Assembly: GCA_029260715.1 (NCBI GenBank)
Contig: JAJDCS010000016.1
Span: 1-64,000, forward strand
Direction of reading: 5' to 3'
Length of the DNA stretch: 64,000 bases
Source of the DNA: Phycisphaeraceae bacterium
GTDB lineage: Bacteria > Planctomycetota > Phycisphaerae > Phycisphaerales > Phycisphaeraceae
Both the position numbers and the translations under genes were made by a program. The notes under the pieces are model-generated. The model was given only the letters and a program-made list of their open reading frames with translations. It searched no databases and was not told where the DNA came from. Below, piece by piece: positions 1 to 64,000 of the stretch (positions are counted from its first letter, which is position 1; each line of letters begins with the position of its first letter).

Positions 1-177
1 GCTGAAGTCCGAGTGATCGCACCGCTCGGCCCCGCCGCCGCCGCCGCTGGAGCGGGAGCCGCTGGACATCTGTGACAGCCCGTGGCTGTACGAGAGGATC
101 TCGATCCAGCCGCCGTGGCCCTTGTCGGTCGATTCGCCGGGCACATTTTCGATCTCTAGGAATGCGTCGAATGCCAT
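1..177 (-). CDS. hcp: Hcp-like type VI secretion tube protein, N-terminal fragment
   Basis: The first 59 codons of a gene that runs off the left edge. The start is the ATG at 177, with an AAGGAAC ribosome site just upstream. The N-terminus (MAFDAFLEI, then PGEST, then WIEILSYSHG) matches the Hcp1 family, whose hexameric rings stack into the inner tube of type VI secretion and related contractile machines. A Gly/Ser-rich insert follows (about residues 38-48), then a return to the family pattern at CDHSDFS. The insert is GC-repetitive and probably a flexible loop. The only other contractile-system gene in the window is the sheath fusion at 44.2-45.8 kb. The family call is firm; its role as structural tube or secreted effector cannot be told from a fragment. 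Confidence 0.85.
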   Translation of the reverse strand, partial: MAFDAFLEIENVPGESTDKGHGGWIEILSYSHGLSQMSSGSRSSGGGGGAERCDHSDFS

Positions 178-322
178 GATCAGGTTCCTTTCAGAAAAAC
201 GGTTGAAGAAAAGTTAAACATCCTTAACGATCATGTGTCTAATTATGCGAGCGGCTTGGGCTACCGTAAATCGGGGCGCGTACTGCTTTTGAACTGGTGC
301 CCACCCCGACTCAACACGCCGT

Positions 323-343
323 CCATCGGGGCAGCCCCGATGG
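323..343. repeat. Perfect inverted repeat (10-base arms)
   Basis: Arms CCATCGGGGC and GCCCCGATGG flank a single central A. As RNA it would fold into an 8 bp stem with a GCAGC loop. No T-run follows on either strand, so a classical intrinsic terminator is unlikely. It could be an operator or a structured leader element. Confidence 0.5.
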
Positions 344-352
344 CGGGCAAGC

Positions 353-367
353 ACACGGGGGCCGTGT
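353..367. repeat. Short hairpin next to the larger inverted repeat
   Basis: ACACGG and CCGTGT arms around a GGG loop, nine bases downstream of the larger palindrome. Together they form a two-hairpin block in the hcp/yidC gap. This is sequence observation only; function is unknown. Confidence 0.35.
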
Positions 368-546
368 CAGGCCATGAAACAAGTGATCGCTGCAACCACC
401 ACAGCAGAAGGAACTGCTTTAATAGATGCCGCTTAAGCAACGTTGCAACGGATTCGCTCCATCCAAGGCGTCTTCCTATACTGGCCGTTTCGTTTACGCC
501 CGGTGTCGGGCGGCAATTTCAAAATGACTAGAAAAAGGCGCACAGC

Positions 547-2715
547 GTGAGACCTGCGATCACGATTTTGGCAATCGGTATAGGCCTGGCGGTGGTCGCT
601 GGCGTGGTTTTCAACAAAAACACGCGTGAACCCGCTCGGCAGCACCAAGAGACGGTTGTGGCCGACGCGCAAGAGGCCGCGTCACACGAAAAAACCACGC
701 TTCACAACGGCAGCGCTAAGCCGGTCTCCGACCCGCAAGCCCCCCTACCGCCACGATCCGGCGACACCGTGGCTGAGACTGTCTATGAGCCGATCGATGG
801 GCTACACGCCGTTGAGGCCACCGAAGCGCTTGTCAGCCGAGTTGGGTCGTTGGCCCCCAACAGCGGGAACTTGCTCGAAGCGGAACTGACCGGGTGGGGC
901 GCCGCGGTGCGGTACGTGCGCTTGGCGAAATACACCCAGGGCGTGGACAACGACGATCCTTATGTCATCCAACAGCCGGTGGAGGCGGTGGACGCCAACG
1001 GGAACAATGTCCGCCTGTACCCGTTCGCCGCGCGCACGGTGGTCGTTAACGGCACGCGCCTGGCGCTGGAGGGGCTGCGGTGGGAGCTGACCGGGCCGGG
1101 CGTGTACCGCATGACCATCGCAGACGCAGCCGACCGCCCCGTGTTGACGATTACCCGGCGTTACAAAGTCAACAGCGACAACGCCTCCTACGACCTGTAC
1201 TGCGACCAGACGATGGAGAACCTTTGCGGCGTGCCGCTGCAAGTGACGTGGGAGCAATACGCCCAGGGCGACACGCCCATGGACAGCACGTCTTACATGG
1301 GCGACCGGCGCATGTTGGCTGCGGGGTACTACGACCTGGACTACAACCCGTCGCGTCAATTTGTTTACACCAAAGGGGCGCAGCTTACGCGTCAGCATGT
1401 GATCGACGGCCAGCCGTTCTGGCACCAGAACGACGACCTGCCAGCCAACCGTGAGTTGGTTTGGGTCGCCGCGATGAACCGTTATTTCGCGGTGGCGGTG
1501 CACCCGGTCGTGACGATGGTGGCCGACGCGAACGGCAAACTGACAGTGCAAGGCCCGGCGCGGGCGCTGGACAGCGTGTTCGATCACGTGGGCATCCAGG
1601 TGATCGGCCAAGCGGGCGGGCGCAACGACGACAACCGCGTCATGGCATTCACGCTGACCAGCAAGCCCCTGGACCTGGCGCCCCAACAGAGCACGCGCCT
1701 GGACCTGGCTGTCTACGCCGGGCCGCGCAAGGGCGAGGTGTTCGACAGCCAGCCGTACGCCAGCCTGGGGTTTGGCGGGCTGCTCGTGTACGACGTGAGC
1801 TGCTCGCTGTGTACGTTCCAACCGCTGGCCAAGGGGTTGCTCTGGTTCCTCAAGCTGATCCACGCGGCGCTGTTCGACTGGGGCGTGGCGATCATCATCC
1901 TCGTGCTGTGCGTGCGCCTGGTGCTGCACCCGATCACCAAGCGGGCGCAGATCAACATGTTCAAGATGAGCAAGCAGATGCAGACGATGCAGCCTGAGAT
2001 CGAGAAGCTCAAGAAAAAATACAAGGACGACCAGCAGAAATTCCAACAAGAGCAACTGAAACTGTGGCGAGAGAAAGGCGTCAACCCGATGAACATGCTC
2101 GGGTGCCTGCCGATGTTCTTGCAGATGCCGATCTGGATCGCGTTGTACTCGATGCTCTACATGGCCATCGAACTGCGCCACGAGCCGGCGTTTTACGGGC
2201 TGTTCCAGACGCTCAGCGGCGGGCAGTGGGGGTTCCTGGCTGACCTGTCGAGCCCGGACAACTTCATCCGATTCGCCGGCGAAGGGTTTACGCTCAACCT
2301 GATTTTTGTCCACCCGAAATTCGCTTCGATCAACCTGCTGCCGATCCTGATGGCTGGTGTGTTCTACGTCCAACAGAAGTTCACCACCCCGCCCCCCGCC
2401 AACGAGCAAGCCGCTCAGCAGCAGAAGATGATGAAGTTCATGGTCCTGCTGTTCCCGATCTTCCTGTACTCGGCCCCCAGCGGGTTGACGCTGTACATCC
2501 TGGCCTCGACCTTCGCGGGCATCATCGACAGCTACATCGTGCGCAAGCACGTCAAGCAGCAGGAAGAAGCCGGCACGCTCCTGGAAAACAACAAGAAGCC
2601 CCCCAAGCCCGGCGGGTTCATGGACCGTATGCAGAAGGCGATGGAAGCCAAGCAGCAGCAGATGGCCCAGCAAAAAACGGGCGGGCAGTCCAAAGGCAAG
2701 CGGAAGCGGAAGTAG
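547..2715 (+). CDS. yidC: Membrane protein insertase YidC
   Basis: YidC inserts and folds inner-membrane proteins, alone or with SecYEG. The 722-residue protein has the Gram-negative layout: an N-terminal transmembrane anchor (about residues 4-22), a large periplasmic beta-domain (about 60-410), then the conserved 60K core. In the core a membrane segment reads VRLVLHPITKRAQ and is followed by a charged cytoplasmic hairpin rich in K/E/Q and the later helices with GCLPMFLQMPIW. The tail is Lys/Gln-rich and basic, as expected for ribosome contact. The start is a GTG; no better upstream start is visible. mnmE follows within 30 bases, the common yidC-mnmE gene order. Length is larger than E. coli YidC (548) but normal for planctomycetes. 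Confidence 0.95.
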   Translation: MRPAITILAIGIGLAVVAGVVFNKNTREPARQHQETVVADAQEAASHEKTTLHNGSAKPVSDPQAPLPPRSGDTVAETVYEPIDGLHAVEATEALVSRVGSLAPNSGNLLEAELTGWGAAVRYVRLAKYTQGVDNDDPYVIQQPVEAVDANGNNVRLYPFAARTVVVNGTRLALEGLRWELTGPGVYRMTIADAADRPVLTITRRYKVNSDNASYDLYCDQTMENLCGVPLQVTWEQYAQGDTPMDSTSYMGDRRMLAAGYYDLDYNPSRQFVYTKGAQLTRQHVIDGQPFWHQNDDLPANRELVWVAAMNRYFAVAVHPVVTMVADANGKLTVQGPARALDSVFDHVGIQVIGQAGGRNDDNRVMAFTLTSKPLDLAPQQSTRLDLAVYAGPRKGEVFDSQPYASLGFGGLLVYDVSCSLCTFQPLAKGLLWFLKLIHAALFDWGVAIIILVLCVRLVLHPITKRAQINMFKMSKQMQTMQPEIEKLKKKYKDDQQKFQQEQLKLWREKGVNPMNMLGCLPMFLQMPIWIALYSMLYMAIELRHEPAFYGLFQTLSGGQWGFLADLSSPDNFIRFAGEGFTLNLIFVHPKFASINLLPILMAGVFYVQQKFTTPPPANEQAAQQQKMMKFMVLLFPIFLYSAPSGLTLYILASTFAGIIDSYIVRKHVKQQEEAGTLLENNKKPPKPGGFMDRMQKAMEAKQQQMAQQKTGGQSKGKRKRK

Positions 2716-2740
2716 GGTTTTGCCCGCCAGGTGCAACGCG

Positions 2741-4165
2741 GTGCCGAGTCACGAAGACACGATCGTTGCGGTAAGCTCCCCACCGGGTCGGTCGGCCCGG
2801 GGGTTGATCCGCGTCAGCGGGCCCGATGTGATGGCCATCCTCGGTGCTTTGCTTGACGCCCCTTCATCAACCGTTGAGCAACTACAAGCCTGGCCGGCGC
2901 CGGGGCGGCTGGTGCCCTGCCGGGTGGCGATGCCATCGGCCGACGGCTCACAAGACAACGTGCTCGTGCTGCCTGCCATGGTCGCGATGTTCTTTGGGCC
3001 GAAAAGCTACACCGGTCAAGACACGTTCGAGCTTCAGTGCCCCGGCAACCCGGCGCTGCTGGACCGGCTGATACGACGGGTGGTTGAGTTGGGCGCCCGG
3101 CTTGCCGAGCCGGGCGAGTTCACCTTCCGCGCGTTCTTGGCGGGTAAGCTGGACCTGACGCAAGCCGAGGGCGTGGCCGCGACCATCGCAGCCACCAACG
3201 ATAACCAACTCCAAGCCGCCGCCATGCTCCGACAAGGCCAGCTGGGGCGATTCGCCGACGGGCTATCAAACCTGCTCGCCGACCAACTCGCTTTGGTCGA
3301 AGCGGGCATTGATTTCACGGACCAGGACGACGTGGTGCCGGTCGGGCCCGATGCGTTGCGGAGCGAGCTTGAAGCGTTGACGGGCAGACTAGACGACCTG
3401 CTGGCTCACAGCCGTTCGTGGGGCGTGGTCGAGGCGGTGCCGCTTGTGGTGTTGGCCGGGGCGCCCAGCACGGGCAAGAGCACACTGTTCAATGCCCTGC
3501 TCGGGAAACAGCGGGCTGTTACAGCCGCATGCGCGCACACAACGCGGGACGTGCTGACAGAGCCTCTCACGCTGGAAACCCCGGACGGGCAGCGGTGTGA
3601 GGTCATGCTCGCGGACTTGGCGGGGTTGGACGCGCCGGAAAACCTGCTTAGCGAACAGGCCCAAACGCAGGCGCGCCAAGCGATCCGGCAGGCGGACGCG
3701 GTTGTTTGTGTTTCCGATCAGGAGCAGTGCCCCGACCCGAGCGGGATTCAAACGCCGCCCGGCGTTCCAATGATCCGTGTGCGGTCGAAGGCGGACCTGG
3801 TCGCGCGGAATCAAGACGCCGGGTCGGGCGGCTACGACGTGGCGCTCAGCGCCGTCACGGGGCAAGGGCTGGAATCGCTTCGCAAACTTATTACTCAACA
3901 GGTCGCCAGGCGCGGGGTGAACACCAGCGGTGAGATGCTCGCGCTGCAGCCGCGACACGAAGCGGCGCTGCGGGGGGCGCGGGAACACCTTGCGACCGCG
4001 TGCCAACTGCTCGTCGCCCAGCAAGGCAGGCGGTCCATCCGCCAAGTCGAGCTAATCGCCGCGGTGCTGCGGCAGGGCTTGGACGCGTTGGGAAGCCTTG
4101 CGGGGCGGCTCACACCCGAAGACGTGCTGGGGCGGGTCTTCGCGACTTTCTGTATCGGCAAGTAA
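2741..4165 (+). CDS. mnmE: tRNA modification GTPase MnmE
   Basis: MnmE works with MnmG to place (carboxymethyl)aminomethyl groups on U34 of certain tRNAs. The N-terminus (DTIVAVSSPPGRSARG), the folate-binding domain and the C-terminal CIGK motif whose Cys is functionally essential are all present. The G domain is unusual: G1 reads GAPSTGKS rather than the usual GxPNxGKS, G3 reads DLAGL rather than DTAGL, and the G4 position reads SKAD where NKxD is typical. The GTG at 2741 is preferred because it puts family homology at residue 4; an in-frame TTG at 2720 is possible but its upstream AGGG is too close. It follows yidC, probably in one transcript. Confidence 0.92.
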   Translation: MPSHEDTIVAVSSPPGRSARGLIRVSGPDVMAILGALLDAPSSTVEQLQAWPAPGRLVPCRVAMPSADGSQDNVLVLPAMVAMFFGPKSYTGQDTFELQCPGNPALLDRLIRRVVELGARLAEPGEFTFRAFLAGKLDLTQAEGVAATIAATNDNQLQAAAMLRQGQLGRFADGLSNLLADQLALVEAGIDFTDQDDVVPVGPDALRSELEALTGRLDDLLAHSRSWGVVEAVPLVVLAGAPSTGKSTLFNALLGKQRAVTAACAHTTRDVLTEPLTLETPDGQRCEVMLADLAGLDAPENLLSEQAQTQARQAIRQADAVVCVSDQEQCPDPSGIQTPPGVPMIRVRSKADLVARNQDAGSGGYDVALSAVTGQGLESLRKLITQQVARRGVNTSGEMLALQPRHEAALRGAREHLATACQLLVAQQGRRSIRQVELIAAVLRQGLDALGSLAGRLTPEDVLGRVFATFCIGK

Positions 4166-4206
4166 GCGGGCAAAGCGGTTGGGCTTGGCGTATGCTGGTC
4201 ACCGCC

Positions 4207-4698
4207 ATGGCTGCGAAAAAGAAGAACCAAACCGCTAACACCAGCCCGCGCATCGCCAACCGCAAGGCGAGGTATGACTACCACATCCTCGAAAAACTAG
4301 AGGTAGGCATCATGCTGGTCGGGTGCGAGGTGAAGAGCATCCGCAACAGCCAAGTGTCGTTGGCCGAGGGCTTCGTCCGGGTCGAGCCGGCCACCATGGA
4401 GTTATTCCTATACAACGTGGACATCGCCCCGTACGCCCACGCAGCCGCCACAACAGCCCCCGACCGGCAGCGACCACGCAAATTATTAGCCCACAAACGC
4501 CAAGTCGCTAACCTGCTGGGCATGACCACCACCAAGGGCACGACGATCGTCCCCCTGGCGATCTACTTCGTGCGTGGCAAGGCCAAGCTGGAGATCGGCG
4601 TGGTCCAGGGCAAGAAGACCCACGACAAACGCCAGACCATCAAAGACCGCCACGCCAAGCGCGAAATACAGCGGGGCATGACCCGAAAAGTCGTCTAA
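4207..4698 (+). CDS. smpB: SsrA-binding protein SmpB
   Basis: SmpB binds tmRNA and delivers it to stalled ribosomes for trans-translation. The protein has the SmpB beta-barrel signatures: NRKARYDYHILEKLEVG near the start, GCEVKSIRN, and GKAKLEIGVVQGKKTHDKRQ, followed by a basic tail. The chosen ATG gives the usual MAAKKK lead; another in-frame ATG sits five codons upstream at 4192. The gene begins 41 bases after mnmE on the same strand. No ssrA (tmRNA) gene was recognised in the window. Confidence 0.95.
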   Translation: MAAKKKNQTANTSPRIANRKARYDYHILEKLEVGIMLVGCEVKSIRNSQVSLAEGFVRVEPATMELFLYNVDIAPYAHAAATTAPDRQRPRKLLAHKRQVANLLGMTTTKGTTIVPLAIYFVRGKAKLEIGVVQGKKTHDKRQTIKDRHAKREIQRGMTRKVV

Positions 4699-5178
4699 CC
4701 AATCTGTTAAATTGAAGTTAACGCCAAAAGTTATCCACACATTATCTACGCCAAGGACCGAGAAGGGCCAGCCTAGTGGGCTTGATTCAGGGTGTTTTCG
4801 AAGGTGTCATGGCTATTAAAACCAACTCCGATTATAAACAGCTTGGCCGCACAGCTTAACAAAGCCTCTGAATAATCAATTGGTGTTTTTTATCTGTGTT
4901 TCTGACGCCCGCCGCTGTCCGATAAACACCGAAATAATGTAATTTCGAGTTGTTCCAAACAACTTTTCCACACCGCCGATTCGCGATACACCGCCTCCAG
5001 GAACGCTTTATTGTCCTATTTTTCGCTTAAATCATCGGTATTCAAATCAACCGATTCCCTGACTAACCCGATCTAAGTAAAGCTCGATTCGGAGGCTGTG
5101 GTGGCATCCACACTAGTTTGGGAGGCTTGTGCGCGCTATTAGGTCGGGCTGTGGGGCAAATCGATTCCGGGGACTGAC
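4699..5178. other. 480-base intergenic gap, no gene recognised
   Basis: AT-richer than flanking genes. It lies between smpB and the hybrid kinase and should hold the smpB terminator and the kinase promoter. I found only weak inverted repeats (GTTAA/TTAAC near 4707-4723) and no riboswitch or c-di-GMP aptamer signature. Confidence 0.4.
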
Positions 5179-7497
5179 ATGATCGACCCCAAACAAAGTC
5201 GGGGCGTTGTAGCCCTAGCTTCTCTGGGGCTACAGGCAATTGTTGTCACGCTGTTCTTGGATCAAACGGTGGATCATCACTCAACTTCTTCTTATTCGTT
5301 CTTGATCCTTCTGGGGTTGTTGGCGGGTTGTGGGGTGCTGTTCTGGCTGTTACACCAATGGTACCGTCGCAACTATTCGCAATCGCTGCAACTCGCCGGC
5401 ACCTCACCTGAACACAACCGCACCCACGACACTAGGCGGGCAGCGGTGACAAATGAAGTACATATCGGTAGCGGGGCGTCCAACTCAGCCCAGACTTACA
5501 GCGTCTTAAAGCAGGTGATCGACGGCGCTCTAGACGCGGTGGTCATGATCAACGCCAAAGGCTATATCACCGACTGGAACCCACAAGCCGAGCAGGTCTT
5601 TGGTTGGACTAAGCAAGAGGCCATCGGCTCAAAGCTTTCCGAGACCATTATCCCCGAGGGCTACCGCGACGGCCACGAACGCGGGCTGTTGCGCTACCAC
5701 GAAACAGGCGAAGGCCGGTTCCTCAATCAGCGGATCGAGGTACTCGCCAAGCGCCGCAACGGCGATTTATTCCCCGTGGAACTCGCCATCACGCCCATCG
5801 GGCATGGGTCGACCATTGTATTCAACGCGTTTATCCGTGATATCACCCGGCGTAAGGAGGCGGAAGAGTCGCTGATGCGCCAAGCCAAGGAGCTAGAGTC
5901 TGCAAGAGACAGCCTGGCGGTCAAGGCCGCGGAGTTGACCTCACGCACCCAAGAGCTTGAGCAGGCCAGGGCCTCCGCCGAAGCCGCGGCCGAATCCAAA
6001 AGCCAGTTTCTCGCCAACATGAGCCACGAGATCCGAACGCCCATGACCGCCATCCTGGGATACGCGGACCTGCTGCAGTCCGAAGAGCGGACGGAACACT
6101 CACAGCAGCAGCGGGCCGAAGCGATCAGCACGATTCAACGCAACGGCCAGCACCTGTTGACGATCATCAACGACATCCTGGATTTGTCGAAGATCGAGGC
6201 AGGTAAGATGAACCTCGAAAATCAGGCGTGCAGCCCGGTTGAATTGGTCAAAGACGCGGTGTCGCTCTTTCGCCACCGCGCCACCGAGAAAGGGCTGGCG
6301 TTGGATTGCGAATTCGTCGGGCCGATCCCCGCCACGATCAGCACCGACCCGACCCGCCTGAGGCAGGTCCTGACCAACCTCGTGAGCAATGCGGTGAAGT
6401 TCACCTCCCAAGGCGGCATCCGAATCGTGACCAAACTGCTCGACCCGCCCGACGCGCCACAGCCGCGCATCCGTTTTGAGGTGACCGACACCGGCATCGG
6501 GATGACCCCCCAGCAGCAGGCGGTCTTGTTCCAAGCTTTTTCCCAAGCGGATTCGTCCATGACGCGGCGATTCGGCGGCACGGGCCTGGGATTGATGATC
6601 TCCAAACGCTTCGCAAATATGCTCGGCGGGGACCTCACCGTCCAGAGCACGCAGGGCGAGGGCTCGTCGTTTTTGGTGGTGGTGGGCACAGGGCCCCTAC
6701 AGGGCGTGGCTGTTACCGATTACAACTCCCAGACAAACCAACCGCGGCCAACCTCGCAAGCCGCAGCCGTGAAGCCATCCGATGCGGGCCTGCCGCTGCA
6801 TTGCAATATCCTGTTGGCTGAAGATGGCCCGGACAACCAGCGGCTGATCTCGTTTGTCCTCAAAAAAGCCGGCGCCCAGGTGACGGTCGCGCCGGACGGC
6901 CAAGTGGCTTACACGCTGGCCACGGAGGCACGGCGAGACGGCAAGCCCTTCGATGTGGTCCTCATGGATATGCAGATGCCCGTGATGGACGGGTACGAAG
7001 CGACGCGCAAGCTCCGCGGCGAGAGCTACACCGGCCCGATCATCGCGGTCACCGCACACGCCATGGAGGGCGACCGTGAAAAGTGTCTCGACGCCGGCTG
7101 CGACGACTACACCACCAAGCCGATCGATCGGGCAAAGCTGATCGGGTTGATCGCCCAGTACACTCAAAAAAGCCAGCCAACCGCCGGGGCCGCCCCCACC
7201 GGCGCCGACCGCCCCCCCGCCCAGCCCCGCGATATGCAGGCGTTCATCGAGCGGTTGTCCAGCCGTGTCGAGGAGATCCAGCACAGCCTGTCTCAAAACG
7301 ACATCAACGCGTTGGCGGGGATCGTCGCACAACTCCAAACCGACGCGCAGGAACAAGGGATCGGGCGTATCGTCGAGCTCTCAAAGATACTGCTGAACAC
7401 CGCCAGGACAACACACGATCTATCGGTCTTGGATAGCTGCGTACAGCAATTAGCCAAATATTGCAGCGCCGTGCGCGCCGATCAGCCGATGAGTTAA
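5179..7497 (+). CDS. Membrane-anchored hybrid histidine kinase (PAS-HisKA-HATPase-REC)
   Basis: A 772-residue sensor kinase. Two transmembrane helices (about residues 10-27 and 41-60) enclose a very short outer loop, so sensing is probably through the cytoplasmic PAS domain (about 107-225). A coiled coil then leads to the HisKA domain with phospho-accepting His283 in SHEIRTPM. The ATPase domain has an intact N box (SNAVKF) and glycine boxes (DTGIGM, GGTGLGL). The attached receiver has Asp597 in VLMDMQMPVMDG and the Lys in TTKPID. The last 100 or so residues are helical without an evident Hpt histidine motif. It stands alone, with no neighbouring regulator. Architecture and sequence are close to the kinase at 45.9-47.9 kb. 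Confidence 0.9.
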   Translation: MIDPKQSRGVVALASLGLQAIVVTLFLDQTVDHHSTSSYSFLILLGLLAGCGVLFWLLHQWYRRNYSQSLQLAGTSPEHNRTHDTRRAAVTNEVHIGSGASNSAQTYSVLKQVIDGALDAVVMINAKGYITDWNPQAEQVFGWTKQEAIGSKLSETIIPEGYRDGHERGLLRYHETGEGRFLNQRIEVLAKRRNGDLFPVELAITPIGHGSTIVFNAFIRDITRRKEAEESLMRQAKELESARDSLAVKAAELTSRTQELEQARASAEAAAESKSQFLANMSHEIRTPMTAILGYADLLQSEERTEHSQQQRAEAISTIQRNGQHLLTIINDILDLSKIEAGKMNLENQACSPVELVKDAVSLFRHRATEKGLALDCEFVGPIPATISTDPTRLRQVLTNLVSNAVKFTSQGGIRIVTKLLDPPDAPQPRIRFEVTDTGIGMTPQQQAVLFQAFSQADSSMTRRFGGTGLGLMISKRFANMLGGDLTVQSTQGEGSSFLVVVGTGPLQGVAVTDYNSQTNQPRPTSQAAAVKPSDAGLPLHCNILLAEDGPDNQRLISFVLKKAGAQVTVAPDGQVAYTLATEARRDGKPFDVVLMDMQMPVMDGYEATRKLRGESYTGPIIAVTAHAMEGDREKCLDAGCDDYTTKPIDRAKLIGLIAQYTQKSQPTAGAAPTGADRPPAQPRDMQAFIERLSSRVEEIQHSLSQNDINALAGIVAQLQTDAQEQGIGRIVELSKILLNTARTTHDLSVLDSCVQQLAKYCSAVRADQPMS

Positions 7498-7613
7498 CCA
7501 TAACCCCGCTGGCTGATTTTTAGCGGCCTAGGCACCGGCGAGACGGGCGGCTACCTAACACGCGGCGCCGCTTGGCATATCCGTTAGGATGGCCGCTTCG
7601 ATCCGACAGCACG

Positions 7614-8996
7614 ATGAGTAAGAACAGCAAAATTGTCATTGTCTCGAACCGCCTGCCCGTACACCGGGTCAAGCGGAACCGTTCGTACGCCTGGGAGACC
7701 AGCCCCGGCGGGTTAGTCGCGGCGCTGAAACCGATCCTGCGCCAGCAGCCCAACACGTGGGTCGGCTGGGCGGGGTACCCCGGCGCGGCGCCCAAGCCGT
7801 TCGAGCAAGAGGGCATCTTCAACTGGCCGGTGCCGCTGTCCAAAGACGAGGTGGAGAATTTCTACGAAGGGTTCTCCAACCGGACACTCTGGCCGCTGTA
7901 CCACGACGCCGTGCGCCCGCCCGAGTACCGACGGCGGTGGTGGTGGCCTTACGTGCACGTCAACCGCCGCTTCGCGGAGACAGCCGCCGAGGTCGTCGCA
8001 CGCAACGGCACGGTGTGGGTGCACGATTACCACCTACAGTTGGCGCCGGCGATGATCCGACAGTTGCGACCGGACGTGCGGATCGGTTTTTTCTTGCACA
8101 TCCCGTTCCCGCCACAAGAGCTGTTCGCGCAGATGCCGTGGCGTCGGCGTGTCCTGGAGGGGCTCCTGGGTTCGGACGTGATCGGGTTTCAGACACGGCT
8201 GGGCGCGCAGAACTTTGTCCGGCTGTGCAGGCGGTTTACCGACGCACACGGGACGCGAGACGCGCTGGAGTTTAACGGCCAGGTGACGAAAGCCGCGGCG
8301 TACCCGATTTCGGTGGACGTGCGGCGGTTCGAAGAGTTGGCCGAGTCACCGCAGGTGATCCGCCGCTGCGAGGAGTTCCGCGAGAAGTTGGGCGCGTCGC
8401 GGAAGATTATCTTGGGTGTGGACCGGCTGGACTACACGAAGGGCATCGACATCCGCTTCCGCGCTTACCAGGAGCTGCTGCGGTCGGGCAAGGCCTCGCT
8501 GGATCAGTGCGTGCTGGTACAGGTAGCGATCCCCAGCCGAGAGCGCGTGGACGCGTACCGCGAATTGAAGGCGGTGGTCGAACAATACGTGGGTGAGATC
8601 AACGGCGAGTTTGCCGAGTTGGGGCGGCCGCCCGTGCACTACCTGCACCGCAGCCTTTCAGCCGAAGAGCTGGTGGCGTTGTACCGCGCGGCCGACGTGA
8701 TGCTGGTTACACCGTTTCGCGACGGGATGAACCTGGTGGCGAAAGAGTACGTGGCGACGAAGACGGACAACTCGGGCGTGCTGGTCTTAAGCGAGTTCGC
8801 CGGCTCGGCCAAGGAACTCACGTCGGCGTTGCTGGTCAACCCCCACGACATCGACGGGCTGGAGTCCACCCTCCAGACGGCGTTGAACATGCCCAGGAGC
8901 GAGCAGTCCCGCAGGATGCGGGCCATGCGGCGGGTGGTGAAACGGAACGACGTGTTCAACTGGGCAAATACTTTTTTTGAAGACCTGTCCGCATGA
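7614..8996 (+). CDS. otsA: Trehalose-6-phosphate synthase
   Basis: GT20 glycosyltransferase that joins UDP-glucose (or another NDP-glucose) and glucose-6-phosphate to make trehalose-6-phosphate. Family blocks are all visible: SNRLPV at the N-terminus, SPGGLVAAL, HDYHLQL, the stretch around FFLHIPFPPQELF, GVDRLDYTKGI and DGMNLVAKEY. Length (460 aa) is typical. The ATG at 7614 places SNRLPV at about residue 10; a longer in-frame start at 7572 adds unconserved residues. The stop overlaps the start of the phosphatase fusion (ATGA), so the two steps of trehalose synthesis are translationally coupled. Confidence 0.96.
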   Translation: MSKNSKIVIVSNRLPVHRVKRNRSYAWETSPGGLVAALKPILRQQPNTWVGWAGYPGAAPKPFEQEGIFNWPVPLSKDEVENFYEGFSNRTLWPLYHDAVRPPEYRRRWWWPYVHVNRRFAETAAEVVARNGTVWVHDYHLQLAPAMIRQLRPDVRIGFFLHIPFPPQELFAQMPWRRRVLEGLLGSDVIGFQTRLGAQNFVRLCRRFTDAHGTRDALEFNGQVTKAAAYPISVDVRRFEELAESPQVIRRCEEFREKLGASRKIILGVDRLDYTKGIDIRFRAYQELLRSGKASLDQCVLVQVAIPSRERVDAYRELKAVVEQYVGEINGEFAELGRPPVHYLHRSLSAEELVALYRAADVMLVTPFRDGMNLVAKEYVATKTDNSGVLVLSEFAGSAKELTSALLVNPHDIDGLESTLQTALNMPRSEQSRRMRAMRRVVKRNDVFNWANTFFEDLSA

Positions 8997-11521
8997 ACGA
9001 CCTAACACACGAGCTCGAGCGGATCGCGGCGGTGCCGGTGCTGCTGGTGGCGTCGGACTACGACGGGACGCTGGCGCCGATCGTGTCCGACCCGGCGCAG
9101 GCCAAGCCGCTACGCGAGGCGGCGGTGGCGCTGCGCATGCTGGCGACACTGCCGCAGACGCACGTGGCGATCATCTCCGGCCGGGCGCTACGCGACTTGG
9201 CGGACCTAACCAACCCGCCCGAAGACGTGCACCTGGTCGGCAGCCACGGCAGCGAGTTCGACCTGGACTTCGCCACGTCGCTATCACCCGAAACATCCAA
9301 GCTGCGCGACCGTGTCTTGGAAGAGCTATCACAGATCGCCACCAAAGGCACAGGGTTTTCCGTCGAGCAGAAACCCGCGAGCATCGCGTTTCACTACCGC
9401 AACGCCCCAGACGACGAAGCCGACCGTGCGGTTAAAGCGGTCATGAGCGGCCCAGCCGCGTTGAAAGGCGTGTTTACCAAATACGGGAAGAAGGTGGTCG
9501 AGCTTGGCGTGGTGTCCACGGACAAGGGGCAGGCTTTGGAGGCGATGCGACACCGGCTAGGCGCGTCGGCGGTGGTCTTTTTAGGGGACGACAAGACCGA
9601 CGAAGACGCGTTCGCCACGCTCACCGGGCCTGACATCGCCGTAAAAGTCGGCCCAGGCGAAACACGGGCGCCGTTCCGCGTGGATGGGCCCGAGGATGTG
9701 GCGAAGGTGTTGGCTAAATTGGGCGAGCTGCGCACCGAATGGCTCAAGGGCTCCGAGGCGGTGGCGATCGAGCAGCACGCGATGCTGTCGGACCAGCGCA
9801 CGGTCGCCCTGGTCACGCCCAACGCTTCGGTCACGTGGCTGTGTCTGCCTCGGATCGACTCGCCCGCGCTGTTCGCGGACCTGCTCGGTGGGCCCAGCGC
9901 CGGGCATTTCAGCATCAAAGCAGCAGACGGGTCGCTGCCGATCGAGCAGCGGTACACCGGCGATTCGTTGGTGCTCCAGACGCGGTGGCAAGGGTTTACC
10001 ACGACAGACTTTTTAGACTGCTCAGGCGGGCGCCCGTCGCAACGCGCGGGGCGAGCGGACCTGTTCCGCATCCTGGAGGGCGGCGGGCGGGTCGTAGTGG
10101 ACTTCGCGCCACGCCTGGATTTCGGACGCGTGCCCACGCGGCTGATCGTCCGCGACGGCGGCATCGAGGTCGAAGACACGCCCGACCCGATCGTGCTGCG
10201 GTCGCCGGGCGTGAAGTGGCGGCTGGTCGAAGAAGGCAATCACCACACGGCCAGGGCCGAGATCGATCTTGATCAAGAGCCCGTGGTGCTGCACCTGTGC
10301 CACGGCAGCGGGAGCATGCGCGACGGGGTGGCGTCGGCCAAGGACAAGCGGTTGTTGACCGAGGTCTACTGGTCGTCTTGGGCAGACGGGCTTGCGATCC
10401 CGAACGTAGAGCCGGAGTTGGTGCGCCGCAGCGCGTTGGTGCTCAAGGGCCTGTGCTACGGCCCGACGGGCGCGGTGTCGGCGGCGGGCACGACAAGCCT
10501 GCCCGAGCATATCGGGGGCGTGCGCAACTGGGACTACCGCTTCTGCTGGCTGCGGGACGGCGCGATGGCAGCGGCGGCGCTGGTAAAGCTTGGCAGCACA
10601 GCCGAGGCGATGCACTTCCTCGACTGGGTCCTGGGCGTGGTGGACAACTGCGACTCGCCCGAGCGGCTCCGCCCGCTGTACACGGTGACGGGCGGGTCGG
10701 CGGGGCCGGAGGCGGAACTGGGACAGTTGGCGGGGTACCGCGGCAGCCGGCCGGTGCGCGTGGGCAACAGCGCCGCGGCGCAGGTGCAACTGGACGTGTT
10801 CGGGCCGATCGTCGATCTCGTGGCGCTACTGCTCGATCACGACGCGCCGGTGTCATCGAACCACTGGCGGCTGGTGGAGGCCATGGTCCAGGCTGTGCGG
10901 CAACGCTGGCACGAGCCCGACCACGGGATCTGGGAGATCCGCCGACCACGCCGCCACCACGTACACTCAAAGGTGATGTGCTGGGTCACCGTGGACCGGG
11001 CAATCAAGATCTCAGGCCACTTGCTCGGCAGAGACCGTGAGGATTGGAAACGGCTACGCGACGAGATCGCCAAAGACGTAATCGAACACGGATTCAAGCA
11101 GGCGGGCAACGCGTTCACCGCGGCTTACGACGACACAGACCTGGACGCGGCGGCGTTGTACGTCGGGCTAACCGGCTTGCTCGACCCGCAAGACCCACGC
11201 TACCTCGGCACGCTCGACGCGGTTGAAAAGGCATTGCTACTGGGCCCGACGGTGTACCGGTACCGATCAGACGACGGCCTGCCGGGGTACGAAGGCGGGT
11301 TCCATATCTGCGCGTCGTGGCTGGTCGAAGCATACGCACAGGTCGGGAGAGTCGCTGAAGCGAAGACCCTGTTTAACCAAATTGTGTCCCTGGCGGGGCC
11401 CACGGGCATGATGTCAGAGCAGTACGGGCCAAAAACACGGCGGGCATTGGGGAATGTACCCCAGGCGTACTCGCACATCGGCGTCATCGAAAACGCATTG
11501 ACCCTCGAACGGCTAGGGTGA
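8993..11521 (+). CDS. Fused trehalose-6-phosphate phosphatase and GH15 glucoamylase/trehalase-like hydrolase
   Basis: An 842-residue two-domain enzyme. Residues about 1-245 are a HAD-type OtsB phosphatase with the nucleophile motif SDYDGTLAPI (Asp22, Asp24) and the metal motif GDDKTDED. From about residue 255 the chain is a complete GH15 (alpha/alpha)6 barrel: WLCLPRIDSPALF at its start, NWDYRFCWLRDGA in the middle, and EGGFHICASWLVEAY near the end where the catalytic Glu lies. Bacterial GH15 members include glucoamylases and, in mycobacteria, true trehalases. The protein could therefore make trehalose and also cleave it or a related glucan. It overlaps otsA by four bases. Domain calls are firm; the GH15 substrate is inferred. 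Confidence 0.92.
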   Translation: MNDLTHELERIAAVPVLLVASDYDGTLAPIVSDPAQAKPLREAAVALRMLATLPQTHVAIISGRALRDLADLTNPPEDVHLVGSHGSEFDLDFATSLSPETSKLRDRVLEELSQIATKGTGFSVEQKPASIAFHYRNAPDDEADRAVKAVMSGPAALKGVFTKYGKKVVELGVVSTDKGQALEAMRHRLGASAVVFLGDDKTDEDAFATLTGPDIAVKVGPGETRAPFRVDGPEDVAKVLAKLGELRTEWLKGSEAVAIEQHAMLSDQRTVALVTPNASVTWLCLPRIDSPALFADLLGGPSAGHFSIKAADGSLPIEQRYTGDSLVLQTRWQGFTTTDFLDCSGGRPSQRAGRADLFRILEGGGRVVVDFAPRLDFGRVPTRLIVRDGGIEVEDTPDPIVLRSPGVKWRLVEEGNHHTARAEIDLDQEPVVLHLCHGSGSMRDGVASAKDKRLLTEVYWSSWADGLAIPNVEPELVRRSALVLKGLCYGPTGAVSAAGTTSLPEHIGGVRNWDYRFCWLRDGAMAAAALVKLGSTAEAMHFLDWVLGVVDNCDSPERLRPLYTVTGGSAGPEAELGQLAGYRGSRPVRVGNSAAAQVQLDVFGPIVDLVALLLDHDAPVSSNHWRLVEAMVQAVRQRWHEPDHGIWEIRRPRRHHVHSKVMCWVTVDRAIKISGHLLGRDREDWKRLRDEIAKDVIEHGFKQAGNAFTAAYDDTDLDAAALYVGLTGLLDPQDPRYLGTLDAVEKALLLGPTVYRYRSDDGLPGYEGGFHICASWLVEAYAQVGRVAEAKTLFNQIVSLAGPTGMMSEQYGPKTRRALGNVPQAYSHIGVIENALTLERLG

Positions 11522-11678
11522 CCACGCGCCGGCCGAATAAGCGCAAGCAAAACCGGAAGCGTCGTCACGCTTAGCACGCGGCGCTTCGATCCGGTTCAGC
11601 GACAACCACACCACGCACGCGGCTTTTGCCTAGCGGCTGCTCGGCTCACTGATTAAAGATGGCTTAGCCCTGTGGTAA

Positions 11679-11960
11679 TTACCAGCGGCCGCCACCGCCG
11701 CCGCCGCCCGAGCGCGGGGCCTTGGGGCGAGCCTCGTTGACCGTCAGCGTGCGTCCGCCGACTTCGGTCCCGTTGACGGCCTCAATGGCGGCGCGGGCCT
11801 CGTTGTCGTCACTCATGGTGACAAAGGCAAACCCGCGCGACCGGCCGGTCTCCCGGTCGCTGATCACCGCGACTTCATCGACATTGCCGTGTTGCCCAAA
11901 CAGGTCACGCAGTTCATCCTCGCTGCTCTGGAAGCTGAGGTTTCCGACATAGATCTTCAT
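11679..11960 (-). CDS. RRM-type RNA-binding protein
   Basis: A small (93 aa) single-RRM protein. RNP2 (IYVGNLSF) opens the chain and RNP1 reads RGFAFVTM. The C-terminus is a Gly-rich tail, as in cyanobacterial Rbp and other bacterial glycine-rich RRM proteins often linked to cold or stress. Such proteins bind single-stranded RNA. The ATG at 11960 is chosen because it puts the RRM at residue 1; a longer reading to 11987 adds nine unconserved residues. The gene is monocistronic. An imperfect inverted repeat with AACCGG/CCGGTT ends near 11551-11596 lies downstream and might help end transcription. Confidence 0.93.
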   Translation of the reverse strand: MKIYVGNLSFQSSEDELRDLFGQHGNVDEVAVISDRETGRSRGFAFVTMSDDNEARAAIEAVNGTEVGGRTLTVNEARPKAPRSGGGGGGGRW

Positions 11961-12207
11961 TCGAACTCTCCAACCGGTGAAGCCCACGAGCCGTTTGGTC
12001 TGTGCAAGGGCGTCACCTAAAAACGTGTAAGACCGCCTACGCCGGCTGGCTCATCTTCAGAGCGTCATTATACAGGCAAAACGGTGAAGTCAAACATCAC
12101 CCGCCGCGTGGGGGTTTAAGCCCACATATTGCCCACTTGTTTTTGGGGTGGCTTGGCCCCGATAGACAGGCGCTCGTGGCGCCACGGCAGGACGCTCCTC
12201 GCGGGGT

Positions 12208-13266
12208 TCAGTTCTTGCTATACCGCCACGCGCCTAGCTGCTGAGTGGTCAGGTCGCGGTATTGGCCATCGTGGCTGGTGGCGAGGCTCAGCAACTCGCT
12301 GGCGGTTTCACCGTCGACCAATACAGCATCGAATCGCGTCAGAGAGGCCCTTTTCAACAGGCTGCGGATGGCGACGACCTGCTCGGCGGACGGCTTGTCG
12401 GCGATGATCAGGATCAATTGCTCGGGCCTGACGGCTATGGCGAGTTGCACGGCGTCTTCAATGTTGGCCGTGCCCGTGGCTAGGATGCCGTTGAGGGTGT
12501 CGCGCATGGTGTCGCGGGGCAGGGCCGACAGGGGCATGAGTTGATCGGGGCAGACCGCCTCGCTGTCGTAACGGGCGAACACAAATTGAATGCCCACCGC
12601 GTCGGTCTGAAAATCCGTGCCCGCGAGAACCGCGTCTTTAACAAAACCCAGCCAACGCCGGCTAGCGAAGGAGGCGTCGATCACCACAACGGTGCGCGCG
12701 CTAAGCGGGATGCCCAGAACATTGGGCCGACTCATCGTAAATGGGTTGGCCTTGGGGTCGTACTCAAAATTGACCTCAATCGCTGGGGCTTGCCGTTGAA
12801 GGTCGCTCACCTGCGCTTGGTGGCGCACAAACAGACTCATCACAAACACGCTGATCCCGATCACCGCCGCGATCCCCGCCGCCACCGCGAACCGGACGGT
12901 AAGGCGCTGCTGGGTTGTCAGCCTGGCTGCCGCGGGTTGAGCCGTCTGGGGGTGGGTGGGTATGGCGGCGGACCTGACCCGGCGAGACGCGCGCGGAGGC
13001 GGCTTGGTCCTTGGCTGCAGGGTCGGCAGCGGCTGGCCCGGCGATGCTGTGTGATTCACGTTCCGAGTCGGGGTCGCGTCTTCAATCGGGGCTGGCTGGC
13101 CGGGGCGCTCAGGGCGGGCCTGGGTGGGGCGCGTCTTTAACGCGGGGTCGTCGGGCACGGTCATGAGCTGCCCGCACACCGAGCATCGGCAAACGCCGCC
13201 GGCAAACCCGGTATCCAACTCCAGAACCTGCTCGCAACTGGGACAGGTCAGTTCCAGCAGTGCCAT
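12208..13266 (-). CDS. Zinc-ribbon, membrane-anchored, vWA-like protein
   Basis: A 352-residue protein of uncertain function. Residues 8-31 hold a Cys-rich ribbon (CPSC, then CRCSVC). A Pro/Thr/Arg-rich low-complexity segment follows, then one transmembrane helix (about residues 128-147). The C-terminal half resembles a von Willebrand A fold: a hydrophobic strand ending in IDASFAS where a MIDAS DxSxS would lie, a Thr-containing ATGTANIEDA and a later strand ending IIADKPS. The MIDAS is therefore partly degenerate. Such zinc-ribbon plus membrane plus vWA layouts are common in planctomycetes. It starts 20 bases after the sppA-like gene and is probably cotranscribed with it. Confidence 0.7.
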   Translation of the reverse strand: MALLELTCPSCEQVLELDTGFAGGVCRCSVCGQLMTVPDDPALKTRPTQARPERPGQPAPIEDATPTRNVNHTASPGQPLPTLQPRTKPPPRASRRVRSAAIPTHPQTAQPAAARLTTQQRLTVRFAVAAGIAAVIGISVFVMSLFVRHQAQVSDLQRQAPAIEVNFEYDPKANPFTMSRPNVLGIPLSARTVVVIDASFASRRWLGFVKDAVLAGTDFQTDAVGIQFVFARYDSEAVCPDQLMPLSALPRDTMRDTLNGILATGTANIEDAVQLAIAVRPEQLILIIADKPSAEQVVAIRSLLKRASLTRFDAVLVDGETASELLSLATSHDGQYRDLTTQQLGAWRYSKN

Positions 13267-13285
13267 GTGGCCGGTCCCCTTTTGA

Positions 13286-14311
13286 TCATTCCAGTTCCGG
13301 TTGCCAGAGATAGTAGAACTCCATCGGCAGCGAGGCCAACGGGTCGGGCAGATTGAACTGCGCCAGGTTGATCTGCAAGCCGCCCGACGCCGCGCCGGGG
13401 CCGGGCCAAGACCGGGCCGATGCGTAGGGCGAGCCCACGTAATCCAGCGGGCGGTGGTAGATCACCAGTTCCGCGTCGCTGACGCCGGCCAACTCCTTAG
13501 CCAAGGCGAACGCGTCGTATAAATCCCCCGCCTGGTCGGCCATGCCCCACTGCACCGCTTGGGTCCCGCTGAGCACACGCCCGTCGGTGGCCTGTTTGAT
13601 CAGGTCGGCGGGGATGCTCGGCCTGGCCTGACGCACCACCGCGACGAACCGACCATAAAAATCGTCGACCAGCGAACGCAGCACCGCCCGGTGCTCGTCG
13701 GTCATGTCGCTCAGCGGCGAGCCGGCGTCTTTGTTGGGGCCGGTGGTGATGGCCTCGGCGTGGATGCCGATACGGCTCAGGGCCGACTTGAAGCTGATCG
13801 TCTGAACGATCACGCCAACACTACCGGTGATGGCGGTGGGGTAAGCCACGATCCGGTCGGCGGCGCACGCCAGGTAGTACCCACCGCTGGCGGTGACATC
13901 CATCATCAGCGCCACAACGGGCTTGCCGGTGTCTTGCTTAAATCGCCCGACCATGCGGTACATCGCGTCGCTGGCGGTGACGGTCCCGCCGGGCGTGTTC
14001 AAACGTAGGATAACCGCCTTGACCGCCGGGTCGTGCTTGGCTTTCTCTAACCTTTCATGAAGCACGCTGACGGGGTTCTCGCCTTGGTTGAGCAGGCCCC
14101 GCTTGTTGGCGTTGTAGATCGGGCCCGAGACGTCGATGATCACCACGCGCGGGCTGAACCACCCCTTGGCCGGCTCGACCACCGTGGTGCGCAGCTCCTG
14201 CCCGCCGGACGAAACGCCCACCACGAACGTGATCGGCCCGCAGCCGGTCAGGCACAGCAGCATGGCGGCCACGGCGCATCGCAGGATAGTATCGTGGGCC
14301 AGGGATTTCAT
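13286..14311 (-). CDS. sppA: SppA-like S49 peptidase, lipoprotein type
   Basis: Family S49 signal-peptide peptidase of the short form, which degrades cleaved signal peptides or other membrane-embedded peptides. The N-terminus is a lipoprotein signal (lipobox LTGC) rather than a simple membrane anchor, so the enzyme probably faces the periplasm or outer membrane. Family blocks: NTPGGTVTASD, the catalytic-Ser region TASGGYYLACAAD, ITGSVGV, and the Lys region GPNKDAGSPLS. The start at 14311 (MKSLA) gives a normal signal peptide; the upstream ATG at 14329 is less likely. The vWA-like gene follows directly. Confidence 0.85.
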   Translation of the reverse strand: MKSLAHDTILRCAVAAMLLCLTGCGPITFVVGVSSGGQELRTTVVEPAKGWFSPRVVIIDVSGPIYNANKRGLLNQGENPVSVLHERLEKAKHDPAVKAVILRLNTPGGTVTASDAMYRMVGRFKQDTGKPVVALMMDVTASGGYYLACAADRIVAYPTAITGSVGVIVQTISFKSALSRIGIHAEAITTGPNKDAGSPLSDMTDEHRAVLRSLVDDFYGRFVAVVRQARPSIPADLIKQATDGRVLSGTQAVQWGMADQAGDLYDAFALAKELAGVSDAELVIYHRPLDYVGSPYASARSWPGPGAASGGLQINLAQFNLPDPLASLPMEFYYLWQPELE

Positions 14312-14370
14312 CTCGGCTGTACCTATCATTGAATCGCACGTGCGTAATTATTGTCGGGTGTTCTATCTGC

Positions 14371-14934
14371 TCAATGCCCGTGTCGGCCTATATACGCTTT
14401 GGCTTTTTCTTCATAAGCCGGGGATTTCAGGCCGACGGTCTTGGCTTCGGCCAGCGCGTCATCGTAGCTCCGTCCGCCGTCGAGCACACGGTGTGCCAGC
14501 CATATCGCTCCCACACGGTTGGCGGAGCTGCAGTGCAGCAAGATCGGCATGAGGTTGGGGGTGTTGAGCAGCGAACGCACTTGGTCAAACACGCTGTCCG
14601 TGAGCATGTCGGGGCCGTTGAAGCCGACGTTGTAGTAGGCCAACCCGAGTTCTTTCATCAGGGCGGGCTCGTCGAATTCCGTCATTTCATCAGGCAGGCG
14701 GAGGTTGATGACCGTTTTGATACCGCCCTGCTTGGCTTGGCGGAAGTCGTCGGCCTGGGGCTGGCTGGCCAGGAAGACACCGCCTAAGGTGTGCAGGCGC
14801 GTCACCGTGCCGCACTCGTACGGCTCAAGCTTGTCAGTGGTGATGGCTTTGTGGCCCGATGGGCCGGCGCAACCCGCCACCAAGACGACAAGCACAATCA
14901 AGGCGTTCCAAAATAAAAACTTGCCTGCTGACAT
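14371..14934 (-). CDS. Lipoprotein with dual-specificity/PTP-like phosphatase fold
   Basis: The chain begins with a lipoprotein signal peptide (lipobox VAGC). The mature part resembles the DUF442/DSP-like group of Cys-based phosphatases: GGIKTVINLRLPDE is the typical N-terminal strand, and HCSSANRVGA carries the HC-x5-R active-site loop (His-Cys, Arg). An exported Cys-phosphatase is unusual because most known relatives are cytoplasmic. It may act on surface polysaccharide or lipid phosphate, but the substrate is not knowable here. The ATG at 14934 gives a normal signal peptide; a longer reading to 14979 adds 15 polar residues. It is 60 bases upstream of the sppA-like gene on the same strand. 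Confidence 0.8.
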   Translation of the reverse strand: MSAGKFLFWNALIVLVVLVAGCAGPSGHKAITTDKLEPYECGTVTRLHTLGGVFLASQPQADDFRQAKQGGIKTVINLRLPDEMTEFDEPALMKELGLAYYNVGFNGPDMLTDSVFDQVRSLLNTPNLMPILLHCSSANRVGAIWLAHRVLDGGRSYDDALAEAKTVGLKSPAYEEKAKAYIGRHGH

Positions 14935-15250
14935 GATCCGGCCTTTCTCAGTCGTGTTGGTTGAACCTGAATTCATCAACGGTAAATTTTATCGTTTTAG
15001 CGGTGTAGCGGCTCTGGCGAGGCTTTCGTGGTTAATTATACACGGCATATGCGGCCGGCGGTTCCGACCGGTCGATACGGCCCCCGCCGACCAACAGGCC
15101 GTTCACGCGGGGCTCGCCTCATAATGATTTGCATCGCCGCACCGACGCAGTACACTTCGGAGTTCTTCAGGTATGTATAGGTCGCTGTGACCCGCATCTA
15201 TCTCGCTTGGCCCGAGTGGGCACTCCTTCCATAGTAATGAAAAGGGAAAA
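14935..15250. other. Divergent intergenic region, no gene recognised
   Basis: About 316 bases between the phosphatase-like lipoprotein and the deoxyhypusine-synthase-like gene, which point away from each other. It should carry both promoters. I see no RNA gene or repeat in it. Confidence 0.4.
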
Positions 15251-16309
15251 ATGGCTAAGAAAAAACCCAAACGGTCATACGTCCAGCAGGTCCACGTCAA
15301 AAAAAACCGCTCGGTCTCCGACCTGCTCAAAGCCATGAGCAACACCGGGTTCCAGGGCAAGTCACTCGCGGTCTGCGCCGACACCCTTGAGAAGATGTTC
15401 CGCGACAAGAGCACGACCGTGCTGTTGGGCTACGCGGGTTCGCTGTCCACCACCGGCCAATACGAGATCATCAATTGGCTGATCGAAAACGGGTACATCG
15501 ACATCCTCGTGGGCACCGGCGCGAACCTCAGCGAGGACATCGTCGACGCCATGGGTCGCCACTACGTCCAAGGCAGCCACCGGGCCGACGACGTGGCGCT
15601 TTTCGAGAAAGGCTACAACAGGTACTACGACGTATACGGGCGTGAGGACGATTACCTCGAGATGACCGAGCTAATCGCCGGGTTCATGATGGGCCTCGAA
15701 CCCAACCGCGGGTACTCTTCGTGTGAGTTCCTCCATAAATTCGGTGTCTGGCTTGGCAAGAAAAAAATCCGATCGATCGTAAGCACAGCCGCTAAGCACA
15801 AGGTGCCGGTCTTCTGCCCCGCGATCATTGACAGCCCCTACGGCGACGCCGCGCTGATCGCCAAGAGCAAGGGGTTCGACCTTGTGCTCGACGGCGTCAA
15901 AGACTACGTCGAGTTCATGCAGCTATCCGAGCAGGTCAAAAACACCGGGGTGGTCTACATCGGCGGGGGCGTGCCCAAAGACTTCATCCAGCTATTCGCG
16001 GTGACGGCTGACCTACTCTACGACGACATGAAAGTCCCCAACCGTCGCGGCGCCAAGCAGCGCGAGGGCACGAACGAGACGTACTACCCCCACAAGTACG
16101 CGGTGCAGATCACGACCGATTCACCCCAGTGGGGCGGGTTGTCGGGCTGCACGTTCGACGAGGCGGTTTCCTGGGGCAAGGAAGACCCGGCCGGCGCCTA
16201 CGCCCAGTGCTACTGCGACGCGACAATCGCCCTGCCGATCCTGTCGCAGGCGCTGGCCCAGCGCATGACCGCCAAACGCAAACGCAAGCCGTGGAAGGGC
16301 GTGTTTTGA
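15251..16309 (+). CDS. Deoxyhypusine synthase-like protein
   Basis: A 352-residue member of the deoxyhypusine synthase family. In eukaryotes and archaea this enzyme moves an aminobutyl group from spermidine to a lysine of eIF5A. Recognisable are GTGANLSED for NAD binding, YDVYGREDDYLEMTELI, an internal IGGGVPKDF, and EAVSWGKE near the C-terminus, where the Lys corresponds to the imine-forming catalytic lysine. Bacteria have no eIF5A of this type. Characterised bacterial relatives act in polyamine chemistry (for example homospermidine formation) or are unassigned. The ribosome site GAAAAGGGAAAA precedes the ATG. The very basic N-terminus (AKKKPKR) is unusual. The gene stands alone. Confidence 0.88.
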   Translation: MAKKKPKRSYVQQVHVKKNRSVSDLLKAMSNTGFQGKSLAVCADTLEKMFRDKSTTVLLGYAGSLSTTGQYEIINWLIENGYIDILVGTGANLSEDIVDAMGRHYVQGSHRADDVALFEKGYNRYYDVYGREDDYLEMTELIAGFMMGLEPNRGYSSCEFLHKFGVWLGKKKIRSIVSTAAKHKVPVFCPAIIDSPYGDAALIAKSKGFDLVLDGVKDYVEFMQLSEQVKNTGVVYIGGGVPKDFIQLFAVTADLLYDDMKVPNRRGAKQREGTNETYYPHKYAVQITTDSPQWGGLSGCTFDEAVSWGKEDPAGAYAQCYCDATIALPILSQALAQRMTAKRKRKPWKGVF

Positions 16310-16352
16310 TCGTGTAATCGCGTGAAAAAATGCCACGACTTCTCACACTCCC

Positions 16353-16748
16353 ATGACACCCCCCCAACCCAAAGACGTAATCGTGTACGACGGCCAGTGC
16401 CGGTTCTGCCAAAAACAGGTTGAGCGGATCAGGCGGTGGGACTCACGCAGCCGGTTTGAATACGTGCCCCGCCAAACGCCGGGCCTGGATGAGCGGTTCC
16501 CGCAGCTAGCACAGGGCGACTTCAACACGGGCATGCGCCTGATCGGCGAAGCCGGTTCGGTCTACGTGGGCGCCGACGCGGTGTACCAGATCGCCACCCG
16601 GCTGCCGCGGTCGAGGTGGATCGCGTGGGTCTACCGTGTGCCGGTGCTGCACCAATTGGCCCGGGGCCTGTACGCGTGGGTCGCTAAAAACCGCCAATCC
16701 CTCGGCGGCTCGTGCGAGGACGGGGCTTGCCAGATTGACCACCGGTAA
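16353..16748 (+). CDS. DCC (DUF393) thiol-disulfide oxidoreductase-like protein
   Basis: A 131-residue member of the DCC family, named for its conserved Asp-Cys-Cys pattern. The motif here is [14 protein letters not shown] with a CxxC pair, followed by the usual small alpha/beta fold and a C-terminal pair of Cys (SCEDGAC) that could be a second redox pair. Function of the family is unproven; thioredoxin-like redox activity is predicted. A second DCC domain occurs in the window, fused to a membrane HTTM domain (38.8-40.1 kb). Confidence 0.85.
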
Positions 16749-16866
16749 CTTTGTGCCGCGTTACTGCCGCAAGTCTTCCGCGACGAGCCGTCCGCCTCAG
16801 GCGGATCAGGGAGCGGTCCGCGTGGTGAAGCGATCCAACGAACACACATTCTGGAAGTGGGTTTAC

Positions 16867-17319
16867 ATGCGGGTCTTGCTACAGCGAGTCACAAGCGGGG
16901 TTGTCCGAGTCAACGGCCGCGAGGTCGGGCGGATCGGCCACGGGCTGGTGCTGCTAGTCGGGGCGGGTCAAGGCGACGGCGAGGCGCAGGCCGTCAAGCT
17001 TGCCGACAAGGCCGCGGGGCTACGCGTGTTCAACGACGACGACGGTCGGTTCAACCGCAGCCTGTTCGACGTGGGCGGGGGCGCATTGGTGGTGTCGCAA
17101 TTCACGCTTTACGCAGACAGCCGGAAAGGCCGACGCCCCAGCTTCACCGACGCAGCCGCACCCGACATTGCCCGGCCCTTGATCGACCGGTTCGTGGACG
17201 AGTTGAGGCGCCTGGGGGTTAACCCGGTAGCCACCGGCGAGTTTGGCGCCAGTATGCAAGTGGAAATCCACAACGACGGCCCGGTAACAGTGTGGCTTGA
17301 TAGCGATGGGTTGATGTAA
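16867..17319 (+). CDS. dtd: D-aminoacyl-tRNA deacylase
   Basis: DTD removes D-amino acids (and glycine from tRNA-Ala) from mischarged tRNAs. The N-terminus MRVLLQRV and both active-site motifs, SQFTLYAD and the Gly-cisPro segment in NDGPVTVWL, are intact. Length (150 aa) is normal. The ATG at 16867 starts the family homology exactly; the longer reading frame upstream is unconserved. The Nudix gene follows on the same strand after about 60 bases. Confidence 0.95.
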
Positions 17320-17381
17320 CCGCGTTGCAGCGTATCAAGGGCGGCCATGGCCCCACCGCGACGGGCCGCTAGAATACGGCG

Positions 17382-17921
17382 ATGCTGCCGGGCACCACGC
17401 AACCGACCAAGCTTGTTTACCAAGGCCCACGCTTCGACGTACACCGCGTAGAGTTGCCCGGCCGCGAAGGGCGAATGGTAGCCCGAGACGCCGTGGCGAC
17501 GGCGAGCGCCGTCGTGGTCTTGCCCCTGCTGAACGCCCAGACCGTCGTCCTGATCCGCAACGAGCGGTTCGCCGTGGGCCAAACCCTCTGGGAACTGCCA
17601 GCCGGAACCCTCGAAGACGGGGAAGACCCCCGCGAATGCGCCAAGCGGGAGCTGATCGAAGAGGCCGGCTACAACGCCGCGCGCGTGGAGCCGATAATCG
17701 ATTTTTACCCCAGCCCCGGGATCTGCACCGAGCGCATGTACGCGTTCCTTGCCCTCGATCTGGAGCACGTGGGCCAAGACCTCGACGAAAACGAGCGGAT
17801 CACCGTTGAACCGGTGGCGCTGGATCGGTCGATGCAGATGGTGCGGGACAACACCATCCGCGACGGCAAAACAATCGCGACGCTGCTTTACTACCACGCT
17901 TTTCTTAAGGAGGCCCGGTGA
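17382..17921 (+). CDS. Nudix hydrolase (ADP-ribose pyrophosphatase-like)
   Basis: A 179-residue Nudix protein. The box GTLEDGEDPRECAKRELIEE fits G-x5-E-x7-REUxEExGU with all metal-binding Glu residues. The preceding ELPAG and the overall layout match the ADP-ribose/ADP-sugar pyrophosphatase subgroup, which clears free ADP-ribose. The stop codon overlaps the start of the rhomboid gene (TGATG), so the two are translationally coupled. Substrate is inferred from subgroup only. Confidence 0.9.
   Translation: MLPGTTQPTKLVYQGPRFDVHRVELPGREGRMVARDAVATASAVVVLPLLNAQTVVLIRNERFAVGQTLWELPAGTLEDGEDPRECAKRELIEEAGYNAARVEPIIDFYPSPGICTERMYAFLALDLEHVGQDLDENERITVEPVALDRSMQMVRDNTIRDGKTIATLLYYHAFLKEAR
17907..17913 (+). 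promoter_or_regulatory. Strong Shine-Dalgarno deciding the rhomboid start
   Basis: AAGGAGG lies inside the end of the Nudix gene, seven bases before the ATG at 17921 and only four before the alternative GTG at 17918. The spacing favours the ATG. Confidence 0.7.
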
Positions 17922-18793
17922 TGGCCTGGCAAGACCGCCACTACAACCAATCCGGCTTCGGCGGCTCGTTCGGCGGGCGCCTGCAGGGCGCGTCGGTGGT
18001 CGTATGGCTGCTGGGGATCAACGGCGTGGTGTTCCTGCTGGGCATGATGCTATCGGGCAGCAGCCGCGGGTCGTGGCTCACACCGCACGCGTGGGGGCAC
18101 TTCAGCGTTGGCAAGGGTGTTTTCGGCCTACAGGTGTGGCGGTTTATCACTTACCAGTTCCTGCACGGCGATTTCTTTCACCTGCTGTTCAACATGTTCG
18201 GCCTGTACTTCTTCGGCCCGCTGATGGAGGGCTGGTGGGGCAGCAGGCGTTTCTTGGCTTTTTACCTGCTCTGCGGGGTCGGCGCCGCCGGGCTGTATGT
18301 GCTGCTGGCGTTTGTGCCGGGGCTGCTCGATGTGTCCGCGGGGACGGGGCTCGTCGGCGCGTCGGGGTGCATCTTCGGCGTCTTGGTCGGGTGCGCGGTG
18401 CTTTACCCGCATCAGCAGGTGATGCTCATGTTCCCGCCGATTCCCATGACGCTCCGGACCATGGCCATGGTGTTCCTGGGGCTTGCCATGCTGTCGCTCC
18501 TGGCCGGGTCGGCCAACGCAGGCGGCGAGGCGGCGCACCTGGGCGGGGCAGCGCTGGGGTGGCTGCTGATCAAGAACCCACGGTGGCTAAACTTCGCCGA
18601 CCACGCCGCGGGCGACTGGAAAGATCAACTGTCCCAGCGCGTGGCTCAAAAAAAGAAATTGGCGCGGTCACAGGAAAACGCCGAGGTCGACCGCATCCTT
18701 GACAAGGTGCGTGATCAGGGCCTGGCAAGCCTGACCAAGCGCGAGCAAAAGATCCTCAAGCGCGCCACCGACCGGCAGCGCCACGCGGGGTGA
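17921..18793 (+). CDS. Rhomboid-family intramembrane serine protease
   Basis: A polytopic membrane protein of about 290 residues. The catalytic Ser lies in GASGCIFG (GxSG) and the partner His in EAAHLGGAALG; HGDFFHLLFNMFGLYFFG is the typical loop and helix 2 segment with HxxxN. About six membrane helices are predicted, followed by a charged Lys/Arg-rich cytoplasmic tail of about 70 residues. Rhomboids cut single-pass membrane proteins; the substrate is unknown. It overlaps the Nudix stop. Confidence 0.93.
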   Translation: MAWQDRHYNQSGFGGSFGGRLQGASVVVWLLGINGVVFLLGMMLSGSSRGSWLTPHAWGHFSVGKGVFGLQVWRFITYQFLHGDFFHLLFNMFGLYFFGPLMEGWWGSRRFLAFYLLCGVGAAGLYVLLAFVPGLLDVSAGTGLVGASGCIFGVLVGCAVLYPHQQVMLMFPPIPMTLRTMAMVFLGLAMLSLLAGSANAGGEAAHLGGAALGWLLIKNPRWLNFADHAAGDWKDQLSQRVAQKKKLARSQENAEVDRILDKVRDQGLASLTKREQKILKRATDRQRHAG

Positions 18794-18827
18794 CCCCCCC
18801 TACTCTTACCGCTTCACCTGTACTGTT

Positions 18828-19220
18828 TTAAGCTGGATCGCCTGCCGAGGCGATGACACTGGCGGCGGCATAGTTCCGCGTGTGGGTGAGGCTGACCACC
18901 CAGCGGCCGATACCCAGTTGCCGCTCAATTTCCCGGCACCGCCCGGTCAGGTGGACGGTCGGCTGCCCCGATGGGTGGCGGCGGACCTCCATATCGGTCC
19001 AGGCGATGCCGTCTCGCCAACCGGTGCCCAGGGCTTTGAGGATCGCCTCCTTCGCGGCGAAACGAGCGGCCAGGTGCTCCACGACTCGCTTCTTGGCGCA
19101 GGCGTATTCGACCTCGGCGGGGGTGAAACAGCGGGCCAGAAACCGCTGGCCGTGCTGATCCAGCAGCCTCGCCACGCGGGCGGTCTCCACCAGGTCGATG
19201 CCATGCCCGATAATTTGCAT
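18828..19220 (-). CDS. acpS: Holo-[acyl-carrier-protein] synthase
   Basis: AcpS moves the 4'-phosphopantetheine arm of CoA to apo-ACP in fatty-acid synthesis. The N-terminal GHGIDLVE (metal-binding Asp), the central FAAKEAILKALG (catalytic Glu and Lys) and a C-terminal VVSLTHTRNYAAASV are all present. Length 130 aa is normal. It ends toward the rhomboid gene, 34 bases from it (convergent). No ACP gene is nearby. Confidence 0.94.
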   Translation of the reverse strand: MQIIGHGIDLVETARVARLLDQHGQRFLARCFTPAEVEYACAKKRVVEHLAARFAAKEAILKALGTGWRDGIAWTDMEVRRHPSGQPTVHLTGRCREIERQLGIGRWVVSLTHTRNYAAASVIASAGDPA

Positions 19221-19431
19221 ACGAGCCGTAGTGTGGCGGGCGACGTGGGTCTGTCAAATAACCATCGGCCGCGTAGGCCCAATAAGAAGCAACGACTTGC
19301 CGGAATAGATCACGCGGGCAGCGTGCTAAATTTATTCCACACCGGATTTTTCCGATACGTAGGTAGTTGGATTTGTCCATCCGTATTGAGTATTTTTACC
19401 GCCCACGCGGCGCAAGGGGTTCGAGGGGACC

Positions 19432-19848
19432 GTGCCAAGTACCACAGCCGTCAAAATTACGAACAAGAACGCCGAGGCGATGTTGATGATCAACGCGTTG
19501 GTCGGCGACCTTGCCAAGACCGCCAAACAGAACAAGCAGTCGCGCTCTGACGATCGGTACCCGCTTGAAACCAAGGTCATCCTGGGGAAAAGAGAGGGCC
19601 CGGACCAGTTCGTACCGCTGTACGAGTCTTGGGGAGAGGACATCTCCAACCAAGGCGTTGGGCTTCTGATGACCAAACCGCTAGAGAAGAGCAGGCGGCT
19701 GTACATCGTGCTGCGTATCCCTAAGCAAGGGAAGCTGTTCGCCCATATCCTTGTCAGAAGGTGTGACAAGCTCACCGCGGATATGTACAGAATCGGCGCG
19801 ACATTTGAGTTTGAAGACAAAGAGTCGTCTGCCTCTTGGGTGCAATAG
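19432..19848 (+). CDS. PilZ-like domain protein
   Basis: A 138-residue single-domain protein. After a helical N-terminus (about 35 residues) it shows RSDDRYPLETKV, fitting the RxxxR c-di-GMP-binding motif, and EDISNQGVGLLM, fitting the [D/N]xSxxG motif. This supports a c-di-GMP-binding PilZ effector. The start is a GTG preceded by GGGGAC. The window also encodes a protein with both GGDEF and HD-GYP domains 300 bases away on the other strand, a plausible source of the ligand. The partner is unknown. Confidence 0.75.
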   Translation: MPSTTAVKITNKNAEAMLMINALVGDLAKTAKQNKQSRSDDRYPLETKVILGKREGPDQFVPLYESWGEDISNQGVGLLMTKPLEKSRRLYIVLRIPKQGKLFAHILVRRCDKLTADMYRIGATFEFEDKESSASWVQ

Positions 19849-19907
19849 CCCAGCCGCCTAACCCCCGCCTTGTCAGGCCCGCGTCTGTGCATCACAATAA
19901 TCCACGC

Positions 19908-19980
19908 GGGCCCGTAGCTCAGTGGTTAGAGCACTCGACTCATAATCGAAGGGTCGCCAGTTCGAATCTGGCCGGGCCCA
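19908..19980 (+). tRNA. tRNA with anticodon CAT (Met or lysidine-modified Ile2)
   Basis: A cloverleaf of 73 bases: acceptor GGGCCCG pairs with CGGGCCC, D arm GCTC/GAGC, anticodon loop CTCATAA with CAT at 19941-19943, variable loop, T arm GCCAG-TTCGAAT-CTGGC and discriminator A. CCA is not encoded. The base pair closing the anticodon stem is C-A, a mismatch. The anticodon stem (CGACTCATAATCG) resembles E. coli tRNA-Ile2, whose C34 becomes lysidine, more than elongator tRNA-Met. The isotype is therefore left open; it is not initiator, as it lacks the three G-C pairs of that anticodon stem. Confidence 0.93.
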
Positions 19981-20049
19981 TTGGACGCGGCGTGTCGGTT
20001 GGTATCCGGCTATAGCACGTTGCATTTATAAATTTGATTGACTGGGTGG

Positions 20050-20071
20050 CACGGCTTGCTTGCAAGCCGTG
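20050..20071. repeat. Perfect 9-bp hairpin (CACGGCTTG/CAAGCCGTG)
   Basis: Arms of nine bases with a CTTG loop, in the gap between the tRNA and the convergent GGDEF/HD-GYP gene. It may end transcription or be a copy of a dispersed REP-like palindrome; only one full copy is in the window. A related shorter palindrome (CACGGCT-A-AGCCGT type) lies inside the 5' end of the phcB-like gene near 32611-32624. Confidence 0.6.
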
Positions 20072-20148
20072 AAATGCGGGTTCGCCATGTCAACGACCAC
20101 CGAACATCCATCAAAGATAATCACGCCAGGTGCTCTAGGCGGGTCTTT

Positions 20149-22782
20149 TCACCCCGCGTCGGCCAGCAAGGAATAGTGGCCGTCGAGCGGCTGGGACCTA
20201 TCCTTGCGGGACTGCGCCTCGTCTGATAGCTCCGCGGCGAGTTGCTCAAAACGTGTTTCGAGCTTGAAGAAAGCTTCGATGACGGCAGGGTCGAACTGCG
20301 TGCCGGCCAACAGCCGGATGATCGACACGGCCTTCTCGTGGGGGTATGGGTCTTTGTACGGCCGGGCGGTGGTCAGCGCGTCGTAGACATCCGCCAGCCC
20401 GGTGATACGCGCCGCCAACGGGATCTGCTCGCCCTTGATCTTGTGGGGGTACCCGCCGCCGTTGTACCACTCGTGGTGACCCTCGATCACTTCCAGGGCC
20501 ATCTTCAGGAACCGGACGTGGGGGTTCTGCTCGATGACCGAGCGGATCGTCTGGGCGCCCATCTCGACGTGGGACCGCATGATGGACATCTCGTCGTCGG
20601 TGAGTTTGCCGGGCTTGAGCAGGATGCGGTCGGGGATGGCGACTTTGCCGATGTCGTGCAAAGGCACGGACCGCTGAAGGTCGCTGATGTAGTCGTCGTC
20701 GATCTGCTCGCGGTACTGCTCTTTCGTCGCCAACTCCTTGGCGAGCAAAACCGCGAACGAGGTGACGCGGTCGAGGTGCTTGCCCGTGTCGGTATCGCGG
20801 TGTTCGGCCAGGCGGGCCAGGGCCACCACGATCGAGTTGTAGGCGTCGTCGCGGGCGCGGCGGCTCTCGATGCCGTCGATCGCCGAGGCGGCGATATTGC
20901 AGATCAGGTCGATGTACTCCAGGTCCAGCGGCTGGAAGGCCCTGCCGTCGTAACGCTCGGTGATATTCAACACGCCGACCACACGCTCCGTCGTCCGCAA
21001 CGCCGTGGAAACCAGCGGGGTGCTTACAAAAAACTGGGCGTCGTATTTCTCGTTGTTCTCTTTGGTCTCTTGCGCATCGTTGATCAAGACCGGCTTCCTG
21101 GACAGGTAGACACGCCCGGCGATCTTGCCGCCGATCGGGATGCGGACGTTGCGCGCGACCTTCTTTTCAATCCCGATGGAGCGGACAACCTCCAACTCGG
21201 TGCCGGTCTGGTCGGGGAGCATAATCGAGATACGGCGACACGCGGTCAGCTCCGCAGCCGCGGAGATAATCTTATCCAGAGCCGAGTTCAGGTCGCTCGT
21301 CACCGAGATGCTGCGCGACAGGTCCAGCAAGATCCCCAGCGCCCTGGCCTGGACGCCACGCACCTCGTTGCTCTGGATCAGCTCGGCCTTGTTGCGCTGC
21401 AGCCGAGCCATCGAACGCACGCGGTAGAGAAACGCCTTACGATCCAGCGGCTTGGTGATGTACTCGTCGGCGTGAACATCAAGCCCGGCTTGTATGTCTT
21501 GCTCGGACGACCGACCGCTAATGATGATGAGGGGGATGTCCTTGGTCACCGGGTTGGCTTTGAGCTGGCGTGAACACTCCAAGCCGTCCATGCGCGGCAT
21601 CTCGATGTCCATAAGGATGATGTCGGGGCGTTCCTGCTTGATTTTTTCGAGCGCATCGACGCCGTCAACCGCCTCGACGACCGTGTAGCCGTCCTGGTCC
21701 AGGAGCTTGCCGCAAAGCAAGCGGATGGCTTGATCGTCGTCCACGACCAAAACCTTCGTCGGGCTTTGGGACATCTCACCGGAGACCCACTGCTGGAGTT
21801 GTTTCTCATCCAAGGCCTCGTCTGTTTGTGCGTGGCTGGCCAGGCACACACGGTTGCGCCCCTCGCGCTTGGCGCGGTACAGCGCGTCGTCCGCCTGGCG
21901 GAGCATCGCGTCGAACGACTCGGTGTTCGGCCCCACCTCGGCGACGCCGATGCTGACCGTCACCGATAGCTCCAGGTCGTAGTGGTAAACTTTGTTCGAT
22001 TCAATGGCCAAGCGGACCCGCTCCCCACAGCTCACCGCGTCCTCGGCGGTGGAACCGGGGCAGAGGATTAGGAACTCCTCCCCGCCCATGCGACAGACGG
22101 TCTCGCCTTGACGGGCGGAGTCTTGGAGTTGCCTCGCGGTGCCGCGTAAGACCTTGTCGCCAACGGCGTGCCCGTAGATATCGTTGCAACGCTTGAAATG
22201 GTCGATGTCGATCAGCAGACACGAAAGCGGCGTACCCTGGCGGCTGGCCACGCTCCACAGCTCTTCGATGCGTCGCATGGCTTCGCGGCGGTTGGCAAGA
22301 CGCGTCAGGTCGTCGGTGATCGCGACCTGCTGGAGCCTGTTGTTGAGGACCATCAACTCGGCGTTGGCTTTGTAGATCGCCATGCGGTCCTGGGCCAACT
22401 CGTCCTCGAGCTTGAGCAAACGCTCGCCCGCTTGAAGCCGGGCGATAAGCTGCTGCTCATTAAAAGGCTTGCCGAGAAAATCATCAACGCCCGCCTCGAA
22501 CGCCTCTAAAATCTTCGGCCCTTCCTCGTAAGCACTCAGCGCCACGATGTAGACACAACCGAATGCTTCGGTCGATCGAATCGCCCTGCACAAGTCCAGG
22601 CCGTCCATCTCCGGCATCGCCAGATCAGTAATGATGATCTTGGGGCATTTCTGATTGAATAGACGCAGCGCATCGGCGCCGGTGTTGGCGGAGCAAGCCT
22701 CGTACCCAGCTTTGTGGAGAAACTGGGTGGCCAGCGAAATAATCGCCGGGTCGTCGTCTATGACCAGTACTGTTTTAGCCAT
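20149..22782 (-). CDS. REC-GGDEF-REC-GAF-HD-GYP c-di-GMP turnover protein
   Basis: An 877-residue regulator. REC1 (about 2-120) keeps Asp53 in TDLAMPEMDG. The GGDEF domain (about 155-315) has an intact GGEEF at 233-237; five residues before it is RQGE, one change from the RxxD inhibitory site. REC2 (about 343-460) keeps Asp392 in MDIEMPRMDG. A GAF domain (about 495-640) and a complete HD-GYP domain follow, with HDIGK and HHEWYNGGGYP. One polypeptide could thus both make and break c-di-GMP under two receivers. No cognate kinase is adjacent. The start ATG opens a perfect receiver N-terminus. Confidence 0.94.
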   Translation of the reverse strand: MAKTVLVIDDDPAIISLATQFLHKAGYEACSANTGADALRLFNQKCPKIIITDLAMPEMDGLDLCRAIRSTEAFGCVYIVALSAYEEGPKILEAFEAGVDDFLGKPFNEQQLIARLQAGERLLKLEDELAQDRMAIYKANAELMVLNNRLQQVAITDDLTRLANRREAMRRIEELWSVASRQGTPLSCLLIDIDHFKRCNDIYGHAVGDKVLRGTARQLQDSARQGETVCRMGGEEFLILCPGSTAEDAVSCGERVRLAIESNKVYHYDLELSVTVSIGVAEVGPNTESFDAMLRQADDALYRAKREGRNRVCLASHAQTDEALDEKQLQQWVSGEMSQSPTKVLVVDDDQAIRLLCGKLLDQDGYTVVEAVDGVDALEKIKQERPDIILMDIEMPRMDGLECSRQLKANPVTKDIPLIIISGRSSEQDIQAGLDVHADEYITKPLDRKAFLYRVRSMARLQRNKAELIQSNEVRGVQARALGILLDLSRSISVTSDLNSALDKIISAAAELTACRRISIMLPDQTGTELEVVRSIGIEKKVARNVRIPIGGKIAGRVYLSRKPVLINDAQETKENNEKYDAQFFVSTPLVSTALRTTERVVGVLNITERYDGRAFQPLDLEYIDLICNIAASAIDGIESRRARDDAYNSIVVALARLAEHRDTDTGKHLDRVTSFAVLLAKELATKEQYREQIDDDYISDLQRSVPLHDIGKVAIPDRILLKPGKLTDDEMSIMRSHVEMGAQTIRSVIEQNPHVRFLKMALEVIEGHHEWYNGGGYPHKIKGEQIPLAARITGLADVYDALTTARPYKDPYPHEKAVSIIRLLAGTQFDPAVIEAFFKLETRFEQLAAELSDEAQSRKDRSQPLDGHYSLLADAG

Positions 22783-23055
22783 ACCGATTCAACCGATTCA
22801 AAACCCGAACGCCTGTGTTGATCCCTCTTGACCCAATACCGACAACGCCGGCGGTTGCACCGACGCGTCAACAAAGCGATCGTTTACGATTGGCCGCATC
22901 CTACGCACCGCCAATTCGCTGTGTCTTTGCCACGCTACAAACATTTATTCCCCCGGAGTGCTTTCCCAACTAACCCAGCAAGCCGTGTAGCCGAGCACAA
23001 CCGCTGTAATCCTCCGTAGATATCGGCATATTATCAGTGCGAATACGGCAATATC
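22783..23055. other. Intergenic region, no gene recognised
   Basis: About 270 bases upstream of the c-di-GMP gene (minus strand) and of the small ORF at 23056. A 63-codon plus-strand reading frame at 22828-23019 has no protein-like pattern. Confidence 0.35.
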
Positions 23056-23220
23056 ATGTTGGAAATAGCATTACGGCCTACATTTCGCATTTGTTTCAAC
23101 AGGGGGCTTTGCGGACGCGGGATCGGGTTTATCGGCGGTCTGGCCGTGGTCCTGATGGCGGTTTACAATCATTATGAGGCTACGCTTGCGAGTCCCGCTT
23201 CAGATTCGAACGCCCAATAA
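23056..23220 (+). CDS. Possible 54-residue single-pass membrane protein
   Basis: An ATG-started reading frame of 54 codons directly upstream of the DJ-1/PfpI gene, ending 16 bases before its ATG. It has a basic N-terminus with several Arg, one hydrophobic stretch (IGFIGGLAVVLMAVY) and a short polar tail. This positive-inside arrangement fits a small inner-membrane protein. No clear ribosome site is visible, so it may equally be a chance frame in the leader. Confidence 0.35.
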   Translation: MLEIALRPTFRICFNRGLCGRGIGFIGGLAVVLMAVYNHYEATLASPASDSNAQ

Positions 23221-23235
23221 CAAGGAAGCCGCGAC

Positions 23236-23778
23236 ATGGAAAAGCTAACCGGCAAGCACGTATTAATCCTGGTTGGAGACGACTACGAAGACCTGGAGTT
23301 GTGGTACCCAAAGCTGAGGCTGCTCGAGGCGGGCGCCGGCGTGACGGTGGCCGGCCCCAAACGCGACACCCTCTACCGCGGCAAACACGGGTACCCTTGC
23401 GTCAGCGACGCGGCGATCGACGAGATGGAAACGCAAGACTTCCACGGGCTGATCGTGCCCGGCGGGTGGATGCCCGATAAGCTGCGACGCGATCCGGCCG
23501 TGTTGGAATTGACTTACCAGTTCGCCCAGGAGGGCAAGCTGATCGCGGCGATCTGCCACGGCGGGTGGATACCGATCTCGGCGGGGGTGTACACGGGGAT
23601 CAAAGTCACCGGCTCGCCCGGGATCAAAGACGACCTGATCAACGCCGGCGCGCTGTTTGAAGATGCGCCCGTCGTGATCGACCGGCACTTCGTCTCAAGC
23701 AGACGCCCAAGCGACTTGCCCGATTTCTGCAAAGGGGTCTTGGGGGTCTTGTCCTCATTTGTCGCGCAGGCGGTGTAG
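23236..23778 (+). CDS. DJ-1/PfpI family protein
   Basis: A 180-residue class I glutamine-amidotransferase-like protein of the PfpI/YhbO type. The nucleophile-elbow Cys sits in AICHGG, and the conserved acid lies in DDYEDLELWYP near the N-terminus. Relatives are annotated as peptidases, glyoxalases or deglycases; the activity is debated. The ribosome site AAGGAA is ten bases before the ATG. Its only close neighbour is the possible small membrane protein upstream. Confidence 0.92.
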   Translation: MEKLTGKHVLILVGDDYEDLELWYPKLRLLEAGAGVTVAGPKRDTLYRGKHGYPCVSDAAIDEMETQDFHGLIVPGGWMPDKLRRDPAVLELTYQFAQEGKLIAAICHGGWIPISAGVYTGIKVTGSPGIKDDLINAGALFEDAPVVIDRHFVSSRRPSDLPDFCKGVLGVLSSFVAQAV

Positions 23779-23784
23779 AACGCG

Positions 23785-24294
23785 CTAGCCCGCGGACTCG
23801 GCACGCTGGATGTAGAACATCGAGTCCGTGGCCCGCGGCCCGATCATGTGCCAGCTCAAGGGGAACTTGGGCTTCAACGCCAGGTACATGTCGTAAAGCT
23901 TCCTGCCCCAGTCGTATTGCTGCTCGACGTTGTGGTCGATCTGCTTGGTGTGCGTGGAGGGGATAAAACGCCGCTGGGCGTAGTCCCAATTGGGGTCTAG
24001 CCGGATCAGCAGGTGTCCCTCGCCCCACTCAATGGGGTAGCCGTGGACAAAACCCGACCCCGTCCCCGGTGTGTGGAACCAGTAGCAGACAAAGCGGTCC
24101 TTGTCGGCGGTGGAAGCGTCCTCGCCCCCGCCGGCCAGCAACCGCGCGTGGCTGACACGGATCGGGTTCACCCCGAACCTCTTTTTGGCGATCCAGTACC
24201 GGCGCTGGGGCACGTCAAAAAGCCCGACATGGGCGTAGTCGGCACGCACCTTTCCGGTGCAGTACTGCCTGCTGATTTTGCGCTCTTCACCCAT
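23785..24294 (-). CDS. Conserved-looking hypothetical protein
   Basis: A 169-residue soluble protein that I do not recognise. It is rich in Tyr, Trp, Arg and His (for example RYWIAKKRFGV, CYWFHTPGTG and YDWGRKLYDMYLALK), which is protein-like and not a GC shadow. There is no signal peptide or membrane segment. It converges with the PfpI gene, six bases between stops. Confidence 0.65.
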   Translation of the reverse strand: MGEERKISRQYCTGKVRADYAHVGLFDVPQRRYWIAKKRFGVNPIRVSHARLLAGGGEDASTADKDRFVCYWFHTPGTGSGFVHGYPIEWGEGHLLIRLDPNWDYAQRRFIPSTHTKQIDHNVEQQYDWGRKLYDMYLALKPKFPLSWHMIGPRATDSMFYIQRAESAG

Positions 24295-24505
24295 GCCTGG
24301 TCAGTCAAATTCTGTGTCGAAACCATACCCTGGCAAGACTTGCCCACACCGCGTTGAAAGACACACGCTCAAGCCAACGCAAACAGACGACGGGTGCCCG
24401 GCCGGTCGATCCCGCAGCGTAGTATGCTATCATCATCCCCATTTGATTGGCCGATGACAAGACTGCCGGGCTAACGACCCGGTGCCACCGCCGGAAAGGA
24501 CCGCC

Positions 24506-24934
24506 ATGAGCCAAACAGCCACACGCCCTGCGGCCACGAGGGGCACGCTGATCGAGCAAAACCAAGGGGCCATCGTGCTTGGGCTGCCGGACACCGATTA
24601 CCAGATCCATTTATTGGTCGACGCCACGGTCGACGCAGACGCGGGCCAACCCATTGCCGGGGTCATCCACACACGCGCCAAGCGCGTGGACATCGTGCGC
24701 ACCGGCGGGCGGTTCATCGAGCCGGTGTACGGCCGCCCCAGAAGGCTACAGGGGGTCGTCGTCGCGACCGACCTGATTGAAAACACAATCACCGTCGAAT
24801 GCGGCGGGTGCCCGTTTGTTGGCAAGCTCACCACCGACCAGAAAGCGGCTGCGTTCCCACAAGGGGCGCTGGTGGCGTTCGACGTGGAACGGGGCGCGAC
24901 ATTTGAGCCGTTGCCCGCGACACGGCACGGCTAA
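24506..24934 (+). CDS. Hypothetical beta-rich protein
   Basis: A 142-residue protein, unrecognised. The ATG at 24506 follows GGAAAGGA at good spacing. The sequence seems to hold two similar beta-rich halves (about residues 10-65 and 80-135), each with a run of alternating hydrophobics, as in small barrels; ECGGCPFVG contains the only close Cys pair. No membrane segment. It lies 49 bases before the UDP-glucuronate decarboxylase gene on the same strand, so the two may be cotranscribed. Confidence 0.65.
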   Translation: MSQTATRPAATRGTLIEQNQGAIVLGLPDTDYQIHLLVDATVDADAGQPIAGVIHTRAKRVDIVRTGGRFIEPVYGRPRRLQGVVVATDLIENTITVECGGCPFVGKLTTDQKAAAFPQGALVAFDVERGATFEPLPATRHG

Positions 24935-24983
24935 AACCTAAACACAAAACTCCAGACAACCATTCCAATCACAATACCCAACC

Positions 24984-25976
24984 ATGCCAACATCCCTTAA
25001 ACGCATCTTAGTGACAGGCGGCGCCGGGTTCCTCGGGTCGCACCTGTGTGACCGCTTTGTGGAGCAGGGCCACGACGTAATCTGCGCCGACAACTTTTTC
25101 ACCAGCCAGAAGCACAACGTCGCCCACCTCCTGGGTCGCCCCAACTTCGAGCTGATCCGACACGACGTGACCCACCCGCTCTGGCTGGAGGTCGATGAGA
25201 TCTACAACCTCGCCTGCCCCGCATCGCCCGTCCACTACCAGTACAACCCGATCAAGACGGTCAAAACCTCCGTCCAAGGCGCGATCAACATGCTGGGGTT
25301 GGCCAAGCGCGTGCGCGCCAAAATCTTTCAGGCGTCCACCAGCGAGGTCTACGGCGACCCCGACGTCCACCCCCAGCCAGAGAGCTACCGCGGCAACGTC
25401 AACCCCATCGGCATCCGCGCCTGCTACGACGAAGGAAAACGGTGCGCCGAGACGCTCTTCTTCGACTACCACCGCTCCAACGGCGTGAACATCCGCGTGG
25501 CGCGCATCTTCAACACATACGGCCCGCGCATGCACCCCTACGACGGACGCGTCGTGAGCAACTTCATCGTCCAGGCGCTGCGGGGTCAGCCGATCACCAT
25601 ATACGGCGACGGGTCGCAAACCCGGTCCTTCTGTTACATGGACGACCTGATCGAAGGGTTTATCCGCCTGATGGACGGGCCCGACGACTTCATCGGCCCG
25701 GTCAACCTGGGCAACCCCGGCGAGTTCACCATCAAAGAGCTTGCCGAAATCGTGATCGAAATGACCGAATCCAAAAGCACGCTAGAGCACCTGCCCATGC
25801 CTGCCGACGACCCCACACAACGCAAGCCCGACATCACCCTAGCCAAGAAGCACCTGGGGTGGGAGCCGACCGTCCCGCTGCGCGACGGGCTTGCCAAAAC
25901 GATCGCGTATTTCCGCTCGATCGACCTGACCACGTTCCGCAAACCAACCGACAACGCGCCCGTGCCCGCGGTGTGA
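24984..25976 (+). CDS. UDP-glucuronate decarboxylase-like SDR enzyme
   Basis: An extended short-chain dehydrogenase of 330 residues. The NAD motif GGAGFLGSH opens the chain. The active-site Ser-Thr is in [10 protein letters not shown] and the Tyr-Lys pair in CYDEGKR. The sequence [11 protein letters not shown] and the late [15 protein letters not shown] are characteristic of UDP-xylose synthases, which turn UDP-glucuronate into UDP-xylose for surface polysaccharide. The unusual CYDEGK (rather than YxxxK in other epimerases) supports the decarboxylase subgroup over UDP-glucose epimerase. Confidence 0.93.
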
Positions 25977-26005
25977 TGACCGCTTTGCCCGCTGCCGCTG
26001 GTGTG

Positions 26006-27256
26006 TTATGCGCAACCGCACCCAGCCGCCACGGCGCGGATGACATCGGCGGCGAGCACGCCCGTGTCCGTCGATACCGTCACCCATTGATTAGAGCCCG
26101 CTTCACCCGATGGGGCCGCATCCGCATGAGGCGGCTCATCGACCAGCGTGATGACCGATCCGGTGTAGCCCTGGGTTCGCAAGGACCGTATCAGCGCGCC
26201 CGGATCGCTGTGGAGCGTCTGTGTGCCCAGCAAGGCCGCATGGAAGCGGCAGGCCGAAGTGGTGCCAAACAGATCGGCTAAAGGCTCGCCGCTGCCGCTT
26301 AGCTGCACACTGCCCCCGGCGCTTTTGAGGATGACCGACAGCAACAGCCTCATATCCGGGCGGTCTTCGATCAGCAACACATTCACCCCACGCAGCCGCC
26401 CATTCTGTTCACCCGCCTGGTGTCGCCGTTTCAAAGACAGGTCTGACAAGCCGCCCCGATCATCGCCAAGCATGAGCTGCGGCAGGCTGTCGACAAAAGC
26501 CGATTCCGCCACAACCCCTGTGGGGACTTTGAGCGTAAAAGTCGTGCCTTTGCCCGGCTGACTCCGCACCGCCAGCGTCCCGCCTAGCAACTCGGTCAAT
26601 TGTTTTGCAATCGTCAGGCCCAGGCCCGTGCCGCCGCGTGAATACGTCACCGACTCTTCGGCTTGCACGAAGGGGTCGAAAATACGCTCTAGGGATTGAC
26701 CGCTGATCCCGATGCCCGTATCGGCGACGCCGATGCTCAACCAGCCGACGCCGTCAGCCTCAGCGGGCGCTGACGCGATGGCTATCCGCACACCCCCTTC
26801 CCGGGTGAACTTAATGGCGTTGTCCACAAGATTGAGCAACACCTGCCGGAGCCTGATCGCGTCGGTGTGGATGGTTTTAGGGATCGGCCCGTCGCAAACC
26901 GCTTCGAGTTTTAACCGCTTGCGTATAGCCAAGGGCTGTAGCGTGGCGACGATGTCCGTCACCGTCTGCCCGGGGTCACACTCCGCCGACTTGATCGGCA
27001 GCTTACCGTCCTCGATCCTCCACAGGTCCAGGGCGTTGGTGATCAGCGACAGCAGGTGCTGGCTGTTTTCGCGGATTGTCTTGACCAGGTAGCCCGTCTG
27101 CTTCCCGCCGTCGCCGGACGCTTCGAGCAAGTCCGTGCAGGCGTGGATGGTCGACACGAGCGTGCGCAGGTCGTGGGCGATATGGGTTAAAAAATCGTCC
27201 TTCATGCTTGTGCAAATATATATGTACGGGTCGCGACGCGTATGGGTGTTCACCAC
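26006..27256 (-). CDS. Soluble histidine kinase with degenerate receiver
   Basis: A kinase with no sensor domain. HisKA begins almost at once with THIAHDLRTLV (His28 from the GTG start); the usual Pro of HELRTP is Leu. The ATPase domain is intact (VDNAIKF, DTGIGI, GGTGLGL). The C-terminal receiver-like domain starts normally (VNVLLIEDRPDMR) but the phospho-accepting Asp position reads ALLGTQTL, with Gly instead of Asp, and the switch Lys is not visible. It is thus a pseudo-receiver. The start could be GTG 27256 or ATG 27205. It follows the PhcQ-like gene after about 60 bases and probably belongs to the same transcript. Confidence 0.85.
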   Translation of the reverse strand: MVNTHTRRDPYIYICTSMKDDFLTHIAHDLRTLVSTIHACTDLLEASGDGGKQTGYLVKTIRENSQHLLSLITNALDLWRIEDGKLPIKSAECDPGQTVTDIVATLQPLAIRKRLKLEAVCDGPIPKTIHTDAIRLRQVLLNLVDNAIKFTREGGVRIAIASAPAEADGVGWLSIGVADTGIGISGQSLERIFDPFVQAEESVTYSRGGTGLGLTIAKQLTELLGGTLAVRSQPGKGTTFTLKVPTGVVAESAFVDSLPQLMLGDDRGGLSDLSLKRRHQAGEQNGRLRGVNVLLIEDRPDMRLLLSVILKSAGGSVQLSGSGEPLADLFGTTSACRFHAALLGTQTLHSDPGALIRSLRTQGYTGSVITLVDEPPHADAAPSGEAGSNQWVTVSTDTGVLAADVIRAVAAGCGCA

Positions 27257-27317
27257 ACGGCGATACCCGCGGCTGAGTGCCTCTCCTGCTTCCGCAACAG
27301 CCCGACACCGCTGCCGG

Positions 27318-28559
27318 CTATTCTTCTAATTCCCCCCACGCTTCCAGGTTGGTGAAAATCCTGTCGAGCCAATCCGATTCCAACGCCGGCTGCTTCGTGG
27401 CCTCGGGGTCAAGCGGCAGCAACAGCTCAAAGCCCGGCCCCTTCGGCGGCGACGGGTGGACCAGCAGTTGCCCGCCGTGGTGGTGGGCCATGAAAAACGC
27501 CGCCAACACGTCGAGGCTTACCTGACGCGCGTCCTTTCCCGACGATTGAACCGCGGAGAACAGGGTCGAGATCTGTTGGGCGTTCCAGGCTGAGCCTTCA
27601 TACGCAAACCGCAGGCGGATCCCGGGGGTGCCGTAGACCGAAGGCTCGGGCTTTATCTCTATCTTCACCGGCTTGCCTTCCCCGGCCAGCGCACCGACAC
27701 GCTGCACCAAAACACCAAGCAGCCGTTTGATCATGTTCGGGTCGGCCTTGACCGGAGAGAGACCCGGGGCAACCTCTTGTTCGACGGTGATACCGAGTTC
27801 CTTCAGGTCCGCCGAGATGGTGTCGAGTTCCTGGCCCAGCACCTCCTCAACCGAGACAGGCCCGTTGAAGCGGTAATCCGACTCCACAGTCGCGTGCAGC
27901 ACCGAGTCCACCGCGTTGAGCAGGCGTTGGCTTTCTTGCTGGGCCAGCGTCCACAGATCGCCCCAATCAACCTCCGCGTCGTCCAGCCGATCGCCGGCGC
28001 TAACGGGCACGAAATCAAAAAACGCCTTGAGCGCCGCCATCGAGTTTCGCACACGGCACGCCAGGCTGGCAGCCAGGACCGTGAAGCTGCGCACACGGTC
28101 GAGGATAATCATCCGCTGAAGCACGCTGAGCTTCTCTCGCAACAGCACGTCGCGTTCACGCTGGACAAGGAAAAACTCCATCGCCCGCATCAAAATACCC
28201 TTGAGGTCGCGGACGTCCCACGGCTTGGTCACGTACTGGTGCACGCCCCCGGAGTTGACCGACTCGATGGCGTCCTCAAGGTCTGAGTAGGCCGTGGTGA
28301 TAATGCGCACGACCCCGGGCCACTGCTTGCGAACCTTATTTAGCAGATCCACACCGGTCTGCCCGGGCATGCGCTGGTCGGTCAACAGCACGCCTATCTC
28401 GTCGCCCTTCTCTTCCAATAGCTTCATCGCCGCCTCGGCGCCCGACGCGGTCAGGATGTTGAAATCATTGGTGTAGGCCTTGGTGAAATACTTCAGGGCC
28501 TGGGGCTCGTCGTCGACGTATAGGATCGAGAACTGTTTATGGTCGTAGCCTCTGTGCAC
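27318..28559 (-). CDS. PhcQ-like response regulator with inactive kinase-like output
   Basis: A 413-residue protein. The receiver (about 10-130) has Asp61 in LLTDQRMPG, Thr and Lys (YVTKPWD). A signature RAMEFFLVQRERDVLL linker leads to a kinase-like region where the expected phospho-His site reads LAASLACRVRNSMAAL, with no His. The ATPase-like end lacks clear N and G boxes. This layout, and the neighbours, resemble PhcQ of the Ralstonia phcBSRQ quorum-sensing operon, as I recall that family. It starts four bases after the fused PhcS/R-like gene. The receiver assignment is certain; the PhcQ label is a family-level inference. Confidence 0.85.
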   Translation of the reverse strand: MHRGYDHKQFSILYVDDEPQALKYFTKAYTNDFNILTASGAEAAMKLLEEKGDEIGVLLTDQRMPGQTGVDLLNKVRKQWPGVVRIITTAYSDLEDAIESVNSGGVHQYVTKPWDVRDLKGILMRAMEFFLVQRERDVLLREKLSVLQRMIILDRVRSFTVLAASLACRVRNSMAALKAFFDFVPVSAGDRLDDAEVDWGDLWTLAQQESQRLLNAVDSVLHATVESDYRFNGPVSVEEVLGQELDTISADLKELGITVEQEVAPGLSPVKADPNMIKRLLGVLVQRVGALAGEGKPVKIEIKPEPSVYGTPGIRLRFAYEGSAWNAQQISTLFSAVQSSGKDARQVSLDVLAAFFMAHHHGGQLLVHPSPPKGPGFELLLPLDPEATKQPALESDWLDRIFTNLEAWGELEE

Positions 28560-28562
28560 GGG

Positions 28563-31178
28563 TCATGTCTCCTGATTGTCTGCCAGAGGCAGCTCTAAAG
28601 TGATTTCGGTCCACTGGTCGGGCTCGCTGCGCACGGTGATCCGTCCGCCGTGATTCTTTACAATGGTGTGGCAGATGCTCAACCCCAACCCCATGCCCTC
28701 GCCCACGTCTTGCGTGGTGTAAAACGGGTCGAAGACACGCGGCAAAACCTCGGGGGCGATCCCCACGCCGTTGTCCCAGACGCGAACAATAAGCATGCTC
28801 CCGTTGCGTTCTGAGCGGACCTTTATCTGCGGCTGGCGCTTCGGGCCGACGGACCCGACCGCGCGCAGGGCATTGGTCAATAGGTTCAAGACCACTTGGC
28901 TGATGTGGGTCTTCGAGCCGCAGATCGGGCTATCGGGCTCAAAGTCTTGCTCGATCTGCTGGCCGTTGCGCATGTGGGCGGTGAACCGCATCGCGGTGTC
29001 CACCACTTCCACGATCTCAAACTTCTCACGCTTGTCCGCCTGCTGGGGGTAGGCGAACGTGCGGAGGTCGGTGATGATGTTCTGGATCCGTTTCATCCCG
29101 TCTTCAATATCGTGGAGCGTTTCTTTGAGGTCGTTGTCGTCTGAAGCCTGTGCGGCTTGATCGAGCACCTGGACCGCGGTGAGCGTGAAGTTGAGCGGGT
29201 TGTTGATCTCGTGCAGCAGGCCCGCGGCGAGGCTGCCCAGGGCGTTGAGCTTCTCGCTTTGGATCAGTTGGCCCTCGGCTTCTCTCAACCGCCTCAACGC
29301 CTCCTCCAACTCAACGTTCCGCTGCTTGACGTCGTGCTGCAACGAAGCGGTCCGCAGGATATTGCGTATCCGGGTCTTGACTTCCACGCTGCTGAACGGC
29401 TTGGTCAAGAAATCGCTGGCGCCGCGGTCCAGGGCCTCAACCTTCGTCCCCTCATCGGCGCGCGCCGTGAGCAACACGACCTTGATATCTCTTAGCTTCT
29501 CGTCCTTCTGTATGGCCAGGCAAACGTCCAAGCCGTCCATGCCCGGCAGCATCAAGTCCAGCAAGAGCAAGTCGGGCTGGTGTTGCTTAGTCATCTCCAG
29601 CCCGGTTATCCCGTCGGCCGCTTGCAAGACGCGGTACTCGTCTGAAAGGATCGATACCAGGAACCGCCTCATGTCCGGCTCGTCGTCAACGATCAGCACA
29701 CGGAACCGCCCCTGCCCCACTTCCAGCGGGTCGGCCTGGGACACCCCGCCGTCCACCGGGGCCGAACGGTCGGCCGCACGGAACGTGATGGCAAAGGGGT
29801 CGCTGTCGTCACCGGCGGCTTGGGTTTCCGAAGCTTCCACCGCCGCCGCGTCGGAGCCTCGATCCAGAGGCAATTCAACCGTAAACACCGTGCCCTCGCC
29901 CACACGGCTGCGCACGGCGAGGGTGCCGCCGTGTTCCTCGATCAACTCTTTGGTCAACGCCAGCCCAAGCCCCACGCCCTGGTACTTCCGCGTCGAAGAC
30001 CCGTCCGCCTGCCTGAACCGGTCGAACACGTGCGGCAGCTCTTTCTCGGGTATCCCGATGCCGGTGTCCCGGACCTCGATGCGCGCCATCTCGCCGGCCT
30101 CTTCCCAGCCGACCACCACCACACCGCCGGGGTCGGTGAACTTGATCGCGTTGGTCAAGAGGTTGATCATGATCTTTTCTAGACGGGAACGATCGCCGCT
30201 GATAATTGGGTCGCCCACGCCCTGGGCGCGCAGATCAATTTTTTTGGTGGTGGTTAAGTAGCGGAGCGATTCGACAATGCCCGAGACAAACGTGCCCGCG
30301 AGGATCGGCTTGCGGTCGATCCTCAGCTTGCCCTCCTCTAGCCTGTTGATCTCAAGCATGTCGTTGATCAGCTTCAGCAGGCGCAGGCCGTTGTTCTTCA
30401 CAATCGCCAGGGACTGGCCGATGTCCTCGGGGATCGGCGGGTCGCGGTGCAGGAGCATCTCGATCGGCGAGAGGATCAGCGTCAGCGGCGTGCGGAGCTC
30501 GTGGTTGACGTTCGCGAAAAACTCCGACTTCAAGCGGTCCAACTCGGCGAGCTTGTCGTAAGACCGCGCAAGCTCCTTGTTCCCCAGGTCCAGTTCGTGG
30601 CGCAAGCGGAAATCGTTGAACCTGGCGCGCGCGGTGAAGTAGCTGGAGGTCGAGCAGATGATCCCGGTCAGGACCAGAAAGTAAGTGTTGTTGTACAGCG
30701 TTTTCCAATCAACGGTCGTCGCGTAGTGCAGGAAACACGCGGCCAGGTACATGCCCAGCGTCGCAACGCAGACTAAAACCGTCTCTCGGAAAGTCCACGG
30801 CAGCAAAACCGCAACCGCGAGGATTACCAGATTCAAGCCGGCATAGTACGGAGAGACCGCACCCTCCGATGCGTAGATCATCCAACTGATGGCCATATTC
30901 ACCAGCAGCACCCAGGTCAGCCCCAACACGTGGACTTGCCGACGCCCCAACTGCGTAAAGTGCAGGGCGAAGACACCAAGCACCAGCAGGTCGACCAAGA
31001 ACCTCACCCGGAAAAAATCCCAGAACAAGGACGGGTAGACCAGCCCATCGAGCGAGCTGCCAGCCGGCACCAAGACCAGCACCAGCACACAGCCAACCTT
31101 TGAATAGCGCAGCCTCAGCTGGCGATCGGCTTCAAGGTATTCTTGAAGGAGGTCTTTATGATCGGTTCCCGGCTGCAA
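28563..31178 (-). CDS. PhcS-PhcR-like fused multi-domain histidine kinase
   Basis: An 871-residue signal-transduction protein. Residues about 28-185 hold roughly six to seven membrane helices with little extracellular loop, as in sensors of lipophilic signals (PhcS, CqsS-type). HisKA1 carries His226 (NVNHELRTPL) and is followed by an ATPase (TNAIKF, GVGLGLALTK). A receiver with Asp541 (LLLDLMLPGMDG) follows, then a coiled coil and a second kinase core with His656 (LLHEINNPLN) and a complete ATPase. In Ralstonia these would be two genes, phcS and phcR. The TTG start, with GGAAGG upstream, lies 64 bases inside the methyltransferase gene. Confidence 0.9.
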   Translation of the reverse strand: MQPGTDHKDLLQEYLEADRQLRLRYSKVGCVLVLVLVPAGSSLDGLVYPSLFWDFFRVRFLVDLLVLGVFALHFTQLGRRQVHVLGLTWVLLVNMAISWMIYASEGAVSPYYAGLNLVILAVAVLLPWTFRETVLVCVATLGMYLAACFLHYATTVDWKTLYNNTYFLVLTGIICSTSSYFTARARFNDFRLRHELDLGNKELARSYDKLAELDRLKSEFFANVNHELRTPLTLILSPIEMLLHRDPPIPEDIGQSLAIVKNNGLRLLKLINDMLEINRLEEGKLRIDRKPILAGTFVSGIVESLRYLTTTKKIDLRAQGVGDPIISGDRSRLEKIMINLLTNAIKFTDPGGVVVVGWEEAGEMARIEVRDTGIGIPEKELPHVFDRFRQADGSSTRKYQGVGLGLALTKELIEEHGGTLAVRSRVGEGTVFTVELPLDRGSDAAAVEASETQAAGDDSDPFAITFRAADRSAPVDGGVSQADPLEVGQGRFRVLIVDDEPDMRRFLVSILSDEYRVLQAADGITGLEMTKQHQPDLLLLDLMLPGMDGLDVCLAIQKDEKLRDIKVVLLTARADEGTKVEALDRGASDFLTKPFSSVEVKTRIRNILRTASLQHDVKQRNVELEEALRRLREAEGQLIQSEKLNALGSLAAGLLHEINNPLNFTLTAVQVLDQAAQASDDNDLKETLHDIEDGMKRIQNIITDLRTFAYPQQADKREKFEIVEVVDTAMRFTAHMRNGQQIEQDFEPDSPICGSKTHISQVVLNLLTNALRAVGSVGPKRQPQIKVRSERNGSMLIVRVWDNGVGIAPEVLPRVFDPFYTTQDVGEGMGLGLSICHTIVKNHGGRITVRSEPDQWTEITLELPLADNQET

Positions 31179-32632
31179 GGATTACCTTCCGGCTTGCGGA
31201 TTTCTAAGAAAACGTTTGTGCCTGTGGGCTCGGCCATCACGCACTGCTGACCCAAGTCTGAGATCAAGCCCGCCATGTCCGACTCGCTACGCAGCAGCAG
31301 GCTCCAGTCTTGCAGGTGATCCATGATCCCCCGGGCGGGGTTGTTGGCGTGTACGTTGGTGACGACCACAAGACCCCCGGGCACCGTCCACTCGTAAAAC
31401 AAGCGTACGAGCCGCTTGCACACCCGGTCTGAAAGATAGTCGAATAAACCTGCGCAGTACACATAATCATAGGATGGAGTCGCTTCTATTTTCCTGGCGG
31501 ACGCCTCTTTCAGCAGGTGGTGGATCGAGCGGTGTATATATCGGATCTTCACCTTGCTGCGGCTTTCACGCATGGACTGTTCAATTTCGTTCGAGGCGTA
31601 CCGGATCGTTTCTTCATTAAAATCCAGGAGTTCCATCTCGGCGTGGTCCGACACGGCGTCTTTGACAAAACGCTGGACCTCAACAGCCGGCCCACAACCC
31701 ACGTTCATCACGCGGCAGGGGCGGTTGTATTTCTGCACACGCTTGGTCTCCGACCTCAGGTATTCCAGGAGATTATCGATGCGGTTGCGGTGGCCCTGGG
31801 CGGTGCCGGTGCGGAGGAACACGGCGTTGACCAGCCTGGCGTAAGTGTTGCTGCCCTCCCAAGGGTCGCGCAGGATCATGTTGACCATCTCGTAGTCACC
31901 CGCGTAACCCAGGGGCTTGGTGAACGTGCGGTGTAAGAAAGGCGAGCACAAGATCAGAGGGTGCAGCTCCCGCCGGACAAACGCCTTGTGCAGCGGCGTC
32001 TCTTCGACTGACACCTTCTGGGCTTCTTGGTCAAACTCATTGAAAATCTCGTCGAGCTTCGGCCCGACCTTCGTGTCGACGTCAGCCACAAACGCCTTGA
32101 CAAAATCGATGGTATTTTGATTGTCTTTGATCCCCGCCACCGCTTCGCCGTGCTCAAGCCAGCGGCTCAACTCCTCTAAAAAGTTGTGCATCTTACTCAC
32201 GCACAATTCGTACGAAGGGCGGATGTGCTGGTGACTGGTCTCCCAGTCCTGAATAAACCTGGCGACCTCTTCACGGAGTTCGGGGCCCGGCGACAGGTCG
32301 ATTAAGTCCGACCATGGGTCGACCAGCGTCACCGAGACGATCAACAGAAGCCCCGTGCTGACCAAATTGCTCACCACCGCGCGGCCGGTGTAGATCGTGC
32401 GGTCGCCTCGGCGCACGTGGAAATCGGTCAAAACCTCGCTTAACTGCACGATGGAGTAGGGGTTGTAGACCTCAAAAACAGCCGCATTTCGGCTCAGGCG
32501 CATCAGCGTCCCCCTGGCCTGGATACCCTGACTGTTTTGAAAAACCACTAAACTGTCGGTTGCTAGAACTGCCTCTTTCACAGACGTCTCCAGATCACTG
32601 TTTAGATCGCTACGGCTAAGCCGTGCAACCAC
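31115..32632 (-). CDS. PhcB-like SAM-dependent methyltransferase with N-terminal barrel domain
   Basis: A 505-residue protein. The N-terminal third (about 25-115) is beta-rich and PilZ-like in outline, but lacks RxxxR and DxSxxG, so it may not bind c-di-GMP. A helical middle contains KPLGYAGDYEMV. The C-terminal class I methyltransferase (about 300-485) has motif I in NVGCGPAVEV, an acidic LLDFNEE and YVYCAGLFDYLSDRVCKR, which I associate with PhcB, the methyltransferase that makes 3-hydroxy-fatty-acid methyl ester autoinducers in Ralstonia. It is first of four same-strand signalling genes. Start is a GTG after GGGGCAGG. The enzyme class is firm, the fatty-acid substrate is inferred from family and context. 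Confidence 0.85.
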   Translation of the reverse strand: MVARLSRSDLNSDLETSVKEAVLATDSLVVFQNSQGIQARGTLMRLSRNAAVFEVYNPYSIVQLSEVLTDFHVRRGDRTIYTGRAVVSNLVSTGLLLIVSVTLVDPWSDLIDLSPGPELREEVARFIQDWETSHQHIRPSYELCVSKMHNFLEELSRWLEHGEAVAGIKDNQNTIDFVKAFVADVDTKVGPKLDEIFNEFDQEAQKVSVEETPLHKAFVRRELHPLILCSPFLHRTFTKPLGYAGDYEMVNMILRDPWEGSNTYARLVNAVFLRTGTAQGHRNRIDNLLEYLRSETKRVQKYNRPCRVMNVGCGPAVEVQRFVKDAVSDHAEMELLDFNEETIRYASNEIEQSMRESRSKVKIRYIHRSIHHLLKEASARKIEATPSYDYVYCAGLFDYLSDRVCKRLVRLFYEWTVPGGLVVVTNVHANNPARGIMDHLQDWSLLLRSESDMAGLISDLGQQCVMAEPTGTNVFLEIRKPEGNPCSREPIIKTSFKNTLKPIAS

Positions 32633-33470
32633 AGTTGCCTGCCCCGTAAATCTCTCACAAGACGCGAATAAACACTCGCTACAACAATAGCTTTAATCTA
32701 ATTTACGCCGCTATAAAGCTTTGCCTGCATGACCGTGCACATGACACCGCCCTCCTGAAACCGATTGATTCAGGTGATGGGTGCATTGAATGGCTTACTA
32801 AGATTCGTTAAGAACCATCCCGTCGTGCAAAATAGTCATGGCGTCCTCAAAATGTCTCTTTTCCTGCGTTGCTCCCTGGCTGTTCTCTCTTGTTCTGCGA
32901 TACACAAAGCCGCTTACCATTCTTTTATCTGTAATGCATTTTAGGTCACATTCAGATGGATTCTCTAGTCCACTCGCTGAAATGAATACACCGTCTCGAC
33001 CGCCGGCTGGCAAGCTAATTTTGCTCTAAAGCCAACACAAGAACGATTAAAAAAATGTTTAGGCTGAATCTGAAGCCGTTGATGTTTCACGAGTCTAGAC
33101 ATGCTTAGGAATTACACTTATTTATTGTTCTCTGTACAAAACAACACCGGCAATACTGCTTTCCTGCCAAGAAATTCTTAAGGCCCTATCTCAGCTAGTA
33201 TACCTAAGCTATCAAGATTCAAAGCTAATTTTTGTGTAAAAAAACCGCAAATTAAGCCAAAATACTTAAATTCGCGAATCCTTCCATTAATATTGGAAAC
33301 GACTCGGCCAAGATTTTGTTGTCGCGTAAATCCATACGCTTATTGACCTTGAATTCATATCCACGAATGAAGCTTCATCTCAACCCGGCGAAAGCCTTAC
33401 TTAATACCCATTCAGAAGTAACAATAATTTTTTCTTTCTAGTGCCACTTTTTGGTCTATTGACACCCCAA
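32633..33470. other. AT-rich intergenic region upstream of the phc-like cluster
   Basis: About 838 bases, clearly more AT-rich than the genes around it, especially 33030-33440. It should hold the promoter of the phc-like operon and the end of the hydrolase gene. A 71-codon minus-strand frame (32798-33013, TTG start) is the only candidate gene and is not convincing. No RNA gene, IS end or CRISPR was recognised. The base composition is compatible with a complex regulatory region or with old foreign DNA. Confidence 0.45.
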
Positions 33471-34451
33471 TCACACTTCAAAGAACTGCCGCAGCTTCTG
33501 CGACAGCTTGGGTTGAATCAGATAGCCGTAGCTCTTGTGGGGGTTGGATTTGTCCTCGGGGGTCTTGAAGGGGTTGTAAAGCTGTGTGTAGTCGCGCAGG
33601 TCTTCACTGCCGTAGCCCCCGACGTGCTCGCGGAGGCCTTCAAAAAAGTCGTCCTCCAGGGTGGCGTCGTGGCTGACGACGTCGCCCTGGGCGGAGTAGT
33701 TGTGCCACTGCCCAATGTTGGTGGGGTAGAACCGCTTGCGCTCGTCTTTGAGTTTCGCTTTGGGCGTGTCCTTCCACCGTTCGATGAGCATGAACGCGCG
33801 GAGGGTCGGGTCTCCCAGCGGGCTGCCCATGGTCACCAGCAGGTGCGCGGCGTTATTGCGGTACTTCTTGTAACCCGGCTCGCTGCGGTGCGAGAACCGC
33901 CACAACACGTCGTACGCGATAAACGTCCCCATCGAGTGGGACATGATGACCACGTACTTGTCGTTGTCCCACGCGTCTCGCAGCTCGCGTTCGAGCGGTT
34001 CGCGGATGCGGTCGGCGATGTATTGGTCGCCGCGGTAGTGGCTGACTTCGCGCGCGTTCTGCTCGATCACGTCGTCTTTGATAGTCAACGCGGTGGCCAA
34101 CGCGTCGACGACACCCAAGCCGAAGCTCACAATCTTGTCTTTGACCCACCCGGCGCTGGTGATGTGCAGCTTGTCGCCGACTTTCTTGCGGAGCTTAATG
34201 ACCTCGTCGACTTTTTTCTCCAGGCTGTTGGTGTAGACGGTGGTGTCCTCGATGTGGTCGGGCACGGCGTTGGCCCAGTAGGCGAAACGGAACAGGTCGT
34301 CGTTGGCTTCCATCGCCTCGGCCAGGGGCTTTGAGTCGCAGCGGATATTCTCGATCAACGCTCGCTTCCACAAGCGCATAAGGTCTTCTTCGGTCGGCTT
34401 GGACGCCAGCCCGTGGATGAAAATGATGCGCGTGTCTTGGGTCAGTGCCAT
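33471..34451 (-). CDS. Alpha/beta-hydrolase fold protein
   Basis: A 326-residue soluble protein. The N-terminus IIFIHGLASKP is the usual first strand and oxyanion-hole turn, and MSHSMGTFIAYD is a nucleophile elbow (SxSMG, i.e. Gly-to-Ser change in GxSxG). A late Asp/His pair is plausible (AQGDVVSHD). The family resembles lipase/esterase-like proteins with a large cap; the substrate is unknown. The ATG at 34451 follows AAGGAACC and starts the conserved part; the longer frame to 34517 is rejected. Expression is away from the phc-like promoter region. Confidence 0.82.
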   Translation of the reverse strand: MALTQDTRIIFIHGLASKPTEEDLMRLWKRALIENIRCDSKPLAEAMEANDDLFRFAYWANAVPDHIEDTTVYTNSLEKKVDEVIKLRKKVGDKLHITSAGWVKDKIVSFGLGVVDALATALTIKDDVIEQNAREVSHYRGDQYIADRIREPLERELRDAWDNDKYVVIMSHSMGTFIAYDVLWRFSHRSEPGYKKYRNNAAHLLVTMGSPLGDPTLRAFMLIERWKDTPKAKLKDERKRFYPTNIGQWHNYSAQGDVVSHDATLEDDFFEGLREHVGGYGSEDLRDYTQLYNPFKTPEDKSNPHKSYGYLIQPKLSQKLRQFFEV

Positions 34452-34690
34452 AGCGGGTTCCTTCTTTCTTGTTGTGGGGTTCATGTCGTATCCGCACGCG
34501 GTGGGCAGACCGATCACGTGATCGGGGGTAGCACGGCCCGGGCGGCCAGGCTCCGTCTCGGCGTAGGGTTAGCTGCGAGCGCGGCAGCGGCCCGGAGTTA
34601 GGGGCATCATATCTAAGATTCATGAGGGGGTCGAAAGACTTTGTGTAAGGCGGCCCTTCGTTTTGTCTGAAATGGCCTATAATCATCTCA

Positions 34691-35821
34691 ATGATGCGCG
34701 GCGATAAGCGTGCCACCGGCACGTGTACGATACATGCAACACGCAACTGGCTCTTGAGCGTCACCCTGATAGCCACCGCACTTGCGGCCGTGCTGACGGG
34801 TTGCGATCAAGACCAGATCCAGTCTTACCGCGCGCCCAAAGACCCGCCGCCGGCCGCGCGTGCCGGCACGCGCCAGCCCGCCGCGGCTGTGGGGCAGCGG
34901 CGACGCATGGACTGGACGGTCCCCCAGGGGTGGCGGACATCCAACAAAGAATCGCCGATGCGCGTGGCAACGTTTGAGGCGGGCGATGGGCCCCAGCAAA
35001 TCGAGATCGCCGTCTCGATGTTTCCCGGCGAAACCGGGGGCTTGCTGGCCAACGTGAACCGGTGGCGGGGCCAACTGGGCTTGGACCCGATCGAAGAGGA
35101 CCAACTCATCGAACACCTCACCCCGTTCGCTAACACAGGCGTGCGCGGCGTGACGCTGGACATGACAGGCCCCGGCGGCGAACCCACCGCCGATCAGCCC
35201 GCCCAACGCATGATCGCGGCCATCATCTACGACGAACAAGGGTTCATGTGGTTCGTCAAAACCATGGCTGACCCGGGTGTGCTCTCCCAATACAAAGACC
35301 AGGTCGTCGCTTTCGCCGGCTCGTTCCATTTACACTCAGACGACGAGCCCCCCCACGCCCAACCGCCCACGCCCGCCCCAGATTCAGCATCGCAAGAAAT
35401 CGCCTGGCAAACGCCCCCGGACTGGCAACAAGACCCCAGCCCGGCGTCGTTCCTGATCGCCGCGTTTGACGTGAACACCCCGTCGGGCACGGCGAGGGTG
35501 ACGGTCTCGTCCCTACCTGGCGACGGCGGCGGCGCGTTGGCCAACATCAACCGCTGGCGGGGGCAGGTGGGTCTGGGCGCCATCGCCAGCCTCGACGAAC
35601 AAAAAATCGACCGCTTGTACGTGAGCGGGCACCCCGCGGCGCTGATCGACTTGGCGCCCGATCAAGACAACGGCGATCAAGCCCGCCGCATGCTGGTGTC
35701 CATGGTGACCAGGCCCGACGCGGTCTGGTTCTTTAAACTCACGGGGCCCGCAGCGGCGGTGGCGGATCAACAAGACGCGTTTAAACAATTTTTAAGCACG
35801 GTCGGTTTCAACGAACGATAG
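34691..35821 (+). CDS. Lipoprotein with two tandem copies of an unknown domain
   Basis: A 376-residue predicted lipoprotein (lipobox LTGC, Cys38). The mature part is an internal duplication. Copy one contains WTVPQGW, then LLANVNRWRGQLGL; copy two contains WQTPPDW, then ALANINRWRGQVGL. Each copy is about 140 residues with a central NxNRWRGQ signature. It sits 13 bases upstream of the ResB/CcsA pair on the same strand, so a role at the outer face of the membrane in cytochrome maturation is possible but only from position. Start is one of two adjacent ATG codons. Confidence 0.8.
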   Translation: MMRGDKRATGTCTIHATRNWLLSVTLIATALAAVLTGCDQDQIQSYRAPKDPPPAARAGTRQPAAAVGQRRRMDWTVPQGWRTSNKESPMRVATFEAGDGPQQIEIAVSMFPGETGGLLANVNRWRGQLGLDPIEEDQLIEHLTPFANTGVRGVTLDMTGPGGEPTADQPAQRMIAAIIYDEQGFMWFVKTMADPGVLSQYKDQVVAFAGSFHLHSDDEPPHAQPPTPAPDSASQEIAWQTPPDWQQDPSPASFLIAAFDVNTPSGTARVTVSSLPGDGGGALANINRWRGQVGLGAIASLDEQKIDRLYVSGHPAALIDLAPDQDNGDQARRMLVSMVTRPDAVWFFKLTGPAAAVADQQDAFKQFLSTVGFNER

Positions 35822-35834
35822 GCAATCAACCCGG

Positions 35835-37031
35835 ATGAACCAAAGCGGCGTCAAGCAGTGGCTCGGTGCGTTGGCTTCCTTGAAGCTGACGGTGGCGCTG
35901 TTCGCCATGGCCATGTTCCTGATCTTCGCCGGCACGCTTGCGCAAGTGGAACAGGGCATCTGGACGGTCATGCGTCAGTACTTCCGCAGCTTCATCGTGT
36001 GGATCGATCTGCAGCTATTCGTGCCGACCGGGCTGTTCGAGTTGCCGGGGCGGTTCCCCTTCCCCGGCGGGTTCATCGTCGGCGGGCTGCTGTTGGCAAA
36101 CCTGGTGGCTGCACACACGCTGCGGTTTAAGCTCACGCCGAAACGCGCCGGCGTCGTCGTCCTGCACGCCGGCGTGATCGTGCTGCTGATCGGTGAGTTG
36201 GTGACGGCGTTGTGGGCCCGGGAAGGGAACATGAGCATCGACGAGGGCAGCTACGCCTCCTACACCGAGAACATCCGCCAAACCGAACTAGCGATCATCG
36301 ACCCCGCCGACCCGAAGGCCGACCGGGTGGTGGTGGTCCCCCAGCCGCTGTTACAAAACACACAAGGACAAATCGCCAACCCCCTGCTGCCGTTTGAGGT
36401 GTCGGTGGATCGGTGGATGGCCAACTCACAATTGCTCGACTCGCGCAACGCGCCGCCGGCTTTGGCGGAACTGACAACCCTGGCCGATCAAGGCCTGGGT
36501 AAGCAGCTCGTCGCCCAACCCCAGCCGCAGATCAGCGGCGTGGAGAGCCAGACCGTCGACGCGCCCAGCGCCTACATCACCCTCTGGCAAGAAGGGCAAA
36601 AACTCGGGACGTGGCTCGTCTCGCTCTACATCGACGACGGCCAACCCGTCGAGATCGACGGCAAAATCTACACCATCGGCCTGCGGTTCAAACGGACCTA
36701 CAAGCCTTACACCGTCCACCTAATCGACTTCAAACACGACAAATTCGTCGGCACGGACAAGCCGCGAAACTTCTCTAGCCTGGTGCGCCTGGTCGACCCG
36801 CAGCAACACGAAGACCGCGAGGTGCTGATCTACATGAACAACCCGCTGCGCTACCGCGGCGAAACGTTTTACCAGTCAGCCTTCAAGCCCGACAACTCCG
36901 GCACGGTCTTGCAAGTTGTGCGCAACCCCGGTTATGTGCTGCCGTACATCGCCTGCATCCTGGTGGCCTTGGGCATGTCAATGCACTTTGGGTTACACCT
37001 TCACCGATTCGTCAGGAGGCCCGCACCATGA
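35835..37031 (+). CDS. resB: Cytochrome c biogenesis protein ResB/Ccs1-like
   Basis: A 398-residue membrane protein of system II cytochrome c maturation. Helices near residues 12-32, 78-98 and 110-130 precede a large extracytoplasmic domain, and a final helix (about 365-388) ends the protein. RGETFYQSAF near the end is the typical ResB signature. ResB and CcsA together carry heme across the membrane and attach it to apocytochromes. The stop overlaps the CcsA start (ATGA), which couples the two. Confidence 0.88.
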   Translation: MNQSGVKQWLGALASLKLTVALFAMAMFLIFAGTLAQVEQGIWTVMRQYFRSFIVWIDLQLFVPTGLFELPGRFPFPGGFIVGGLLLANLVAAHTLRFKLTPKRAGVVVLHAGVIVLLIGELVTALWAREGNMSIDEGSYASYTENIRQTELAIIDPADPKADRVVVVPQPLLQNTQGQIANPLLPFEVSVDRWMANSQLLDSRNAPPALAELTTLADQGLGKQLVAQPQPQISGVESQTVDAPSAYITLWQEGQKLGTWLVSLYIDDGQPVEIDGKIYTIGLRFKRTYKPYTVHLIDFKHDKFVGTDKPRNFSSLVRLVDPQQHEDREVLIYMNNPLRYRGETFYQSAFKPDNSGTVLQVVRNPGYVLPYIACILVALGMSMHFGLHLHRFVRRPAP

Positions 37032-38764
37032 CAACAGGGCAACGCATATTCCCGTGGTGCGTGGTGTTGCTCGCCGGCGTGTACCTGTGCGTGGGCGCGT
37101 TACCCGCCAAGGACACCGGGCCGTACCGCTACGGGCAATTGGGCTTGCTCCCCGTCTCCGCCGACGGGCGCGTCAAGCCCCTGGACACGGTGGCGCGCAA
37201 CAGCCTGATGATCCTCAGCGACAAACAGACGCTTCGCCAAGACGGCGCAAGCGTGCCCGCGATCCAGTGGCTAACCGACGTCATCGCCCGCCACGAGCAG
37301 GCCGACGAATACCCCGTCTTCCGCATCGACCACCCAGGCGTGCTGTCGCTGCTGGGGCTTAAGCAGTCCGACGGTAAGCGGTTCAGCTTCAACCGGATCA
37401 TGAAGCACGCCCAGACCGTCTCCGAGCAAGTCCAGCAAGCCCGGCAGGTCAAACCCAAGCAGCGAGACCCGTACCAGAAGCACGTGCTGGAATTGTCACG
37501 TCAATTAAACCTGTACGTGCAACTTGGCAGCATGCAGCGCCCGTACATGGCCCCGCCCCTCGAGCCGTCGCAGCAGTGGCAGCCGTTTGAGCAGGCCTTT
37601 GAAGCAGCCAAGCAAGGCGCTACGCCCCACCCGGTGGTGGTGCACCTGTCCGCGGCCATGTCTTCCTACCAACAGCAAAACCCCGAGCGGTTCAACGCGG
37701 AGGTGGCTCAGTACCGGCGGTTTATCCAGCACCGAATGCCACACGCGGGGCGCAAAGCGGCCTACGAAGTCTTCTTCAACCAGTTCGAGCCGTTCTACCA
37801 CGCCACGGTGCTGTACGTCGCGGCGTTTCTGATCGCGTGTTTCTCGTTCTTGTCGTACAGCTCGTCGCCATCGGGCTGGTCGCGGTCGCTGGGGCGCGGG
37901 GCGGTGTGGCTGTTGTGGCTGACGCTGGGGCTGCACACCCTTGGCCTGGCGTCGCGCATCTACCTACAGGGACGGCCGCCCGTGACGAATCTCTACTCCT
38001 CAGCCGTGTTCGTCGGCTGGGGCGCGGTGCTGATGGCCTTGATCCTCGAACGCATGCACAAACTCGGGCTGGGCAGCATCACCGCCGCGATCGTCGGGTT
38101 CACCACGCTGATCGTCGCCCACAACCTCGCCGGCGACGGCGACACCATGGAGATGATGCAAGCCGTGCTGGACTCGAACTTCTGGCTGTCCACACACGTC
38201 GTGGCGATCACCATCGGGTACTCGGCGACGTTCCTGGCGGGATTCCTGGCCATCCTGTACATCCTGCTTGGCGTGTTCACGACCGTGCTCAAGCCCGACG
38301 TGCGCAAACAGTTCGGGCAGATGGTGTACGGCGTGGTGTGCTTCGCGCTGCTGTTTAGCTTTGTGGGCACGGTGCTGGGCGGCATCTGGGCCGACCAATC
38401 GTGGGGGCGGTTCTGGGGGTGGGACCCCAAAGAAAACGGGGCGGTGCTGATTGTCTTGATGAACGCGCTGATCCTGCACGCTCGCTGGGGCGGGGTGATC
38501 CGTCAGCGCGGCATGATGGTGCTCGCGGTGGGCGGCAACATCGTCACAAGCTGGTCTTGGTTCGGTACGAACATGCTAGGCGTGGGGCTGCACTCTTACG
38601 GCTTCATGGAGTCGGCCGTGTTTTGGCTGCTGGTGTTCGTGGCTAGCCAGGGGGCGCTGATGGGCGTCGGCATGCTGCCGCTTCGGTGGTGGCGGAGCAT
38701 GTCAGCCGAGCAAGGCGAGGCTGTCAGTAAAAACAAAACAGCGGTGCCCGCGGTTTCGCCCTAG
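37028..38764 (+). CDS. ccsA: Cytochrome c biogenesis protein CcsA/ResC-like
   Basis: Heme-handling partner of ResB. The C-terminal half is a block of about eight membrane helices with the tryptophan-rich heme motif WGRFWGWDPKENGA and the flanking histidines (for example in THVVAITIGYSATF and ARWGGVIRQRG regions). The N-terminal 250 residues are a large, poorly conserved periplasmic domain after a signal anchor; such an N-terminal extension is common in planctomycete and Bacteroidetes CcsA proteins. 578 residues. Overlaps resB by four bases. Confidence 0.92.
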   Translation: MTTGQRIFPWCVVLLAGVYLCVGALPAKDTGPYRYGQLGLLPVSADGRVKPLDTVARNSLMILSDKQTLRQDGASVPAIQWLTDVIARHEQADEYPVFRIDHPGVLSLLGLKQSDGKRFSFNRIMKHAQTVSEQVQQARQVKPKQRDPYQKHVLELSRQLNLYVQLGSMQRPYMAPPLEPSQQWQPFEQAFEAAKQGATPHPVVVHLSAAMSSYQQQNPERFNAEVAQYRRFIQHRMPHAGRKAAYEVFFNQFEPFYHATVLYVAAFLIACFSFLSYSSSPSGWSRSLGRGAVWLLWLTLGLHTLGLASRIYLQGRPPVTNLYSSAVFVGWGAVLMALILERMHKLGLGSITAAIVGFTTLIVAHNLAGDGDTMEMMQAVLDSNFWLSTHVVAITIGYSATFLAGFLAILYILLGVFTTVLKPDVRKQFGQMVYGVVCFALLFSFVGTVLGGIWADQSWGRFWGWDPKENGAVLIVLMNALILHARWGGVIRQRGMMVLAVGGNIVTSWSWFGTNMLGVGLHSYGFMESAVFWLLVFVASQGALMGVGMLPLRWWRSMSAEQGEAVSKNKTAVPAVSP

Positions 38765-38818
38765 CGGCGGTCACGGCTCGCGGCGGGATGGCAGCCGCAC
38801 GCCCAACCGGTAAACCCT

Positions 38819-40081
38819 TTAATCCAAAAACAAATCGCGTTCGTCCGGGGTGGGCAGCCTGCAAGCCTCTCTCTTCCCGAAGACGCGGTAGCGCAACCGG
38901 GCGACCACCCTGTACACCGAGTCCCTGATCACGCGGGGGACAAACCTCAAAACCTCAGCGAACCCGTAAAGCCAACCCAAGCGGGAGATGATGCGTAACA
39001 CCGCATCGGAGCGACGCCACGTGCCGTCCTCGTCGGTTAACACGATGGTCCACCCGGCGGCGTCCGGCGATGCATCGGCGACGCCCGCTTCGGCGGCGGC
39101 GGTGCCTTGCAGGGTGGCGTAACGGAAAATCCGCGTGGTGTCCCTGGCCATGACCCAATCCACAAAATAGTTGCACAGACCGCACACGCCGTCAAAATAA
39201 ATCACGGGGCGCTTGCCGCCGGTGGCGGGCTTGACCACAAAAAAAGACCCGATATCTACAAACAAAACGGGCAGCAGCAGCAGGTTGTGCCAGAAGAAAA
39301 TATTCATCAGCAGCCCCGTCGAAAAATGGAACGGGACCATCACCACAAACCAAACGTAGCGGAACCGCCTCGAAAACAAGCACAGCGGCGACATAAATTC
39401 AAAGAGCGTGGTGACGAAATAACCAATGTGGATCACCACCATCGCCTGCCAGTGGTTCAACAGCCAGAGCCCCACGTCGTACCCCCAGTAGACGCTGAAC
39501 CGCACGTGGCGGGCGAACCACACGCCCATGCTCGGCTTGATGAAAACCTCGGGCGTGGCAAACGCCAGGCGGAAGGCCGAGATGTTGACGTAGGCCATCG
39601 CCCCCAACGTGGCCATCAGCAGCATCGCCGCGGCGTAAATCGGCTTCGGGCTGTCGGGTTGGCGCCTCCACCTGCCCCAGGCGAACCCGTCGGCTGCGGG
39701 GAACACCGCCAAGACCACCGCGCAATAGAGCAAGAACAATTCGCTGTGGCCAAAAAACCCCATAAACCGGATAAGGGTCTGGTGGGACACCAGCAGAAAC
39801 GCGGCGCCCAAGGCAAACGCGCGGTACGGCCTCAAGCCCAGCATCGCCGCGCCCACCAGCGCAAGGGTCAGAGCTTTGTGGATGATGAGGCTCGGTTGGT
39901 TGATGACGCTCGACCAAGCCGAACCCGGCACGAGCTTAAACATCCCAACGGGATCGAGCACGGATATGGGGAATTCCGCCAGTTGGTAGTACGGGTCGAT
40001 CGCGATGATGATAAACCAAAGCCCGTACACCCAGACACGGACGAAGCCAAGCGTGTGAGCCGTTGTGTTCTCGTGGATCAC
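38819..40081 (-). CDS. HTTM membrane protein fused to a DCC (DUF393) domain
   Basis: A 420-residue fusion. The N-terminal about 290 residues form a horizontally transmembrane (HTTM) domain related to vitamin-K-dependent gamma-carboxylase, with many helices and a conserved His-rich patch (SHQTLIRFMG). The C-terminal third is a DCC oxidoreductase-like domain with YFDGVCGLCNYFVDW (CxxC). The HTTM fold is known from quinone-dependent carboxylases; here the lysine-based catalytic motif is not obvious. The stop of the upstream partner gene overlaps the start by four bases. Confidence 0.85.
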   Translation of the reverse strand: MIHENTTAHTLGFVRVWVYGLWFIIIAIDPYYQLAEFPISVLDPVGMFKLVPGSAWSSVINQPSLIIHKALTLALVGAAMLGLRPYRAFALGAAFLLVSHQTLIRFMGFFGHSELFLLYCAVVLAVFPAADGFAWGRWRRQPDSPKPIYAAAMLLMATLGAMAYVNISAFRLAFATPEVFIKPSMGVWFARHVRFSVYWGYDVGLWLLNHWQAMVVIHIGYFVTTLFEFMSPLCLFSRRFRYVWFVVMVPFHFSTGLLMNIFFWHNLLLLPVLFVDIGSFFVVKPATGGKRPVIYFDGVCGLCNYFVDWVMARDTTRIFRYATLQGTAAAEAGVADASPDAAGWTIVLTDEDGTWRRSDAVLRIISRLGWLYGFAEVLRFVPRVIRDSVYRVVARLRYRVFGKREACRLPTPDERDLFLD

Positions 40082-40761
40082 GCGTCTGGCTCCCGGTCGA
40101 CACGAACCACCAGCAACAATTCTTTGTCGACGTCGCCCACCTCGTCATGCGGGACGAGCGGGTCTTTGAAGTAGAAAGCCCGGATCTCGACCAAAGGGTC
40201 GTCTCGGTGGTCGCGGTTGTAGATTCGGCCGGCGATCTTGAGCGTCTTGGCCAGCCGCCGCTCCGCGTCCGTGTCCTTGGGGTCGGCCAACAGGCATTGG
40301 AATATCATCCTCGCCAGAGGCGTGGCGAGTTGGCTCTTACCCAAGGATTGGATGAACCGGTCGGCGTTGATCTCAAAGACCCGCCCGCCGCGGGTGTGCC
40401 CTTCGTAATGCACCCGCGATATGAGCCGGTCCTGCAGCTCTTGAAGCTGGCGCTTCGACGGGACGTGCCCGTACATCTCCCACTCCACAAACGGGAACGT
40501 CACAAGCCCTTTACCCGCGAGGTGCGAAGAGACCAACGCCACAATCAAGACCGCCGCGATCACCCGGTACCGGGCGCCCACGGCTAACAAGATGCCTTTG
40601 ACGTGCTTGTTGGTCGCGATAAGCATGACCCAAGCCGAAATGGCGAACGCTTCGAGCAGGAACGGCACCAGGTGTGACCGGTAGTGCAAATCGAAATTAA
40701 GGATCAAGCCAGCCACAACGGCGGCCATCAAAATCAGTGCGACCCGTTCCCATCTCATCAT
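40078..40761 (-). CDS. Hypothetical membrane protein, partner of the HTTM-DCC gene
   Basis: A 227-residue protein. Three hydrophobic helices lie in the first 90 residues (about 7-25, 33-52, 62-82), followed by a soluble, charged domain of about 140 residues (rich in Arg/Lys/Asp). It is not recognised as a named family. Four-base overlap with the HTTM-DCC gene indicates translational coupling and a joint function. In planctomycetes such a small partner often sits before HTTM-DCC genes, but I cannot verify this. Confidence 0.7.
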   Translation of the reverse strand: MMRWERVALILMAAVVAGLILNFDLHYRSHLVPFLLEAFAISAWVMLIATNKHVKGILLAVGARYRVIAAVLIVALVSSHLAGKGLVTFPFVEWEMYGHVPSKRQLQELQDRLISRVHYEGHTRGGRVFEINADRFIQSLGKSQLATPLARMIFQCLLADPKDTDAERRLAKTLKIAGRIYNRDHRDDPLVEIRAFYFKDPLVPHDEVGDVDKELLLVVRVDREPDA

Positions 40762-40908
40762 TAAGAGCCTCTCCGTGGGACAATCGTCAGGTGTTCATGT
40801 GGTCGCGATCGCGAAGACGGACGGCTGTGGCGAGCATCAAAACCGACACAGCCTCAAAAGAGAATCACAGAATTAAAAGCACCGCTTTGTGCGTACGACG
40901 GGATTCGG

Positions 40909-42915
40909 CTACCGCATTGCCCCAGAGGCTTCAGACCGGGGCTCCTCCAATTTTTTCTTGTATGTCAAGTAATAGTGAATCGCGATGCCAGCGTAATTTC
41001 TGTATTTACTGAAGAAATCCTCAGCCGCGTCTACCTGGGCTTTGATCTCATCGGGCGATTCCTGAGCGAAAGTGATCTTGGGAAGCATAATGCTTGTGGC
41101 GACAAGGCCGGCGTATTTGGTGTTGGTGTCCGCGTCGAAGATCACGCGCTCACGCGGGTTGCGCCACTCCACGTCGTCTCCGAAGCGGTTGATCGCGATG
41201 GCCTGGATCCGCTGAACCTTGTCACCCAACTGCGGGTAGCTCGACGCGCCGAGACGCTCGGCGATCTGGACAACGGTCTTCTTGGCCCGGTCTTCCTGTT
41301 CGGCGGTGGGGTTGGCGGGCATCTCGATGCCCACATGGATGTAGTCCCCGTCGTCGTAGATCTGCGTGCGGAAGCCGTTGACGCGGCTCAAACGTGACAG
41401 CGGCTTGCCGTTGTGTTCGATCGCCTTGGCGAACAACTCGTGCGGCAGCCCCACCGCGAACCACACGTCCGTCGGGTCATAGGTGAAGGTCTCGATGCCC
41501 ATGTAGACCTTGGCTTTGTTGGCTTTGTCGGCGTAGGCCATGATGCCCATGCCGTGGGCGATCATGCCGTCCGCGCCGTCGGCCGTGTCCCGGTAGTTCA
41601 TGATGCCAACGTTGTCGAGCAAGTCGATGCAGTGGTACGTCGCGGGCTTGACCCGGCCGTTGTAGCGCACGCCGCCGATCGGTTGGCCGGTTTGAGAGTC
41701 CCACTTGTCCCAGAAAAACGGGATGTCCACGCCGTAGACCATGTCCGATTCCTTGCGCACGCGGCGCTGGGCTTCCTCGTTGAGTTTCAAGAACTCCCGG
41801 AGGATCTGCTCGTTGCGACCGCGGTCGCGCGACCCGATCAGCAGGTACGGCTCGTTGTCGAAGTGGATGCCGTCGAACCGGTCTTGCGGGTCCGAAGCCT
41901 TGTTGAACGCGATCACAGCGTCCACGATGGCAAGCGGCAGCGGGTGATACTCTTTCTGCGTGTACTCGGGGTAGCCGTCGAGCATGTGGACTTTGATCCC
42001 CGCCCGGTGGGCCTCCCGGTTGAGCTGGCGGAATTGATCGGCCTGCACGATCTCGCATGTGACGCCCCGCGGCAGGCCGTCCGTGGGCACGTCGTCGAGC
42101 GAAACCGGCGGGTCGAACTTATACAACAATTGCACCCAGACCTGGTCGATGCCCTCCCGGTTGCAAAACGCGAAAAGCTCTTGCCGGGCTGCGCCGTCGT
42201 TGATGAGCTGGTCGATCGACCAGACCCACATCGCCTTGGGGTAGGCCGTGCGCTTGATCGCGTCGGCCTCGGTCCGCTGGGTTAAAGGCGTGGCGACCTC
42301 CAGGCTTTTCTTGAACGCGACGTCGTCGATATAAACGGTGTGCTCGCCCGGTGTGTCGAAATCAAGCGTGAACCCGCCCATCTGGGCGAAATCCAGGGTG
42401 TCGAATTTCTTGATCGGTATCAGCACCTCCTGCCACTCGGTGGTAATCTGTCCGCTTGCTAGGAACTCAGTGACCGAGCCGATCGGCAGCGCGTCTTCTT
42501 GCGGGATCCACTCCGCGTCCGCCAGCTTGACGAAGAACCGCTCGCCGCCTTTCTGCCCCTTGATCCAGAAAGACAGGTAGTCGTACTCCCGAGCGTCGAA
42601 ATACTTCACCGGCCTTTGTTTGAAGTTGAACAGGTGCATCCACACGCCGCAGAACCCGTCTTCGGCGCGGCTGGCGCGCACACGCAGGCTCCGACCGCCG
42701 CTGCCGCGGTACACGTCTTTCGTCAGAAACGTCGACGCCTTGGAAGGCGGCTTCTCAAATTTGTTGTAGTACCCACCCAGGTTGTTCTGGATGGCGTCGT
42801 CGAAGTCGGCGATCACAAACAGCCCCGCCGCGGACTCGGGCAGCGGGTCCGCCGCGGCGCAGGATGCAAAGCCCATCACAAAAACCGGTAACGACATGGC
42901 TAAGTATCGCATCAT
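40909..42915 (-). CDS. Secreted protein with carbohydrate-binding-like and TIM-barrel-like domains
   Basis: A 668-residue exported protein. A signal peptide (cleavage near CAAADPLPE) is followed by a beta-sandwich like CBM11/CIA30-type domains (about 30-220; typical features are FVIADFDD, LRVRASRAE, SFWIKG, and VYIDDVAF). The central part (about 240-520) has repeated strand-helix units and acidic motifs such as FDGIHFDNEP and VGIMNYRD, the pattern of a glycosidase-like TIM barrel with an Asp-x-Glu pair. This suggests a polysaccharide-active enzyme. The family and substrate are not recognised. No partner gene is adjacent. Confidence 0.75.
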   Translation of the reverse strand: MMRYLAMSLPVFVMGFASCAAADPLPESAAGLFVIADFDDAIQNNLGGYYNKFEKPPSKASTFLTKDVYRGSGGRSLRVRASRAEDGFCGVWMHLFNFKQRPVKYFDAREYDYLSFWIKGQKGGERFFVKLADAEWIPQEDALPIGSVTEFLASGQITTEWQEVLIPIKKFDTLDFAQMGGFTLDFDTPGEHTVYIDDVAFKKSLEVATPLTQRTEADAIKRTAYPKAMWVWSIDQLINDGAARQELFAFCNREGIDQVWVQLLYKFDPPVSLDDVPTDGLPRGVTCEIVQADQFRQLNREAHRAGIKVHMLDGYPEYTQKEYHPLPLAIVDAVIAFNKASDPQDRFDGIHFDNEPYLLIGSRDRGRNEQILREFLKLNEEAQRRVRKESDMVYGVDIPFFWDKWDSQTGQPIGGVRYNGRVKPATYHCIDLLDNVGIMNYRDTADGADGMIAHGMGIMAYADKANKAKVYMGIETFTYDPTDVWFAVGLPHELFAKAIEHNGKPLSRLSRVNGFRTQIYDDGDYIHVGIEMPANPTAEQEDRAKKTVVQIAERLGASSYPQLGDKVQRIQAIAINRFGDDVEWRNPRERVIFDADTNTKYAGLVATSIMLPKITFAQESPDEIKAQVDAAEDFFSKYRNYAGIAIHYYLTYKKKLEEPRSEASGAMR

Positions 42916-43242
42916 ATCTAATCACATCCTAGAATTTGTGCCCGCCACGGGGCCGCCATAACCGGGGGCTCGTCTCGCTAATGTGTGCTACCCTTCTCAC
43001 AGGGGCAGAAGCCGCCGCACTATCTCTTGAGTACACATTTAATATTTTATTATTGTAGTACGCAGGCCTGCAGTAGCCAAGATTACGTCAAACGCAGTGT
43101 GTTTTGCAACTAGAGCCGGACCCGTCTTGGCTAGCACAACACCGCTACACAACAAAGCGGCCTTTATCACCGCGAGGCCGCCGGGGCGTTCGTATTGAGG
43201 TATTTGTGACCCGGCAAACCCCGAGCCCGGCTGACTACGTGC
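42916..43242. other. Intergenic region downstream of rpsG
   Basis: About 327 bases between the secreted protein gene and rpsG. It has an AT-rich segment near 43035-43060, a 10-base palindrome GCAGGCCTGC at 43062-43071 and a weak hairpin CCGCT/AGCGG that could end rpsG transcription. No gene recognised. Confidence 0.35.
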
Positions 43243-43719
43243 TTACCACGCAAAGTGCGCGAAGGCCTTGTTGGCCTCGGCCATCCGGTGGGTGTTTTCA
43301 CGGGTGGTCACGGCCTTGCCCTCGCCGTGCGAGGCGTCGAACAGCTCACGGGCCAGGCGAAGGTACATCGGCTTGCCGCGCTCGCTGCGTGCGGCCTCAA
43401 TAATCCAGCGAAACGCCAGGCTCTGGCGACGCTTGGGCTTGACCGACATCGGCACTTGGTAGTTCGCCCCGCCCACGCGCTTGGACCGGACCTCTACTTC
43501 GGGCCTGACCCGGTCAATCGCGTCTTCAAAAACCTTCAGCGCCGGAGGCTCGCCCTTGGTGCGCTTCTCGATCTCATCAAGCGCCGCGTACACGACCCGC
43601 TGGGCCGCCGCTTTCTTCCCGTCTTTCATGATGCAATTGACAAACCGCGACACCTGCTTGCTCTTGTAGCGGGGGTCCGGCTGGAGCTGATCATCTGATT
43701 TCGTAATACGCCCTGACAT
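43243..43719 (-). CDS. rpsG: 30S ribosomal protein S7
   Basis: uS7, 158 residues. SGRITKSDDQLQPDPRYKSK at the N-terminus, FVNCIMKDGKKAAAQRVVYAA in the helical core, and RKQ-like SVKPKRRQSLAFRWI followed by the long basic helices near the end. The ATG at 43719 starts the family sequence; a TTG two codons earlier is in frame but poorly placed. It follows rpsL after about 60 bases, the standard rpsL-rpsG order. No fusA or tuf follows here, which splits the usual str operon. Confidence 0.97.
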   Translation of the reverse strand: MSGRITKSDDQLQPDPRYKSKQVSRFVNCIMKDGKKAAAQRVVYAALDEIEKRTKGEPPALKVFEDAIDRVRPEVEVRSKRVGGANYQVPMSVKPKRRQSLAFRWIIEAARSERGKPMYLRLARELFDASHGEGKAVTTRENTHRMAEANKAFAHFAW

Positions 43720-43778
43720 GCTCAAGCCATCCTTATCAATACTGCTTTATGAGTCTCAGTATCCGGTTACTAAAAATA

Positions 43779-44150
43779 TTACTTGGCCCGCTTAGCGCCG
43801 TACTTGGAGCGTCCCTGCTTGCGGCCGTCCACGCCCAAGCAGTCGAGCGTCCCGCGAACAACGTGGTACCGCACGCCCGGCAAGTCACGCACACGCCCGC
43901 CCCGAACCAGCACGATGCTGTGCTCCTGGAGGTTGTGCCCCTCGCCGCCGATGTAAGCCGTCACTTCCTTGCCGTTGGACAACCGCACACGGGCGATCTT
44001 CCGCAACGCGGAGTTGGGCTTCTTGGGGGTCACGGTCTTGACCTGCAGGCACACGCCCCGCTTCTGCGGGCAAGCGTTCAGGTCTTTGACCTTACTCTTA
44101 GCCTTGGGCAAAGACCGCGGGTTGCGTACCAGTTGGTTAATCGTCGGCAT
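43779..44150 (-). CDS. rpsL: 30S ribosomal protein S12
   Basis: uS12, 123 residues and complete. MPTINQLVR opens it, [11 protein letters not shown] holds Lys43 (wild type for streptomycin sensitivity), and [29 protein letters not shown] holds the methylthio-Asp loop region. Standard partner of rpsG downstream. Confidence 0.98.
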
Positions 44151-44233
44151 AATCTATAGACCTCTAATCTGTATCGAATTGGGGATTATAGCCTACGGCC
44201 CGCCCGCAACGCAAACGGTGTCGGCCGCCCCGA

Positions 44234-45790
44234 TCACCCCCACCGCCCGGCCAGGTTTGTCGCCGGTTCAGCCAAGGATTGGAACCGCGCCAAACGCACC
44301 GCGTCGCGCCCGTGGATGGACAAAAGCGGCATAACCCCCTTTTCCAGGATCGCCTCGGCGGTGCGTTCGCTTAGCCACGCCTCGGCACAAGGCGTCATGT
44401 GCGACTCGCCGTCGTGGGTAAAGGTGTGGGCCGGCAGGTCGTCCACGTCCTGCCCCGCGCCCGGGGAAAAGCCCCAGCCCTCCTGGCTAAACGCCTGCCC
44501 CAGCAGGTACCCGCAGATAAACGCAGGATTGCCCCAGAGATAAACCCCCTTGGTGGGGTCGCCCTGAATCTCTTCAAACTCAAACCGGTCGAGCTCGTCG
44601 GTGTTCTTCCCGTACGGCAATCGCAGCAGGTAGCGGGGCAGGGTCAAGCCCACATGCACCGCCTCGGGCAACCGGCGCAACGCCGACCACGCTTGGGCAG
44701 CGTCCGTATCCATAGCCTGGTCCCATTTCGCGGGGTCCGGCTTGAGCCCCAGCGACTTGCAGCCCAACACCCGCGGGCTCGCCCCGGTCAAAAATGCGGC
44801 GCCGGCGCGCGCGGCGATCTTCGCCAGCCGGCCAAGCGCTTCGGCGTCTTGCGCCGTCGCGTCGAACGTGTACGCACCCACCACCACCGCCCAGGGCTGC
44901 GCGCCGGGCGTGCCCACCGTCTGCTCCACCAGCAGGCTGTGCAACCCCGTGGATTCCAGGTCGTCCCCAGCCCCCAAATCTGCCGTCAACTCTGCCTTCG
45001 ATATGTCAAACACATAGAGCTTTAGGTGCTCATCGGTTTCCAAATGCCGCGTCAGGAAGTCCAAACCCCGCCAGTTCGCCTCCAACTGCTGAAAACCAGA
45101 GTCGTGCAGCACCGCGCGCATGAGCTTGCTTGTGGCCGCGTCGACGGCTTGGAGCAGCTCATCTTGCTGCGGCTTGGCGTGTACCACGTGCGGGCCCACG
45201 ATCTGCTGAAGCAGCACGTCCAGTTGCCCCGCACCCGCCGGTCGCGGCTTGGAAGACGAAATCGAGTTCGGCTTGCCCAACAACGCCTCGAAAGAATCGC
45301 CCCCTTCCGAGTTGCCGCCGCTGTCGCCCGGAGCCGGTGTCGGGGCAACGGCGGGTGACGCTTCACTCCCTTGCGACCACCCACGAACTTTCGCCGCCGC
45401 GGCGTCGAACGTAGCCGGGTCGAGCAGTTCCTTGCGCGTCTTCTTAAGAGCCTGGAACAGCTCCAATGCGTCGAACAGCCGGTCGGGGTGGAAATCCTCC
45501 AGCTCTTTGAACGGAACGGGGATGCCCTGGTCTTCGTGGCCGGCGACCGCCAACCGCAGCGTGGTGCTCAGCCGGGCCATGACCTGATCGAGGTTATCGC
45601 AATCCACCACAGCCGGCTTAGTCGCGGCGCGACCCGCCAAAGGCTCGGCAACGCCCCTGCTGGCCCGGCCGCTGAAGTCGCCCATAATCAACACCCGGAA
45701 CGGTGTCTCGGGCTCGGGCCGCGCCGGCGACGGCAACCGCCCGGGGCCGAGGTTGAATTCCAGCTTTCCGAATGAGGGCAATTTAGCCAT
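44234..45790 (-). CDS. Fused TssB-TssC-like contractile sheath protein
   Basis: A 518-residue protein related to type VI secretion sheath subunits. The first about 135 residues resemble TssB/VipA: FRVLIMGDFSGR, then DNLDQVMARLSTTLRLAV, then LEDFHPDRLFDALELFQAL. After a Pro/Ser-rich linker (about 140-190) comes a TssC/VipB-like part: LMRAVLHDSGFQQLEANWRG, LYVFDISKAEL and WAVVVGAYTFD. In classical systems TssB and TssC are separate. A fused protein would build a single-component sheath. No other sheath, baseplate or ClpV gene is adjacent. The longer frame to 45883 is rejected because homology starts at the ATG at 45790. Confidence 0.8.
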   Translation of the reverse strand: MAKLPSFGKLEFNLGPGRLPSPARPEPETPFRVLIMGDFSGRASRGVAEPLAGRAATKPAVVDCDNLDQVMARLSTTLRLAVAGHEDQGIPVPFKELEDFHPDRLFDALELFQALKKTRKELLDPATFDAAAAKVRGWSQGSEASPAVAPTPAPGDSGGNSEGGDSFEALLGKPNSISSSKPRPAGAGQLDVLLQQIVGPHVVHAKPQQDELLQAVDAATSKLMRAVLHDSGFQQLEANWRGLDFLTRHLETDEHLKLYVFDISKAELTADLGAGDDLESTGLHSLLVEQTVGTPGAQPWAVVVGAYTFDATAQDAEALGRLAKIAARAGAAFLTGASPRVLGCKSLGLKPDPAKWDQAMDTDAAQAWSALRRLPEAVHVGLTLPRYLLRLPYGKNTDELDRFEFEEIQGDPTKGVYLWGNPAFICGYLLGQAFSQEGWGFSPGAGQDVDDLPAHTFTHDGESHMTPCAEAWLSERTAEAILEKGVMPLLSIHGRDAVRLARFQSLAEPATNLAGRWG

Positions 45791-45883
45791 GCTTGTAGAC
45801 TCCGGTGAAAACCGGATTCTACCCCAGCCAGCTAAACGTTGCCACGGAAAAAATTGAATATGAACAGCCCGACACGGAATCAA

Positions 45884-47851
45884 TCAAGCTGCAGCGCCCG
45901 TTTTTGATGCCGAATGGGTCAGGTGAGACTGGATTTTCTCAAACAGATCGCCCCGGTTGACCGGCTTACTGATGTAGTCGTCGCAGCCCGCTGCGATGCA
46001 CTTCTCGCGGTCCCCCTGCAAGGCGTGAGCTGTCAACGCGACAATGGGCATGGTGTAGCCCAACTCGCGTAGCTGGCGGCTGGCGGTGTAGCCGTCCATG
46101 ATCGGCATCTGCATATCCATCAGGATGACCTGATAAGGCTTGCCCTCGTCGAGCGAATGCATGGCTTGCGTCACGGCTTCCTGGCCGTTTTCCACGATAG
46201 TGACCTCGGCGCCGACTTTGCGGAGCACCAACCCAATCAGCCGCTGGTTGTCCACGCTGTCTTCAACCAACAAGATCCGTGCGTCAAGCTTGATTGGCGT
46301 GCGTGACGCTTCTTTTGATTTCCATTGTTTCTTAACCGACACGCTTGACGCGTCCACCATCTTCACGCCCGAAAGCGGGCCGGTATCAAGCGTCACGCCG
46401 AACGTGCTGCCCTGGCCCGGTTTGCTGTCAATGGTGATCTGGCCGGACATCATCTCCACCAGACGCTGAGAAATCGCCAAACCCAGGCCCGTTCCGCCAA
46501 ACTTCCTTGTGGTCGATGTGTCGCCTTGGGTAAACGGCTGAAACAGTGTGGCTCGCTGTTGCGAGGTTAAGCCGATGCCCGTGTCGATGACTTGGAACTT
46601 GATCTGTGGGTTGTCGCTGTCGGCCGGCGTGGCCATTTGAACCACCAGACGCACACCGCCCGTCTTGGTGAACTTAATCCCGTTGCTGACAAAGTTCATC
46701 AATACCTGACGCAGCCGGTTGGGGTCGCCCTGAATTTGCTCGGGGATCGGCCCGTCGAATTCGGCGGCAAGGGTCAACGCTTTATCGCTTGCTTGGTCGC
46801 CCATCTGCGAAGCCACTTCAGAAACCAGCTCAGCGGGGCTGAACGGCACGCGCTGCACGGCCAGCTTACCCGACTCAATACTAGACAGATCCAAGATATC
46901 GTTGAGGATTCCCATCAGGTGTTGCCCGCTGCCTTGGATGGTCGTGATACAATCCTGCCGCTGCACGGGAGAAATCGACGGGTCGAGCAAGATATCGCTG
47001 TAGCCCAGGATGGCTGTCATGGGCGTGCGGATCTCGTGGCTCATATTCGCCAGGAACTCGCTCTTGGCCTGCGCGGCCCGACGCGTGGCAGCCAGCGCTT
47101 TTTGCTCGGTGCGGCGGACGGCGTGTACCAGGCAACTCACCGCCCATACCGTCACAACAAAATACACCACCAGACCCGCGGCGCGCCAACCCAGCCGCTG
47201 CCACAACGCTTCAGACAAAGCCTCCACCGGCGTATCGACCTCCACGATCGCCGCCACCCCGCCCTTGCCGTCTAGCACGGGAGCGTAAGCGGAAACCCAG
47301 TCCCCGTACTGATCTCGGTACAGCTCTTTCGTGGCCGATCGCCCCTCGAAAAAAGCCGCCCTCATCTCGGGGTGGTACGTGTACGTGTGACGCCAATACG
47401 GCGTCTCGCTGCTGCTGATGACAAACTCCAACGCGTAGGCGTGTTCCCGGCCCGGCGACGCCGCGACGATTTTTTTGTAGCTGTCGCGGATACGCAGCGT
47501 GTAAACCGGGGAGGTCAGCGAGTTCCCCGCCACGCAGCGCGCCAGCGCCTTGTGAAGCTGCCCGATCGCCCGTGGCTCCTGCGACCAGCTTTTCACCTGA
47601 TCCCTATCGGGGAACGCCTGCGCCAACGCCTCGTGCGCGTCGCCGTGAATCTGCAACGCCACCGTGGCGGCGATCGCCTCGATCCGCTGCCGCTGGGCTC
47701 GTTCGATATCAGCAACGCTCGAAGTCCAGGTGTACCACCCCAACCCCCCCGCGCACACGATCAGCGGCAGGGCAAGTGTCAACACCACACGGGCGAACAA
47801 GCCCTTTGAAAAAGCTGGAGATTCTGAGTTCAGATTCAATCGCCTCTCCAT
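45884..47851 (-). CDS. Hybrid histidine kinase with periplasmic sensor and receiver
   Basis: A 655-residue sensor kinase. Membrane helices near residues 16-36 and 212-232 enclose an extracytoplasmic sensing region of about 170 residues that looks like a dCache/sCache-type domain. The kinase core has [16 protein letters not shown] (phospho-His), an ATPase with SNGIKF, DTGIGL and GGTGLGL, and a C-terminal receiver with the Asp in [12 protein letters not shown]. It is a close relative of the kinase at 5.2-7.5 kb in the core and receiver. The ATG at 47851 is preferred over the longer frame to 47962, which adds Arg-rich residues, but the ribosome site is weak. Confidence 0.88.
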
Positions 47852-48204
47852 CTCAAACAATCGCCCCGTAACCAGCCATGCACGGGCCAACCGGTTCAGC
47901 CTGTGAATCCTCGCAACGGGCCGCCCACGACCGCATTGCTTTTCCACGACACCACGACGCAAACTGCCGGGTGCGTGAAAGAGATTATCAGCCCCTGTTT
48001 GGCCCGTGCTGCCTTTAATATCGAGCGATTGTGTGCCGTGTTTGAATAGATTCGGCGTTAGGCGTCTCAGAATAAGCTGTTTGTAGCGGCCCGCTCTGGA
48101 ACGACCGGGATTCTGACGGGTTTGGGCGACCCTGGGACAAGGTTATCTGACGTTCGGCGCTCGCTTCAGCCACGCTCAAACACGGGCGTGGCCGCCAAAA
48201 CCCG
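47852..48204. other. Intergenic region upstream of the hybrid kinase
   Basis: About 353 bases between two same-strand genes. Contains a candidate terminator-like inverted repeat CCACGC/GCGTGG (48170-48191) just past the stop of the PEP-CTERM gene. No gene recognised. Confidence 0.4.
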
Positions 48205-50631
48205 TCACCGCCGACGCCGGAAGACCAAACCCGACCAACACAGACCCACCACCACAGCCGTGCCCGGCTCGGGGATAACCGTCAGCAGGCCGCTGCTGTT
48301 GAGCAATGACGTGTCGAACACCAGCCCATGATTCAGCGCCGGCAGCAAGACCGTGTGGAACTGGCCGGTGAAGGTCGCGGCGTTCAACAGGTCGAAAGAA
48401 TCGCCATGCCGCGGGTGAAACCCGTTGATGAGCTCGACCTGGAGTGTGCCGTCAAGGGCCCACTCGCCGGCGACGTTGATCGCGTCGTACTCCGTGCCGC
48501 GGAGAAGCCCGCCCAGTTGTAGGATCGTGACCGCGGTGGGCCCATATATTAAATCCCCGTCAAATTCAGCCAGACCCGGGCTGTTGCCGGGGCTGAACGT
48601 GCCCTCAAAATGGACCGTGCCCGTGCCGGTGTATGGCCCGGCGCCGCTAACATGCCCAAAGAACACCGCGATGCTGTCGGACGCCACGCGGATCTCTTGG
48701 CCGTTGTGTACAACGTCGTCGTAGAACGTGGTGGTAGACCCGCCCGAGACGATCACACGCCCGTCGCCGCCGGATTGCGTCACGTCGCCGTACACGTCGG
48801 TGAACCCGCCGGAGAAGCTCAAATCCCCGCCGTTGATCAGCCCGCCGTCGGCGATGAGCGTGCCGCGACCGGTGATCTGGCCCGAAGCGGTGTTGGTCAA
48901 CGGGCCGGTGAACTCTGCGGTACCGCCGTTGTTGAGCCGTAACTTGCCGCTATTGGAATTGGAAGACCCGGTGAAACGGATGGTCTGCCCGCTTTCAACC
49001 CGGACTTCGCCGTCGGCGTGGTTGGTCAACCGGTTGTCTACCTCACCGTTGCCGCGGAGCAAGCCGTGGTTGTTGATCAAGCCACCCGACAGGGTGACGC
49101 TGTTGTTGCCCAGGTCAATCTCGCCTTGGTTGTCGATGCCGCCGGTGGCGTGCAGGGCGCCGTCGCCGGTGAGTCGGCCAGCGGCTTGGACGGTGAGGGT
49201 TTCATCGATCAGAATTTGCCCGGTTGGCTGGAGGTGTAGCTCCGCGGTGCCGGCGGTCTGGGCGCCAAGTGATAGAGACCGCATATGCGTGAAGCTCGTC
49301 GGCCCTTGGATCAGCGCCGGGCCGTCCGGCTCAATAAACGTACCCACCGCATCACCCGGCCGCGCCCCCAGCGGCCAGTTCGTCTGGTCGTCCCAGTTAC
49401 CCCCAGCCCCGCCCGCCGGGTCCCACCGGTGCTCAGCGAACGCGGCGTAAAAAGTGCTACCAAAGTCGGGGAAAGATAGCCGCATCGCCAGGTACCCGTT
49501 GCTAAACCCGTCGCGCCCGATGGACACGCCGCTGACAGTCCGCCCGTCGACCACGTCCCCGGTAGCGACCACCTTTTCAAGCACTCCATCTTTTTCAATG
49601 TACACACCCCGCAGGCCGCCTGCCCCGGTGGCTTCAAACGCGATGTCGCCGTCGATCGACACGGAATCTATAGCGATGCTTGTGAAGTTGCCCGATGCCT
49701 CAGGAATGGGTGTGCCGGTATCCGCCACGGTGCGCAGCGGGCCGCCCTGGTTGGTGTAGACGCCGGCCCCCCCGCCGCCTGAGCCGTAGAAGGCAGAGCT
49801 GCTCCCATCATACGCGGGGTCTTGAAGGGACGTGAACTTCGTCGCCCCCCGCCTGGGAATGTTGGTGTTAGTGTCGGCGACCGTACCGTAAGCGATTGTC
49901 AGGCCGGATATGCTCCTGAAGTACACCCCGCTGCTTGAACTGCCATTACCTGTAAAAACAACCGTGTTGCCGCGGTGCGAAACCTCATTAAGCGATTGAA
50001 AATTGTCAATCGAGTTGGGCATGGTGGCGAACCGCTCAATGACCAGGGACGGGTCGCCCAGAGAGTTGACGTCCTTGGCGTAGATCCCGCGCTGGCTGGA
50101 CGAGCCGAACCCAACAAAAGTAACACGCTGCCCATCAATCGACTTATCACCGAAAGAGGTGAAATTCCCGGTGCCGCTTGGGATCGGCGTAAACTGGGTG
50201 GCGATCGGAAACGCAACATGTTGGGTATCGACGCTGCGCGTATAAATCCCGCTCCCAGAGCCTCCGTTGGCTACGAAAGCTCCATAGGGGTCGTGCGCAA
50301 CGCTAGAGCTAACACTTATGCTGGTAAAGCTCTCTCCGGGGCCGTTGTCGACGAATGATATGAGGTTTCCACGTTCGTAGCGGAAGATCCCCTGGTTGCT
50401 GCCGCCGCTGACCCCAAACATGACAATATCGTTGTGGATCGAAGGGTTGGTCCCTGAAACGCCGATTTCTGTGCCAGTACCGGGATACCCATCGCTGAAA
50501 TCGAAGACTTTCTGTAGCCCCCAGTCGGCGTGAGCAAACGGTGCAGGGCCACCAGCCAGACCGAGCGTGACCAATACAACCAGCCAGAGGCGGCCTGACG
50601 CGGGGGTTAATAAACAGAAGCGACATAGCAT
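48205..50631 (-). CDS. PEP-CTERM protein with repeat-rich extracellular region
   Basis: An 808-residue secreted protein. A signal peptide ends near APFAHAD. Residues about 40-420 contain repeats with a G(S)xxxGIY pattern (for example SSQRGIYAKD and SSSGVYFRS), like a beta-propeller or choice-of-anchor domain. About 440-740 is a Gly/Asn-rich beta-helix of the autotransporter kind (GGIDNQGEIDLGNN). The end, VIPEPGTAVVVGL followed by RRRR, is a PEP-CTERM sorting tail, handled by an exosortase elsewhere in the genome. GGAGGAAAA precedes the ATG. Likely a surface or matrix protein. Confidence 0.85.
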   Translation of the reverse strand: MLCRFCLLTPASGRLWLVVLVTLGLAGGPAPFAHADWGLQKVFDFSDGYPGTGTEIGVSGTNPSIHNDIVMFGVSGGSNQGIFRYERGNLISFVDNGPGESFTSISVSSSVAHDPYGAFVANGGSGSGIYTRSVDTQHVAFPIATQFTPIPSGTGNFTSFGDKSIDGQRVTFVGFGSSSQRGIYAKDVNSLGDPSLVIERFATMPNSIDNFQSLNEVSHRGNTVVFTGNGSSSSGVYFRSISGLTIAYGTVADTNTNIPRRGATKFTSLQDPAYDGSSSAFYGSGGGGAGVYTNQGGPLRTVADTGTPIPEASGNFTSIAIDSVSIDGDIAFEATGAGGLRGVYIEKDGVLEKVVATGDVVDGRTVSGVSIGRDGFSNGYLAMRLSFPDFGSTFYAAFAEHRWDPAGGAGGNWDDQTNWPLGARPGDAVGTFIEPDGPALIQGPTSFTHMRSLSLGAQTAGTAELHLQPTGQILIDETLTVQAAGRLTGDGALHATGGIDNQGEIDLGNNSVTLSGGLINNHGLLRGNGEVDNRLTNHADGEVRVESGQTIRFTGSSNSNSGKLRLNNGGTAEFTGPLTNTASGQITGRGTLIADGGLINGGDLSFSGGFTDVYGDVTQSGGDGRVIVSGGSTTTFYDDVVHNGQEIRVASDSIAVFFGHVSGAGPYTGTGTVHFEGTFSPGNSPGLAEFDGDLIYGPTAVTILQLGGLLRGTEYDAINVAGEWALDGTLQVELINGFHPRHGDSFDLLNAATFTGQFHTVLLPALNHGLVFDTSLLNSSGLLTVIPEPGTAVVVGLCWSGLVFRRRR

Positions 50632-50770
50632 GAGATTTTCCTCCAATAACATTTCCGGCGACAACACAATGACGCCGAAACGCTCTTCAAAATCGTAGGG
50701 TTGCTAACCCCGTGGGGGGTATCAACTTCTCCCCTGTTTCTTGCCCGCAGGTGGGGCCTGCGGCAAGGTC

Positions 50771-51757
50771 TCACTGACGCCGCCGTGTGGCAATCAACCC
50801 CAACAGCCACGCCCCCAACACCGCCGCCGTGCCCGGCTCGGGCACAGCCGGGAAGTCGCTCAGCGGCTGACCGCCCAGGAAGAACTCCACACCCACGTCG
50901 TCGTTCGGGTCGCCGTTGCCCAGCGAAAACGGGTCCGTGATCCCCGCCAAGCCCTTGGTGGGAACCCCGTCAAAAAATGGAAACATCTCAAATCGGGTTT
51001 CCATGTCGTAGGAGAGGCTTACGCCGAACTCAAAGTCAGCCCCGTCTATGAATATCTCACCCGTGATCTTCGGGATATCCACCACCGCGTCGTCCACCGC
51101 ACCGTCGTTGTCCGCGTCGACGATATCGATCGTCAGGGTCGGGTGTCGGGTGAAGCCGAAAAAATCGTCCGTATGGTCCGTCACCACGACTAGGTCCCCG
51201 TTGATATCCTTGGTCAACCCCACATCGAAGCGCCACCTTAAACCGTCGATACCGATCTCCGCCGAAGCAAACGCACCGATGCCATCCGCCCCAAACGGTT
51301 CGAACACGGCAAAATCATCGATGCGCAGCTGCCCACTGTTGATCACAAACTCGAACGGCACCGTCTGCCCCGTCAGATCGGAGACCGACTCAACCTCGAT
51401 TGCGTAATGGGTGTCCGCGGTCAGTTTGTGACCATTTGGGAATTCCGGGAAGTATTGGCTGACCTCGACAAAGGCCGCGTTAATACCGAAAACGCTCTGG
51501 AACGCGGCCGCACGCCCGATAAACACTGTGCCGATGTTCGATTGCACCTCCGAAAGCGCCAGCGTGTCAAGAGACGGTGGCGGCTGGATCTCGTCATGAA
51601 CAGGCGGCGGGGACATCGGCCCAGGCTGAAAGAATAGAATCTCCGCGTCGGTGCTGCCCTCCAGGTCCGTGATGATAAAGTCCTGGGCTTGGGCGAAGCT
51701 TGCAAACCACCCAGCCACCGTCAAAACGAGCACCAGCCGAAAACAATACTTGTTCAT
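50771..51757 (-). CDS. PEP-CTERM protein, small
   Basis: A 328-residue secreted protein. Signal peptide to about residue 24 (SFAQAQDF), then a beta-rich middle with many Asp, including DADNDGAVDDA, which may bind calcium, and a C-terminal VPEPGTAAVLGAWLLG sorting tail ending in Arg. The ATG at 51757 follows AAGGAGGAG and is well placed; the longer frame is rejected. Gene order with the larger PEP-CTERM protein suggests a surface-protein pair. Confidence 0.85.
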   Translation of the reverse strand: MNKYCFRLVLVLTVAGWFASFAQAQDFIITDLEGSTDAEILFFQPGPMSPPPVHDEIQPPPSLDTLALSEVQSNIGTVFIGRAAAFQSVFGINAAFVEVSQYFPEFPNGHKLTADTHYAIEVESVSDLTGQTVPFEFVINSGQLRIDDFAVFEPFGADGIGAFASAEIGIDGLRWRFDVGLTKDINGDLVVVTDHTDDFFGFTRHPTLTIDIVDADNDGAVDDAVVDIPKITGEIFIDGADFEFGVSLSYDMETRFEMFPFFDGVPTKGLAGITDPFSLGNGDPNDDVGVEFFLGGQPLSDFPAVPEPGTAAVLGAWLLGLIATRRRQ

Positions 51758-51985
51758 GGGACTCCTCCTTCTTAGATTATGTGATGACACGCAATCCCCG
51801 CTTCACAGGTTGCCCGTGTGGTTCGCCACGACCATGCCATGACACAAATTCAGGCTACCATAAGCAAGTTACTAGTATAACTACTTACGCATTCGGCGCC
51901 TAGTAAAAAAACAGGGAATACCTGCGGGCGCAGGCAGTCTTGATGGGTAATCAGGCGGTGGTGTAGAAAGAAGAGGCCTGAAAAA

Positions 51986-52801
51986 TTACTCCACCGTCTC
52001 CTCCTGCAACTCCTTCGTCCGGTGCTGCAGCTGCGCCTTGAGCCGGGCCAAAATAGAGCTGTGCATCTGGCTAACGCGCGACTCCGACAGGTCCAGCGTC
52101 ACGCCGATTTCTTTCATCGTCATCTCTTCGTAGTAGTACAAGACCACAATCAGCCGCTCGGCGCGGGACAGGCCCTTCGTGATCAGGTCCTTCAGGTCGC
52201 GTCGCTGCGTGGCGGAGACGGGGTTGACCTGCTTCGGGTCTTTGAGCACGTCGATCTCGCGCACGTCTTTGTTCGAGTCGGTCTCGAACCACTTCCTGCT
52301 AAGGCTTACCACGCCCACCGCCCCGGCGTCTTTGATGACCTTCGCGAACTCGTCCTTGGCGAGGTTCATCTTCTTGGCTAGCTCGTCCTCGGTCGGCGAG
52401 TAGCCGGTTTCCATCTCGATGCTCTTGCGGGCGCCCTCCACCTGGCTGGTGCGCGACCGCACCAAACGCGGCACCCAGTCCATGGAACGCAGCTCGTCGA
52501 GGATCGCCCCGCGGATACGCGGGGCGCAGTACGTCTCGAACTTGATGCCACGGCTCATATCGAACGAGTCGATGGTGTCCATCAAGCCGAAGATGCCAGC
52601 GCTCATCAGGTCTTCGATATCGACCTCCTCGGGCAGCTTGGCGTGGATGCGCTCGGCGTTGTACTTGACCAGGGAAAGGTAGTTTTCCAAGAGCCGGTTG
52701 CGCAGCTCCTCGGTGCCCGTACGCTTGTACTCCACCCAGATCTCTTCGATGCTGCGGTCGTCGGGCGGGGCGGGGACTTCGATTGCTTTTACTTTTGCCA
52801 T
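51986..52801 (-). CDS. fliA: RNA polymerase sigma factor, FliA/WhiG family
   Basis: A 271-residue sigma-70 family protein. Region 2 shows LVKYNAERI and DIEDLMSAGIFGLMDTIDSFD, followed by the typical FETYCAPRIRGAILDELRSMDW of the FliA/WhiG group. Region 4 contains LIVVLYYYEEMTMKEIGVTLDLSESRVSQ. Its position at the end of the flagellar cluster strongly suggests sigma-28 for late flagellar genes. I did not find a matching anti-sigma FlgM gene in the window. Confidence 0.95.
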   Translation of the reverse strand: MAKVKAIEVPAPPDDRSIEEIWVEYKRTGTEELRNRLLENYLSLVKYNAERIHAKLPEEVDIEDLMSAGIFGLMDTIDSFDMSRGIKFETYCAPRIRGAILDELRSMDWVPRLVRSRTSQVEGARKSIEMETGYSPTEDELAKKMNLAKDEFAKVIKDAGAVGVVSLSRKWFETDSNKDVREIDVLKDPKQVNPVSATQRRDLKDLITKGLSRAERLIVVLYYYEEMTMKEIGVTLDLSESRVSQMHSSILARLKAQLQHRTKELQEETVE

Positions 52802-52893
52802 CGTCTGCTCCTTGACTGGCTATTGTCCGCTGTTGGTGGTGCCTTCCGTGGTCAGCGGGCCGGGGTGAACCGGTTCGTTTCTGCGCACAGTGT

Positions 52894-53157
52894 TTACGCG
52901 GCCTCTGCCTCCGTTTTTGTGTCTGGTTCGGTGATTTCCCCCTCGCTGTCGACCACAATCACCTCCTGGTCGTCCACGTCCATCTTGGACAACGGCGGGA
53001 AGGGGTTGACCTGCTTGTAGCTGTCGACCTGCATCTCGATGGTGCGTTGGGCGATGTGGCCGACAGCTTGACCGGCGACCCAGCTGACGACCATCACCAC
53101 AATCGCGCGCCAAATGATCGTCACCGGCGGATTGCCCGCGGCGAAACCGACCGCCAA
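52894..53157 (-). CDS. Small two-helix membrane protein between flhG and fliA
   Basis: The frame encodes a membrane protein with a helix near VTIIWRAIVVMVVSWVAGQ and an acidic tail (DSEGEITEPDTKTEAEAA). With the TTG at 53157 a first hydrophobic helix would be cut off. The frame stays open upstream to a stop at 53230. An ATT at 53211 sits nine bases after AAAGGAG and would restore a complete first helix (LAACFSILCFIGAL). ATT is a rare start codon, so the start is uncertain. Position suggests a flagellum- or FlhG-linked role. Confidence 0.6.
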   Translation of the reverse strand: MAVGFAAGNPPVTIIWRAIVVMVVSWVAGQAVGHIAQRTIEMQVDSYKQVNPFPPLSKMDVDDQEVIVVDSEGEITEPDTKTEAEAA

Positions 53158-53341
53158 CGCGCCGATAAAGCACAGGATCGAAAAACAAGCTGCGAGGGTT
53201 CTGCCGGTAATCGATGAGCACTCCTTTGCTCAAAGGATCAGTCCGTTTTTACTGATGGCTTGCAGACACCATCCTACCTACTACGGCAGCATACAAGATA
53301 GCACAAAGTGAAACAAATGTGAAATCCGGGTTGAACTTTTT

Positions 53342-54183
<842 letters not shown>

Positions 54184-54190
<7 letters not shown>

Positions 54191-55542
54191 GCCCGTGCCC
54201 CCTCCCCCAGAACCAATGCCGCCAACCGCTCGGAGCGGCCTGGCTCGATATGGTGGGGCACCTCTTGGCCCGTCGTCACGTAACTTAATCGCTTGTTCAC
54301 TTTCCTCGCTACATTCAATAACACGCCAAAACTCACGGCTTCATCCAGTTTCGTAAAAATTAGTTTATCAAACCCGACCACGGAGAAACGGTCGACGACT
54401 TCCATCAAAACCGACTGGGAACACGTAGATGATAACACCAAATGGACCTCGTGTGGCTTGGCCGCCCCAAGCAAAGTCCGCAGCTCTTCAAGATGGGGGT
54501 CGTCCCGCTGGCCTCGCCCGGCGGTGTCGAGCAGGACCACGTCGCACCCCGCGCACAGCCGTACCGCCCCGGCTAATTCATGAGCGCTTGCCACCACGTG
54601 CAGCGGGATGCCGATAATGTGTGCGTAAGTACGCAACTGATCCACCGCGGCGATGCGGTAGGTGTCCATGGTGATCAGGCCGACGTTCTTCTTCTGTTTG
54701 AGCTTGAACGTGGCGGCGAGCTTGGCGATGGTGGTGGTCTTGCCCACGCCGGTGGGGCCGACCAAAGCGATGGTGCGCGGCCGACGGTCGTCGGTCGGCT
54801 GCAACTGGCCCGCGCCGCCGTCGGCGGGGATCTGCCGGGCGATGACCTCCAACGCCGCGCGACGCACGGCTGATTCGTCCTCCAACTCTATCGGGTTGAG
54901 GGTATCTTGGACCTGTTGAACGACTTCCTCGGCCAATTCCTCGGCCACTTCCTGTTCAAGCAAGCACAGGTACTGATCGAACAGCTTATCGGGGATGTCC
55001 GGTCGGCCTCGACTCTTTTGATTTTTAGGACGCACCATCTCTCGGCGCCGCTGCTGGTCGGCCATCTCCCTGACCATGCGCTTGACCGTGCGCATCTCCT
55101 CGACGAGTTGCTGCTGATCGACGGGTATCGCCGCGGCCATAGGCGTGGGGGGTTGAGCGGCCTGAGCCGGGCTGGGCGGGACGGGCGGCGGCGGGTTGCT
55201 TGCCACCGCGGCGGCCTGCTTCTTCGCCAGTTCGTGCTGCGCCACCGCGTACGTCCGCCGGATCAGGTCGCCCGCGCTAGGATCAGGCGCCGACCGCGGC
55301 TGCAATGGCGGGCCCGCCGGCTGACGCTCCGGGGCGCGGCGATGCTGCACGCGCTTGCGCTTCGCCGACGCGCCGGGGTCGTCCGTCGCGGTAATCTCAA
55401 CCACCGACTTCGCACCGATCCCCAAAACCCCACCGCGTTTGTACGCACGTGTGTGCAGGATTACCGCGTCTGAACCCAGGTCTCGCTTTACCAAGGCCAA
55501 CGCGTCCGCCATCTTCGATGCGGTGTAGGTTTTCAACTTCAA
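54184..55542 (-). CDS. flhF: Flagellar GTPase FlhF
   Basis: SRP-type GTPase that marks the site of flagellar assembly. The N-terminus (KTYTASKMADALALVKRDLG) is the FlhF B domain; a Pro/Ala/Gln-rich stretch (about 90-150) follows; the NG domain holds GPTGVGKTTTIAKLAA (P loop), DTAGRGQ and TKLDEA. Start is TTG at 55542 or at 55536; the second has the better-spaced AGGA. Confidence 0.95.
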
Positions 55543-55571
55543 ATCCTGGCCCTTTCGTGTCTATGAATCGG

Positions 55572-57755
55572 TTAAGCGGCACCTACTGTTTGCTGTGAAT
55601 CCACCTGGACCAACCCCATTGATTCGACCTCGACACCTTTCGAGACTTCGTTATACCCCAACACCGCGGCGTTGGGCAGGTGCGGTTCGAGCAACCTGCG
55701 CACCTGCGCCCGCACCTGCGGGGAGGTGAGCGCGACGGGCTGGTGGCCGGCCTGGATCAGCCGCTGCAACTCGCGGATGATCGACGCGGTGATCAGGTTC
55801 GCCACCGCGGGCGGCATGGTCATGGTCGTGCCCTCGGCGCCGCGGTCGATAAACCCGGCAATCTGATCCTCCAGCGACGGGTCCAGGCTCACACAATAGA
55901 GCTTGCTCACCGGCTTGCCCTGGCTCATGATCTGATCGCTAGGCAACTGCGCTTCAATATATTGATTGCAAATGGTCCGCCTCAGCGCGTTGCGCACATA
56001 TTCGGTGAGCACCTCGGTGTCGCGTGTGCGTCCGATCCAATCGCCCAGCGTCTCAAGGATCGTCTCCATGTCACGCACGGGCACACGCTCGCGCAGCAGG
56101 TTTTGCAACACCTTCTGCATCTCGCTGGGCTTGACCTGGGGCGTCTCACCGCCGAGCACCTCCTCGTGCAGCTTCGGTGATTTCTGCTTGAGTTGGGTGA
56201 TGAGGTTGTTGGTCTCTTCGCGTGTGAGCAACTCGGCTGCGTGGCTTTTCACCGCTTCGGTCAGGTGCGTGGCCAAGACGCTTGTGGCGTCCACGACGGT
56301 GTAGTTAAGCGATTCGGCGCGTTGCTTCTGGCCCGGGTCGATCCAGGTGGCTTCGAGGCCGAACGCCGGCTCACGCGTAGGGTTGCCCTCCAGGGGCGCC
56401 TTGTCGCGATCGGCAAGGCCGCTGTCCATCGCCAGGAACTGGCCGGGATACACGGACCCGCTGGCAATCGCGTTGCCACGGATCTTGACGTTGTACTCGT
56501 TAGGCTGAAGCTGCATGTTGTCGCGGATGCGCACCGGCGGCATGACCAGCCCCATCTCCACCGCCAACTGACGGCGGATCATGGTGATCCGGTCGAGCAA
56601 GTCCCCGCCCTGCGACGCGTCCACCAGCCGCACCAGCGAGTAACCCACCTCCAGCTCCAGTGTGTCCACGTGCAGCAGGTCTTCCACGGGCGGCGGCCCC
56701 GTCTGCTTTTTCTTGACCTCGGCTTCTGCCTCAGCTACAGCGAGCTTCTTCGTCTTCTGCTTACCCATCCACGCCATCCCGCCAAGGATCGTCGACGTGG
56801 CTAACATCGGCACCAGCGGCAGCCCGGTGAAAGCCATGAACGCCAAGAAAACCGCTGTGATCCCAAGCGCCACCGATCGGCCGGTGAGTTGCTTGGTCAG
56901 CTCGGTGCCCAGGTCCTGGCGGCTGCTCGACCGCGTGACGATCAAACCCGCGGCGATCGAGATCACAAACGCGGGCAACTGGCTGACCAGGCCGTCGCCG
57001 ATCGTCAGCCGGCTGAAGACCTCGATCGACTCGCTCATCGACCAGCCCTTCTCGAACGACCCGACCGCGAACCCGCCGACAAGGTTGACCAATGTGATGA
57101 TAATGCCCGCGATCGCGTCACCACGCACAAACTTAGCCGCACCGTCCATAGCTCCGTAGAAGTCGGCCTCGTGCCCGATCTTCTCGCGGCGACGGCGGGC
57201 TTCTTTTTCGTCAATCAGGCCCGCGTTCAGGTCCGCGTCGATGGCCATCTGCTTGCCGGGCATGCCGTCGAGGGTGAACCTAGCCGCCACCTCACTGATT
57301 CGCGTGGCACCCTTGGTGATCACCACGAACTGGACAATGATCAAAATGATGAACAGCACCACGCCCACGACCAGCGAGTTGCCCGCCACGAACGACGCGA
57401 ACGCCTCGATCACGCGCCCCGCCACGGCCGTCGCCTGGTCGGGGCTGTCCGCCTCGGCGGACAAGATCATCCGCGTCGTGGCGATGTTCAATACCAGCCG
57501 CAGCAGCGTCGTGCCAAGCAGCATTGAGGGGAAAACCGAAAATTCCAGCGGGCTTTCCACGTAGATCGTGGTGAGCAGGATAATCAACGCCAGCGCCAGG
57601 TTCGCGGTGATCAACACGTCCATCACCACCGGCGACATCGGCACGACGATGACCGCCAACAGCGAGATAAAACCAACCGGCACCAGCAGCGACTTGTACT
57701 GGCTAAGCCGGTTGACCCACGCGGGGATCGCTAATTTAGGTGTCGCTGTGGCCAT
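55572..57755 (-). CDS. flhA: Flagellar export protein FlhA
   Basis: A 727-residue export-gate component. About eight membrane helices in the first 320 residues, the conserved cytoplasmic loop with KGATRISEVAARFTLDGMPGKQMAIDAD in order, and a C-terminal cytoplasmic domain (about 360-720) that docks chaperone-substrate complexes. AAGGAA precedes the ATG. It follows flhB in the same operon. Confidence 0.97.
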   Translation of the reverse strand: MATATPKLAIPAWVNRLSQYKSLLVPVGFISLLAVIVVPMSPVVMDVLITANLALALIILLTTIYVESPLEFSVFPSMLLGTTLLRLVLNIATTRMILSAEADSPDQATAVAGRVIEAFASFVAGNSLVVGVVLFIILIIVQFVVITKGATRISEVAARFTLDGMPGKQMAIDADLNAGLIDEKEARRRREKIGHEADFYGAMDGAAKFVRGDAIAGIIITLVNLVGGFAVGSFEKGWSMSESIEVFSRLTIGDGLVSQLPAFVISIAAGLIVTRSSSRQDLGTELTKQLTGRSVALGITAVFLAFMAFTGLPLVPMLATSTILGGMAWMGKQKTKKLAVAEAEAEVKKKQTGPPPVEDLLHVDTLELEVGYSLVRLVDASQGGDLLDRITMIRRQLAVEMGLVMPPVRIRDNMQLQPNEYNVKIRGNAIASGSVYPGQFLAMDSGLADRDKAPLEGNPTREPAFGLEATWIDPGQKQRAESLNYTVVDATSVLATHLTEAVKSHAAELLTREETNNLITQLKQKSPKLHEEVLGGETPQVKPSEMQKVLQNLLRERVPVRDMETILETLGDWIGRTRDTEVLTEYVRNALRRTICNQYIEAQLPSDQIMSQGKPVSKLYCVSLDPSLEDQIAGFIDRGAEGTTMTMPPAVANLITASIIRELQRLIQAGHQPVALTSPQVRAQVRRLLEPHLPNAAVLGYNEVSKGVEVESMGLVQVDSQQTVGAA

Positions 57756-57807
57756 CCGTTCCTTCAGTTCAACCGCTCAAATGCCCTGCCGTTCTTTTGT
57801 CTCTTCA

Positions 57808-58878
57808 CTACGCGGACTTCCGCCCGCTCAGCCGGAACACGTACGCCAGGATTTCCGCCACCGCCGTGTAAAACTGGGGCGGCACTTCCTGACCCACCTC
57901 CACCGTCTTGTACAGCGCCTGGGCCAGCTCTTTTCTTTCGACCATGGGCACGCCGTTGGCAATGGCGATCTGCCTGATACGCATGGCTAGGAAGTCCGCG
58001 CCCTTGGCGACCACTTTCGGGGCCTTCATCGTCTTGGAGTCGTACCGCATCGCAATCGAAAAGTGCGTGGGGTTGGTCACCACCACGTCCGCGTTGGGCA
58101 CGGCCTGGCCGATCCGCTGCAACGCCAACTGCCTGGCCACGCGGGCGCGGCGCTGCTTCACCAGCGGGTCGCCCTCCATGGTCTTGAGCTCTTCCTTGAC
58201 CTCCTGCTTAGTCATGCGCATGTCCCGCTCGTGTTGCCACTTTTGGAACCAGTAATCCAATAACGCCAAGACCAGCAACATAAACGCCAGCTTCAACGCC
58301 AAGCTGAACACCAGCTCGCACACACACGCGAACAGCGGCAGCGCCTCGAGCTCAGCCAACATGGTGATCCCCGGCATGTCTTGGTAAATCAGCACCGTGG
58401 CCACCAAGATCACCAACCCGACCTTGCCCAGGCTCATGATCAGGCGCATGCCCGCTCGCGCATCGAACAGTTTTTTCATGCCCTGAAGCGGCGACACCTT
58501 GGACAGGTCCGGCTGCAGCGGCTTGAATGTGAAGATCAGCCCAACCTGCCCCACACTCACCAACAGCCCCGCCGCGGTGATCCCCAGACACAAGGGCGCC
58601 ACCATCTCCAGCATCAGCCGCAGCCCGAATATGCCTAGCGAGTTGACGTCGCCCGGCAGCGTCGGGTTCCCCGCCGACGAATTCGCCAGCATGCTCTGTA
58701 CCACCTGCTTGATACCCAACATGACCTTGAAGCCGAACACGTACAGCAGCACGATGCTCATCAACAAAATGAACGCGGCGCTGAGGTCCGTGCTACGCGC
58801 CACGTTCCCCTGATCGCGCGACTCTTGTCGGCGTTTCGGCGTTGCGGCTTCGGTTTTTTCGGCGGCGCTTTCAGCCAT
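57808..58878 (-). CDS. flhB: Flagellar export protein FlhB
   Basis: Substrate-specificity switch of the flagellar export gate, 356 residues. Four helices are followed by a cytoplasmic domain with the autocleavage motif NPTH (in VVTNPTHFSIAMRYD). N-terminal SAAEKTEAATPKRRQESRDQG is the usual FlhB lead. Upstream of flhA, downstream of fliR. Confidence 0.97.
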   Translation of the reverse strand: MAESAAEKTEAATPKRRQESRDQGNVARSTDLSAAFILLMSIVLLYVFGFKVMLGIKQVVQSMLANSSAGNPTLPGDVNSLGIFGLRLMLEMVAPLCLGITAAGLLVSVGQVGLIFTFKPLQPDLSKVSPLQGMKKLFDARAGMRLIMSLGKVGLVILVATVLIYQDMPGITMLAELEALPLFACVCELVFSLALKLAFMLLVLALLDYWFQKWQHERDMRMTKQEVKEELKTMEGDPLVKQRRARVARQLALQRIGQAVPNADVVVTNPTHFSIAMRYDSKTMKAPKVVAKGADFLAMRIRQIAIANGVPMVERKELAQALYKTVEVGQEVPPQFYTAVAEILAYVFRLSGRKSA

Positions 58879-58907
58879 GGTTGCTCACCGGCCCGCCCAA
58901 ACGGGCG

Positions 58908-59729
58908 CTAGTTCAAAGTAAAAAACATCCTGAGGCTCTCGAGCGTCCCCTCCACCGACTCAATGTAGACCCCGCTGATCACGTTGAGCGTCCCAATCAG
59001 CAGCACAATGCCCACTAAAATCCGCAGCGCAAACCCGATGCTCAAAATGTTCATCTGCGGCACCGTGCGCGCGATGAAGCCCATCGCCACCGTCTGCAAA
59101 AAGATCAAGCAAAGCAGCGGCCCCGACACGCGAAGCCCAAGGTCAAAAACCGTCCCCATCAAACCGATCAACAGGTCCACCAGGTGCCCGTCCGCGGCCA
59201 GCCCGCCCAGGGGGATCTTGCTAAAACTGCCCACCAGCGCCGCGAGCATCACCCGGTGGCCCCCGAGGATCACGAAAATGGACAACGCCAAAATAAAATA
59301 AAACTCGCTGATCACGCCCGTCTGCTCGTTGAACTCGGGGTTGAGCACGCCGGCCAGCCCCAGGCCCATCTGCTGGTCAATGATGCGCCCGCCGATCTGC
59401 ATCCCGATCAGCGGCAGGCTCGCGCCGTACCCAATGACGATCCCGATCAACAGCTCCACCGCCACGGTGGTGATCAACGACCACAGCTTCAACCCCGACT
59501 CGACCACCGGCACCACCAAGTGTGCCGACGGGCTGCCCGGTTCCAGCAGGATGGGGTAGATGCAGAAGCTCAGCCCCACAGCCAGAAAAATCTTGATCTT
59601 CGGTGGGACGGTGCGGCTGCCCAAGACGGGCGCGAAGAAGAATATCCCCGTCAGCCGAAACAAAACCAACAACCACGCCGGCACGTGCGGCAGCAGCGGG
59701 GTCAGGTTGACGGGCAGTCCATTGCTCAT
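58908..59729 (-). CDS. fliR: Flagellar export protein FliR
   Basis: A 273-residue export-gate membrane protein with about six helices. The early LVLFRLTGIFFFAPVLGSRTVP and the later QIGGRIIDQQMGLGLA are typical. The region upstream of its ATG contains a run of 14 G/C bases (59800-59813). Confidence 0.95.
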   Translation of the reverse strand: MSNGLPVNLTPLLPHVPAWLLVLFRLTGIFFFAPVLGSRTVPPKIKIFLAVGLSFCIYPILLEPGSPSAHLVVPVVESGLKLWSLITTVAVELLIGIVIGYGASLPLIGMQIGGRIIDQQMGLGLAGVLNPEFNEQTGVISEFYFILALSIFVILGGHRVMLAALVGSFSKIPLGGLAADGHLVDLLIGLMGTVFDLGLRVSGPLLCLIFLQTVAMGFIARTVPQMNILSIGFALRILVGIVLLIGTLNVISGVYIESVEGTLESLRMFFTLN

Positions 59730-59799
59730 GTGGTGGCATCCATGCCAAGCTCAATTACAACAAAGCCCCTCCCGGGTTCCCTGGGCTTTCGGGACTTCC

Positions 59800-59813
59800 G
59801 GGGGGGGGGGGGG
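59800..59813. repeat. 14-base poly-G (poly-C on coding strand) tract
   Basis: A homopolymer between fliQ and fliR, about 71 bases before the fliR ATG. Long G/C runs slip during replication, so length could vary between cells and change spacing between fliQ and fliR. It lies outside any gene. It could also be a sequencing or assembly artefact. Confidence 0.8.
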
Positions 59814-59818
59814 AGCGG

Positions 59819-60076
59819 TCACCCGTGACCGCTGAACATCCGTTTTGAAAACTCCACAATCAGCGTCGCCACCCAAGGCGTTACCAGGATCGTCACGACC
59901 CCCATACCGATGATCTTGGGCACGAAGCTAAGCGTCTGCTCCTGGATCTGCGTCACCGCTTGGAAAATACTCACAGCCAACCCGATCACCAACGCCGCGC
60001 CCAAGATCGGCAAGCTCAAGAGCAGCATCAAGATCAACGCGTCTCGCACAAGGTCGTTTGCTTGGTCGATCGTCAT
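59819..60076 (-). CDS. fliQ: Flagellar export protein FliQ
   Basis: A small (85 aa) two-helix export-gate protein. It contains LVRDALILMLLLSLPIL and a second helix with IIGMGVVTILVTPWVATL. The ATG at 60076 (MTIDQAND) is the usual start; the longer frame to 60127 is rejected. It follows fliP. Confidence 0.93.
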   Translation of the reverse strand: MTIDQANDLVRDALILMLLLSLPILGAALVIGLAVSIFQAVTQIQEQTLSFVPKIIGMGVVTILVTPWVATLIVEFSKRMFSGHG

Positions 60077-60134
60077 ACCCGTACCCCTTGTCAACCCGTC
60101 GCGCAGCCTTAGCCGCCCTACCACCACACGCCCG

Positions 60135-61082
60135 CTACGTGGTCACGCCCGGCACCGAAAAACTATTCAGCAGGCTGCCCGTCACCAACTGCCACCCGTC
60201 GACCAACACGAACATCAACAGCTTGAACGGCAGGCTGATCAGCACCGGCGGCAGCATGAGCATGCCCATGCTGATCAACACGCTGGCCACCACCATGTCG
60301 ATAATCAAAAACGGCAGGTACAGCCGGAACCCCATCAGGAACGCCACCTTCAGCTCACTCAATATAAAGGCAGGGATCAGCGTGAGCATGTCCACGTCCG
60401 CACGCCGCAGCGTGTCTGGCTGGGACGTGTCAACGCCGCGGTAGTTCAGCACCATGTACACGTCCGCCCAGCTCTCCGCGTAATCGATCTGATCAAACAT
60501 AAAATCCCGCATGGGCTGGCGTGCGCGCGCCCAGGCCTGGAACGCGTCGATCTGGTTCTCTTGCAGCGGCCCGATCGCGTCGCGGTTGATCCGCTCGAAC
60601 GTCGGGGCCATCACCAGGAACGTGATAAACATCGCCAGCCCCACAATGACCTGGCTGGGCGGCAGAGACTGCGTGCCGATCGCCTGGCGGAGCAACGCCA
60701 ACACGATCACCACGCGCGTGAAGCTCGTCGTGAGCACCAACAGCGCCGGCGCGATCGTCAGCACCGTCAGCAGCATCAATATAGAGAGCGTCACGCTCAA
60801 CCCGCGTTGGGGCGGCTCTTCGACCGGGTCCGAACCGTTCAGCGGCAACGCCTGACCGGCTTGCTCCAAGATCGACAGCGGGTTCACAAGGTCGAGCCTG
60901 GACGACGACCTGCCGTGGGGGCCGTCGGCGTCCTGCGCCGATTGGGTCGCAATGCTCTGACTCATGACGCGATCCACCGGCGCCAAGACCGTGATCGCTC
61001 CCACCAACACCGCCATGAACACTTTTACACGCGTGACACCCCCCACCCAAGCGCCACCGCGACCAACATGCCGGTGTCTCAT
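60135..61082 (-). CDS. fliP: Flagellar export protein FliP
   Basis: A 315-residue export-gate protein with an N-terminal signal peptide, about 50 unconserved residues, then the conserved core: LSILMLLTVLTIAPALLVLTT, TSFTRVVIVLALLRQAIGTQ and PSQVIVGLAMFITFLVMAP. The C-terminal helices end with MLMLPPVLISLPFKLLMFVLVDGW. Start overlaps the fliO stop (ATGA). Confidence 0.96.
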   Translation of the reverse strand: MRHRHVGRGGAWVGGVTRVKVFMAVLVGAITVLAPVDRVMSQSIATQSAQDADGPHGRSSSRLDLVNPLSILEQAGQALPLNGSDPVEEPPQRGLSVTLSILMLLTVLTIAPALLVLTTSFTRVVIVLALLRQAIGTQSLPPSQVIVGLAMFITFLVMAPTFERINRDAIGPLQENQIDAFQAWARARQPMRDFMFDQIDYAESWADVYMVLNYRGVDTSQPDTLRRADVDMLTLIPAFILSELKVAFLMGFRLYLPFLIIDMVVASVLISMGMLMLPPVLISLPFKLLMFVLVDGWQLVTGSLLNSFSVPGVTT

Positions 61083-62038
61083 GCAACCCCCCCCTGGTGT
61101 GAAATCCTGCGTACACGGGCCAGCAGGCTGGACACCTGGTCGCGGGCACGGTCGATGTGGTGCTCGGTCGTGTCGCCGCCCTCCAGGGCGTGGCTGTCGC
61201 GCTCTTCGTATTCACCGTTGAACCGGGTGACCAATTGCTGGAACCCGCGGCTGATGCTGTTGGGCCTGTCCGACGCAACGCTAGCCAAGACTTGGGCAAT
61301 CTCGTCGGGCTCGGTGATCTGCGCCAGCGTGCGAAGCCCGCCAGCCGACTCGCCAACCACAAGGATACGGCTGCCCATCCGCATTAAGACCACCTGGCTG
61401 CGCGGTGCCACGGTGACCCGGCTGAGCACCTCTAAAAGCGGGCTGCTTTGCACAACGCCACCCGCGCCCGTGAAACGCCCCAACACCACACGCAGCAAGA
61501 TGATCACCGCCAGCACCGCTCCCAAAGCCGTGATCGTGTTCAGCAACCACCCCGGACGCCACAGCGGGTCGTTCCGCTCCGACGTGGAATCTTGTTCTTG
61601 TGGCTGACTAACCTTGCCCAGCGGCTGACGCTCTAACAATTCAGAACCTGTCAACGCGGACGCCTCCGACGCGTCTTCGTCGCCCGACGCATCGCCTTGC
61701 TTCGCCGCGGGCGGTGGCGTCTCATCCGGCTGCGGGAGTGGGCCCGGTTCTTTGGGTGCCGCGGGCGCTTGGGGCGTGGCTGGTGGTGTTGGCGATTGGG
61801 GCGGCTGAGGCGCGGCGGGTGCTTGGGGTTGAGCCTGCTTATCCGATCCGATGTACCGCTGGGCGAAGCTGCCTGCGTCTCGCTTGGCGATGGAACCGGG
61901 CGCGGAGGGTCGCCACTGAATACTTAACGTGGGGTCGTCGATTTGTATGGGTTGGTTGGGCTGCGCTGCGATCGGCTGGGGTGCCGCCACACACACCGCA
62001 CACCACAAGAACAGGAGATGAAGCGTCCGCGTGTTCAT
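61079..62038 (-). CDS. fliO: FliO-like flagellar biogenesis protein
   Basis: A 319-residue protein of weak sequence similarity but exact FliO position. A signal peptide (IAAQ), then a long Pro/Ala/Gln-rich linker (about 65-160), one helix (LLNTITALGAVLAVIILLRVVLG), then the short conserved FliO domain (VLSRVTVAPRSQVVLMRMGSR). FliO helps FliP assemble. AAGGAAGG precedes the ATG at 62038; the longer frame to 62074 is rejected. Overlaps fliP. Confidence 0.85.
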   Translation of the reverse strand: MNTRTLHLLFLWCAVCVAAPQPIAAQPNQPIQIDDPTLSIQWRPSAPGSIAKRDAGSFAQRYIGSDKQAQPQAPAAPQPPQSPTPPATPQAPAAPKEPGPLPQPDETPPPAAKQGDASGDEDASEASALTGSELLERQPLGKVSQPQEQDSTSERNDPLWRPGWLLNTITALGAVLAVIILLRVVLGRFTGAGGVVQSSPLLEVLSRVTVAPRSQVVLMRMGSRILVVGESAGGLRTLAQITEPDEIAQVLASVASDRPNSISRGFQQLVTRFNGEYEERDSHALEGGDTTEHHIDRARDQVSSLLARVRRISHQGGVA

Positions 62039-62140
62039 GGGCCTTCCTTGGCCAAGTGATCCGGACAGCGTCATGCTGTCTGGGTCGTCGGGCGCGTCCT
62101 GCGCTCGACCTGAGCAAGATAAGTTATATGCGCACTAAAC

Positions 62141-62587
62141 TCAACCTCCCTCTGCCCCGACCATTTCAGCCGCTTCTTCAGGCGCCTCTTCGATCTCGCT
62201 AACAATCTCGCTGATGCGGATACAGAAATTATCGTTTAGCACCAACACCTCCCCGCGAGCCACCAAACGATCATTCACGTACACGTCCACCGGGTCGCCC
62301 GCCAGCTTGTCGAGTTCGACGACGGACCCTTCGCCGAGCTTCAGCACGTCCTCGACGAGCATGTGCGTGCGCCCCAATTCGATCTTGACATTCAGGTCAA
62401 CATCCCGCAGCAGTTCTAGTTTTTTGTTGCTGTCGTCGCCGCCCGTTGACGCGGACATGTCGGCAGGCTGCAACGCCGCCGCCCCGCCGCCTTGGGGCGC
62501 ATCGCCCGCGGACGGCCCCACGGCCTCGGCCATGGCCTGGTCGACTAGCTTCTGGACATCGGCTTCGCTGGTGGGGTCTTCGCTCAT
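62141..62587 (-). CDS. fliN: Flagellar motor switch protein FliN
   Basis: A 148-residue protein. The first 60 residues are a flexible Ala/Gly/Asp-rich region; the C-terminal part is the SpoA/FliN domain ([43 protein letters not shown] in order). FliN is the lower part of the switch complex that sets rotation direction. The ATG at 62587 is preferred ([10 protein letters not shown]). No fliM gene is present between fliL and fliN here. Confidence 0.94.
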
Positions 62588-62654
62588 GGCGTGTGCATCC
62601 TTGCTGGGGCCTGCCGCCACACACGGCTAATGCGGCGGCGTCATCGGCTGTCAA

Positions 62655-63173
62655 TTATAGGTCCGCGCGGAAACGGGTGAAACGAGTGATCACCACGTCT
62701 TCGACGCGCGACCGCCCTTCTTCGTCCCGGCCAAGCCGCCCGTCCAGCGCCGCCTTGATCTGGCGCTTGATCGTCGCCAGCGTCGGCTCGAGCAGGTGGC
62801 TGGGCTCGGCACGCCCGATGATCTCACGCACGTCGCTGTTCACCTGCGCGGTCATCGAGTCGAGCTTACCGCGGACCTCGCCTTGATACTTTTGTTTTAC
62901 CACAACGTAGACCACGGCGTCGTAGATGTAAGTACGCCCGCTCTTCGTGTTGGGGTATTTGGCTTCGACCACGATCTCTTCGATGAGTTGCTCGGCCATG
63001 GCCTCCATGTCAGCGATGGCGGGGTCGGCTTTGACGTCGGCCGGCTTGCCCGTGACCATGAAAATACCCGCGATGATCGCGCCTTCGATGATGAAAATCG
63101 AAGCGAGGACGATGATCATCTTCAGCGGCGGCTTCTTCTTCTGATCCGCTGGTGTGCTCGTGTCTTCAGCCAT
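62655..63173 (-). CDS. fliL: Flagellar basal-body protein FliL
   Basis: A 172-residue single-pass membrane protein. After a Lys-rich cytoplasmic lead (DQKKKPPLK) comes one helix (MIIVLASIFIIEGAIIAGIFMV), then a periplasmic domain ending with VVITRFTRFRADL, like FliL's conserved C-terminal FTxFxxQ region in part. FliL supports the stator around the motor. Located between motB and fliN. Confidence 0.88.
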   Translation of the reverse strand: MAEDTSTPADQKKKPPLKMIIVLASIFIIEGAIIAGIFMVTGKPADVKADPAIADMEAMAEQLIEEIVVEAKYPNTKSGRTYIYDAVVYVVVKQKYQGEVRGKLDSMTAQVNSDVREIIGRAEPSHLLEPTLATIKRQIKAALDGRLGRDEEGRSRVEDVVITRFTRFRADL

Positions 63174-63209
63174 GACGCCTGAGGCTCCTAAAACAACTTA
63201 CCGTCTCAA

Positions 63210-63947
63210 TCACTCCGTCTCGGGCTTGGCGAAATCCTCAACCAATGCTTCCATGACCAAAATTTCCGCCCGCCGATTCGGCTGCTGGCCCGTGGGCGTG
63301 TACAAACGCTTGACCAAGGGCTCGTGTTCGGCGTTGGCGATTACCCGGATGCGGTCGGCCCGGATGCCCACTTCCTTGCTGGTCAAAAAATCCATCACAG
63401 CTTTGGCGCGGGCGTAGCTCAGGGTCCAAAGATCGCCATACTCCGACTGCACACCCACTTCCATCGACGAAGCGTGCCCCCGGACCTCGATCTTGTTGTT
63501 ATAGCCGCGGATCAGGTCCGATACGGCCCGTATGCTCCGCTTAGACTGCTCACTTAAATCGGCAGATCCCGGCTCAAACGTGACCCTGCCGCCCTGCGTG
63601 AACAACATCCCTTCTCGGACCTTCGTCACTTGCGCTTCTTTGCCCTCCATGCCCGGGTCGTCCGTGTTCGACGGCTTGGGCTTGGGCGTCATCCGAAGCT
63701 GAAGCTCTTCTAACCGCTTCATCAAGCTAAGTTTAGGATCGTCTGGCGATGCCACTTTGCCGCCGCCGCCTTTCATGCCGAATGCCTTCTTAACCTCCTC
63801 GACAATGGCGCGGTACTCGTCTTCTTTCTTAATCTCGCTCAACGCCACCAAGATGATGAAAAAGCACAGCAGCAGGGACATCATGTCCCCGTAAGTCATG
63901 ACCCATTCGGGAGCGCCTTCAGGTGGGCATTTACATTTCTTTCCCAT
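63210..63947 (-). CDS. motB: Flagellar motor protein MotB
   Basis: A 245-residue stator subunit. N-terminal PEWVMTYGDMMSLLLCFFIILVALSEI holds the proton-carrying Asp. The C-terminal OmpA-like domain (about 120-240) binds peptidoglycan; IEVRGHASS and LSYARAKAVMDFL are typical. Forms the proton channel with MotA, whose end lies directly upstream. Confidence 0.95.
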   Translation of the reverse strand: MGKKCKCPPEGAPEWVMTYGDMMSLLLCFFIILVALSEIKKEDEYRAIVEEVKKAFGMKGGGGKVASPDDPKLSLMKRLEELQLRMTPKPKPSNTDDPGMEGKEAQVTKVREGMLFTQGGRVTFEPGSADLSEQSKRSIRAVSDLIRGYNNKIEVRGHASSMEVGVQSEYGDLWTLSYARAKAVMDFLTSKEVGIRADRIRVIANAEHEPLVKRLYTPTGQQPNRRAEILVMEALVEDFAKPETE

Positions 63948-63976
63948 GGCGTGCCGTTCCCGCTGACGCTAACCAT

Positions 63977-64000
63977 TTACGCCGCCTGCTCTTCCTCGCT
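63977..64000 (-). CDS. C-terminal end of a gene cut by the right edge, probably motA
   Basis: Eight codons ending SEEEQAA-stop, upstream of motB on the same strand and 29 bases away. Position suggests MotA, the usual partner; the fragment is too short to confirm by sequence. Confidence 0.45.
   Translation of the reverse strand, partial: SEEEQAA

What the first reader, a model, noticed from the sequence alone, without database searches (positions are those of the whole stretch)
26006..32632. PhcBSRQ-like fatty-acid-ester quorum-sensing cluster in a planctomycete
On one strand, tightly packed, lie a class I methyltransferase with PhcB-like motifs (KPLGYAGDYEMV and YVYCAGLFDYLSDRVCKR), a multi-helix hybrid kinase, a response regulator with the RAMEFFLVQRERD linker, and a further kinase. 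The order methyltransferase, membrane kinase, receiver-kinase, receiver-pseudokinase is that of phcB-phcS-phcR-phcQ of Ralstonia, which makes and senses 3-hydroxy-fatty-acid methyl esters. I know of no such system described in Planctomycetota. Gene families and order are seen or family knowledge; signal and role are inference. No PhcA-like LysR regulator is visible nearby, so the output would differ.
Basis: partly seen in the sequence, partly recalled or inferred. Interest (0 to 1): 0.8.

Follow-up and report, generated by a model that had tools for sequence, protein, structure and literature searches.

The report
Planctomycete relative of Phc quorum sensing
A planctomycete carries a gene cluster that is a true relative of the fatty-acid-ester quorum-sensing operon known from Ralstonia and Cupriavidus, with a larger membrane sensor kinase, no PhcR gene and no evident PhcA, and the same core cluster occurs in several other bacterial phyla.

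Summary
Four co-directional genes lie at 32632..26006 (- strand), and three of them form a genuine phc-type cluster. The methyltransferase is 45% identical over its full length to Cupriavidus PhcB. The 871-aa membrane kinase is PhcS: its sensor domain is 39% identical over 189 aligned residues and its second transmitter 41%, but it carries an extra transmitter plus receiver between them. No PhcR lies in the cluster. The fourth gene is an ordinary hybrid-kinase relative with a degenerate receiver; it was not found in any related cluster examined, so it is not PhcQ. In 80 of 80 related loci from many phyla, chosen only by the methyltransferase, a PhcS-type sensor kinase follows directly, and a PhcQ-type receiver follows in 61 of 65 that have room. 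The genome has one clear LysR gene, beside gltB, so the output probably differs from PhcA. Best mechanism: the PhcB homologue makes a fatty-acid methyl ester, the hybrid PhcS senses it, and PhcQ relays. Signal, phosphotransfer and output are inferred. This is a new variant of a known kind; the papers I could search describe nothing like it outside Betaproteobacteria.

The parts
31115..32632 (-). phcB-like gene: class I SAM methyltransferase (505 aa) with a conserved N-terminal beta domain (about residues 27-103) carrying the YNPYSIVQLSEVL motif, then helices, then a Rossmann methyltransferase domain
   Evidence: 45% identity to Cupriavidus PhcB over 458 aa, E=5e-142; tree inside the family that holds Burkholderiales PhcB, next to other planctomycetes; single copy in the genome; AlphaFold pLDDT 87; methyltransferase fold, VIA Z 19.9 to 3ocj, rmsd 3.3 over 259 residues
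28563..31178 (-). phcS-like gene: membrane hybrid kinase (871 aa) with membrane sensor 1-200, HisKA/HATPase A (His226), receiver (Asp541), and HisKA/HATPase B (His656, the equivalent of Cupriavidus PhcS His233)
   Evidence: sensor 39% identical to Cupriavidus PhcS over 189 aligned residues; transmitter B 41%; Cupriavidus PhcS finds this gene first in the whole genome, 204 and 181 bits against 86 for the next
27318..28559 (-). phcQ-like gene: receiver (Asp61, Lys112), long helix, and a C-terminal HATPase-derived pseudokinase (413 aa)
   Evidence: best hit of Cupriavidus PhcQ in the genome, 132 bits against 57 for the next; groups with PhcQ-type receivers rather than the Burkholderiales PhcR clade; C-terminal part matches the HATPase profile by hhalign, prob 99.2; Foldseek best match LvrB of Leptospira
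26006..27256 (-). extra soluble histidine kinase with a degenerate receiver lacking the acceptor Asp; not part of the conserved cluster
   Evidence: 36-40% identical to many hybrid kinases of the phylum, including several in its own genome; no counterpart found beside the relatives' clusters

Best explanation
This is a phc-type autoinducer cluster made of phcB, an enlarged phcS and phcQ, plus a locally recruited kinase. The PhcB homologue methylates a fatty acyl (probably 3-hydroxyacyl) substrate with SAM to make a diffusible ester. The membrane sensor of the enlarged PhcS detects the ester. Phosphate then passes between transmitter A, its receiver and transmitter B, and on to the receiver of PhcQ. 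PhcQ, a receiver fused to a kinase-derived pseudo-ATPase, passes the state on by protein binding rather than DNA binding, to an unknown effector that is probably not PhcA. Shown by computation: orthology of the three genes, their linkage, intact catalytic and acceptor residues, absence of a clustered PhcR, and scarcity of LysR genes. Inferred: substrate, signal, phosphotransfer route and output.
For: PhcB match is full length and the gene is single copy. Cupriavidus PhcS and PhcQ each find these genes first in the genome by a wide margin. The membrane sensor is 39% identical over 189 aligned residues, far above shuffled sequence. PhcB R22 and PhcQ R154, whose mutation lowers signal production in Ralstonia (PMC6989110), appear to correspond to conserved arginines R40 and R155 here. 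The PhcS phospho-acceptor H230 (PMC11960443) corresponds to His656 by way of Cupriavidus His233. In 80 loci chosen by the methyltransferase alone, 79 have a PhcS-type sensor kinase starting -147 to +89 nt from the methyltransferase stop, and the last (L072) has one whose predicted start merely lies further upstream. A PhcQ-type receiver follows in 61 of 65 loci with room. Cupriavidus strains carry a complete Phc system and one appears to make a form of 3-OH PAME (PMC2842291).
Against: No activity has been measured. PhcB substrate residues are not known, so the ester cannot be predicted. PhcR and PhcA, the regulators that complete the classical system, are not found in the cluster, and the sole clear LysR gene lies beside gltB. 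The R22 and R154 correspondences rest on Cupriavidus numbering; the Ralstonia sequences were not aligned here, and Cupriavidus PhcQ has its arginine at 157.
Confidence: 0.72

Rival explanations
1. The cluster is homologous to phcBSQ, but the methyltransferase makes a different small ester or modifies a lipid, and the kinase senses that, without population-density signalling (an internal lipid or envelope-state circuit).
For: Sister methyltransferases carry PilZ or cNMP-binding domains in place of the PhcB N-terminal domain, so the wider family is not confined to quorum sensing. Divergence from PhcB is about 55%, and PhcA is apparently missing.
Against: Sensor and synthase are conserved together as a pair across phyla, as expected when the kinase reads the enzyme's product.
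Confidence: 0.2
2. An unrelated methyltransferase happens to sit next to common two-component genes, and the Phc likeness is superficial.
For: Two-component genes are abundant in this genome, with 61 receiver matches.
Against: Full-length PhcB match, sensor-domain match, best hits in the genome and conserved order in 80 loci. Nine more distant methyltransferase loci of the phylum show no PhcS-type sensor.
Confidence: 0.02
3. A decaying acquired cluster: the patchy distribution reflects horizontal gain, and the system is non-functional here.
For: Only 4 of 301 sampled genomes of the order have a full-length homologue.
Against: All frames are open and the phospho-acceptor and ATP-binding residues of PhcS, and the PhcQ receiver residues, are intact. 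The methyltransferase groups with other planctomycetes, including a member of its own family.
Confidence: 0.06

Closest known systems
phcBSRQ operon of Ralstonia/Cupriavidus (3-OH PAME / 3-OH MAME quorum sensing)
   Same: PhcB methyltransferase first, PhcS membrane sensor kinase directly after, PhcQ receiver last; tight co-directional packing; PhcB matched full length; sensor and acceptor transmitter of PhcS conserved.
   Different: PhcS carries an additional transmitter and receiver between sensor and main transmitter; no PhcR in the cluster; PhcQ has an HATPase-like C-terminus longer than in Burkholderiales; no clear PhcA; an extra kinase is added.
Four-gene clusters of Gammaproteobacteria (e.g. 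Salinisphaera hydrothermalis L075, Nitrococcus MAG L065)
   Same: Same methyltransferase and the same hybrid PhcS architecture, with PhcQ.
   Different: They also carry a PhcR-type receiver-kinase between phcS and phcQ.
LvrA/LvrB hybrid kinase and hybrid response regulator of Leptospira
   Same: Hybrid HK-REC-HK kinase (LvrA profile is the best NCBIfam hit of gene 2, below cut-off) and a receiver-kinase response regulator (LvrB is the best Foldseek match of gene 3).
   Different: Scores lie far below family cut-offs; the PhcS-type sensor and the synthase gene are what mark the present cluster.

Membership tests
phcBSRQ quorum-sensing system | PhcB-type SAM methyltransferase homologous over full length | tested here: met
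   45% over 458 aa to Cupriavidus PhcB; same family in the tree
phcBSRQ quorum-sensing system | PhcS-type membrane sensor plus transmitter with the acceptor His, directly after phcB | tested here: met
   sensor 39% over 189 aligned residues, His656 aligned to Cupriavidus PhcS His233, first hit in the genome
phcBSRQ quorum-sensing system | PhcQ receiver protein without DNA-binding domain | tested here: met
   gene 3 is the best hit of Cupriavidus PhcQ in the genome and groups with PhcQ types
phcBSRQ quorum-sensing system | PhcR (receiver plus kinase) in the operon | tested here: not met
   Cupriavidus PhcR finds only the receiver of gene 3 first; its full-length match is a hybrid kinase elsewhere in the genome (G000:C7)
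phcBSRQ quorum-sensing system | PhcA LysR-type output regulator | tested here: inconclusive
   one LysR gene over cut-off in the genome, adjacent to gltB; PhcA itself was not available as a query
phcBSRQ quorum-sensing system | produces a 3-hydroxy fatty acid methyl ester and responds to it at high cell density | not testable with these tools
   needs biochemistry and mass spectrometry
   gene 4 has kinase domains first and a degenerate C-terminal receiver; its relatives are generic hybrid kinases

The most novel reading that the evidence does not exclude
A fatty-acid-ester autoinducer system is spread across Planctomycetota, Verrucomicrobiota, Kiritimatiellota, Myxococcota, Acidobacteriota and Proteobacteria. 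Its widespread form is a three-gene phcB-phcS(hybrid)-phcQ relay without PhcR or PhcA, and the Ralstonia form is a derived one in which PhcS lost a transmitter and receiver and a LysR output was attached.
Probability: 0.5. Interest if true: 0.78.

Novelty: new variant of a known kind. Interest (0 to 1): 0.62.

Why it matters
Phc quorum sensing is known from a few Betaproteobacteria, mostly a plant pathogen. A shared synthase-sensor-PhcQ core across distant phyla would make it a broadly spread signalling language. It would also offer non-pathogen models to study how PhcS and PhcQ work, and give planctomycetes a concrete, testable cell-to-cell signal.

Tried and rejected
Gene 3 as PhcR: rejected, because the receiver tree and best-hit test put it with PhcQ and PhcR matches only its receiver. 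Gene 4 as PhcQ: rejected, because of its domain order and generic relatives. Gene 2 as a fusion of PhcS and PhcR: considered. Its REC-HK half does match PhcR (27% over 399 aa, 100 bits), but PhcS matches the last transmitter far better (41%, 207 bits) and the first transmitter is extra, so 'PhcS with an inserted transmitter and receiver' fits better. N-terminal domain of PhcB as a PilZ domain: sister methyltransferases L044 (over the cut-off) and L047 (just under it) match PF07238, but PilZ was not among the 25 most frequent families for the 47 PhcB-type members, nor in the window protein's own list, and the profile comparison was insignificant; left open. The structural search covered mainly the methyltransferase domain, so the N-terminal domain's fold is untested. 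The promoter/terminator scan found no more than chance.

Full report
Observation. The window lies in contig C8 of a 3.3-Mb planctomycete genome (96.5% complete, 2.3% contamination). Four genes on the - strand, 32632..26006, overlap or lie 3 and 61 nt apart. Pfam domains are: methyltransferase; HisKA-HATPase-REC-HisKA-HATPase; REC; HisKA-HATPase.

Gene 1 is PhcB. The genome has no second copy. The window protein is 45% identical to that PhcB over 458 residues, E=5e-142. Published work reports 56-75% identity between C. necator JMP134 and Ralstonia Phc proteins, and says a Cupriavidus strain appears to make a form of 3-OH PAME (PMC2842291). In the tree all 47 PhcB-type proteins are separated from more distant methyltransferases. 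The window protein groups with planctomycetes (support 92), including a member of its own family, and Burkholderiales PhcB nests among Proteobacteria. Across 47 members the N-terminal EVYNPYSIVQLSEVL stretch is among the most conserved. R22 of PhcB, whose change to Cys lowers signal production in Ralstonia (PMC6989110), is R22 in Cupriavidus and aligns with R40 here; the Ralstonia sequence itself was not aligned.

Gene 2 is PhcS with an insertion. Cupriavidus PhcS is sensor plus one transmitter. Its sensor aligns with residues 16-204 of gene 2 with a single one-residue gap and 74 of 189 identities (score 302; the highest of 200 shuffles is 65). Its transmitter aligns best with the second transmitter of gene 2 (41%); Cupriavidus PhcS His233 aligns with His656, and in Ralstonia pseudosolanacearum H230 is the phospho-acceptor (PMC11960443). 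A further transmitter (His226) and receiver (Asp541) lie between. Searching the whole genome with Cupriavidus PhcS gives this gene twice (204 and 181 bits) before any other (86 bits).

Gene 3 is PhcQ. Cupriavidus PhcQ finds it first in the genome (132 bits against 57), whereas PhcR matches only its receiver. The receiver tree places it with PhcQ-type genes and separates the Burkholderiales PhcR clade (many branches are weakly supported). Its C-terminus is homologous to HATPase domains (hhalign probability 99.2) but Pfam does not recognise it, so it is read as a pseudokinase. The model's best structural match is the Leptospira hybrid response regulator LvrB. R155 here aligns with Cupriavidus R157 and probably with Ralstonia R154, whose mutation mimics a phcQ deletion (PMC6989110). 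In Ralstonia PhcQ binds and stabilises PhcA (PMC13320629).

Gene 4 is not part of the core. Its relatives are common hybrid kinases, several in the same genome. Its receiver lacks the acceptor aspartate (sequence). No counterpart was found in related clusters. Its 61-nt spacing suggests co-transcription here, so a local role is possible.

Neighbourhood. The 80 loci were chosen by the methyltransferase alone. In 79 a kinase with the PhcS-type sensor starts -147 to +89 nt from the methyltransferase stop (median -3); the remaining one (L072) has the kinase with an upstream-extended predicted start. Of 65 loci with room, 61 have a PhcQ-type receiver downstream and 19 a receiver-kinase of the PhcR kind. 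The full hybrid form is commonest (at least 45 loci). The short PhcS form appears in 19, mostly Burkholderiales, but also in Rhodopirellula baltica, Roseiconus and two MAGs labelled Rickettsiales; on a 47-row tree this needs 3 changes (rows with truncated kinases were counted as hybrid). Nine more distant methyltransferase loci show no such sensor.

Distribution. About 9 of 294 genomes sampled in the phylum and 4 of 301 in the order have a full-length homologue, so it is patchy. Named hits include Planctomycetota, Verrucomicrobiota, Kiritimatiellota, Myxococcota, Acidobacteriota, Binatota and Proteobacteria; MAG labels may be unreliable.

Output. The genome has one LysR gene over cut-off, next to gltB. 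PhcA was not available as a query, so its absence is likely rather than shown.

Literature. No held paper combines PhcB with Planctomycetes and quorum sensing, and the two that hold PhcB and Verrucomicrobia are unrelated. Subscription papers and automatic database annotation were not searchable. From my own knowledge, automatic pipelines label such proteins '3-hydroxypalmitic acid methyl ester biosynthesis protein', so single genes may already bear that name.

Verdict. The Phc homology and linkage are well supported. The Phc-like mechanism is likely but untested.

Noticed in passing
L044:7596-9161, L046:8153-9733, L047:9450-10976: Distant planctomycete methyltransferases with a PilZ-type N-terminal domain (Pfam match shown for L044 and L047) lie near kinases bearing a diverged PhcS-type sensor (E 1e-24 to 1e-28), perhaps a second, c-di-GMP-linked branch of the system.
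   Followed up: partly
L039:8102-9556, L040:8610-10055: Sister methyltransferases carry an N-terminal cyclic-nucleotide-binding domain (PF00027) instead of the PhcB N-terminal domain.
   Followed up: partly
L051:6281-9386: Candidatus Anammoximicrobium MAG has two phcB-type methyltransferase genes in tandem before the kinase.
   Followed up: no
L140:382-7990 (G000:C7): The best full-length match to PhcR in the genome is a REC-HK-REC hybrid kinase at the start of a cluster with a cellulose-synthase-like glycosyltransferase; a possible exopolysaccharide link, untested.
   Followed up: partly
window 20149-22782 (-): A single protein carries two receivers, GGDEF, GAF and HD-GYP domains (c-di-GMP synthesis and breakdown in one chain), a few kb downstream of the cluster.
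   Followed up: no
L037:4848-6008 and 11125-12213: One planctomycete has two phcQ-like genes flanking its phcB-phcS pair.
   Followed up: no
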